Origin: Flavobacteriales bacterium
GTDB lineage: Bacteria > Bacteroidota > Bacteroidia > Flavobacteriales_F > PHOS-HE28
Direction: 5' to 3'
NCBI GenBank assembly: GCA_017987115.1
Contig: JAGNUG010000032.1
Coordinates: forward strand, 1 to 34,140
DNA: 34,140 nucleotides
In this document: positions 1-34,140 of the stretch, in pieces
Position numbering within the stretch: the first letter of the stretch is position 1
Layout of the letters: each line of letters opens with the position of its first letter
Position numbers and translations under genes: made by a program
The notes under the pieces: model-generated
Told to the model about the DNA's origin: nothing
Seen by the model: the letters and a program-made list of their open reading frames with translations, nothing else
Database searches by the model: none

Positions 1-1
1 A

Positions 2-241
2 TCAAGCCATTTTCTTCTTTGTCTTTTTCATTTTCTCCTTTGTACTTGCGGCAAGTTCCTTTGTCTTTTTCATTTTCTCCTTTGTACTTGCGGCAAGTTC
101 CTTTGTCTTTTTCATTTTCTCCTTTGCACTTGCGGCATGTTCCTTTGTCTTTTTCATTTTCTCCTTTGTACTTGCGGCAAGTTCCTTTGTCTTTTTCATT
201 TTCTCCTTTGCACTTGCGGCAACTTCCTCTGTCTTTTTCAT
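2..241 (-). CDS. Small Lys-rich 14-residue-repeat protein
   Basis: The 79-residue product is five consecutive 14-residue units of the form MKKTKELAASTKEK plus a nine-residue tail (MKKTKKKMA). Units differ mainly at position 7 (L, V or H) and position 11 (A or T). Fourteen residues are two heptads, so one long, highly charged amphipathic or coiled-coil helix is expected. I see no signal peptide or membrane segment. ATG (239-241) and TGA (2-4) bound the frame exactly, but no Shine-Dalgarno is obvious upstream. The composition recalls LEA-like or histone H1-like stress proteins; that is inference only and no family is recognised. The opposite strand is also open across the repeat, so the coding strand is favoured, not proven, by the charged helical composition. 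Confidence 0.55.
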   Translation of the reverse strand: MKKTEEVAASAKEKMKKTKELAASTKEKMKKTKEHAASAKEKMKKTKELAASTKEKMKKTKELAASTKEKMKKTKKKMA

Positions 242-244
242 TTT
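18..244. repeat. 42-bp tandem repeat, five copies plus a partial
   Basis: Near-identical 42-bp units start at 18, 60, 102, 144 and 186, followed by a partial copy to about 244. Forty-two bases are 14 codons, so copy-number change would keep the minus-strand frame. The substitutions are few, mostly T/C and A/C changes, which suggests recent amplification. Confidence 0.95.
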
Positions 245-286
245 GGCAAAGGGTAGGGCAGGGCCGCATGGTAGTTTCCGCTGTGC

Positions 287-377
287 CCTATAGTAGTATG
301 GTATACCTTCCTATAGTAGTATGGTATACCCCCCTATAGTAGTATGGTATACCTGCCCTATAGTAGTATGGTATAGC
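287..377. repeat. Four 21-bp direct repeats containing GGTATACC
   Basis: The unit is CCTATAGTAGTATGGTATACC at 287-307, 310-330 and 333-353, with a fourth copy ending differently at 357-377. Spacing is 23-24 bp. The unit contains two palindromes, CTATAG and GGTATACC. The block lies 46-136 bp upstream of the minus-strand start at 241, so it could be an operator array for that gene. An iteron-like or purely VNTR nature is equally possible. Confidence 0.9.
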
Positions 378-474
378 GTCCTTAAAATACCCACTTGTGG
401 GTATTGCCGGATCGCGTGTACTACCTCACCTTCGGTGTATGTGTCTGAAGCAGATCGGGGTAGAGCTCGCGCTT

Positions 475-993
475 ATGGCCGGCACGCGCCCACACATCCA
501 TGCGTATATCTTCTACGATGCGGATGCCGCACCGAAGCTGCCACTGGTACGCAGCACCTTGCCTACCCGCATGGCGTTCGGGCCGGACCTGACAACGCTG
601 CTGGCCAAAGCGCGCCGCAAACGCGGCCACCACCAACCGAAACGGTTGGTCTGGTCGCCGTGGGTGCGCATGCCGTATTATTTTTTCAGTGCCAAGCTCC
701 CCGGCAATGGCCTGCCTACCCCGCACGATACCCTGGGCGATCATCTGAAAGTAGTGGTGTACGTGAATTCACCGCAGCCCATTTACCACCATCCCGTGCT
801 GCTGTACCTCAAGGGCAGCGAGCCGCGCGTACACCCCTTCGGCAACCGCCTGCAGTGGGTGGCCCACCCCCATTGGACCTTGGCAGATAACTTGGTACGC
901 CCCACCTGCCTCCGCGAAGAAACCCCATGCGGCTGTTGCGTACGCCTTAGCTACACCTTCACGCCGTACGCAGAGGCGGTTTGCGTGCGGTAG
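475..993 (+). CDS. Hypothetical protein, GC-rich
   Basis: I do not recognise this 172-residue product. The frame is open from 397; ATG 475 is preferred because GC3-rich codon use begins about there and the residues before it look untypical. The product is rich in His, Pro and aromatic residues and has four Cys near the C-terminus (CLREETPCGCC). No signal peptide, membrane helix or known motif is visible. It lies between the 21-bp repeats and the mazG fragment, in the stretch where the first half of mazG should be, so it may be foreign DNA or a remnant. Other frames here are also open, as expected for GC-rich DNA, so coding status is uncertain. Confidence 0.4.
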   Translation: MAGTRPHIHAYIFYDADAAPKLPLVRSTLPTRMAFGPDLTTLLAKARRKRGHHQPKRLVWSPWVRMPYYFFSAKLPGNGLPTPHDTLGDHLKVVVYVNSPQPIYHHPVLLYLKGSEPRVHPFGNRLQWVAHPHWTLADNLVRPTCLREETPCGCCVRLSYTFTPYAEAVCVR

Positions 994-1010
994 CCGTGCC
1001 GTAACGGTGG

Positions 1011-1421
1011 TTGGGCGGATGGTGCTGTTGTGCGGTCGGGCTCACCGTAGCTGATACCGGATCACTGCCGAGCACGGTAAAAGCGATCCGGATCCAGGAC
1101 AAGGCTCGCGGCGTTGGCTTCGATCGGGATAACCGTGAGCAGGTTTGGGAAAAGGTACACGAGGAATTGGGTGAGTTGAAACACGAAGTGGATAACGACA
1201 CACCGGAACAAGCTGAAGAACTCGGCGACGTGCTGTTCTTACTAGTCAACTATGCGCGTTTTTTGAACATCGACCCCGACGAAGCACTGGAACGTACGAA
1301 CCGCAAATTCATTCAACGGTTCCAATTCCTCGAACGAGAAAGCCACAAGGACGGCAAAGTGATGGGAGAGATGACCTTGGAAGAAATGGAAGGCTATTGG
1401 CAACGGGCGAAGGGGGAGTGA
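1011..1421 (+). pseudogene. mazG: 5'-truncated mazG (C-terminal MazG domain)
   Basis: From about base 1062 the translation matches the C-terminal half of MazG, the nucleoside triphosphate pyrophosphohydrolase. The landmarks are KAIRIQDKARGVGFD, VWEKVHEELGELKHE, EELGDVLFLLVNYARF and ALERTNRKFIQRFQFLE. The EExxE and ExxD metal-binding residues of this all-alpha domain are present. Full MazG is about 260 residues with two such domains; only about 120 remain. The N-terminal half is missing, and the 17 codons before the match (from TTG 1011) are unrelated. There is no ATG or good start, so I call it a remnant, although the surviving domain could fold if translated. It ends about 50 bp from the cassette array, suggesting a rearrangement broke the gene. 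Confidence 0.8.
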
Positions 1422-1470
1422 GCTGTGCCGTGTCCGATCCGTTCCTGTTCCGAGGGTAGGAAATGGTGAA

Positions 1471-1550
1471 TAACGTTCAGGCTATGAGCAGCGCCCTTTG
1501 TATGTGGGCCTTATTGCGCGGGCAGGCGTTGCGTGTAGCCATTGTTGCGG
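1471..1550 (-). repeat. Terminal attC-like remnant after cassette 1
   Basis: Read on the plus strand, the block ends in GTTGCGGTGTCG at 1544, close to the 5' end of cassette 1 (GTTGTGGTG) and to the 3' box of cassette 3. Its other end, AACGTTCAGGCTAT, resembles the start of the unique half of attC E (AACGTTAAAGCTAT). The conserved 80-bp R'-side half found in all other sites is missing, so this is the degenerate end of the array. Confidence 0.4.
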
Positions 1551-1565
1551 TGTCGTTGTTTCTCT

Positions 1566-1997
1566 TTATTCCCATTCAAACTTGTTCAGGGTCAGGCTAA
1601 TGCTTTCCCCGGCAGTCAGTTTATCGAAGGCAGTCTTGTCAAGCGGACCGGTTACCATTTGTCGTGCCTGTTCGATATCCAGACTGTCAGGTTTTCCATG
1701 TGTGAGGTCAAGCTTTTCGATGACCCAGAATCCAGTTTCACTTCCCGTGTTTGTTTTCGCAACTATCCATTTATCATCAAAAGCAACTTCGCTCACATTC
1801 GCTGGAACCAGTTCGATTCCAGCGTAACAGCATTTTTCATCAGATGTACAGAGGATTAGGATTGTTTGATTGTAGCCGTCCCCAGCCATAAGACTGTATC
1901 CACTACCAAGTTTGTAGTCGCCCCAAGCTTTACAATAGTCCGTGCAAGATGACGCTGACACTAGGACCAGTGCTATGAATAACTGCTTGGCTTTCAT
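1566..1997 (-). CDS. Cassette 1: lipoprotein, DUF3997-like
   Basis: The 143-residue product begins with a lipoprotein signal (KAKQLFIALVLVSASSC, lipid-modified Cys at 18). ATG 1997 is chosen over the in-frame ATG at 2018 because that one lies inside the attC boundary and precedes the signal peptide. The mature part has GSGYSLMAG, a paired CC, FDDKWIVAKTN and GFWVIEK. This run of a beta-rich domain with a 'D..WIVAK' strand reminds me of DUF3997 lipoproteins; the assignment is from memory. The function is unknown. It is last in the array in the direction of transcription. It has no SD stronger than AGCAAG. Confidence 0.7.
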   Translation of the reverse strand: MKAKQLFIALVLVSASSCTDYCKAWGDYKLGSGYSLMAGDGYNQTILILCTSDEKCCYAGIELVPANVSEVAFDDKWIVAKTNTGSETGFWVIEKLDLTHGKPDSLDIEQARQMVTGPLDKTAFDKLTAGESISLTLNKFEWE

Positions 1998-2014
1998 CTT
2001 GCTTTCACAATGCA

Positions 2015-2205
2015 CCACAACTAGCGGATAAACGTAATACGACTAGTAACAAAGGACGTCAAAGATCTTGACCTGGAAGCCTTTCACAACGGTCCTGCGC
2101 TTGCCGCTTGCCGCCTTTCGTGATCTTGTTCCTGAACGAAGTTATCATGTTTCAACGCGGGTTGTCACCGGGACGAGGGCGGTTCGCGGCAAAAGCATGT
2201 TGGCG
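2015..2205 (-). repeat. attC A (cassette 2 attC)
   Basis: Boundary boxes are CCACAAC at 2015-2021 and GTTGGCG at 2199-2205 on the plus strand. It has both the conserved R'-side half (about 2021-2090) and the common R''-side half. The latter carries a long imperfect hairpin between a GCCGCTTGCCGCC arm and a GGGCGGTTCGCGGC arm. The 191-bp length is longer than usual attC sites. Confidence 0.7.
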
Positions 2206-2215
2206 GTAGTTCCTT

Positions 2216-2722
2216 TCAGAATGTGTATTTTCTATTGAACAATCCGGTTTTATACTCTTCGTGTCCCAAATAATTAAACCCAAGTTCAAGAAACTTGTCG
2301 TGTAATGTTTGGAAAGAACAATAGTTATACTCGATTAGTTCTATTGGTTCATATTGATTCAAGTATAATATAATCGACTTGCTCTTGAAAATACTGATGC
2401 CCCAGTAGATACCGAACTTTATTTCTGAAGTTGAAAATCCTCTAACTGATTCAAAGTCTATTTTTCTCTGACTACCTATGATTGGCCGAATCAGAAGTAC
2501 GCTACCGTTTTTGATTTTCAGATGGAATGTCTCTCGATGAATTGACCTGATGAAGGATGTGAGAAATATCGGAAATGACATGAACGCGAATACAACGTAG
2601 AACCACTCTTTGGTGATTTTGCCGTGAAACACAAGCGACGCTAAAACAACAAGACTAGCAATGAGGAACAATACAAAGAGAACTCTACCAAGGAATATGA
2701 ATATGTTGTAATTAACAGACAT
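2216..2722 (-). CDS. Cassette 2: two-TM protein with PH-like domain
   Basis: The 168-residue protein has two N-terminal hydrophobic helices, at about residues 7-30 and 40-60, with a short loop between. A soluble, probably beta-rich domain follows (FHLKIKNGSVLLIRPIIG, QRKIDFESVRGFS). The layout, two helices then a strand-rich 'I.N..L.L......I.F..I' domain, resembles bacterial PH-like membrane proteins; I infer the fold and do not recognise the family. The start ATG 2722 has a good SD (GGAAG) seven bases upstream. It is the same general architecture as cassette 7, though the sequences are not closely alike. Confidence 0.7.
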   Translation of the reverse strand: MSVNYNIFIFLGRVLFVLFLIASLVVLASLVFHGKITKEWFYVVFAFMSFPIFLTSFIRSIHRETFHLKIKNGSVLLIRPIIGSQRKIDFESVRGFSTSEIKFGIYWGISIFKSKSIILYLNQYEPIELIEYNYCSFQTLHDKFLELGFNYLGHEEYKTGLFNRKYTF

Positions 2723-2740
2723 GTATCTTCCAGTAATTAC

Positions 2741-2916
2741 CGCCGACTAGCGGATAAGCGTAATACGACTAGTAACAAAGGACGTCAAAGATCTTGACCT
2801 GAAAGCTTTTCACAACGTACTAATCGATATGGTCTGTACCGTGGAAAAAGCGGAGCTTTCTCCAGCCCGCTGCGCGCGGGATTTGTGTGGGTATAGTCTA
2901 TAATCGGGTGTTGTGG
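2741..2916 (-). repeat. attC B (cassette 3 attC, divergent half)
   Basis: The boxes are CGCCGAC (2741-2747, GTC instead of GTT on the gene strand) and GTTGTGG (2910-2916). The R'-side half up to CACAAC at 2816 matches the other sites. The rest is unrelated to the common R''-side half and contains its own hairpins, AAAAAGCGGAGCTTTCT and CCCGCTGCGCGCGGG. It is a mosaic site. Confidence 0.6.
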
Positions 2917-2927
2917 TGTCGTTTTTT

Positions 2928-3299
2928 TTAGTCAATGTAATAATATCCAATTCGTTCAACCACGATTTTATCTTTTAAGTAGACCTGTCTCAGTCTGTAA
3001 TGAGTTGAACTAGGTGATTCACTGTATTGAAATCCGACTATTTCGTCTCTAGGTTCCCAGCGCACAATTGGTTCACCTAGAATTTCAAGAACTTCTTTTT
3101 CGGTCATTCCCTTGTTGATTTTGAGAAATCCTTTGTCCGTGTATTCATCAGCGAACACTGTATCATGTTTCGGTGACAGATATTCAAATAGCAACCCCCA
3201 GTACCCTTCAATCCTCAGATTCGAAGACGTGAATTTCAACCCCCAAAGAATCACAACAACTCCGAGAGCTGCCAGTCCTATTTTCTTTATCGCTTGCAT
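2928..3299 (-). CDS. Cassette 3: membrane-anchored SmpA/OmlA-like protein
   Basis: The 123-residue protein starts with one hydrophobic segment (IGLAALGVVVILWGLKF, about residues 6-22) that may be a signal anchor; there is no lipobox Cys. The motif INKGMTEKEVLEILGEP (about residues 60-76) is typical of the SmpA/OmlA (BamE-like) fold, where a GMT..EV...LG.P helix-turn precedes a small beta sheet. Bacterial proteins with this fold often stabilise outer-membrane or periplasmic complexes, but this one is a short cassette protein and its role is not predictable. ATG 3299 has only a weak A-rich SD. The cassette's 5' GTTGTGGTG is exactly complementary to its own 3' CACCACAAC. Confidence 0.75.
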   Translation of the reverse strand: MQAIKKIGLAALGVVVILWGLKFTSSNLRIEGYWGLLFEYLSPKHDTVFADEYTDKGFLKINKGMTEKEVLEILGEPIVRWEPRDEIVGFQYSESPSSTHYRLRQVYLKDKIVVERIGYYYID

Positions 3300-3312
3300 T
3301 TATTTGAATGCA

Positions 3313-3507
3313 CCACAACGGCGGATAAACGTAATACGTTTATCCGATATCAAAGAACGGCAAAGATCTTGACCTGAAAGCCTTTCACAACGGTCCTGCG
3401 CTTGCCGCATACCGCCTTTCGTGATCTTGTTCCTGGACGAAATGTGTTCAACCCTTCAACGGGAGTTGGCAACGGGACGATGGCGGTTTGTGGCAAGCAT
3501 GTTAGCA
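3313..3507 (-). repeat. attC C (cassette 4 attC)
   Basis: The boxes are CCACAAC (3313-3319) and GTTAGCA (3501-3507). The R'-side half carries a 25-bp near-perfect palindrome at 3322-3346 (arms CGGATAAACGTA). The R''-side half has arms at 3401-3416 (CTTGCCGCATACCGCC) and 3482-3497 (GGCGGTTTGTGGCAAG) pairing at 14 of 16 positions. A TTTCGT/ACGAAA stem is nested inside. Confidence 0.75.
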
Positions 3508-3512
3508 GCCGT

Positions 3513-4079
3513 TTATTTATATTCTTCGAAATGGAAGCTCAGAAAGAACGATAAGGTGTCAGGAACACCCATGGCGTTTCGTTTCTCCCTGAATTCATTG
3601 TATGAATAGGTATTGAACGTTTTACAGTCGTTATCAACGTCAACAATTGACCACCTTGGAAGCACCTTATAGTCAGTAGTGGAGTCTGATTTAATTTCTA
3701 CATATGGATAGCGAAGATGCCATTTGCCATACATATTGACAACATCTTGTCTGTAATGAAACAAGAAGTAGGCTATATCAGCCGAGTCCTTGATTTCTCT
3801 GAAAAGTATCCGAGTTCCAATCGTATCGGTTGGTATTCCATGAGGATACGGATGTGATTGAGCAATGACAAAATTATCGGTCCAGCCAATTTTGGTAATA
3901 GTATTGTTGAGCACAGCCCCTGAACTGCTCTTCTTAAATAGTGCCATCTCTTCCATCCTGAACATTGCGTTGAGACGGAGCCCACCGGGTAGTTCCTTAT
4001 GATAAACGGATGGATTATCGCCAAAGTAGCAGCCTTGCAGAAGTAGAATTAGTAAACAGCGAAGGAGAGGGTATTTCAT
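3513..4079 (-). CDS. Cassette 4: lipoprotein, possibly DUF3997-like
   Basis: The 188-residue protein has a lipoprotein signal (MKYPLLRCLLILLLQGC, lipid Cys at 17). The mature part includes LPGGLRLNAMF, ITKIGWTDNFVIAQSHP and VLPRWSIVDVDN. The 'GWTDNFVIAQ' strand is like the 'FDDKWIVAK' strand of cassette 1, so the two may share a DUF3997-type domain; this is inference from motif and layout. No enzyme motif is seen. ATG 4079 lies 18 bp inside the cassette boundary, with a weak AAAGA SD. The stop is five bases from attC C. Confidence 0.65.
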   Translation of the reverse strand: MKYPLLRCLLILLLQGCYFGDNPSVYHKELPGGLRLNAMFRMEEMALFKKSSSGAVLNNTITKIGWTDNFVIAQSHPYPHGIPTDTIGTRILFREIKDSADIAYFLFHYRQDVVNMYGKWHLRYPYVEIKSDSTTDYKVLPRWSIVDVDNDCKTFNTYSYNEFREKRNAMGVPDTLSFFLSFHFEEYK

Positions 4080-4090
4080 TCTTTAATGAC

Positions 4091-4276
4091 GGCTAACTAG
4101 CGGATAAACATAATACGACTAGATATCAAAGAACGTCAAAGATCTTGACCTGAAAGCCTTTCACAAAGGGCCTGCGCATACCGCCTTTCGTGATCTTGTT
4201 CCTGGACGAAATGTACAACCCTTCAACGGGAGTTAGCAATGGGACGAGGGCGGTTTGCGGCAAGAGCATGTTAGCC
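4091..4276 (-). repeat. attC D (cassette 5 attC)
   Basis: The boxes GGCTAAC (4091-4097) and GTTAGCC (4270-4276) are exact inverted repeats. It has the conserved R'-side half, here with the ACGACTAG variant instead of the full palindrome, and the common R''-side half. The length is 186 bp. Confidence 0.75.
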
Positions 4277-4284
4277 GCTGGCTT

Positions 4285-4665
4285 TTATTTTAATCTTAAT
4301 TCTATTGTTCGCTTATGGGTGTCAATGTCAATCCAATCCAGTGTTTCTTCACTTGGTATGCAGTCAATCAATTCTGTCCCCTTGGCAAAACGTCGAAGGG
4401 AGGATTTACCGAAATGAATGGTCATATGGTATTCATCCTGTCCAGTCTTTCCAATCCAAGCCTTCGTTACAATTTTACGAGTATCATTCACGCATTTTTG
4501 CGTCAACTGCGTATCCATTGCTGGAAACCATGATACACCATCACACCAAAATCCTTTCAGGTCTGGTCGATTTGAGTTGGCAAAAGTTTGACCTAAGTGA
4601 TATTCCAGCTGAGTGCAGAATTCCTCATTAAATGGCGAATCTCTATTTGACTCGATCTCTGGCAT
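4285..4665 (-). CDS. Cassette 5: hypothetical cytoplasmic protein
   Basis: The 126-residue protein has no signal peptide or membrane helix, unlike the other seven cassette products. Conserved-looking stretches are FCTQLEYHLGQTF, DLKGFWCDGVSWFP, IVTKAWIGKTGQDEYHM and CIPSEETLDWIDIDTHKR. The last part reads as a small beta sheet ending ELRLK. I have the impression of similar hypothetical proteins in Bacteroidota but know no function. ATG 4665 is preceded by AGCAAGA, a plausible SD, 11 bp inside the cassette boundary. Confidence 0.65.
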   Translation of the reverse strand: MPEIESNRDSPFNEEFCTQLEYHLGQTFANSNRPDLKGFWCDGVSWFPAMDTQLTQKCVNDTRKIVTKAWIGKTGQDEYHMTIHFGKSSLRRFAKGTELIDCIPSEETLDWIDIDTHKRTIELRLK

Positions 4666-4675
4666 TCTTGCTTGT

Positions 4676-4827
4676 AGCTAACTAGCGGATAAACGTAATA
4701 CGTTTATCCGATATCATAGGACGGCAAAGATCTTGACCTGAAAGCCTTTCACAACGTTAAAGCTATCAAACTAAGCTTGGCATTGCGGGTGGATTTGCGT
4801 GGCTTTGTTTTATAGGTAATGTTGTAG
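4676..4827 (-). repeat. attC E (cassette 6 attC, divergent half)
   Basis: The boxes are AGCTAAC (4676-4682) and GTTGTAG (4821-4827). The R'-side half carries the full palindrome at 4686-4710 and matches the other sites up to CACAAC at 4755. The remaining 72 bp are unique. At 152 bp this is the shortest complete site. Confidence 0.65.
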
Positions 4828-4831
4828 TGAG

Positions 4832-5677
4832 TTATTTCATTTCTCTAGCAATACACCTGAATCCAACTTCTGGCGAGCTGACTGCATATTCCATAGTGCC
4901 TCTGGCCAAACAATCTGACGCAGTGCTTTTATATGAACCGCCTACCGCCAAGCCATTAGTATTTAACATTTCAGCTGCATTTCCATACATATCCCAAAGG
5001 CCGTTGTGACAGTGCTCCAGATTAGTAGAATATTCTTTCCAATAACTGAGCGAATTGGTTCCGTAGTTGAACGTTCTTTCACCCAGTTTGTTAATGCTAT
5101 CAATGTCAAAAGTTAGTGCATCATAAATGGATCTTGAAATAAGCCCGAATTCAAGTCTTCCAGATGACTCTTCGTAACGCAGGTTATCTACTTGCGTCCG
5201 CCATGCACAGAAGTCCTTTGCTTGTTGGAAAGTGATTCCCGTAATCGGGCTGTTCAAGATCTGAGCAGTACTATCACTGAAGTAAGCTCTGTTAAGAACC
5301 AGATTCGTGTTGCTGGAGGATCCCGCACCAGAGGCAATTCCTTGTTCATTATGTAGGTCCAACAGGTTCAGTAAAAGAGTGTAGTAGGGATATGAGGGTG
5401 CTGGTAGAAAGGTTTCATCCAATGGGGTTCGTATGATCAGCTCAAGCTCTTCTTCAGAATGCTCCTTTCGATTTATGAAGGAGCCAATTCGTTGTGGATC
5501 GGAGTTTTGCATGAATTCAATCCATTCCGCGAGTCGCACCTCCGTTTGATCAACTTGAATCGAATCACCAAACGATAGCATTCCATAACGTTCTATGGAT
5601 GGGTGAGGGCCAGCTCCCAAGTTGACTGACACGCAGCCAGTAGCTATCAAAATAATAAGGAATGCGATGTACTTCAT
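4832..5677 (-). CDS. Cassette 6: lipoprotein with FGE-sulfatase (SUMF1-like) domain
   Basis: The 281-residue protein starts with a lipoprotein signal (MKYIAFLIILIATGC, Cys 15). The in-frame TTG one codon upstream is less likely. The body has formylglycine-generating-enzyme family landmarks in order: VDQTEVRLAEWIEFM near residue 44, SPITGITFQQAKDFCAWR near 140, GLWDMYGNAAEML near 230, then GGSYKS and EVGFRCIAR at the end. Many family members without the paired active-site Cys are not sulfatase-modifying enzymes; GldJ and GldK are lipoproteins of this fold. A structural or binding role at the envelope is therefore more likely than catalysis. It is the largest cassette product. Its cassette ends (GTTGTAGTG and CACTACAAC) are perfectly complementary. 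Confidence 0.8.
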   Translation of the reverse strand: MKYIAFLIILIATGCVSVNLGAGPHPSIERYGMLSFGDSIQVDQTEVRLAEWIEFMQNSDPQRIGSFINRKEHSEEELELIIRTPLDETFLPAPSYPYYTLLLNLLDLHNEQGIASGAGSSSNTNLVLNRAYFSDSTAQILNSPITGITFQQAKDFCAWRTQVDNLRYEESSGRLEFGLISRSIYDALTFDIDSINKLGERTFNYGTNSLSYWKEYSTNLEHCHNGLWDMYGNAAEMLNTNGLAVGGSYKSTASDCLARGTMEYAVSSPEVGFRCIAREMK

Positions 5678-5684
5678 CAATTCA

Positions 5685-5880
5685 CTACAACTAGCGGTTA
5701 AACGTAATACGTTTATCCAATATCAAAGGCCATCAAAGATCTTGACCTGAAAGCCTTTCACAACGGTCCTGCGCTTGCCGCATACCGCCTTTCGTGATCT
5801 TGTTCCTGGACGAAGTGTTTAACCCTTCAACGGGAGTTGGCAACGGGACGAGGGCGGTTTACGGTGAGAGCATGTTACCA
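5685..5880 (-). repeat. attC F (cassette 7 attC)
   Basis: The boxes are CTACAAC (5685-5691) and GTTACCA (5874-5880). Both common halves are present. The palindrome has two point changes (GGTTAAACG and TATCCAAT). The length is 196 bp. Confidence 0.7.
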
Positions 5881-5884
5881 GGCG

Positions 5885-6442
5885 TTAAGTTTTAAATCTA
5901 TCCCTTATTCCCAATGCGTGATACCATTTGACCTGCTTTTGTTTGATGCGATTTTGGTCAAGACCAGCGCTTTTGAAGATGGTTAGAATCTCTGACCTGG
6001 TTTGCAGCAAATACCGCAGATCGTAGCGTTCCACCAAAACTAGGGATTGTCGTGATTTTACTCTTGGACTGGGAAGTGGCTTTTTAAGCTCTAGTTCATA
6101 AAACTGTAATTCGCCTGAGCCTAATCCTATCGTGTTCACAGTTAAACCGGCTATGTTCTGAATGTCAATGATCTCGCCATTCGCCCGATGTAGCTTTTCA
6201 CCCGTTAGGTAAAGGGTATCAGGGATAGTGAATAAGCTATATACTGGACGCATGCCGATCGGTAGAGTAATTGCGAAGCTCAACAGCACTGCTGACTTCA
6301 ATACATCATGCTGCGGTGCGACAAACAAATGCATGACTCCAACGAATACCGCTGATCCAATCGCAGACCAGATGAAGGTATATGCGAAGTCTTTGACCCA
6401 GTTATATGAAATGCGCTTTCTAATGGATGGGGACTTTTTCAA
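5885..6442 (-). CDS. Cassette 7: two-TM membrane protein
   Basis: The 185-residue protein starts with a basic segment (KKSPSIRKR), then hydrophobic helices at about residues 20-42 and 48-68. A soluble domain follows (DTLYLTGEKLHRANGE, LQFYELELKKPLPSPR, QSLVLVERYDLRYLL). The domain order resembles cassette 2: two helices then a strand-rich, possibly PH-like domain. No family is recognised. The start is TTG 6442, because no ATG or GTG occurs before the first helix; GGCAAGC upstream may be a weak SD that overlaps the cassette boundary. Confidence 0.65.
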   Translation of the reverse strand: MKKSPSIRKRISYNWVKDFAYTFIWSAIGSAVFVGVMHLFVAPQHDVLKSAVLLSFAITLPIGMRPVYSLFTIPDTLYLTGEKLHRANGEIIDIQNIAGLTVNTIGLGSGELQFYELELKKPLPSPRVKSRQSLVLVERYDLRYLLQTRSEILTIFKSAGLDQNRIKQKQVKWYHALGIRDRFKT

Positions 6443-6447
6443 ATGCT

Positions 6448-6634
6448 TGCCAACTAGCGGATAAACGTAATCCCTTTTCCGATATCAAAGGACGTCAAAG
6501 ATCTTGACCTGAAAGTCTTTCACAACGGTCCTGCGCTTGCCGCCTTTCGTGATCTTGTTCCTGAACGAAGTTATCATGTTTCAACGCGGGTTGTCACCGG
6601 GACGAGGGCGGTTCGCGGCAAGAGCATATTGGGG
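6448..6634 (-). repeat. attC G (cassette 8 attC, mutated box)
   Basis: The boxes are TGCCAAC (6448-6454) and ATTGGGG (6628-6634). The second has ATT where the other complete sites have GTT, so the conserved AAC on the gene strand is AAT. The palindrome is also degraded (AATCCCTTTTCCG). Both common halves are otherwise present. Confidence 0.65.
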
Positions 6635-6667
6635 GCTGGCATGTTTATCGACCGTACAATGAATGGG

Positions 6668-7366
6668 TCAGATTCTAAGCTTTCCGGCTCCATGAAGATC
6701 AATGTCTTTTGATTTCATGATATTCTTGAATGTCGTTGCGTCCGTAATAATGAAGACATATGAATCGCCTCCTAGGTCGAAGAAAAGCAATTGATGGTTT
6801 AATTGTTTCAGGTCCTTCTCAAGCGCCTTGAATAGACGGATGATGAATTTTCCATCTCTTGTTTCTCTGCCTAAATACTGCTCCCTTAGTTCGACTGTGT
6901 TAGGCCATCTAAGTGTGTCAACTTTTGAGTTGATGAATTCTTCAATCTCACCTTCATTCTCCTCGCCTCTCCAGTCTATAACCAGCGATAGACCCTTATT
7001 GTCTGCAAAGGCTGCCAAGGCATCTATTGGTCTAAACTTCCTTGTCTGATTGTTCAGGTAATAGGTGTAATAGGCTTCGAATTCAGCTTTGTATTGCGAG
7101 AATATGATTTTGCCTATGTCAAAGTAGTGATGGATTTTAGTCTTCAGATTTTTCTTGTTTCTGTACCCTATAATGAATAGATTGATTAGCGCAGCAAGGA
7201 TCAAAAGAATCAAAAAGGTCCATATGATATTTTCATCGAGCTTATCACTTAGCATTGCTGTTATGAAACCAACTCCAAGGACAAGACCAATGAATAAAAC
7301 TAGGCCTATGATTCCAAGAAGTACGTATCGCCATGTTTTGGTTCTCATCTCCAGTTTATTCGTCAT
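6668..7366 (-). CDS. Cassette 8: two-TM membrane protein
   Basis: The 232-residue protein has two strongly hydrophobic helices, at about residues 15-38 and 46-68, on either side of a short charged loop. A soluble C-terminal domain of about 150 residues follows (LSLVIDWRGEENEGEIEEFI, LRWPNTVELREQY, LLFFDLGGDSYVFIITD). That part reads as alpha/beta, but I recognise no family. ATG 7366 has a good SD (AGAAAGGGG). It is the first cassette in the direction of transcription. The 3' untranslated part is longer (about 33 bp) than in the other cassettes. Confidence 0.7.
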   Translation of the reverse strand: MTNKLEMRTKTWRYVLLGIIGLVLFIGLVLGVGFITAMLSDKLDENIIWTFLILLILAALINLFIIGYRNKKNLKTKIHHYFDIGKIIFSQYKAEFEAYYTYYLNNQTRKFRPIDALAAFADNKGLSLVIDWRGEENEGEIEEFINSKVDTLRWPNTVELREQYLGRETRDGKFIIRLFKALEKDLKQLNHQLLFFDLGGDSYVFIITDATTFKNIMKSKDIDLHGAGKLRI

Positions 7367-7388
7367 CAGTGCCCCTTTCTGAGCTTGC

Positions 7389-7468
7389 CGCTAACTATCG
7401 GATAAACGTAATACGTTTATCCGATATCAAAGAACGGCAAAGATCTTGACCTGAAAGCCTTTTACAAC
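7389..7468 (-). repeat. Site H: half attC or attI-like site at the array head
   Basis: Only the conserved R'-side half is present, with box CGCTAAC at 7389-7395 and an intact 29-bp palindrome at 7397-7425. It ends at the internal ACAAC boundary (7468), exactly where attC B and E also change sequence. It may be the retained half of an integration site or a truncated attC. The neighbouring DNA is a terminator, not a cassette. Confidence 0.6.
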
Positions 7469-7487
7469 TGCTACCTATAGAACACCA

Positions 7488-7513
7488 AAAGCCCCCGGAA
7501 CTCCGAGGGCTTT
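7488..7513 (-). terminator. Intrinsic terminator of the FnIII remnant
   Basis: The stem pairs AAAGCCC with GGGCTTT and CGGA with TCCG, with one C/A mismatch and a two-base loop. On the minus strand the stem runs into TTTTGG. It lies 33 bp beyond the stop of the minus-strand FnIII remnant and would shield the array from read-through. Confidence 0.75.
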
Positions 7514-7545
7514 GGTAGTGGAAAAGGGATGCTAACGCGCTTGGC

Positions 7546-7815
7546 TTATGCAGCTTTTGCGGTTACGGCATCGCATACTGGTCCTACGCCTACCACACCT
7601 ACTGCGGCTGCGCGGAACGCGTATTTCTTATCCGTAATAAGGCCCATCACCGTTAGGCGGGCCTTGCTGGTCATGCCATACGTCGCCAGCGGATCAAGTT
7701 GCGTCATCCGTGAAGAGATCCGCCCAAGGACGTGGATATCGACCTGATAACTCCACCGGTGCGTACTGCGAACCCCGGTCAAAAAACCCGACCTTTGTTG
7801 CATAAAATCCACTGG
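7546..7815 (-). pseudogene. C-terminal remnant of a fibronectin type III protein
   Basis: The last 65 or so residues match the end of an FnIII domain: TSKARLTVMGLITDKKYAF, then RAAAVGVVGVGPVCDAVTAKAA in two parts, followed by the stop. Intact Bacteroidota proteins of this type, as I know them, are about 200 residues and have an N-terminal helical domain. Upstream of about 7815 the frame is only the antisense of the next gene, so the 5' part is lost. The middle (HVLGRISSRMTQLDP) lacks the expected DP.K...W.M pattern, suggesting further decay. It has its own terminator. Confidence 0.65.
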
Positions 7816-7822
7816 CTCAAGA

Positions 7823-10579
7823 ATGTTGCGTTTTTCAATTGGTATGCTTACTCGGCCTTTTCTGCTTTCGATCGTGTCTTGGATTGCGTTCGGTGCATCT
7901 GCGCAAATACCTACTAAATGCTTGGAAATAGAGAGTATTCTGGTGGATGCATGCAATCCCGGAACCATTTGCTCTAGCAGCGCCGAAGGACTGAATGAAA
8001 TGGTCCGCTTCATTACCGGACCACAAGCCACTGCGCTCAGTGATATTTCAGTGAGTTGGCCCAATAATTCATGGTTGGGATTGGTGCAGAATGCGGTTAC
8101 TGCTGCAACGACAGTCGATCTCAATGCAACGGTTGAGAGTTGTGGGCTGATCCTGGAGCCTGCCGGAGGCATTATTCCGCCGGGGTCCACTGTAATTCTG
8201 GCGACCAGTGCGTTTCTCTGCGCCGCCGCCAATCCGTTCACCAATTTGGGTGATACGATCTACATCATCTACCAGGATGGCAACAACACCGCGGGGCATT
8301 TCGCCAATAGCCCTGCGGCGGGCGCTGTGATCAGCCCTACACCGCCAGCGGGAATGAACTTGCGCACGTTGACCATTACCTACACCCCTACGAATTGCAC
8401 CGATACCGCAACCTATCAGCGGGAATTACTAACGAATAACTTAGGCAGCTACGGCGGCCAAATGGGGGAAAGCGATGGCGGAACCGTAGTGTTCTCATGG
8501 CCGGGTGTGCCGCAAGCCACGTACATCAATTTCGGTTGCCAAGCTCCTATACAGAACACTGCGGTTCAGGTTACCAGCTCCGGGAATTTGTGCAGCGGAG
8601 GTTCGGTAACGCTGAATGCAACTGCCACTGGTCCGTTCGATTCCGGTTTTTGGTCCGGTGGAACGGGTACGTTCAGCAGCACTACCGCTTCAACAACTAC
8701 CTATACCGCTGGTCCTGGTGACAATGGAAACATCGTATTGCAGTATTGTGTTGTTGGGCTTTGTGCCAATGATACGGTCTGTGGAGCGGCTTTCGTTCCG
8801 GCGGGTACAGGACCGATCGTGGCCATAACAACGGCTGGGCCAGCTACAGTTTGTGCAGGTGAAAGCATCGTGCTCACCGGAACAGGTGCAACAACCTACG
8901 TGTGGAGCACCGGTGAGACCACAAGCTCCATCTCTGTTTCCAGCCCGGGTACGTACACCGTTACCGGGACAAGTGATTGTGGCTCGGACATGGTCAGCCT
9001 CAACGTGGCTGCTTCGAACGGACCAAGTGTGGCCATCAATGTGAATGGACCACTAGCGATGTGTCCAGGTGAAAGTCTTGTGCTTTCAGCAAGTGGGGCA
9101 ACTTCCTACCTATGGAGCAGCGGTGAGACCACCCAGTCCATTACGATCATGTTCCCCGGTAATTACACGGTTGTCGGAACATCAAGCTGTGGTAGTACGC
9201 AAGCATTCATCACCATTGCAACTGCGTCTGGTCCTACGGTGCAGATCACAAGCAACGGACCCAATGCGATCTGCGATAATCAACAATTGACGTTGACCGC
9301 TTCAGGTGCGAATTCCTATCTGTGGGGCACCGGTGAGATCACAGCCTCCATTATTGTCTCCGCTCCCGGCATCTATAGCGTAACAGGTACGGATGGGTGT
9401 GGTAGTGATATGGATTCGCTGACGATCACGCAAGCTTCGAGCGTTGTTGCTTCAATCTCCGGTGATACCCTGATCTGTGCTGGCGAGAGCACGGTACTAA
9501 CAGGTGCTGGTAGTGCTTCTTTACTGTGGAGCACCGGTGAAACAACCCCCACAATTACCGTTCAGACCGGTGGAACGTATTATGTGATCGCAACGGGGAC
9601 TTGCGGTCCGGATACGGCACAAGTGAATGTGGTGGTAGCTCCAGGGCCCGTAGTTTCAGTGGTTGGTGATACGTCCTTATGTCTGGGAGCAACCACGCAG
9701 CTCACCGCTTCCGGTGCGGATACCTACGTGTGGAGCACATCGGAAACGACCCCCGGCATTACAGTTGGGTTTCCGGGCACCTATTCCGTTACCGGTACAA
9801 GTAGCTGTGGCAGCACTACCGTCTCCGTGAATGTTATCGTATCCCCGGGACCAGCGTTAGCAATTGCTGGAACCCAAGTGATCTGTCCGGGCACATCCAC
9901 GGTTCTTACCGCATCCGGTGCCGATGATTACGTGTGGAGTACTGGAGAAACAACATCGTCCATCACTGTGCAGAACGATGGCACATATACCGTGACGGGG
10001 AGCAATGATTGCGGACAAGTGAGCGATTCAATTACAGTGACGGAGGTGCAGGTAAATGCAAGTTTCACTGCGGGAATAACGATCGGTCAAGGACCCTTGA
10101 CGGTACCATTCACGAATACAACGGACCCTTCTTCTGCGAGCGTTTCTTGGAATTTTGGTGACGGAACCACTAGCACGGAGACCGATCCGGAACACACTTT
10201 TCTCACCCCTGGTACGTACAATGTCATTTTGACAAGCACGGATCAAGGATGCACCAGTACAAGTGTTATACAGATCACGGTTCTGCCTCCTTTCGTTGGG
10301 GATAGCTACCTCTTCGTTCCGAATGTGTTCACACCGAACGGTGACGCGGTGAACAATGTATTCCAGATGCAGAGCGTAGGCATCACTTCGCTGAATATGC
10401 AGATCTACAACCGCTGGGGTGAAATGGTACACGAGATCACGAACCCTTCACAAGTCTGGGATAGCCGCTCCAAGACCGGTGAGCGTGTTCCTGATGGGAC
10501 TTATTTCTATGTGCTTGCCGCTAAAGGCGTTGATGGTAAGGACTACGACCTTCACGGAACCATTACGGTGCTGCGATAA
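7823..10579 (+). CDS. T9SS type B surface protein with six Ig-like repeats and PKD domain
   Basis: The 918-residue exported protein has a signal peptide (about residues 1-28, ending FGASAQ). A lamin-tail-like N-terminal domain follows (CLEIESILVDACNP, GLNEMVRFITGP, to about 195). Six tandem repeats of about 70 residues span roughly 330-740, each with a Cys, then Y.WSTGETT, then PGTYTVTGT..CG. A PKD domain (VSWNFGDGTTS, about 745-825) precedes a gliding-motility-associated type B sorting domain (LFVPNVFTPNGDAVNNVF to the end, with IYNRWGEMVHE and PDGTYFYVL). Such proteins cross the outer membrane by T9SS and stay on the surface or are released. ATG 7823 and ATG 7844 are both possible starts. 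It is followed by a second protein of the same class. Confidence 0.92.
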   Translation: MLRFSIGMLTRPFLLSIVSWIAFGASAQIPTKCLEIESILVDACNPGTICSSSAEGLNEMVRFITGPQATALSDISVSWPNNSWLGLVQNAVTAATTVDLNATVESCGLILEPAGGIIPPGSTVILATSAFLCAAANPFTNLGDTIYIIYQDGNNTAGHFANSPAAGAVISPTPPAGMNLRTLTITYTPTNCTDTATYQRELLTNNLGSYGGQMGESDGGTVVFSWPGVPQATYINFGCQAPIQNTAVQVTSSGNLCSGGSVTLNATATGPFDSGFWSGGTGTFSSTTASTTTYTAGPGDNGNIVLQYCVVGLCANDTVCGAAFVPAGTGPIVAITTAGPATVCAGESIVLTGTGATTYVWSTGETTSSISVSSPGTYTVTGTSDCGSDMVSLNVAASNGPSVAINVNGPLAMCPGESLVLSASGATSYLWSSGETTQSITIMFPGNYTVVGTSSCGSTQAFITIATASGPTVQITSNGPNAICDNQQLTLTASGANSYLWGTGEITASIIVSAPGIYSVTGTDGCGSDMDSLTITQASSVVASISGDTLICAGESTVLTGAGSASLLWSTGETTPTITVQTGGTYYVIATGTCGPDTAQVNVVVAPGPVVSVVGDTSLCLGATTQLTASGADTYVWSTSETTPGITVGFPGTYSVTGTSSCGSTTVSVNVIVSPGPALAIAGTQVICPGTSTVLTASGADDYVWSTGETTSSITVQNDGTYTVTGSNDCGQVSDSITVTEVQVNASFTAGITIGQGPLTVPFTNTTDPSSASVSWNFGDGTTSTETDPEHTFLTPGTYNVILTSTDQGCTSTSVIQITVLPPFVGDSYLFVPNVFTPNGDAVNNVFQMQSVGITSLNMQIYNRWGEMVHEITNPSQVWDSRSKTGERVPDGTYFYVLAAKGVDGKDYDLHGTITVLR

Positions 10580-10737
10580 TTCAAAGCAGAAGTGCAGGAC
10601 CTTGGCATGGATAAGGTTTGCGTTAGTTTGGTTCAAGTTGCATATTATCGTCCCTGGACCGTCATGAAACCGCAACGATCACATCATTTGTCAATTCATC
10701 AGGCACCAATGCTCAGGTACTTAGCGTCTAAGCTAAA

Positions 10738-13164
10738 GTGAATAATGACCCAAAATATCGGCAAGCAAAGGCGTTGAAGATTTCTGGGCTTCAGTTCTGG
10801 GCAGTCGTTACAGGTATCCTAGGTGCATTTTTTCCGATAGTAGGAGTATTTGCCCAGTGCCCAACTACCATCAATACCTTTCCGTACCAAGAAGGATTCG
10901 AGACCAACGCAGCATGGATCTCGGGCGGAACCGCTAGCGATTGGGCATGGGGCACACCTTCACATCCTTCCATTAATACCGCAGCGGAAGGTACCAAGGG
11001 CTGGTTCGTGGGTAGCTTAAGCGGAACGTATTACGAGTTCGGACAACAGAGCTGGTTGGAGAGTCCGTGTTTCGATTTTACGACTTTGCAATATCCGTAC
11101 ATCAGCTTTAAGCTCTACTGGGAATGCGAGCGACAATATGATGGTCTTGGATTTCAATATTCGCTTGATCAGGGCACTTCGTGGAGCAACGTGGGTTCGT
11201 TCAGCGGGCCCAACGATTGTTTGAATACCAATTGGTTCAATACACAGAGCATTACTACGCTCTACCTAGCGAATCCCAAGATGGGCTGGAGCGGTAGAGC
11301 CGGCCCAACGGTGGGTAGTTGTGCCGGAGGGCAGGGGAGCGAAGCTTGGGTCACCGCATCGCAATGCTTGAATGATCTTCAAGGTGAACCAAGTGTCAAA
11401 TTCCGTTTCATCTTCGGAGCTGGTACGCAATGCAATGACTTTGATGGTATCGGTGTGGATCTTGTGCAGATCGGCGAAGCACCTCCGAACCAAGCTGCTT
11501 TCGCATTCCAATGCAGCGGGAATACCATCGATTTTCAGGATAACTCAACACCGTGCCCTTCTGCGCGCACATGGGATTTTGGTGATCCTGCCTCCGGGGC
11601 GGACAATACATCCGTATCAAATACACCACAGCACGTCTTTTCAGCGGCGGGAACGTATCAAGTTACGCTTATGGTAAGTGGTCCGTGCAATGCGCCAAGT
11701 ACGATCACACAGTCGGTGACCATTACCGGTGTTACCGTTCAGACCACGGATGCCGGCTGTACTCAGGATCAAGGCACTGCTAGTGCAATAGTGGATCCCG
11801 GTGCTGGTGCGGTCTCGTACGCATGGTCTCCTGGAGGACAGACCACGCAAACCATTACAGGGTTGGTTCCAGGTGATGTGACCGTATCGATCTCGGGAAA
11901 TTCCATCTGCGCTGCGCAAGCGACAGGCAACATAGCACTGGGAAGCTCAGGCCCATCGGTTACTGAAACGCATACGAATGTCACCTGTACCTCAGCAGAT
12001 GATGGTACCGCAACCCTAACTGTTACTGGGGGCGCAATGCCCTTTGCATTTGCGTGGTCGCCGAATGTTGGTGCAACGGGATCGATTACAGGCCTCACCC
12101 CGGACACATACACCTGTGTAGTAACTGATGCGTCAGGATGCGAAGGAACTGTGGAAGTGGTCATTACGGAACCGTTGCCATTGACCATTACACCGCAAAC
12201 GGATATTACGATCTGTTCAGGCGATGCAACGGATCTTACCGCAACAGCGGATGGCGGAGTACCGGGTTACGTGTTCACTTGGAGTCCGGAGGGGCCTTCA
12301 GTTTCGCCGATTACAAATACGGTTTTTAGCGTTATTGCAACAGATGCGAACGGTTGCTCAAGTGCATCAGCGGAAGTGCTTGTTACTGTGGGAGCAAGTG
12401 TGGATGCGGCATTCGTTGTTTCCGATACGTTGGGCTGCGCACCGTTCTGTGTTACGTTCACTGATCAAAGTGCTACACCCGGCACACGCACGTGGAACTT
12501 TAGTGATGGAAGTGACCCCGTGGAAGGCAACGTAGTGGAACACTGCTTTAACGTGGCAGGTACTTATGACGCTACGCTTACGATCACAACCGCTGATGGC
12601 TGCGAAGGCACCATTACACGTCTGGATGCAGTTGATGTACTTGCCGTTCCGGTTGCAGTGTTTGCCTCTTCGCCGGGTGTTACCACGATCGATCGACCGA
12701 CCTTCCAATTCATAGATCAGTCCACCGATGCGACGCTCTGGAATTGGAGCTTCGGCGATCCCGATGATTCGTTGTCGACCGATAGATCACCTGCATTTGC
12801 TTACAATGAAGTTGGCTGTTATACGGTAGAATTAGAAGTCGCCAATGATCTCGGGTGCACTTCACGGACGAGTGCCGAGGTGTGCGTGGAAGATGAATTC
12901 CTGCTCTTTGCACCCAACGCTTTCACACCGAACAATGATCAGATCAATGATGGTTTCGAAGTGATCACTTCCGTTGCGGATCCCGGTTTTTTCCAGTTAC
13001 TGATATTCGACCGTTGGGGACAAGTGATCTTTACTTCAACACAAAAAGACCAGGAATGGACAGGGGAGGGTGCTCCCATCGGCATTTATGCTTGGCAGTT
13101 GAAAATCCAGGATACGCACGGTGGATTGCAAGAGCGTCAAGGTCACGTTTCGCTGGTGCGTTGA
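10738..13164 (+). CDS. T9SS type B surface protein with PKD and SprB-like repeats
   Basis: The 808-residue exported protein starts at GTG 10738, since no ATG precedes the hydrophobic signal (ending IVGVFAQ, about residue 40). Domains in order: a MAM/concanavalin-like jelly roll (FPYQEGFETNAAW, YISFKLYWECERQYDG, VKFRFIFGAGTQC, about 45-245); a PKD domain (RTWDFGDPASG, near 280); two SprB-type repeats (AYAWSPGGQTTQTITGL in form, and FAWSPNVGATGSITGLTPD); an Ig-like module; and two more PKD domains (RTWNFSDGSDP, WNWSFGDPDDS). The type B sorting domain closes it (LLFAPNAFTPNNDQINDGF, IFDRWGQVIF). It is probably a surface adhesin-like protein. It lies 158 bp downstream of the similar gene, with no clear promoter or terminator between them. 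Confidence 0.92.
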   Translation: MNNDPKYRQAKALKISGLQFWAVVTGILGAFFPIVGVFAQCPTTINTFPYQEGFETNAAWISGGTASDWAWGTPSHPSINTAAEGTKGWFVGSLSGTYYEFGQQSWLESPCFDFTTLQYPYISFKLYWECERQYDGLGFQYSLDQGTSWSNVGSFSGPNDCLNTNWFNTQSITTLYLANPKMGWSGRAGPTVGSCAGGQGSEAWVTASQCLNDLQGEPSVKFRFIFGAGTQCNDFDGIGVDLVQIGEAPPNQAAFAFQCSGNTIDFQDNSTPCPSARTWDFGDPASGADNTSVSNTPQHVFSAAGTYQVTLMVSGPCNAPSTITQSVTITGVTVQTTDAGCTQDQGTASAIVDPGAGAVSYAWSPGGQTTQTITGLVPGDVTVSISGNSICAAQATGNIALGSSGPSVTETHTNVTCTSADDGTATLTVTGGAMPFAFAWSPNVGATGSITGLTPDTYTCVVTDASGCEGTVEVVITEPLPLTITPQTDITICSGDATDLTATADGGVPGYVFTWSPEGPSVSPITNTVFSVIATDANGCSSASAEVLVTVGASVDAAFVVSDTLGCAPFCVTFTDQSATPGTRTWNFSDGSDPVEGNVVEHCFNVAGTYDATLTITTADGCEGTITRLDAVDVLAVPVAVFASSPGVTTIDRPTFQFIDQSTDATLWNWSFGDPDDSLSTDRSPAFAYNEVGCYTVELEVANDLGCTSRTSAEVCVEDEFLLFAPNAFTPNNDQINDGFEVITSVADPGFFQLLIFDRWGQVIFTSTQKDQEWTGEGAPIGIYAWQLKIQDTHGGLQERQGHVSLVR

Positions 13165-13333
13165 TCCAATTGGTTTGTTTTTTGGGCGTAACGCCTTGGT
13201 AAGGGGTCGGGCCAACGTTACAAGTTCTCTCCGCCTTGCGGCGGATCCGGGCTTTACACTTATGTCCCTTACACGGAATTTACAAATACATGCGGGTCTG
13301 ATCGGTCGGCGTAGGTTCTGCTAGGGGGGTGGG

Positions 13334-13416
13334 GTAGCCACAGGCTACCAAGATCCTGGGGTGTTGCGCGTAGCCACAGGCAACGCGCTGAACTTGCCAC
13401 AGGCTACGCGCTGAAC
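13334..13416. repeat. Three short GCCACAGGC hairpin repeats
   Basis: The copies at 13334-13348 (GTAGCCACAGGCTAC, a 6-bp stem with an ACA loop), 13370-13393 and 13394-13416 share (G)TAGCCACAGGC(T/A)AC; the last two continue into GCGCTGAAC. This is a REP-like or microsatellite-like block in the 306-bp gap between two converging genes. The same gap has a separate CCGCCTTGCGGCGG hairpin at 13231-13244. I see no gene in the gap. Confidence 0.7.
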
Positions 13417-13417
13417 C

Positions 13418-13447
13418 AAAAAGACCCTGATGAACATCAAGGTCTTT
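13418..13447 (-). terminator. Intrinsic terminator of the coiled-coil protein gene
   Basis: On the minus strand, AAAGACC-TGATG pairs with CATCA-GGTCTTT with one mismatch and a two-base loop, followed by a T run. It lies 24 bp after the stop of the gene at 13471. The stem is nearly symmetric, so it may also stop the converging T9SS gene. Confidence 0.8.
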
Positions 13448-13470
13448 CGAATTGGTGCTATATTCTATGA

Positions 13471-14373
13471 TCACTTGATCATCTCCATTTTCTGGCGAAG
13501 TGCATTGATATTGGACTCTGCTTTCTTTTGAAGTTCGGCACGTTCGGCTGCTTCCTTGGCTTGGTCGGGGCTTTTCCCTTCGTATTTGTTCAAGGTCTCT
13601 TGTGCCTTTGCTTCGGACTTCATGTGATCCGCAAGTTTGCCCTCGCTTTTGGCCAGCTTCTCACGCGCTTTCGTCAAACTCTTAAGGTCTTTCGGGTCGT
13701 TGCTTAACGCAAATCGTTTCTCAAGTCCAGCAATGTTACCACTGAGTTCCGCATTGGATGCTTGGACCTTGCTTATCGAAGTTTTTGCTTTGGCGATATC
13801 CTTATTCGCTTTGGCCACTGCTTTGTCGTTCTTTTCAACGGCTTCCTGCGCGCCCTCCGACTTGTTGGTGGCCTTGTCCAGCGTTTTGCTGTACGACTCG
13901 ATCTGTTCCTCTACGACGGCCTTGTTCAACTGCACAGCCATTGCGCGGGCGTTTTCCATCGCGGCGTTCATTTCCGGTACAGGTGTTGAATCGTTCAACG
14001 CATAAGCTACGGTGAGCTTCGCGGTGTTCGCCTTCTTGTCGGAACTACTAACGGCCATCAATAATAGCGGTGATGGTGATATTGCTGGTAACATCGCACC
14101 CGACGCTTTCATCGGTTTGGATCCACCGACATCAGCAGCTTTGGTCTTCATCGCACTCTTCCAAAGATCCAATGCATTTCCTCCATCGGTCTCGAATAAG
14201 GTGAAGGAATATGCCGGTAGTTTGAAATTGCCATTCTCTAATGAATCCGGCACAATGGTGATCTCATTGTTCCACGAAAGGGCATAGCCTTCTTTGGTCT
14301 TTTCTTGTGCATTAAGCGATGTCATCGTCAGCAATGCTGCTGCAACGATCGAAGTTTGGAGGGAATGGTTCAT
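13471..14373 (-). CDS. Exported coiled-coil protein
   Basis: The 300-residue protein has a signal peptide (MNHSLQTSIVAAALLTMTSL, then NAQ). ATG 14373 is chosen over the open frame to 14460 because only it places the signal at the N-terminus. The N-terminal half (about 25-145) is globular (YALSWNNEITIVPDS, YSFTLFETDGGNALDLWKS). From about residue 155 to the end the sequence is Lys/Ala/Glu-rich with heptad character (KAVAKANKDIAKAKTSISK, SLTKAREKLAKSEGKLADH), predicting a long coiled coil. No family is recognised. It is presumably periplasmic. It lies 88 bp downstream of maf and has its own terminator. Confidence 0.75.
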   Translation of the reverse strand: MNHSLQTSIVAAALLTMTSLNAQEKTKEGYALSWNNEITIVPDSLENGNFKLPAYSFTLFETDGGNALDLWKSAMKTKAADVGGSKPMKASGAMLPAISPSPLLLMAVSSSDKKANTAKLTVAYALNDSTPVPEMNAAMENARAMAVQLNKAVVEEQIESYSKTLDKATNKSEGAQEAVEKNDKAVAKANKDIAKAKTSISKVQASNAELSGNIAGLEKRFALSNDPKDLKSLTKAREKLAKSEGKLADHMKSEAKAQETLNKYEGKSPDQAKEAAERAELQKKAESNINALRQKMEMIK

Positions 14374-14461
14374 GGTTCTGGACGGGTTGGATAACGCCTC
14401 AAATGTAGGTGGCTGGTCTCTTGGACCAGTGTTGTGACGTTCAAATATCGGGCCGGTCACT

Positions 14462-15034
14462 TCACCGGGCCATGATCTTGGTCAGCTCTGCATACACCCG
14501 GTGCAATGGCAACCCCATTACGGTGTAGAAACTACCTTCTATGCGCTCTACGGCCACATATCCGATCCAATCCTGTACGCCGTAGGCCCCAGCTTTGTCC
14601 ATCGGTGCGTAGCGATCCACGTAGTAGGCGATCTCATCGGGTGTCAACGATGCGAAGGTGACATGAGCGATGTCTGAGAACGACACGGTCCTTTGTGCAC
14701 TTCGCAAGCAGACGCCTGTGATCACACGGTGTGTTTTGCCGCTGAGCATAGTCAGCATACGCCTTGCGTCAGCAGCATCATCCGGTTTGTTGAGCAATAC
14801 ATCGCCGATCACGACCGTGGTATCAGCGGTCACTAAGACCTGATCAGAGGCCAGCCGTCCGGTCCATGCATCGGCCTTTTTACGTGCTAAGAACTCAGCA
14901 ACTTCGTCATTGGGTAGATCTTCCGGTGGAGTCTCGTCCACGTCTACACTGGTAATTTCAACGTGTAGATCCAACCCTTGAAGCAGTTGTCTGCGCCGTG
15001 GTGATGCTGAGGCGAGGATAAGGCGAATGTTCAT
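14462..15034 (-). CDS. maf: Maf family nucleotide pyrophosphatase
   Basis: The 190-residue protein has the Maf/YhdE signatures: LILASASPRRRQLL at the N-terminus, VDVDETP, ARKKADAW, LVTADTTVVIGD and YGVQDWIGYVAVERIEGSFY. Members hydrolyse dTTP, UTP and modified nucleotides to monophosphates and were first linked to septum inhibition. ATG 15034 gives the standard family N-terminus. A GTG at 15052 would overlap the UbiA stop by four bases and suggests translational coupling. It is the last gene of the kdsC-ubiA-maf run. Confidence 0.93.
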   Translation of the reverse strand: MNIRLILASASPRRRQLLQGLDLHVEITSVDVDETPPEDLPNDEVAEFLARKKADAWTGRLASDQVLVTADTTVVIGDVLLNKPDDAADARRMLTMLSGKTHRVITGVCLRSAQRTVSFSDIAHVTFASLTPDEIAYYVDRYAPMDKAGAYGVQDWIGYVAVERIEGSFYTVMGLPLHRVYAELTKIMAR

Positions 15035-15048
15035 TTCTTGATCCAAGA

Positions 15049-16077
15049 TCACGGGAGGGTTCTGATCAGGAATGCGAAGCCTACGGCCAGCACCATGGCT
15101 AATTTCATAAGGTTCCCAGCACGTTTGTGCTCAATACGGGATACTGCGTTGTAGGTGAATCCAGCGGATAGCAATAAAGGCGCTGTGATCCCAACGCCGA
15201 TGTACCAATAGCTCAATTGGTCATGCAGGAACAAGAACCGAATTGTCATCAAGCCAGCTATTATCAAACCTGTATCGAACAATGCAAATGCCTTGGCTGT
15301 ACGCATTCCCCAAGCGATGGGCATTGTCCTGCAACCAACTGCTGCATCACCTTTTACATCGGCCATGTCCTTCTGTAGTTCACGTACCAATGAACTCAAG
15401 AACGCAAAGCCCGCGAAACCCAATACCCACCACCAGAGCTCAATGATGAATCCGGCTTCCATTTGATAAGCCTCGCCACCGGCAGCGATAACTACCGGGT
15501 CGGCAAACAGTTTCGCCAATAACGGTACCTCATACAGACCAACGCTCAGCGGGACCAGTGCTGTAAGGGTTGCTACCAGTACGTTTCCGACGATCAACGA
15601 CCGTTTCAAATTTGTGCTGTACAACCACAAGGCGGCAATGCTGAACAACGGGATCCAGGTCAGCTTCAGAAGTCCGCTGCGCCATGCAACGAACGCGCCA
15701 ATAACCAGTCCCATAGCGCTCAATACCAGGTGGGCCGTCATCGCAACGCGGCGCTTTACCGTTCGCCCAACGATCACTTCATCCGGTCTGTTGATGCGAT
15801 CGATCCGTGTATCAAAATAGTCGTTGATGATATTGCCGGCCCCAGCGATCAACACAGTACTGAGTACAAGCAACCAGAAGTGGATCGGTTGCAGTTGTGG
15901 GCCATATCCCGCTGGGAGCACTAGGTCAGCGCGCTGGATGTCGCCACCGATCTCCGTCATTAAATGGCTCAACCCACGTTCCAGATTACCTGCCACAACG
16001 CCATATCGGATCGCGATCATCGTTAGTGCGATGATCACCAAATTGACCGGCCGGGTGAGTTGAAGGAGATTGAACAT
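15049..16077 (-). CDS. UbiA-family prenyltransferase
   Basis: The 342-residue integral membrane protein has about nine hydrophobic helices. Both Asp-rich motifs of the UbiA superfamily are present: NIINDYFDTRIDRINRPDE (about residues 82-100) and DMADVKGDAAVG in the second half. These bind the Mg-diphosphate of the prenyl donor. In Bacteroidota this type is usually annotated geranylgeranylglycerol-phosphate geranylgeranyltransferase-like; the acceptor cannot be read from the sequence. ATG 16077 is preferred to the upstream start at 16116 because the first helix follows at once (LTRPVNLVIIALTM). An insertion with charged residues (about 30-65) sits between helix 1 and the first motif. It overlaps or abuts maf. 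Confidence 0.9.
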   Translation of the reverse strand: MFNLLQLTRPVNLVIIALTMIAIRYGVVAGNLERGLSHLMTEIGGDIQRADLVLPAGYGPQLQPIHFWLLVLSTVLIAGAGNIINDYFDTRIDRINRPDEVIVGRTVKRRVAMTAHLVLSAMGLVIGAFVAWRSGLLKLTWIPLFSIAALWLYSTNLKRSLIVGNVLVATLTALVPLSVGLYEVPLLAKLFADPVVIAAGGEAYQMEAGFIIELWWWVLGFAGFAFLSSLVRELQKDMADVKGDAAVGCRTMPIAWGMRTAKAFALFDTGLIIAGLMTIRFLFLHDQLSYWYIGVGITAPLLLSAGFTYNAVSRIEHKRAGNLMKLAMVLAVGFAFLIRTLP

Positions 16078-16170
16078 ACTCGGTGCAGGGTTGCAAGATC
16101 GGACCTTATGGACCAACCGTATTGGCTTTCGAACGATTTATTTCTTGACTCATACTGCTCCAAGACCGGT

Positions 16171-16698
16171 CTACCAGGTATGCGCAGCTTCCGTCATCCA
16201 TTTGCCTTGGATCTTCATAGCTTGTTCCAATAGATCGCGTACGCAGCCATGTCCTCCTCTATTCTTGCTCACGAACGCACTTATCGCTTTGACCTCATCT
16301 GCTGCATCATTCGGGCAACATGGGAAGGCAACACGTTGCATTATTCTCAAGTCTGGGATGTCATCACCCATATACGCGCATCGCGCAGGGTCCAAGCCTG
16401 TGGTGGCGATCAGCTCTTCTAATTTATCCAGCTTGTTCGCCACGCGATCATGGAACTCCGTTACTCCGAATCGTTTGAAGTACGCTGTAACGCCTTCGCT
16501 ATGTCCACCAGTAATGATGATTATGCGCATACCCTCCTTCAGCGCATGCTGCAATGCGTACGTGTCACGGCTATGGAAGGTGCGCACAGGGTCAGCATTC
16601 GGTAAGAGGATCACCTGTCCGGTACTGAAAACACCGTCCACATCGAATAGGAACGCGTTGAGGTTGGCGAATTTCTCTTTGTAAGTGGTATTGGGCAT
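16171..16698 (-). CDS. kdsC: KdsC-type HAD phosphatase
   Basis: The 175-residue protein is a cap-less HAD hydrolase. Visible motifs are FDVDGVFS (nucleophile D19, D21), IITGG (motif II), a Lys at about 89 (motif III) and GDDIPD (D112, D113, D116, motif IV). The C-terminal KNRGGHGCVRDLLE matches the KDO-8-phosphate phosphatase tail that closes over the neighbouring active site in the tetramer. The expected reaction is 3-deoxy-D-manno-octulosonate 8-phosphate to KDO for lipopolysaccharide; related sugar-acid phosphatases look the same. No SD is seen before ATG 16698. It lies 93 bp upstream of the UbiA gene. Confidence 0.9.
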   Translation of the reverse strand: MPNTTYKEKFANLNAFLFDVDGVFSTGQVILLPNADPVRTFHSRDTYALQHALKEGMRIIIITGGHSEGVTAYFKRFGVTEFHDRVANKLDKLEELIATTGLDPARCAYMGDDIPDLRIMQRVAFPCCPNDAADEVKAISAFVSKNRGGHGCVRDLLEQAMKIQGKWMTEAAHTW

Positions 16699-16771
16699 GG
16701 AAAGGAGGAAAGTGAACGATGCGGATGCAAGTGATATTGCATGTAGTGCAAGATGAAGGAACTACCGGATC

Positions 16772-17284
16772 TCAATAATTCAATCCGGTAGCGCGCGTAA
16801 AGAAACGATGCAGCACTTCACTATGGGCGTAGCCTTTCTTTTTGCCGAGGTATGCTACGGCGTATAGGGTGAAGAACAGCAGGACAAGGACCGGTATCAA
16901 CCACAATAGACCTATGGATCCGTTGATCTTATAGTGTGAGTAGCCTACAATGCTCAGGATCAACACGGCAAACCCTACGATAGCATAGAAGAATACGAAC
17001 ATGGTCCAAACGGTTGGTTTGGGACCGTAGAGCCCTCTAACAATAGTTCCTTCCTCCGTTTCCTCGAAAGTGACGTGCAATTGAGGCGACCAATAATGCA
17101 CGTCCTTGTTCGGAATGCGCAACAAGGCATAGCTCGAATGTGCCTCACCCATGCACGTAGCGTTCTCGCTTCGTAATCCGGTCCTAAGCTTGTCGGCAAT
17201 GGCCGCCGCTTTTTCAGTTGTTGTTAACCGGAATCGCGGGCGGATCTGAGCCAATGGTATGTCTTCATACAATTCCTCGGTCAT
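16772..17284 (-). CDS. Hypothetical membrane protein
   Basis: The 170-residue protein has an N-terminal soluble part (IRPRFRLTTTEKAAAIADKL, YALLRIPNKDVHYWSPQLHV) and two hydrophobic helices at about residues 95-117 and 125-147. A basic tail (GKKKGYAHSEVLHRFF) follows. The 'HYWSPQLHVTFEE...GT.VRGLYGPKP..W' pattern looks like a conserved domain, but I cannot name it. ATG 17284 is preferred over 17341: the longer form overlaps the upstream gene and adds an unlikely hydrophobic leader, and ATG 17284 has a GAGAA SD. It is the first gene after kdsC in the accessory interval. Confidence 0.65.
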   Translation of the reverse strand: MTEELYEDIPLAQIRPRFRLTTTEKAAAIADKLRTGLRSENATCMGEAHSSYALLRIPNKDVHYWSPQLHVTFEETEEGTIVRGLYGPKPTVWTMFVFFYAIVGFAVLILSIVGYSHYKINGSIGLLWLIPVLVLLFFTLYAVAYLGKKKGYAHSEVLHRFFTRATGLNY

Positions 17285-17328
17285 GTTCTCGATTGCTACA
17301 ACGAATATAACCCGAATGATGGCTCCGA

Positions 17329-17667
17329 TCAATTTGACCACACCGCATATCCACTGCGCCGCAATTCAAGCGTGAGCGCTTTTTCTGTCCTTAGTGCTTC
17401 AGCCCTGGTCATCGGGTCAATGTGCTCGAACAGACTACCGCGCAGATACATGCCGTATTTCTTGACGATAGCCGCGGAAAGGTCGTGCCCTTTCTTGCTT
17501 AGCACATAACCCTTATGCTGCTCGAAGCGTTCTTTCGGTGTTTTGCTGGTCATGCCTACGTACAAACATTGCAGTACGCCATTGAACTGCGGATTGGCCT
17601 CACGGAACTTCCTATTCTCGGAAAAGACCTTTTTGTTGAGTTCGATAACGTAGACGTGGTAGGGCAT
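17329..17667 (-). CDS. GIY-YIG domain protein
   Basis: The 112-residue protein begins MPYHVYVIEL and continues to LQCLYVGMTSKTPKERFEQH. This matches the GIY-YIG nuclease core as a variant ('VYVIEL...LYVGMT'), with the Arg and His that follow it. A Glu in TEKALTLELRRSG near the C-terminus could be the metal ligand. Stand-alone members of this length (UPF0213-like) have poorly known roles; structure-selective nuclease activity is possible. ATG 17667 is chosen because the upstream extension from 17709 would precede the first beta strand of the fold. Confidence 0.75.
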   Translation of the reverse strand: MPYHVYVIELNKKVFSENRKFREANPQFNGVLQCLYVGMTSKTPKERFEQHKGYVLSKKGHDLSAAIVKKYGMYLRGSLFEHIDPMTRAEALRTEKALTLELRRSGYAVWSN

Positions 17668-17738
17668 ATGTGTAGGCCCGCGAAAATATGGCCACAGACG
17701 GTTTTTCACTAAGGGTCGATATGGTAAAGGAATTACCG

Positions 17739-18188
17739 CTACAATGCGTTCAATGTTTCAAAAACTTTGTACGCCTTAACGATATCTCGCCAAGTCCCAT
17801 ATTCCGAGGCTTCCTTCTCGATAACGCTCACATTTTGGGCATGAACGGCCTTCACCTGCTCCCAAAGTTCCGGTCGGCTCCTCCAAAAGTCCGGGTCGCT
17901 TGTGAGAAGGGCCTTCAATAAGTCGCCTGCGTAAAGGTCTCCTTCTGCGAGGATATTGTCTTGCAAGACCTCTATGGCTAATGGGACTAAATACATCAAC
18001 CCAATGTCTTGCCCGATCATGATCCGCAGGTCTTCCACCTCAAATTCCTTGAGCTGTTTCTTCCGTAACTGGTGGCAAGTGGTTGCCAAATGGCTCTCGC
18101 TTTCCGGCGCAGGCCAATACGATTTTTCCAAGCTTTCCAATGACTTGGAGCGCCAATTGGCTTCTGGTTTGGGCGTGGGTTTGGACAT
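17739..18188 (-). CDS. CDI-type immunity protein
   Basis: The 149-residue protein has the pattern of contact-dependent growth inhibition immunity proteins (CdiI_2-like family, from memory): KSLESLEKSYWPAP, ATTCHQLRKKQLKEFEVEDL, RIMIGQDIGLMYLVPLAIEV and AEGDLYAGDLLKALL. In this family the protein binds and blocks a toxic nuclease domain delivered by a neighbouring cell. No cognate toxin (CdiA, Rhs or T9SS-delivered) is present in the window, so it is an orphan immunity gene, possibly protecting against other strains. It lies 25 bp downstream of the HigA-type gene, so co-transcription is likely. Confidence 0.75.
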   Translation of the reverse strand: MSKPTPKPEANWRSKSLESLEKSYWPAPESESHLATTCHQLRKKQLKEFEVEDLRIMIGQDIGLMYLVPLAIEVLQDNILAEGDLYAGDLLKALLTSDPDFWRSRPELWEQVKAVHAQNVSVIEKEASEYGTWRDIVKAYKVFETLNAL

Positions 18189-18213
18189 TGGAATGATCTC
18201 ACTTCAGCACTCC

Positions 18214-18513
18214 CTACGCCACCCGTTTCTCAAAATGCACGATCGCATTCAATTCCTTCCCCTTCGCTTTTTGTTCCTCTTCGATGTCGTAATCGTCCTG
18301 CAAACCAAGCCAGAAACGGGCGGAGTTGCCGAAATATTTGCTCAGGCGCAGCGCGGTATCTGCAGTGATCCGGCGGTTCCCTTTCAAGATCTCTGAGATA
18401 CGCGTTTGTGGGATCCTCAGGTCTTTGGAAAGACGGTATGCCGTTATTTCCAATGGCTCAAGAAATTCCGCATAAAGGATTTCGCCGGGGTGTATGTTGG
18501 GTAGTTTTTGCAT
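18214..18513 (-). CDS. higA: HigA-type addiction module antitoxin
   Basis: The 99-residue XRE-family protein begins IHPGEILYAEFLEPLEITAY, the standard HigA/VapI opening. The helix-turn-helix follows (AYRLSKDLRIPQTRISEILK, about residues 24-43), then RRITADTALRLSKYFGNSA and FWLGLQDDYDIEEEQ. It would bind its own promoter and neutralise a HigB mRNA interferase. HigB normally lies immediately upstream, but the 126 bp between this start and the gene at 18640 have no HigB frame. It is therefore an orphan antitoxin or a lone regulator. The immunity gene follows in the same direction. Confidence 0.85.
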   Translation of the reverse strand: MQKLPNIHPGEILYAEFLEPLEITAYRLSKDLRIPQTRISEILKGNRRITADTALRLSKYFGNSARFWLGLQDDYDIEEEQKAKGKELNAIVHFEKRVA

Positions 18514-18603
18514 GGATTGGTGAAGTTATGCACGGGTAATTGATCTATGCGCAAATCTCAAATTCCCAGTTCACATTCACGGTATGTCGACCCAGTGGGT
18601 TGA

Positions 18604-18637
18604 CGCTGCACGTGCATCTGGTGAACTCCGGTGCTGC
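18604..18637. repeat. 34-bp direct repeat, left copy
   Basis: Begins CGCTGCACGTGCATCTGGTG and matches 19913-19946 at 33 of 34 positions. It lies just before the stop of the DUF6438 gene. It may mark one end of an inserted segment. Confidence 0.8.
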
Positions 18638-18639
18638 TG

Positions 18640-19200
18640 TTACTTTAATACTTCATTCATACTTTCAACAAAGTTGACCACCTCGACCTTTACTGGTGGT
18701 AGCGGTATCTCGATTCGTGTTGGGAACCTCAATGTGTCTTTTGTTTCAACGAGATTCAAACTGTCGTGAGAATTCAAAAGCCATTGATATACAGCCGAAA
18801 CTTCATCCTTTAGACATGCATCTCCTCGGATAACATGCTTTACTTCTTGCTCGCAATAGTAAATGAAGATCTCAGTGGCAAGGTCATCGGCTGAATGGCA
18901 AATTGGTTCGTCCGTTTCACGAAACTTAATCCGCTCGAATTTGAGATTCAGTTTATCCCAAAACTCCTGAGAAACAGTCCCGGTATGGAAACCGAGTGGA
19001 TAGGTATCTTCGACTCCATGATACCGAACCTTGAGATTACTTGAAATGTCAATTACTTCGAACGGACATTGGCCAAAACACCCACCGGTCGCCAAAACAA
19101 CGCGATCAATATCCGTTGGAACCCGGACCGCAGTAGGTGAAGTGCATCCGGCTAGCCAACTACAGATGCTTAAGAGTAGTAGGTAGTGAAGGGTGTTCAT
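18640..19200 (-). CDS. DUF6438 lipoprotein
   Basis: The 186-residue protein has a clear lipoprotein signal (LHYLLLLSICSWLAGC, Cys 19). The start of the mature domain, VVLATGGCFGQCPFEVIDIS, followed by LKVRYHGVEDTYPLGFHTGT, matches the DUF6438 pattern (G.CFG.CP.....I...G...Y.G) as I remember it. The function is unknown; such proteins are common as single lipoproteins in Bacteroidota. Its stop is three bases from the left 34-bp repeat. It is more AT-rich than the chromosomal neighbours, as are the cassette ORFs, so recent acquisition is plausible. Confidence 0.8.
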   Translation of the reverse strand: MNTLHYLLLLSICSWLAGCTSPTAVRVPTDIDRVVLATGGCFGQCPFEVIDISSNLKVRYHGVEDTYPLGFHTGTVSQEFWDKLNLKFERIKFRETDEPICHSADDLATEIFIYYCEQEVKHVIRGDACLKDEVSAVYQWLLNSHDSLNLVETKDTLRFPTRIEIPLPPVKVEVVNFVESMNEVLK

Positions 19201-19227
19201 CCTGTTCCTTTGACGTTGGAAGTGGTA

Positions 19228-19719
19228 TCAATGGTATTGTGTGTCTTCGGTATCTATTATTTTGTCTTTGTAGAATTTGGACTTTCTTATTCCTTTAAAA
19301 TAGCTCGTGCGACGAACATACCAATAGGTTTGATATTTATAGAAGTTGGATGTTAACGTCAAATAGGTAATTTGCTTAAGAAGCTTACCTTTTCTATCGA
19401 AGAAGTCCCATTTGCCGACAGGAAAACGAATATCGGTCCACTCAAAATTTATCGTAGTGTCAAATTCAGAATAGTAACCATAGTACTCAGTTTTCTTTAG
19501 ATTTTTATTGGATCGATAATATGAAACGCTTCCAGCCATTGAGCCGTGAATAACATCGCCATCAAATAAGGTAAGTCCTCTTCTGTTCCTGAAAACTAAA
19601 AAGTACTTTTCGCGCTGGTCTTCTATGAATTTTACGTCCTGTTCCGTTTTTGGATTATAACTAAAGCTTGACGGCCCTTGATAATCGAATAAGTTCCATT
19701 TATATACGTTAAAACGCAT
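19228..19719 (-). CDS. AT-rich exported protein, 5' end probably frameshifted
   Basis: The frame from ATG 19719 gives 163 residues (FNVYKWNLFDYQGPSSF, VGKWDFFDRKGKLLKQITYL) with no recognised family. 'W.....F.R.G.L.....Y' suggests a MORN-like or toxin-antitoxin-type beta repeat, but weakly. The same frame stays open upstream and reads as a signal peptide (IIIRSVILSSVLSFQTINGQ) with no usable start codon. ATG 19847 lies in the adjacent frame, and one extra A in the A-run at 19841-19843 would join them, giving about 205 residues starting MEKIKWLTK. The true gene is therefore probably 19228-19847, with a one-base deletion or sequence error. Confidence 0.65.
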   Translation of the reverse strand: MRFNVYKWNLFDYQGPSSFSYNPKTEQDVKFIEDQREKYFLVFRNRRGLTLFDGDVIHGSMAGSVSYYRSNKNLKKTEYYGYYSEFDTTINFEWTDIRFPVGKWDFFDRKGKLLKQITYLTLTSNFYKYQTYWYVRRTSYFKGIRKSKFYKDKIIDTEDTQYH

Positions 19720-19912
19720 TCCGCATTCGTTTTTTAAAAGTATGGTGGTATCGGGCGGATTTTGCCCGTTTATTGTTTGGAACGATAGGACACTGGACAG
19801 TATAACGGACCTTATAATGATCTTGGTTAACCACTTTATCTTTCCATAACGGATTAGTTCAGAGTTACAATATGTCGAAAATGATTAAACCGGAAATATT
19901 AAAACATATCGG

Positions 19913-19946
19913 CGCTACACGTGCATCTGGTGAACTCCGGTGCTGC
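19913..19946. repeat. 34-bp direct repeat, right copy
   Basis: Begins CGCTACACGTGCATCTGGTG; one mismatch (A for G) to the copy at 18604. The two copies bracket 1.3 kb with two AT-rich genes. This copy lies 30 bp from the DUF2520 stop. Confidence 0.8.
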
Positions 19947-19976
19947 GCTCTCTTTCCCTTTTTATCTTTCTTCCCC

Positions 19977-20735
19977 TCAGAACCCATACGTACGCATGAT
20001 CAACTTGCTCAACAATGCGTATGCATCGCGGAGATCCGGATCATCTGCTAACTGGTCCAGGTGCTGCTTTACCGTGCGTATGTCACCACGGCGGGCAGGG
20101 CCGGTGAGGGCTGCTTCCGGGCCTAGTTCCGAAATGCGTTCCGCGGTAGCCTGCCAAAGTGGTTCCAAGAGGGTAGTGGGGAGATCCGCATCGCGCAACA
20201 TGCGCTGCCCTTCGCGCACAAGAAATACCGGTAGATTGCTGGTAAGTACCGCCGCCAAGTGCACGCGTTGCCGCTTTTCGTAAGCCAATTCGACCACATT
20301 CGAACTCACTTTTTTAGCAAGCTCTTGGAGTACGGTCCGTGCATGATCCGTGTTGCCATCGATTACCAGCGGTGTCGTGGTTAGGTCGATCGGTTCACCG
20401 GTTCCCAACGTTTGTATGGGCCACACTACGCCACGGTTCGCGTGTGGCTCCAATGCATCCAACGAGCGAGCGCCTGAACAATGCGCAACCACAGCGTCAC
20501 TTGGAGAGAGCTTAGCGGCAACCTGCTCGATGGCATCATCGGCTACGGCCAACAAGATCAGATCCGCCTTGGGCAATACATCATGCTTGGCGTAAGCGGC
20601 GGTGCCTAGTGCTTTTGCCAACGCCGTCCGCCCTTCTTCGTTCCGACCAACTACACCGACCAGCTTAACTCCGGCATTCACGAACGCATGACCCAAATGG
20701 GTTGCTGCGCGTCCGGTTCCGTAGAGAAGGATCAT
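19977..20735 (-). CDS. Rossmann-fold DUF2520 protein
   Basis: The 252-residue protein has an N-terminal NAD(P)-binding Rossmann domain: LLYGTGRAATHLGHAF at 3-18, VVGRN, KADLILLAVADDAIEQVA, and VAHCSGARSLDAL. A helical DUF2520 C-terminal domain follows (VELAYEKRQRVHLAAVLTSN, PARRGDIRTVKQHL). It resembles ketopantoate reductase and pyrroline-5-carboxylate reductase relatives, but the substrate is unknown. It lies only seven bases after ccmF, so it is probably in the same transcript. In related genomes as I recall them, it is followed by kdsC; here 3.3 kb of accessory genes intervene. Confidence 0.85.
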   Translation of the reverse strand: MILLYGTGRAATHLGHAFVNAGVKLVGVVGRNEEGRTALAKALGTAAYAKHDVLPKADLILLAVADDAIEQVAAKLSPSDAVVAHCSGARSLDALEPHANRGVVWPIQTLGTGEPIDLTTTPLVIDGNTDHARTVLQELAKKVSSNVVELAYEKRQRVHLAAVLTSNLPVFLVREGQRMLRDADLPTTLLEPLWQATAERISELGPEAALTGPARRGDIRTVKQHLDQLADDPDLRDAYALLSKLIMRTYGF

Positions 20736-20742
20736 TGATCTA

Positions 20743-23541
20743 CTAATTCTTCTTTTCTGATCCTCTTACTCGCTTCACAACGGCCAACAACGTCCCAAGG
20801 AACAACAAGATACACCCGATCCAAAGGATGTTGATGCCGGGGAATACGATCGCTTGCATGACCAGAAATTCACTTTCCGCCACATTGATGCCGAGCGCTT
20901 CACCTTTTACGGTTGCCAGATCGTAACGGATGCGTAGTGCTTCGATCTCGGCGCTTTTTCCAGCTACCGGCTCCCCATCGGAATAGACCACCAGTGGCCG
21001 AGCTTCGAACCAACGATCCGGGCGGTAGAGGTCGCGTACACGCAATTTGATGGCATGCACAGTGAATCGATCTCCCAGCATTTGCTTAGTGCTGCTGTCA
21101 CGTACGACGTATACGCTATCAATGATCGCCAACGCGGTCGGGGTCACTATGCTGTCACCAACGGATTTCTCGTAGAGTCGATCCGGCATCCAAGCATCAT
21201 CCAATGAGTCGCCACCTGGTACGTCCTGATCAGCATAACGCACGTGGGTGTAGAGATCGCGGTGCAACCAATGCTTGGTGCTTGGCTCCGCGACGTTGCC
21301 GAATTTAGGGTTGAGCTGGATGAATGGTGCCAATTCAAACATTTGTTTGCCAGGATGTGTTGCGCTCCATTCACGGGCATTCCAGAGCACACGCCGCGGG
21401 TATTGCTCCAGAGCGACCCAATGATCGGGCTGATCGGCCAAAAAGACTGCGCTAGCGGTGTGGTCCTTCTTAGCGCTGAACAACATGTCCCCAACACGCA
21501 CAGTATCGTTGGTGTGGTAGGTGGTGGGTTCTACGGCGAAGTAATCCGTCTCGAATACGACATTCACACCTTCCATGTGCTTCTGCCGATAATGGACGTA
21601 GTGATCCGCCATCCGCACTGTATCTCCTTTGTAAAGTAGAATATCCGTGCTGTTGCTGAATTCTTTACTCAAAAAGCGCAAGTCCATCCCTTGGCTGTTA
21701 CGGCTTACTTCATTCTGGCGACCGGTGCTGATCAGTGCACCCAATAACACCAATGCGAATCCAACGTGTGCAATGGATGCACCCGCGTGGTTGAAGTTCC
21801 CCTTGAGCACTTTACCGATGTACGTCGCGTTGGCAACAGCAGCGAATGTGGATCCAAAGAACAGCGCGATCAACGGGAGTTCTGCCAACGTGAATTCGAA
21901 GAAATAGACCGCCCAGGCGGTTACGACAGCTCCTATGATCACCGACAATGCGATGGTCTTCCAGAAGCGCTTCATATCACTGTCCTTCCAGCGTAAGTAT
22001 TGCGTAAAGGCCACCAGTATGCTCACGATGAACGCGAACGGCACTTGCCATTTGTTGTAATGCTCGATCGCCGGGGTTGGCGGTGCAAGCTTCTTGGTAG
22101 CCAACGTGTTCAAGAATTCACTGCCGGTGGCATTGCCGAGCCAACTGAAGACCTTATCGAACGGCTCCAATAGGATATTGAAGACCGGTACACTGGTACT
22201 GAAGGTGATCTGTATCGCGCTGAGCAACAGGACGATCGAGCCGATGAAGATCCAGAACTCACGCGACTTCAAGGACTCTTCAGCGCTGTGATCCATATAG
22301 CCGGTGCGAAAGGCACTGACCAACATACCAATACTGATGGCACCGAATAGGATGATCGCCGGCACATCCACCTCTAAGCCGATTCCCAGAACCATAAGGC
22401 TGGCACTGATCCCAACATAGAACCAACGCTGGCTTTTACTGGGGATCAACATGGCTACGCTGATCCCGATGAAGATCAACAGGAACCGAACCAAAGCGGG
22501 TAACATGCCATCACCTGTGAAGCTGTGTACACTGGTATCGCCCAACACGCCGCTTCGGGTCAGGAAGGTCGAATACAGAATGAGGATGAACGTGAGCAAC
22601 GTCAGGAACAACGTGGCAAAGAGCGATGTTTCCTTCTTTTTATTGACCAGCATCAGATGCGCAGCACCGACCAAGGTGAGCCAAGGAACAAGTGAGGCGT
22701 TCTCCACCGGATCCCATGCCCAGAAACCACCAAAGCTCAACGCTTCGTAGGCCCATGCGCCTCCCATCAAGATGCCGATGCCCAGGATCATGACGCCGAA
22801 ATAGGCCCACGGTAAAGCGGGTGTGATCCAGCCTTTACGATCTCCGCGCCAAAGTCCGGCAATGGCGTAGGCGAACGGGATCACGGTAGCGGAGAATCCT
22901 AGGAATAAGGTCGGAGGGTGGATCACCATCCAGTAGTTCTGCAACAACGGATTCAAACCGCGACCGTCTTGGAACTGCGGAATAGCGGCCAGGTAACCTG
23001 CCATGCCGGTCCATGGTAGTCCTATATTTTCAGGCAACTCACGGATGAGCAGGAATGGGCTGCTGCCCAAGCGAAGATCACCGAAGTAGATACCAAGGAG
23101 CATGAATGCCAAGAACACTTGCACCAAGGCGATCACGGTCATGACAGGGGCTTCCCATCTGGAAGTGCGCTTCCAGCTGTAGATCAGGATATTCCCCAAG
23201 ACCATGTGCCAGAAGGTCCACAGGAGGAACGAGCCTTCCTGTCCTTCCCAAAAGCAACTCGCGATGTACCGCATGGGCATCTGCAAATTGCTGTGTTTCC
23301 AGACGTAGTCATACTCGAACCAATGCTTGAACAGCATGGTGAAAAGCGTTACCACAATGGCCAATACGGCCACGGAATGGATCCGGAAACCCAATCGCCC
23401 CAAGGCCTCCCAGCTTTTGTCGTGCTTGTGCGCGCCTAAAAAATAACCGACCGTGGCCAGCATAGCACCCACCACGGAAAGGATCGTGAAGAAATGGCCT
23501 AATTGGCCCGCTATGGCGTGTTCACCTATGTACTCGATCAT
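20743..23541 (-). CDS. ccmF: Cytochrome c maturation protein CcmF
   Basis: The 932-residue polytopic membrane protein belongs to the heme-handling superfamily. The tryptophan-rich WWD signature is GGFWAWDPVENASLVPWL (about residues 270-287). Conserved His occur near SCFWEGQEGSFLLWTFWH and NYWMVIHPPTLFLGF. The C-terminal third is a large periplasmic domain of about 250 residues (VRMADHYVHYRQKHMEGV onward), ended by one TM helix. CcmF is thought to attach heme from holo-CcmE to apocytochrome c. The length exceeds the usual roughly 650 residues of proteobacterial CcmF because of the periplasmic extension, as is common in Bacteroidota. It is followed at seven bases by DUF2520 and preceded at 11 bases by ccmE. 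Confidence 0.93.
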   Translation of the reverse strand: MIEYIGEHAIAGQLGHFFTILSVVGAMLATVGYFLGAHKHDKSWEALGRLGFRIHSVAVLAIVVTLFTMLFKHWFEYDYVWKHSNLQMPMRYIASCFWEGQEGSFLLWTFWHMVLGNILIYSWKRTSRWEAPVMTVIALVQVFLAFMLLGIYFGDLRLGSSPFLLIRELPENIGLPWTGMAGYLAAIPQFQDGRGLNPLLQNYWMVIHPPTLFLGFSATVIPFAYAIAGLWRGDRKGWITPALPWAYFGVMILGIGILMGGAWAYEALSFGGFWAWDPVENASLVPWLTLVGAAHLMLVNKKKETSLFATLFLTLLTFILILYSTFLTRSGVLGDTSVHSFTGDGMLPALVRFLLIFIGISVAMLIPSKSQRWFYVGISASLMVLGIGLEVDVPAIILFGAISIGMLVSAFRTGYMDHSAEESLKSREFWIFIGSIVLLLSAIQITFSTSVPVFNILLEPFDKVFSWLGNATGSEFLNTLATKKLAPPTPAIEHYNKWQVPFAFIVSILVAFTQYLRWKDSDMKRFWKTIALSVIIGAVVTAWAVYFFEFTLAELPLIALFFGSTFAAVANATYIGKVLKGNFNHAGASIAHVGFALVLLGALISTGRQNEVSRNSQGMDLRFLSKEFSNSTDILLYKGDTVRMADHYVHYRQKHMEGVNVVFETDYFAVEPTTYHTNDTVRVGDMLFSAKKDHTASAVFLADQPDHWVALEQYPRRVLWNAREWSATHPGKQMFELAPFIQLNPKFGNVAEPSTKHWLHRDLYTHVRYADQDVPGGDSLDDAWMPDRLYEKSVGDSIVTPTALAIIDSVYVVRDSSTKQMLGDRFTVHAIKLRVRDLYRPDRWFEARPLVVYSDGEPVAGKSAEIEALRIRYDLATVKGEALGINVAESEFLVMQAIVFPGINILWIGCILLFLGTLLAVVKRVRGSEKKN

Positions 23542-23552
23542 CCGCCCCTACG

Positions 23553-23942
23553 TTACCCTTCAATTTTGTTTTCCTCGTTGTATTTCGATGGGCATTTCAT
23601 CAACATATCGTGTGCTTCGAAATCACCATTTTCGTTGGCTTTGCCGATCAGTACCAACCGCTCGCTGCGTTCCAAGTCCTGCGGCTTGGCTTTGTTCAAA
23701 TGAACCGTGCAGCTTTTGCCTTCAAGGTCTTTCATTGTGAATGTAGTGAGGCTTGCGTTCAATGATGGCTCGTAAACGATATCCTGCGAACGGTCCAGAA
23801 CACCCACAACATGATATTCCTTTCCCGGATTTGCCATGGCCTGTGCTAGGTCGGCATACGTACTGCTATCGCTCAACGAACCGATCAACGCACCGATCGC
23901 TACAGCGATGATGACGATAGAGATGACGTGGCTACGTTTCAT
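23553..23942 (-). CDS. ccmE: Heme chaperone CcmE, CxxxY type
   Basis: The 129-residue protein has an N-terminal membrane anchor (VISIVIIAVAIGALIGSL) and a periplasmic OB-fold domain (KEYHVVGVLDRS, TTFTMKDLEGKSCTVHL, ERLVLIGKANENGDFEAHDM). CcmE carries heme from CcmC to CcmF. In the classical protein a His of the HxxxY motif bonds heme covalently. Here the motif reads LMKCPSKY, so Cys117 replaces His and Tyr121 is kept. A CxxxY form is known from archaea and some bacteria. It sits between ccmD and ccmF. Confidence 0.9.
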   Translation of the reverse strand: MKRSHVISIVIIAVAIGALIGSLSDSSTYADLAQAMANPGKEYHVVGVLDRSQDIVYEPSLNASLTTFTMKDLEGKSCTVHLNKAKPQDLERSERLVLIGKANENGDFEAHDMLMKCPSKYNEENKIEG

Positions 23943-23966
23943 TTTTTTTGTGTTTTCTCTGCAATG

Positions 23967-24188
23967 TCACTCCTGGCTTGACCCGGAGTCTATCCTCTCT
24001 TCCATCTTCTTCAACCGCCGATCCATCATGAACATCCATAGGCTTAGCCCGATGATGATCACGGCCACAACGGCAATGACCGTATTGATCTTTCCTCCGC
24101 CATACAACGAGCTTTCCAGCCAGCTCGGGGCTTGCGCGGCAGCGATCAGCGGTGTGAACATCAGTAGAATAAGTGCAATCAGTTTCAT
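23967..24188 (-). CDS. ccmD: CcmD family protein
   Basis: The 73-residue protein has an N-terminal hydrophobic segment that may be a cleaved signal (LIALILLMFTPLIAAAQ). A second TM helix (INTVIAVVAVIIIGLSLWMF) is followed by a charged tail (DRRLKKMEERIDSGSSQE). This is the layout of Bacteroidota CcmD-like proteins, which stabilise the CcmABC complex and help release holo-CcmE. ATG 24188 overlaps the ccmC stop by four bases (ATGA), implying translational coupling. The gap to ccmE is 24 bp. Confidence 0.8.
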   Translation of the reverse strand: MKLIALILLMFTPLIAAAQAPSWLESSLYGGGKINTVIAVVAVIIIGLSLWMFMMDRRLKKMEERIDSGSSQE

Positions 24189-25204
24189 TGTTCAAAGTGT
24201 TCGCGTAGGGTTGCGGCGCGTAAACGAAGGTCGTACATCCACACGCCCATGATGATCCAACCCATGCAGGCAGGGTAGAACACGGTGCGTAAGCGTTGGT
24301 CAAGATCAAGGTCGCCGAAGCCGCTATTACCACCGTTACCGGGGTGCAAGCTATCGATCGCATTGAGGCGAGGTACTACGAAAAGGAACATGACCAACAA
24401 GACGAAGGCGAAAATGTTGTAGATGCCCGCTAGCCGCGCCCGTTTATGCGCATCCTGCACGGATCCACGGAGAACGAGATAGGCCAGGTAGATAAGCGCT
24501 GTTACCGCTGCTCCATTCAGCTTTACATCATTGGTCCAGAATGCTCCCCACGTTCCACGAGCCCAAATGGCACCGGTGATCAGGCCTAGGAAGCAGAAGA
24601 CGAGACCCACATGAACGGCTTGTTCAGCCGCTCGGTCGTGTTTCAAGGTGTTGCTGCCCAATGCGCGGATGCTCTGCCAAACGGAAATCCCCATGATCAC
24701 GATCATCGTGAACCACATCGGTACATGGAAACAGAGGTTGCGGATGCTCTCGTACAAAATGCTGCGGTTAGGAAAGGTAAATGCCTTCGCACCCAACACT
24801 GCTTCGGGTTCCGGGCAATCGGTGGTACCTGAACCCGCACCTGTTCCGTTCGTGAATAAGGCTCCCGGCATAACGATCTTGCCAGTCCGTGCATTCCAAA
24901 CGAAAATGCTGGTCAAGTTCTCTTTCAAACCAGAGGGAACGTCGAACTGAGCGCTGATCAGGGTAGGGGAAACCACATCAACTTGTGCAGCACACATTAG
25001 ATCCGTGCCGTTCTCCAGATACACCTGAACCGGCTCACCAGCGAATTGCGTGTTGTATCCAGTAACCGTGATCGTTTGTTGCCCAAGTGATATCCGTCCC
25101 GGCTCCACATGCACCAACGCAGGTGAAAGCGGAACCCATAACGCAGCTACCGATGCCCCAAGAAGCAGCACTACGCCTACTATTTTCCACCACCAGTGTA
25201 GCAT
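24185..25204 (-). CDS. ccmC: Heme handling protein CcmC
   Basis: The 339-residue membrane protein has six or so helices in the C-terminal two thirds. The WWD-type signature is GAIWARGTWGAFWTNDVKLNG (two overlapping pieces, about residues 212-232), with conserved His near LCFHVPMWF and AEQAVHVGLVF. The first TM segment is followed by an unusual periplasmic insertion of about 110 residues (LVHVEPGRISLGQQTITVTG, VQVYLENGTDLMC), an Ig-like beta domain not seen in proteobacterial CcmC. CcmC presents heme to CcmE. It lies 177 bp after ccmB and overlaps ccmD. Confidence 0.88.
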   Translation of the reverse strand: MLHWWWKIVGVVLLLGASVAALWVPLSPALVHVEPGRISLGQQTITVTGYNTQFAGEPVQVYLENGTDLMCAAQVDVVSPTLISAQFDVPSGLKENLTSIFVWNARTGKIVMPGALFTNGTGAGSGTTDCPEPEAVLGAKAFTFPNRSILYESIRNLCFHVPMWFTMIVIMGISVWQSIRALGSNTLKHDRAAEQAVHVGLVFCFLGLITGAIWARGTWGAFWTNDVKLNGAAVTALIYLAYLVLRGSVQDAHKRARLAGIYNIFAFVLLVMFLFVVPRLNAIDSLHPGNGGNSGFGDLDLDQRLRTVFYPACMGWIIMGVWMYDLRLRAATLREHFEQ

Positions 25205-25381
25205 TGGATGTTAGTTGGTCAGAGTTATTTGAGTGTGATCCAGCTTCGGTCGACCAACAACCCTGATTGCTCGTATACAGTGCATATCGGGCCTTGAAAT
25301 AACCTCCTCGCTCAGTTGATCAACGCTAGTCCGTCCTACTTGATCTTCCAATTGTCTGATCATCTGATTCTCTGATCCTAA

Positions 25382-26050
25382 CTAGTCCCGCCAAAGGTAC
25401 GGGAACAATACCCACGCCAGCGTGACCGTGATCACCACCAACAGCACGATGCCACCGAAGTACGTACTGCTTACACTCCATGCTACGCCATCCAGGGATA
25501 GCTTACTGGCGCGCATCACAGCTAGCAACATAGGCAACACGATCGGGAAGCCCAGGATCGCCATCAGCCCAAGTCCATTCCCTGCACGCGCGGCTATGGC
25601 CGAAACCAACGTTAGCACTGCGGCAAATCCGATCCCCCCTAGCATTACCGCTAAGATGAACAGGCCAAGATCAGCATTGTCCAGAGCTTCATCACCCAAG
25701 AACAGGATGAAGAATAATAGGCTTAAGAGGCTTAGGATCACCATGGTAGCCGCGTTGTAGAGCGTCCGGGCCATGACAACGTTACGAGGATCCACCAAGG
25801 TGTAGAGGTACAGTTGGCGGCTATTGTCTTCCCGCTGGAACGACCGCGCCAACGCATTGAATGCTGCGAATAGGAGAATGATCCAGAACAGTGCGTTCCA
25901 AGTGGCGGTCCCCAACCCGTTCTTGACTGCAAGAAAACAGACATAAACGGCACTGACCACATAAAGCAACATGCCACCCCAAGCAGCCCGCTGACGCATA
26001 TCCAACGCCAATTCCAGACGCAGGAGATGTGCTATTTCCGTAGGTTTCAA
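25382..26050 (-). CDS. ccmB: Heme exporter subunit CcmB
   Basis: The 222-residue protein has six predicted helices. The opening cytoplasmic motif is LLRLELALDMRQRAAW, followed by FWIILLFAAFNALARSFQRE and LVDPRNVVMARTLYN, all typical of CcmB. It is the membrane partner of the ATPase CcmA in the complex that releases heme-loaded CcmE. No ccmA is in the window; in Bacteroidota it is often encoded elsewhere. This is the first ccm gene in the minus-strand run, 71 bp from the next upstream gene. Confidence 0.9.
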   Translation of the reverse strand: MKPTEIAHLLRLELALDMRQRAAWGGMLLYVVSAVYVCFLAVKNGLGTATWNALFWIILLFAAFNALARSFQREDNSRQLYLYTLVDPRNVVMARTLYNAATMVILSLLSLLFFILFLGDEALDNADLGLFILAVMLGGIGFAAVLTLVSAIAARAGNGLGLMAILGFPIVLPMLLAVMRASKLSLDGVAWSVSSTYFGGIVLLVVITVTLAWVLFPYLWRD

Positions 26051-26120
26051 ATTGCCTTCGCCTTTGGTTGGTCGGCGAGGCGCGAAGGTAACTCAGTTGT
26101 TAGCAGTATCCCGTGACGAC

Positions 26121-26963
26121 TTAGCGCCCCTTACCGGCTACAGCTACGCTGTTCTCCTCGTACACCATATAGATGTCGAGATATGGCCGCAAGGTTGGGT
26201 GGACCTTCTTGTTCTTTTCGGCTGGAATGATCAACAGTACCTTGCCATCCCACTTGGCTGCACTAAAGGCCCTGAATTTCTTGAATTGTGCAAGTTTCGG
26301 GAAGCGATCTTCGAAGCTATCCATGCCATCCGGCCAATTCCGTTGCTGACTGCGGAAAGCTACTGCCTCGATCTCCTGTTTGCTTAAGCCCCTGCGCTCC
26401 AGTTCTTTCAATGCGGTCGAGTCCTTGCTTATGTCATAAGTGGCATAGACACCATCGGGTTTTTTGATCTTGGCCTTAGGCATGCGCCCGTAGGCTGGTC
26501 CTTTGCTTGGCTTAGGTACGGAAACCCTGGTAGGAGCTGCGATTATGTCGTCTTCGGTCAACACCAAATAGAATTCCTGACCCATGCGCATGTCCTCGGG
26601 CATGTGGAAGTTGGATACAGCTGGAATGCGCAAGATCACCATTGGGATCTCTGCTGTGTGGTAACTGCAAACAAGGTAAGCCACGAAGTTCTTGGCCATT
26701 TCTGCATTCAGTACCCGGGCGCTATCCGTGCGAAGACCAACTGGCCAATACGCTGGGCTGGAATAATTGATGACCTCCGTCATCCGCTCTTGTTCGATCC
26801 CTTGTGCCTGGATGCCCGCTTTAGCGATGGGGTCACTGCCAATGTTCACCGGCTCATTCAAGGCTGAGACGTTGGTAATGCGTACTTCCGTTTGCGCGCA
26901 GAGGTCGAATGTGAACGGAACGAAGGTCAGTAGGATCAGGGTGCGTAAAGGTGCCATGCGCAT
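26121..26963 (-). CDS. Hypothetical exported protein
   Basis: The 280-residue protein starts MRMAPLRTLILLTFVPFTFD, then LCAQ, a signal peptide. ATG 26963 (or 26957) is chosen over the frame open to 27209, which would bury the signal. The mature sequence (VINYSSPAYWPVGLRTDSA, YLVCSYHTAEIPMVILRIP, GQEFYLVLTEDDII, WDGKVLLIIPAEK) suggests a beta-rich periplasmic protein. The middle is Lys/Pro-rich (PKPSKGPAYGRMPKAKIKKP). No family is recognised. It diverges from the glutathione peroxidase gene across 244 bp that must hold both promoters; I could not identify them confidently. Confidence 0.7.
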   Translation of the reverse strand: MRMAPLRTLILLTFVPFTFDLCAQTEVRITNVSALNEPVNIGSDPIAKAGIQAQGIEQERMTEVINYSSPAYWPVGLRTDSARVLNAEMAKNFVAYLVCSYHTAEIPMVILRIPAVSNFHMPEDMRMGQEFYLVLTEDDIIAAPTRVSVPKPSKGPAYGRMPKAKIKKPDGVYATYDISKDSTALKELERRGLSKQEIEAVAFRSQQRNWPDGMDSFEDRFPKLAQFKKFRAFSAAKWDGKVLLIIPAEKNKKVHPTLRPYLDIYMVYEENSVAVAGKGR

Positions 26964-27207
26964 TTGTACGTATGATCCACGGTTTTGGTTAGGGGCGATC
27001 CAACATTCACTGAATAACTCATTCCGACTGTTCATTTTCAAGCTTAATAGGGCGATACATAGTTCGATATCCATTGCCATCAGATGAGATATTGACAGTT
27101 TGACGAATGAACATGGATCGTCTTTCAGTTGTTCAAAATGGGATCGGACCAACTGCGAACTGGATATTTCTGTTCGCACTTGATTATTCCACGATCTTTG
27201 CACGACC

Positions 27208-27807
27208 ATGAACTATTACCACACAGTTGTTTTAACCCTATTGCTACCGTTGCTATCATGCGGGCATTTTGATCGTGTCCATGTTGGACCGATCTCCGTT
27301 CCGATCGATCAACCCCAACCGCCGCCACCGATGTCCTTCTACGACTTGACTGCAACCGATATCAACGGACAACTATTCAAATTCGAACAGTTACGCGGAC
27401 ACAAGGTTATGATCGTGAATACGGCGAGCGAATGTGGGTACACACCGCAGTATGCCCAGCTTCAAGAATTGTATGGATCATACGCCGATAAAGGTTTGAT
27501 CATCATAGGCTTTCCAAGTAATGATTTTGGAAAGCAAGAGCCCGGGTCCGAAGCAGATATCGCGACATTCTGTCAAAAGAATTATGGGGTTACTTTCCCG
27601 ATGATGGGGAAAGTGGAAACTAAAGGCGAAGGTCAACACGCAGTGTATAATTGGCTCACGAACAAGGAGTTGAATGGTGCACTTGATTCCAGTGTTAAAT
27701 GGAACTTCCACAAATACTTGGTAGATGCCGACGGCCGTCTTGCATTGTCGTTCGGTTCTGCTGTTTCACCACTTGATGAAGAGATCCTGGAATGGTTGGA
27801 CAAGTAA
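27208..27807 (+). CDS. Glutathione peroxidase-family lipoprotein
   Basis: The 199-residue protein has a lipoprotein-like signal (TVVLTLLLPLLSC, Cys 18), so it is probably tethered in the envelope. The thioredoxin-fold Gpx domain follows: VMIVNTASECGYTPQY (peroxidatic Cys 76), FPSNDFGKQEPGS (Gln) and KWNFHKYLVD (Trp, Asn). A second Cys in ATFCQKNYGVTFP sits where thioredoxin-dependent Gpx have the resolving Cys. It should therefore reduce peroxides with thioredoxin-like donors rather than glutathione. It overlaps bshB1, a bacillithiol gene, which fits a thiol-redox pair. Confidence 0.9.
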   Translation: MNYYHTVVLTLLLPLLSCGHFDRVHVGPISVPIDQPQPPPPMSFYDLTATDINGQLFKFEQLRGHKVMIVNTASECGYTPQYAQLQELYGSYADKGLIIIGFPSNDFGKQEPGSEADIATFCQKNYGVTFPMMGKVETKGEGQHAVYNWLTNKELNGALDSSVKWNFHKYLVDADGRLALSFGSAVSPLDEEILEWLDK

Positions 27808-28535
27808 TTGCTGATCAGGTGGATATATTGTGTATTACTGCACATCCGGATGATGTAGAGATCTCCATGGCCGGGACGATCCTCCATCACAGAGCATTGG
27901 GCCAGACGGTGGGCTTGGTGGAATTGACGGCAGGTGAATTAGGTACCCGTGGAACAGCCGAGATCCGAAAGAAAGAAGCTGACGCAGCTGCAAAGGTGCT
28001 TACTGTCGCTTTCCGCTATCAACTGCGCTTAGCAGATGGATTCTTTCGTGCCGATGAGTCCAGTCTGAAGCATGTGATCACTTCGATCCGTCGGCATCGG
28101 CCAAAAGTGCTGATGACCAATGCGGTACGTGACCGACACCCCGACCACGGACGTGGAGCGAAGCTGGTCGCTGAAGCAGCTTTCCTGAGTGGGTTACGGC
28201 GGATCAACACCACCCACAACGGATTAGATCAAGCACCTTGGAGACCGTCCCAGGTATTTCATGCAATTCAAGATCATTACATCCAGCCTGACCTTGTCAT
28301 TGATATCACTCCCTTCTGGCCCAAGAAGTTAGCTGCGTTGCAGTGCTTCGCTTCCCAGTTCCACGACCCGGCCAGTACGGAACCAACGAGCCCGATCGCA
28401 ACACCGGATTTTTTACCTTTTCTGGAAGGTAGAGCGCGCGAAATGGGACGGCTGATCGGAACAACATATGGCGAAGGCTATACGACCGAAAAACCGTTGA
28501 AGATCAATGATCTATTGTCCTTTGATCAAAGTTGA
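27792..28535 (+). CDS. bshB1: Bacillithiol biosynthesis deacetylase BshB1
   Basis: The 247-residue LmbE/PIG-L-family Zn hydrolase has CITAHPDDVEISMAGTI (Zn ligands His and Asp), TAGELGTRGTAEIRKKEA and RHPDHGRGAKLV (third ligand). It deacetylates GlcNAc-malate to GlcN-malate, the second step of bacillithiol synthesis. ATG 27792 overlaps the peroxidase gene by 16 bases. GTG 27819 gives the more usual N-terminus (VDILCITAHPDD) and is the alternative start. The C-terminal GEGYTTEKPLKINDLL is typical of BshB1. bshA and bshC are not in the window. Confidence 0.92.
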   Translation: MVGQVIADQVDILCITAHPDDVEISMAGTILHHRALGQTVGLVELTAGELGTRGTAEIRKKEADAAAKVLTVAFRYQLRLADGFFRADESSLKHVITSIRRHRPKVLMTNAVRDRHPDHGRGAKLVAEAAFLSGLRRINTTHNGLDQAPWRPSQVFHAIQDHYIQPDLVIDITPFWPKKLAALQCFASQFHDPASTEPTSPIATPDFLPFLEGRAREMGRLIGTTYGEGYTTEKPLKINDLLSFDQS

Positions 28536-28633
28536 TCTGAGGATCCGTTGGACCAAAGTTCCCCTGCACCTCACTGGTCAGATCGGAGTCTTGATGTTTA
28601 CCCTTTGAAGGAATCTTCCAGAGCTTGATCACC

Positions 28634-30289
28634 TTAACGTGCGATGCTCACCCGACTTTCCCGGTGAATATCATGGCTCTTCAGCTTCACAACGTACATT
28701 CCACTGGCCAGTTCCGCGACCGGTATCGTGAATACAGTGTTTGAGTTGGCTATGGTATGGTTGTAAACGCATTGGCCCACTGCATTGTATATGCTGAGCA
28801 TAGTGCCCTGTGGCATAGCGCTACCGAACTGGATGGTGATATTATCGACCGTTGGGTTGGGGTAAACTTCCAACACTTCAGCAGCACTGCTTTCCATCGC
28901 ACCTACAGTTAGATGACAGACATCCGTGACCGGGTTCGTATCCTCTATGGTACTACCAGTAGTGAGGTTTTGCCCTGAGAACCCAGAATAGGTGCTTGGG
29001 TAAAAGTTGCTCCGGAAGGCTTGGTTCATGGCCGGTACCTCATACTGAGGAATGATCATAGTAGCTGTAACCGGATTCACATAGTTCCAGACCGTGGCAC
29101 CCAAAGATGTTACTTCCGTGAATGTGCCCGCAGGACCGTTCGTGATCAATACGTTGCCATTACTTAGTTGCTGCGCACTGGAAAGCCGTTGTGCGTAGTA
29201 ATTGTGCGTGTTACCGTAATTATAGTTCCAAGCTGTCGAGGCCGGACCGAAGGGCAAGACGCTGGCATCATAATTCCAATCCACTACTGGCGGGTCTATC
29301 ACTTCAACTGTACTGTAGTCGCCATCGGGTCGTCCTTCGCCATTGTTGAAGATCATGATGTGGTCGCCAAAAGGCAGGTCGCTTTCGATCCAGCGCGCGT
29401 TGTGTTGTCCATAGAGCTGTTTATCCGCGACCGTGCCTTGGCGGTAGGTCGCAGGATTGCCCCATCGATAAAGCAGATCGCCGCCTTGGCCGGAATTCCC
29501 CCCCGTATGGCTGGCCGCTTCGGCCGTGGTCGTGCTGTGGTCTATGATCCAGATCTCGTTGAAACTATGCGGGCTCAGAACGATCTGGTCCAATGCGGCA
29601 TTATAGTCGATCGAGTTCATGTGGACCCAATCACTTTGCAGATCATCGGCGCCATAGTTAATGTCCATCAGTTGCGGATTATCCGCGATCACACCGAAAT
29701 TGGGCTTGTTCGGGTCAAGATCCTGTATCAAGTGATCCCAAAGGTCCCATTTCCAGACCACATTACCCGTATTTTGGCCCGTGGGCTGGATCTCCAGTAT
29801 GGTTTCGCTCCACACCGGACTGGGCGTAAATGCGGGATCACGGCCTTGCTCAACAGCATTCGCAATGGACTTGCTTTCCCAGACGATCGCAAGCACATTG
29901 CCGTTGGGTAATGCACGGATGTCGTGGTGCTGGCAGATCGTATCTGAACTAAGTTCAAAGCTCCAAGAAACCGTGCCGTCCCAATCTATGATCTCAATGA
30001 TACCACCTTTGCCTCCTGCGTTGAAGGTCGAATTCAGAGCATTCCCTGTTCGTAACAGTTTTCCATCCGGCAACAGGTATACTGATTGCCCCGGACGGTA
30101 GGTACTGCTCCAGGTCTTGACCTCACGACCACACTTATCGATCAAATAGGTTTCTGTGCTGCCCATCGGTGCGAACAGGACGTAACCATCCTCAAGGTTC
30201 TCTGGAGTGTTCTGCAACAAACCAACGGTTTGGCTGTGGGCTATTGCGCATAAAAGTAGCGCAGTTGAGAGTGTTAGAGTTCTGATCAT
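28634..30289 (-). CDS. T9SS type A arylsulfotransferase-like protein
   Basis: The 551-residue exported protein has a signal peptide (MIRTLTLSTALLLCAIAHSQ; ATG 30289). The body is a beta-propeller of the arylsulfotransferase (ASST) family, seen in repeated strands such as VYLLPDGKLLRTGNA, CQHHDIRALPNGNVLAIVW, SDWVHMNSIDYNAALDQIVL and LSNGNVLITNGPAGTF. Conserved His in CQHHD, WVHMNS and GQHNARW correspond to ASST active-site positions, so catalysis is possible but unproven. The last 80 residues are a type A sorting domain (VYPNPTVDNITIQFG, SIYNAVGQCVYN, ASGMYVVKL). It should be secreted by T9SS. It is transcribed with, or next to, the DUF1573 protein. Confidence 0.88.
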   Translation of the reverse strand: MIRTLTLSTALLLCAIAHSQTVGLLQNTPENLEDGYVLFAPMGSTETYLIDKCGREVKTWSSTYRPGQSVYLLPDGKLLRTGNALNSTFNAGGKGGIIEIIDWDGTVSWSFELSSDTICQHHDIRALPNGNVLAIVWESKSIANAVEQGRDPAFTPSPVWSETILEIQPTGQNTGNVVWKWDLWDHLIQDLDPNKPNFGVIADNPQLMDINYGADDLQSDWVHMNSIDYNAALDQIVLSPHSFNEIWIIDHSTTTAEAASHTGGNSGQGGDLLYRWGNPATYRQGTVADKQLYGQHNARWIESDLPFGDHIMIFNNGEGRPDGDYSTVEVIDPPVVDWNYDASVLPFGPASTAWNYNYGNTHNYYAQRLSSAQQLSNGNVLITNGPAGTFTEVTSLGATVWNYVNPVTATMIIPQYEVPAMNQAFRSNFYPSTYSGFSGQNLTTGSTIEDTNPVTDVCHLTVGAMESSAAEVLEVYPNPTVDNITIQFGSAMPQGTMLSIYNAVGQCVYNHTIANSNTVFTIPVAELASGMYVVKLKSHDIHRESRVSIAR

Positions 30290-30476
30290 CGGCCCTAATG
30301 TACAGCAGGTTCTCGTTGTGTATCGGTCCGGAATGTTTTTCGTTGCGACGACCGAACTGGGTATGATCGTCTTCAACACGGTGGAAAGCCTTCAGAACGA
30401 ATGGGATCCAGAGGTCGAAGAAGCGAGGAACAGAATTGCCTTCGTACCGTCGGAGGAGTGGTTTTAAGCTAGGGTA

Positions 30477-31685
30477 TCACCTATTCACCACAAAACACTG
30501 CGACATCGGTGCCTGTCCTTCCATCTGGATGGCGATAATGTAGATGCCCTCAGAGAACATGCTCACATCCAGTTTGCTGGTCTCACTGCTAATGTGGTTG
30601 ATCCGAGTATTCAGCATTTCTTTCCCTGCTTGGTCGTGGATCCGCACATCGGCAGATCGCCCGATATGCTCTTTCAGATCCAAACGAAGTTCATTGCTGG
30701 TCGGATTCGGGAAGATTACAAAGCACCCCGGACTTACCACATCGATCGCCTCCCGGGCTTTTTCCTGCTCTTCATCCATTAGGAATAGCGAAGGGGCGGC
30801 AGCCTCGTCGGTCATAAGCACTTCGGCCTTGATACGGAGTATGGTCTCCTTGGGACTCGTATTTGCCATAATGGTGACGGTCTTGGTTTGGTTCCCTTCT
30901 TGTTTGCCAGGCTTGTAAACTACATGGATCTCGCTTTCTTCACCGGGCATTATAGGGTCCTTGGCGTAAAAGGGAACGGTACATCCGCAGGATCCGGTCG
31001 CGCCGGAGATGACCAGTGGCTCACTGCCCGAATTCTTGAATTTGAACACATACGGATTCTCTGAATTCTGAAGGATTTGGCCAAAATCGTGATCGTATTC
31101 CGCGAATTGTAGGGTTGTTTTCGGGCCATCATAGTCTACATCGGGTTCTTGAGTTCCCAGCTGCGAATAGGGGGCGATGTATTCGTCCACAGGAGGAGGT
31201 AGAGGAGCGAAGGTGTAAGGTTCCGAAATTCCGATCGGACCATCGGTTAGCACGGTGGCATGGATCCTGAGCAGGGTCTGCGAAGGTTTAGTATTTGCTG
31301 TGATGGTCACCGTTTTCAATTGATCATTTTCCTGCTTTCCGGGTTTGTACACCACAAGGATCTCACTTTCCGCACCGGGTTGGATCGGCTCATTATCATA
31401 TTCCGGTACCGTACAGCCACAACTTCCAACGGCGCTCGTAATGACCAACGGAACATCTCCGGTGTTCTTGAATTTGAACACATGTGGGTTCTCGGAATCT
31501 TGCAGGACCTGCCCGAAGTCGAAGTCACTCTCCACGAATTCAACGGTCGTAATTGGCCCGGAGATCACGTGTCCCGTTTGATCGTATGGATCAAACGTCT
31601 GCCCATCACTGGCCTGCTTTTCCTGCGCTATTACCGAGGATAGGATGAAGCAACATGCTAGAAGTAGGGTGGTTCGGGTGGTCAT
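30477..31685 (-). CDS. T9SS type A protein with two DUF1573 domains
   Basis: The 402-residue protein has a signal peptide (TLLLACCFILSSVIAQ). Two closely related DUF1573 domains of about 100 residues follow (about 45-150 and 185-290), each with FDFGQVLQ or HDFGQILQ, NPHVFKFKN, SCGCTVP, SEILVVYKPGKQE and KTVTI.AN. The repeated FKFKN..GD.PLVI pattern is a bacterial Ig-like (ASPM/HYDIN-type) fold. The paired SCGC cysteines may bind metal or form a disulphide. A type A sorting domain closes it (VIFPNPTSNELRLDLKE, IRIHDQAGKEM in form, FSEGIYIIAI). The near-identical domains point to internal duplication. The upstream 181 bp to the flippase hold no gene. Confidence 0.9.
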   Translation of the reverse strand: MTTRTTLLLACCFILSSVIAQEKQASDGQTFDPYDQTGHVISGPITTVEFVESDFDFGQVLQDSENPHVFKFKNTGDVPLVITSAVGSCGCTVPEYDNEPIQPGAESEILVVYKPGKQENDQLKTVTITANTKPSQTLLRIHATVLTDGPIGISEPYTFAPLPPPVDEYIAPYSQLGTQEPDVDYDGPKTTLQFAEYDHDFGQILQNSENPYVFKFKNSGSEPLVISGATGSCGCTVPFYAKDPIMPGEESEIHVVYKPGKQEGNQTKTVTIMANTSPKETILRIKAEVLMTDEAAAPSLFLMDEEQEKAREAIDVVSPGCFVIFPNPTSNELRLDLKEHIGRSADVRIHDQAGKEMLNTRINHISSETSKLDVSMFSEGIYIIAIQMEGQAPMSQCFVVNR

Positions 31686-31866
31686 GTTGGGTGGAGTGTA
31701 AAGTGTTAGGGTTTGAACTTCAGTTCTGATCAGACCGAAAACAGGGGAAGCTTACACAACTGGCTTGTGTGATGATCGTGCTCAAGTGTTATTTTTGAGA
31801 TGGCTTCTAGTTTATTGTCAACTGGTAAACGAAGGTACTATTCACAATGCCTGTGAAATACTAAAG

Positions 31867-33129
31867 TTATCCACGCCCATTCACCTTCCCCCAAAGCCCC
31901 ACCAACCGCTCCCAATCAGCCCTTCCCGGCAAGAACAGCCGCATGCTAGCCCCAGTATGCCGAGAGAAAACCACCCCTTGGTAAATGCCATTAGCGCAAT
32001 AGGCCACCGAGGCCGTGGCGGCTGCACCCCAGAGGCCGTAGCTCTTTACCAGAAAATAGCCAGCGAGCAACGTAATGCACAACGCAATGCCGCTACCAAT
32101 GAGATTGTGCTGGTTCTGGCCCGTGCCACTGAAGTAATGGCTGAAGGCCTGCGAGGCGGCCATGGCCAACAAGCCCGGTCCCATGATGGCGATGATGGGG
32201 CGCAAGCCAACGACTTCAGCTCCGAAGAACCATTGGTAAACAGATTCCGGGACGAGCAAGAGCAGGATCACGACCACGGCGGCAAAGACCAACGCGGCTT
32301 TCAGAATAGTGAGCGTAGCATTGCGTTGGCGCACAGGGTCGCTAGTATTGCTGACCTCAGCATAGAGTACGGTGCCCAAGCTTTTAGGGGCCAACCAAGC
32401 GCTTTCGGCCAATTGCACGGCTACCGAGAAGATGCCCAGAATACCGAGTCCTTGTAGCGTTTCCAGCAAGACATACGTGAACCGGTAATTGATCAGCTGC
32501 ATGGCATTGGCTCCTTGCACCATGCTGCCTTGGAGGAACAAGGCGCCCCACGCCGAGCGGCCATCGTCGGGCACAGGATCACCAGCCCTGAACATCGCTA
32601 TCCCGGAGATCAGGGCCGTGCAACCGTGTGCGACGTAGGCAGCGTGTATGTAGTCCAATATGTCGGCGCCATCATTGTGCAATAGGAACCAGTACGTGCC
32701 GAGCAACAAGGCACTTTGCAGGATCAACAGCATGTTCTGCGCACCGATCCGCTTGCGGCCCAAAAGCACGTTGGTGTGAATGGAGACCAACGCGAACAAC
32801 CATGCCAACGCTGCAACGTGCAGCGCGAGCCCGTCGGGTACCATGGGAATGAAAGTTAGAATAACGTACGCTACCAATGCGGAAAGCGTGGCCCACAGGT
32901 ACGCCGGACCCAACAAGCGTTTCGCCGCATACCGGGGTGCCAAATAGGCCAATGCGCCACCACCAACAATGTGGCTAAGCAATAGAATGAACGTGATGCC
33001 CAGGATGATCAGACTGATCGTACCGAGCCCGGTAACACCCAGCATTTTGCCGGTGGCCATGACCAACAAAAGGTTGAGCAGGGTGATGGTGACCCGCGAA
33101 CCAACCGTGCCGAGAATGGGTTTGATCAT
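31867..33129 (-). CDS. Polysaccharide flippase (MOP superfamily, Wzx-like)
   Basis: The 420-residue protein has about 12 to 14 hydrophobic helices and almost no soluble part. Family hallmarks are the N-terminal GSRVTITLLNLLLVMATGKM-type helix and 'LGVTGLGTISLIILGITF', both typical of oligosaccharide flippases. It moves lipid-linked glycan units across the inner membrane. The length and helix pattern match PST/Wzx members. ATG 33129 overlaps the stop of the preceding gene by four bases (ATGA), so the two are translationally coupled and probably serve the same glycan pathway. Confidence 0.88.
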   Translation of the reverse strand: MIKPILGTVGSRVTITLLNLLLVMATGKMLGVTGLGTISLIILGITFILLLSHIVGGGALAYLAPRYAAKRLLGPAYLWATLSALVAYVILTFIPMVPDGLALHVAALAWLFALVSIHTNVLLGRKRIGAQNMLLILQSALLLGTYWFLLHNDGADILDYIHAAYVAHGCTALISGIAMFRAGDPVPDDGRSAWGALFLQGSMVQGANAMQLINYRFTYVLLETLQGLGILGIFSVAVQLAESAWLAPKSLGTVLYAEVSNTSDPVRQRNATLTILKAALVFAAVVVILLLLVPESVYQWFFGAEVVGLRPIIAIMGPGLLAMAASQAFSHYFSGTGQNQHNLIGSGIALCITLLAGYFLVKSYGLWGAAATASVAYCANGIYQGVVFSRHTGASMRLFLPGRADWERLVGLWGKVNGRG

Positions 33130-34140
33130 TCCAAGCGTTTCCTGTTCAGTTTCTGCAGTTTTCGCGTCCGGATCGCCTTTTTTCGCTCTGGAACGGTCAC
33201 ATAGCGTTTGCCATCGACCAAGGTCATATCACCGATCGCGCTGATGGTGTGTACGCCATGCCCGTAGTGGGTATTCTTGAACGGTTCCACATAGCTCACG
33301 GTCTCTTCTTTGTACTGATCCGGTGTCAAGACCAGAACACGGTTCATCGCAATGCGACCACCATAGGTCTTGCTGCTATCCTGTGCTGGTCGCCATAGAT
33401 CAGATCCCTTTCGGAAGGGTGTACCTCCCGGACGAGCAGATCGGATATCAAATTTGATGGGGTTCAATTCATGCGCTGTGTAAGGTCCCTGCAGATCATT
33501 GCTCCAATAGGCGTAAAGCGTAACGTTGGTCAACGGGGCTTTGGTGCCCATTAGCCACCAACGGCCTTCGTGCTGGAAAACGGTAGGGTCGAACAACGGC
33601 TCCTCCAACAAGACCTTGACGAACTCCAATCCATCATTTGCGCCATTCACGCGGTGCAGCGAAACATTTCCTTCGGCGGCGCTTTCAGGGATCACATACA
33701 CAGTGTGATTATGCGTGACCACGTAAGGGTAGGAGAGGTGCTTCTCAGTCTGGAGCATGGTCCGCGAGCGTTTGAGCGTATTGTCCGGTTTCGGGCGGAT
33801 ACGCGCAATTTCTCCTCGGTTCGAGGAATGTTCGAATTTCTCGTACAACACGTTCAAGGCGCCATCCGGCGCGATATATCCGAAAGGGTCGGCTCTGAAG
33901 GTGCCAGCTCCTGGTGCAGGCAACCAGCGTACATTCAAGCTGGGGTCATCGTCCAACAACGTTTCGATCGGTCTAGGAAGAATTCCGATGTTCCATTCTT
34001 CATGCCTGTTCAGTTCGACGCTATGAAAACGGGCTTTGTTGGCCATGCGTTTCCGCAAGAAACCAAGGAATTTGAAATTACCCGGATAGCGGTACAATTT
34101 GCCCTTTTCGATCGGAGTTGGACCCGTGGCAGCGGCGGTG
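33126..34140 (-). CDS. Glucosaminyl-transferase-associated beta-propeller protein, partial
   Basis: The frame is open to the window edge, so the 5' end is missing (more than 337 residues). The visible part has RADPFGYIAPDGALNVLYEK, HLSYPYVVTHNHTVYVIPES, FDPTVFQHEGRWWLMGTK, YAYWSNDLQGPYTAHELNP and RPGGTPFRKGSDLWRPAQDS. This is a GH43-like five-bladed beta-propeller, the pattern I associate with the N-terminal domain of glucosamine inositolphosphorylceramide transferase-like proteins found in bacterial glycan loci, sometimes fused to a formyltransferase domain. The C-terminal is basic (RKKAIRTRKLQKLNRKR). It is coupled to the flippase gene, supporting a surface polysaccharide role. Confidence 0.75.
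   Translation of the reverse strand, partial: TAAATGPTPIEKGKLYRYPGNFKFLGFLRKRMANKARFHSVELNRHEEWNIGILPRPIETLLDDDPSLNVRWLPAPGAGTFRADPFGYIAPDGALNVLYEKFEHSSNRGEIARIRPKPDNTLKRSRTMLQTEKHLSYPYVVTHNHTVYVIPESAAEGNVSLHRVNGANDGLEFVKVLLEEPLFDPTVFQHEGRWWLMGTKAPLTNVTLYAYWSNDLQGPYTAHELNPIKFDIRSARPGGTPFRKGSDLWRPAQDSSKTYGGRIAMNRVLVLTPDQYKEETVSYVEPFKNTHYGHGVHTISAIGDMTLVDGKRYVTVPERKKAIRTRKLQKLNRKRLE

Follow-up and report, generated by a model that had tools for sequence, protein, structure and literature searches.

What occupies the interval between a gene cassette and the attC site that precedes it in an integron-type array? We asked this of a locus at positions 1475-7468 of the window, by which we mean the whole 34,140-nucleotide stretch of DNA analyzed here. 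An initial annotation had described eight same-direction ORFs, each ended by one of a set of related 150-196 bp elements taken as single long attC sites, and had read the locus as an integrase-less cassette array. We found that this uncultured Flavobacteriales bacterium carries a genuine integron-type array, with eight gene cassettes and eight attC-like ends in tandem, and that all eight cassette ORFs do share one direction, on the minus strand (Table 1). The array is an integrase-less array, a CALIN, because an integron integrase was undetected.

Table 1. Positions of the cassettes, attC sites and modules M in the array
Feature	Coordinates	Strand	Remarks
Module M8	7396..7468	-	CRISPR-repeat-like 46 bp + palindrome 27 bp; array head
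Cassette 8	6642..7395	-	GTTAGCGGC box; ORF 6668-7366, 232 aa, DUF6630-like
attC of cassette 8	6527..6641	-	genus-type
Module M7	6455..6526	-	
Cassette 7	5886..6454	-	GTTGGC box; ORF 5885-6442, 185 aa, no family
attC of cassette 7	5765..5885	-	genus-type
Module M6	5692..5764	-	
Cassette 6	4833..5691	-	GTTGTAGTGA box; ORF 4832-5677, lipoprotein
attC of cassette 6	4756..4832	-	short, unrelated type
Module M5	4683..4755	-	
Cassette 5	4285..4682	-	GTTAGCTAC box; ORF 4285-4665, 126 aa, no family
attC of cassette 5	4168..4284	-	genus-type; small deletion in L'
Module M4	4098..4167	-	
Cassette 4	3515..4097	-	GTTAGCCGT box; ORF 3513-4079, 188 aa, weak DUF3997 similarity
attC of cassette 4	3392..3514	-	genus-type
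Module M3	3320..3391	-	
Cassette 3	2924..3319	-	GTTGTGGTG box; ORF 2928-3299, 123 aa, weak BamE similarity
attC of cassette 3	2817..2923	-	unrelated type
Module M2	2748..2816	-	
Cassette 2	2214..2747	-	GTCGGCGGTA box; ORF 2216-2722, 168 aa, no family
attC of cassette 2	2091..2213	-	genus-type
Module M1	2022..2090	-	
Cassette 1	1556..2021	-	GTTGTGGTG box; ORF 1566-1994, 142 aa
attC of cassette 1	1475..1555	-	unrelated type; array end

The lengths given for the intergenic elements were correct, but the elements are composites of an attC site (77-123 bp) and a separate module, which we call M (69-73 bp). Stem pairing is confined to the 77-123 bp part and attC occurs without M elsewhere, and we therefore rejected the whole element as one long attC. 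An element does follow each of the eight ORFs; that of cassette 1, however, lacks M, and beyond its attC the array ends with G^TT and host DNA.

We next consider the evidence that the cassettes are true integron cassettes. When the nine bases after GTT of each cassette were compared with the 3′ box of the same cassette, GTT itself being left out, 48 of 72 positions matched, against a mean of 26.4 over all pairings, and only 2 of 40,320 permutations did as well. Neighboring cassettes gave 15-17 matches over seven pairs. The complementarity that had been proposed within cassettes and not between neighbors is thus upheld, as is its reading as the trace of circular cassettes with a split site (R''/R' pairing). 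On the bottom strand the attC sites showed the attC-type folding anticipated for them, with paired R and L stems, an unpaired center and an extrahelical base. The sites attC6, attC3, attC2 and attC1 gave better folds when joined to the 5′ bases of the cassette they belong to than when joined to those of another cassette (for attC6, -19.0 kcal/mol versus a mean of -11.5). Compared with shuffled sequences, z was -3.5 for attC4, -3.1 for attC6 and -2.5 for attC3, and the folds of attC7 and attC1 were indistinguishable from shuffles. Tandem gene duplication as the origin of the array was ruled out, since the 5′/3′ pairing is cassette-specific and the eight proteins have no common family. The cassette 6 lipoprotein has an FGE-sulfatase/SUMF1-like domain (score slightly below the Pfam cut-off), the cassette 1 product is a DUF3997-like lipoprotein (score below cut-off), and PADLOC found no defense match in the cassette cargo.

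The main attC type (117 bp) occurs in 15 copies in this genome and in further copies in 10 congeners, and the family was found in this genus only. Copies lie on four other contigs of the genome with other downstream sequence; outside the array GTTRRRY directly follows attC, and one such copy, without M, folds with z = -6.0. The proposed kinship of the elements holds for the main-type sites and fails for attC1, attC3 and attC6, which are unrelated to that type; the attC6 type was found nowhere else in the genus. The array is flanked by the 3′ part of mazG on one side and a gene for a type IX secretion system (T9SS) sorted protein on the other. Synteny comparison placed unrelated genes, or merely ~100 bp, at the same position in congeners. 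We found no match of the array to phage, plasmid or viral-contig sequences, and a phage or plasmid origin was dropped on that basis. A repeat-driven assembly error is possible because the contig is one of 202 in a draft assembly.

No IntI scored above the cut-off in this genome or among 45 genomes of the genus, in a search whose control genomes were without IntI and whose sensitivity was not demonstrated. This genome has XerC and XerD only, and there is no recombinase gene near the array. The earlier statement that an integrase is missing agrees with these results. Complete integrons are rarely reported in Bacteroidota (PMC9024848), and a genus-specific attC family with integrase undetected in 45 genomes adds another case to the question of attC persistence in this phylum. 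Attribution of the locus to CALINs is borne out by the attC fold, the R''/R' trace, the genus-wide attC family with other cargo and the undetected integrase.

Module M lies between each attC and the GTT box of the next cassette, with exact G^TT borders on both sides. It precedes all cassettes (8/8), oriented in the direction of the genes, and M8 at the array head has as its left neighbor flanking DNA with a terminator-like hairpin and no attC. M consists of a 46-bp CRISPR-repeat-like part followed by a palindrome, GGATAAACGTATTACGTTTATCC, whose arms are 10 bp long and which folds strongly as a single strand (z = -4.95); its left arm is altered in half of the modules (M1, M2, M4 and M7). No copy was found in any other locus or genome searched, including the many other attC sites of this genome, nor did a strict M pattern find a counterpart in other public genomes; a search for known RNA families gave no match in Rfam. 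We also did not find attC cassettes that each stand behind a CRISPR-repeat-derived module described in the literature.

The first 46 bp of M are identical at 40-41 of 46 positions (87-89%) to the type II-C CRISPR repeat of the genus, and M matches the congeners' 76-bp-period CRISPR arrays, which have unique spacers of 29-30 bp, with BLAST E values of 4e-11 to 2e-14. In cas9-carrying congeners the matching arrays have 23-98 units, and each of the six repeat-bearing congeners tested yielded Cas9. This genome, which is 96% complete, yielded neither cas9 nor such a type II-C array. A 20-mer of the repeat, searched against GTDB r220 representatives, recovered arrays solely in Flavobacteriales/Bacteroidota MAGs, with three additional single matches at about chance level. 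The search used recognized no tracrRNA anti-repeat at the CRISPR loci of congeners, and spacers of congeners gave scattered short matches to the array and attC loci (best among those listed, E about 0.004). The right-hand part of what had been annotated as attC is a type II-C CRISPR repeat derivative, with its last 12 bases diverged, plus a palindrome; this had been overlooked, and it is what sets the locus apart as unusual. We infer that M was captured from a CRISPR array.

It is improbable that M is the leftover repeat and spacer of a decaying CRISPR array into which cassettes inserted singly at GTT of the repeat starts. The repeats begin GTTGTGA, which resembles the R' box GTTRRRY, the length of M approaches the 76-bp repeat-spacer unit, and the junctions are compatible with insertion at G^TT. 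However, the spacing test showed no regular unique ~30-bp spacers in the array of modules, but a shared palindrome and then a gene cassette. All eight "spacers" are one palindrome or its variants, while real spacers differ, and the syntenic locus of congeners carries no CRISPR. Insertion of cassettes at the congeners' own CRISPR locus was excluded, the array being elsewhere by synteny.

Equally improbable is that M represents solitary CRISPR repeats acting as Racr-like RNA decoys against the type II-C Cas9 of related hosts and carried along with cassettes. Candidate Racrs are recognized as CRISPR repeats that lack cas genes and adjoin a promoter-like sequence (PMC10651486); M is a repeat without cas, and the matching Cas9 is present in congeners. 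A decoy, however, need not precede each cassette, the array is chromosomal and resembles nothing in the phage, plasmid or viral-contig sequences searched, this genome yielded no Cas9 for it to act on, and the diverged 3′ end of the repeat does not fit.

Type II-C repeats of flavobacteria reportedly contain their own promoter, which reads into the adjacent spacer (PMC8092290, PMC10309648). Such a promoter is expected to have a TTG some 33 bp before the spacer and a Bacteroidota -7 box. Candidate boxes of this kind are present and conserved in 8/8 copies of M, the TTG box being three bases only and the genus alignment giving no clear -33 element. The arrangement TTG-N19-GATCTTTG is intact in every M copy and absent from the rest of the window; its conservation was reached in 3 of 20,000 shuffles. 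In loci of the genus, the CTTTG that lies 10-60 bp ahead of start codons has the form GA(C/T)CTTTG. Judged by these motifs, M is most likely a promoter. The palindrome after the repeat argues against this reading, as promoter function does not account for it.

Could M instead be the working recombination site of the array, attI-like or Xer-like with the palindrome as core, so that units of cassette, attC and M move whole? We regard this as rather unlikely. One M per insertion would account for the 8/8 distribution, left unexplained by ordinary cassette insertion, and the exact G^TT borders and strongly folding palindrome are in keeping with a site. However, half of the modules have an altered left arm, the only recombinases of the genome are XerC and XerD, encoded away from the array, M was found at no other locus and in no other genome searched, and the R''/R' trace indicates an IntI-type crossover outside M. 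IS1111-attC elements and group IIC-attC introns insert at attC boundaries, and a miniature mobile element with this habit would explain why all eight copies share one insertion point and one orientation although the attC types are unrelated. That M is such an element is very improbable: it has no terminal inverted repeats, none of the many other attC sites of the genome was found to carry a copy, and M8 is not next to attC.

Integron cassettes are normally promoterless, and their expression depends on a promoter beside attI. We consider the locus to be a CALIN whose cassettes probably each receive their own promoter from a captured CRISPR repeat, M. Ordinary integron recombination at G^TT would have brought in the cassettes with their several attC types, the integrase having since been lost or being provided from elsewhere. 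A type II-C repeat unit of the genus may have been captured at the array head and, as M, now stands between each attC and the cassette that follows. The cassette would occupy the place of the spacer downstream of the repeat promoter, and each cassette would therefore be expressed without the usual integron promoter. Two further points argue against this explanation: ordinary cassette insertion would not copy the module to every junction, and M left of cassette 8 adjoins host DNA instead of attC. In an unlikely variant, the repeat unit was taken over as the array head element, serving as promoter and insertion site, and cassette and module moved together, so that each insertion brought its own promoter.

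If M is a promoter, every cassette of this CALIN could be expressed without integrase or Pc. The array would then make a testable case for CRISPR repeats reused as regulatory parts, in which two of the best-known bacterial collectors of foreign sequence, integron and CRISPR arrays, meet at one GTT boundary. Like other CALINs, it has several attC sites, one-direction cassette ORFs, R''/R' complementarity within cassettes and no integrase; it differs in the 69-73 bp CRISPR-repeat-derived module between attC and next cassette, and in a main attC family specific to one Flavobacteriales genus. Solitary repeat units and Racrs are, like M, CRISPR repeats outside a CRISPR-Cas locus, whereas M forms eight chromosomal copies bound to cassette junctions, is not a viral element, and has no matching host Cas9 that we found. 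Flavobacteriales type II-C arrays share with M a repeat of 87-89% identity and the same promoter-like boxes, with the cassette at the spacer position, but their spacers are 30 bp where the cassettes here are several hundred bp, the 3′ end of the M repeat has diverged, and this genome is without cas9. Although M recurs before every cassette, with no intI alongside, it resembles the Pc-attI head of an integron, where promoter-like sequence likewise stops at the G^TT point into which the first cassette inserts.

The window is a complete contig of 34,140 bp from a draft assembly with repeats (3.73 Mb, 202 contigs, 96% complete). The array comprises eight ORFs separated by intergenic elements, and the attC sites were called by similarity and folding. 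No defence family was found in the cargo of the eight cassettes: the product of cassette 8 has a DUF6630 domain scoring over the cut-off, cassette 6 encodes a lipoprotein whose FGE-sulfatase-like domain falls slightly short of it, and the products of cassettes 1 and 4 show weak DUF3997 similarity.

The initial annotation proposed that the 5′ bases of a cassette match its own 3′ end and not that of its neighbor. We compared the nine bases 3′ of each GTT box with the 3′ box of every cassette, and this proposal was borne out: own-cassette matches numbered 48 of 72, against a mean of 26.4 over all 40,320 pairings, only 2 of which reached the observed value, and neighboring cassettes gave 15-17 matches over seven pairs. 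The own-cassette match is the trace of circular cassettes cut at G^TT. The bottom strand of the attC portions of the elements forms R and L stems, and the attC-type folding expected earlier was recovered for attC4 (z = -3.5), attC6 (z = -3.1), attC3 (z = -2.5) and a main-type copy on another contig of the source genome (z = -6.0), but not for attC7 and attC1, which folded no better than shuffles. The attC sites of cassettes 1, 2, 3 and 6 fold better with the cassette's own 5′ end than with the ends of other cassettes.

Directly before the GTT box of each cassette, in gene direction, lies one of eight copies of a module, M, preceded directly by an attC in seven cases and by flanking DNA before cassette 8. 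No copy follows cassette 1, and none was found elsewhere in the source genome. Used as a BLAST query, the conserved right half of the intergenic element returned long tandem arrays of 76-bp period in congeners (Flavobacteriales/Bacteroidota MAGs in public records), built of a 46-bp repeat, GTTGTGAAAGGCTTTCAGGTCAAGATCTTTGACGAGCTGTGATACC, and spacers of 29-30 bp. There are 23 to 98 units of this repeat in G004, G008, G024 and G026, and G009 and G017 have one or two; cas9 is present in all six of these genomes and was not found in the 96% complete source draft. The first 46 bp of each M match the repeat at 40-41 positions, with 32-33 of the first 34 identical, which firmly supports homology between M and the CRISPR repeat of the genus. 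After these 46 bp comes a palindrome of ~27 bp, either GGATAAACGTATTACGTTTATCCGCTA or a form whose left arm is altered. The palindrome was found in none of 44 congeners. Because M adjoins not only the genus-type attC but also the unrelated ones of cassettes 3 and 6, its descent as part of one inherited attC is excluded. One congener CRISPR array holds a shortened, diverged repeat directly before its last two full repeats (table below).

Transcription from promoters within each repeat has been reported for II-C repeats, with a TTG 33-35 bp 5′ of each spacer as the proposed element in Flavobacterium columnare and F. psychrophilum and TAnnTTTG as the phylum's promoter box (PMC8092290, PMC10309648). 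All eight M copies carry TTG-N19-GATCTTTG, a two-box motif confined to M within the window; when the repeat was shuffled 20,000 times, 3 of the shuffles contained it. M shows no variation across columns 16-31, and the repeat's 3′ end is variable. At genus loci, the common CTTTG form 10-60 bp before start codons has GA(C/T) 5′ of CTTTG. Because of the reported II-C promoters, the motif in every copy and this usage in the genus, we infer that M may act as promoter of the adjoining cassette: transcription would start in M and run into the cassette, which would occupy the spacer's place behind the repeat-derived module. The short remnant beside the array head has a terminator-like hairpin adjoining M8, the copy before cassette 8.

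Features of the array, its surroundings and related loci (window coordinates unless a locus is named)
Feature	Position	Strand
Array head, module	7468	minus
Eight ORFs	1566-7366	minus
Array end, attC of cassette 1	1475	minus
Short remnant adjoining array head, fibronectin-type-like end (...KYAFRAAAVGVVGVGPVCDAVTAKAA)	7480-7690	minus
mazG, C-terminal part alone	1011-1421	
Unrelated DNA upstream of mazG remnant	1-1085	
Tandem repeat near contig end encoding KKTKELAASTKEKM-type units	2-375	minus
Repeats of CCTATAGTAGTATGGTATA after the KKTKELAASTKEKM-type units	about 287-375	
Larger genus-type attC array, seven copies, no M	L049 1-20000 and L050 (G000:C17)	
Shortened, diverged CRISPR repeat (...GATCTTTGAGAAAGGGGCGAAAAG)	L032 (G026:C50), about 12486	minus

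Most of the congeners read have the same T9SS protein gene after mazG, at an interval of ~100 bp in G003 and with other, unrelated genes between them in several others. No CRISPR repeat was found in these regions. By this comparison, the array is a lineage-specific insertion rather than a CRISPR locus remodeled in place. The sole mazG found in the source genome is a 138-aa open frame, compared with mostly 260-360 aa in congeners; its truncation near the contig end reflects a rearrangement or an assembly join.

Ordinary cassette insertion leaves the element at the insertion point uncopied, and the one-to-one ratio of M to cassettes is at odds with it. One M per cassette could arise if cassette and M moved jointly as a unit, or could follow from recombination inside M or from homologous recombination between M copies.

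Searching related genomes for the array's elements, as had been advised, with 117 bp of the main attC type gave 15 matches in the source genome: five lie in the window and seven on C17, and C175, C46 and C51 have one each. Of 44 congeners, 10 also gave matches, that in G012 being only a 30-bp piece. None was found in other genera among 295 genomes of the class; this distribution of matches marks the main type as an attC family belonging to the genus. Outside the array it mostly has GTTRRRY directly 3′, then the next sequence. C17 carries a bigger array, in which further attC types probably lie between the genus-type copies. An integrase, noted earlier as absent from the array, was not detected in the genus either: no IntI-type integrase reached E = 1e-40 in 45 genomes, a negative that is not fully controlled since the control genomes carry none. 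The attC family is present in 11 genomes, and an integron integrase was detected in 0 of 45. Two tyrosine recombinases of the source genome (296 and 299 aa) look like XerD and XerC.

A full-text literature search judged by title and abstract, its scope mostly outside subscription papers, returned no description of CRISPR repeats at integron cassette junctions. Complete integrons are reported to be rare in Bacteroidetes (PMC9024848). Unlike a complete integron, the array has no IntI, and unlike a CRISPR array it has no unique spacers and its source genome no detected cas9; by its features, it is a CALIN, an attC cassette array without an integrase.
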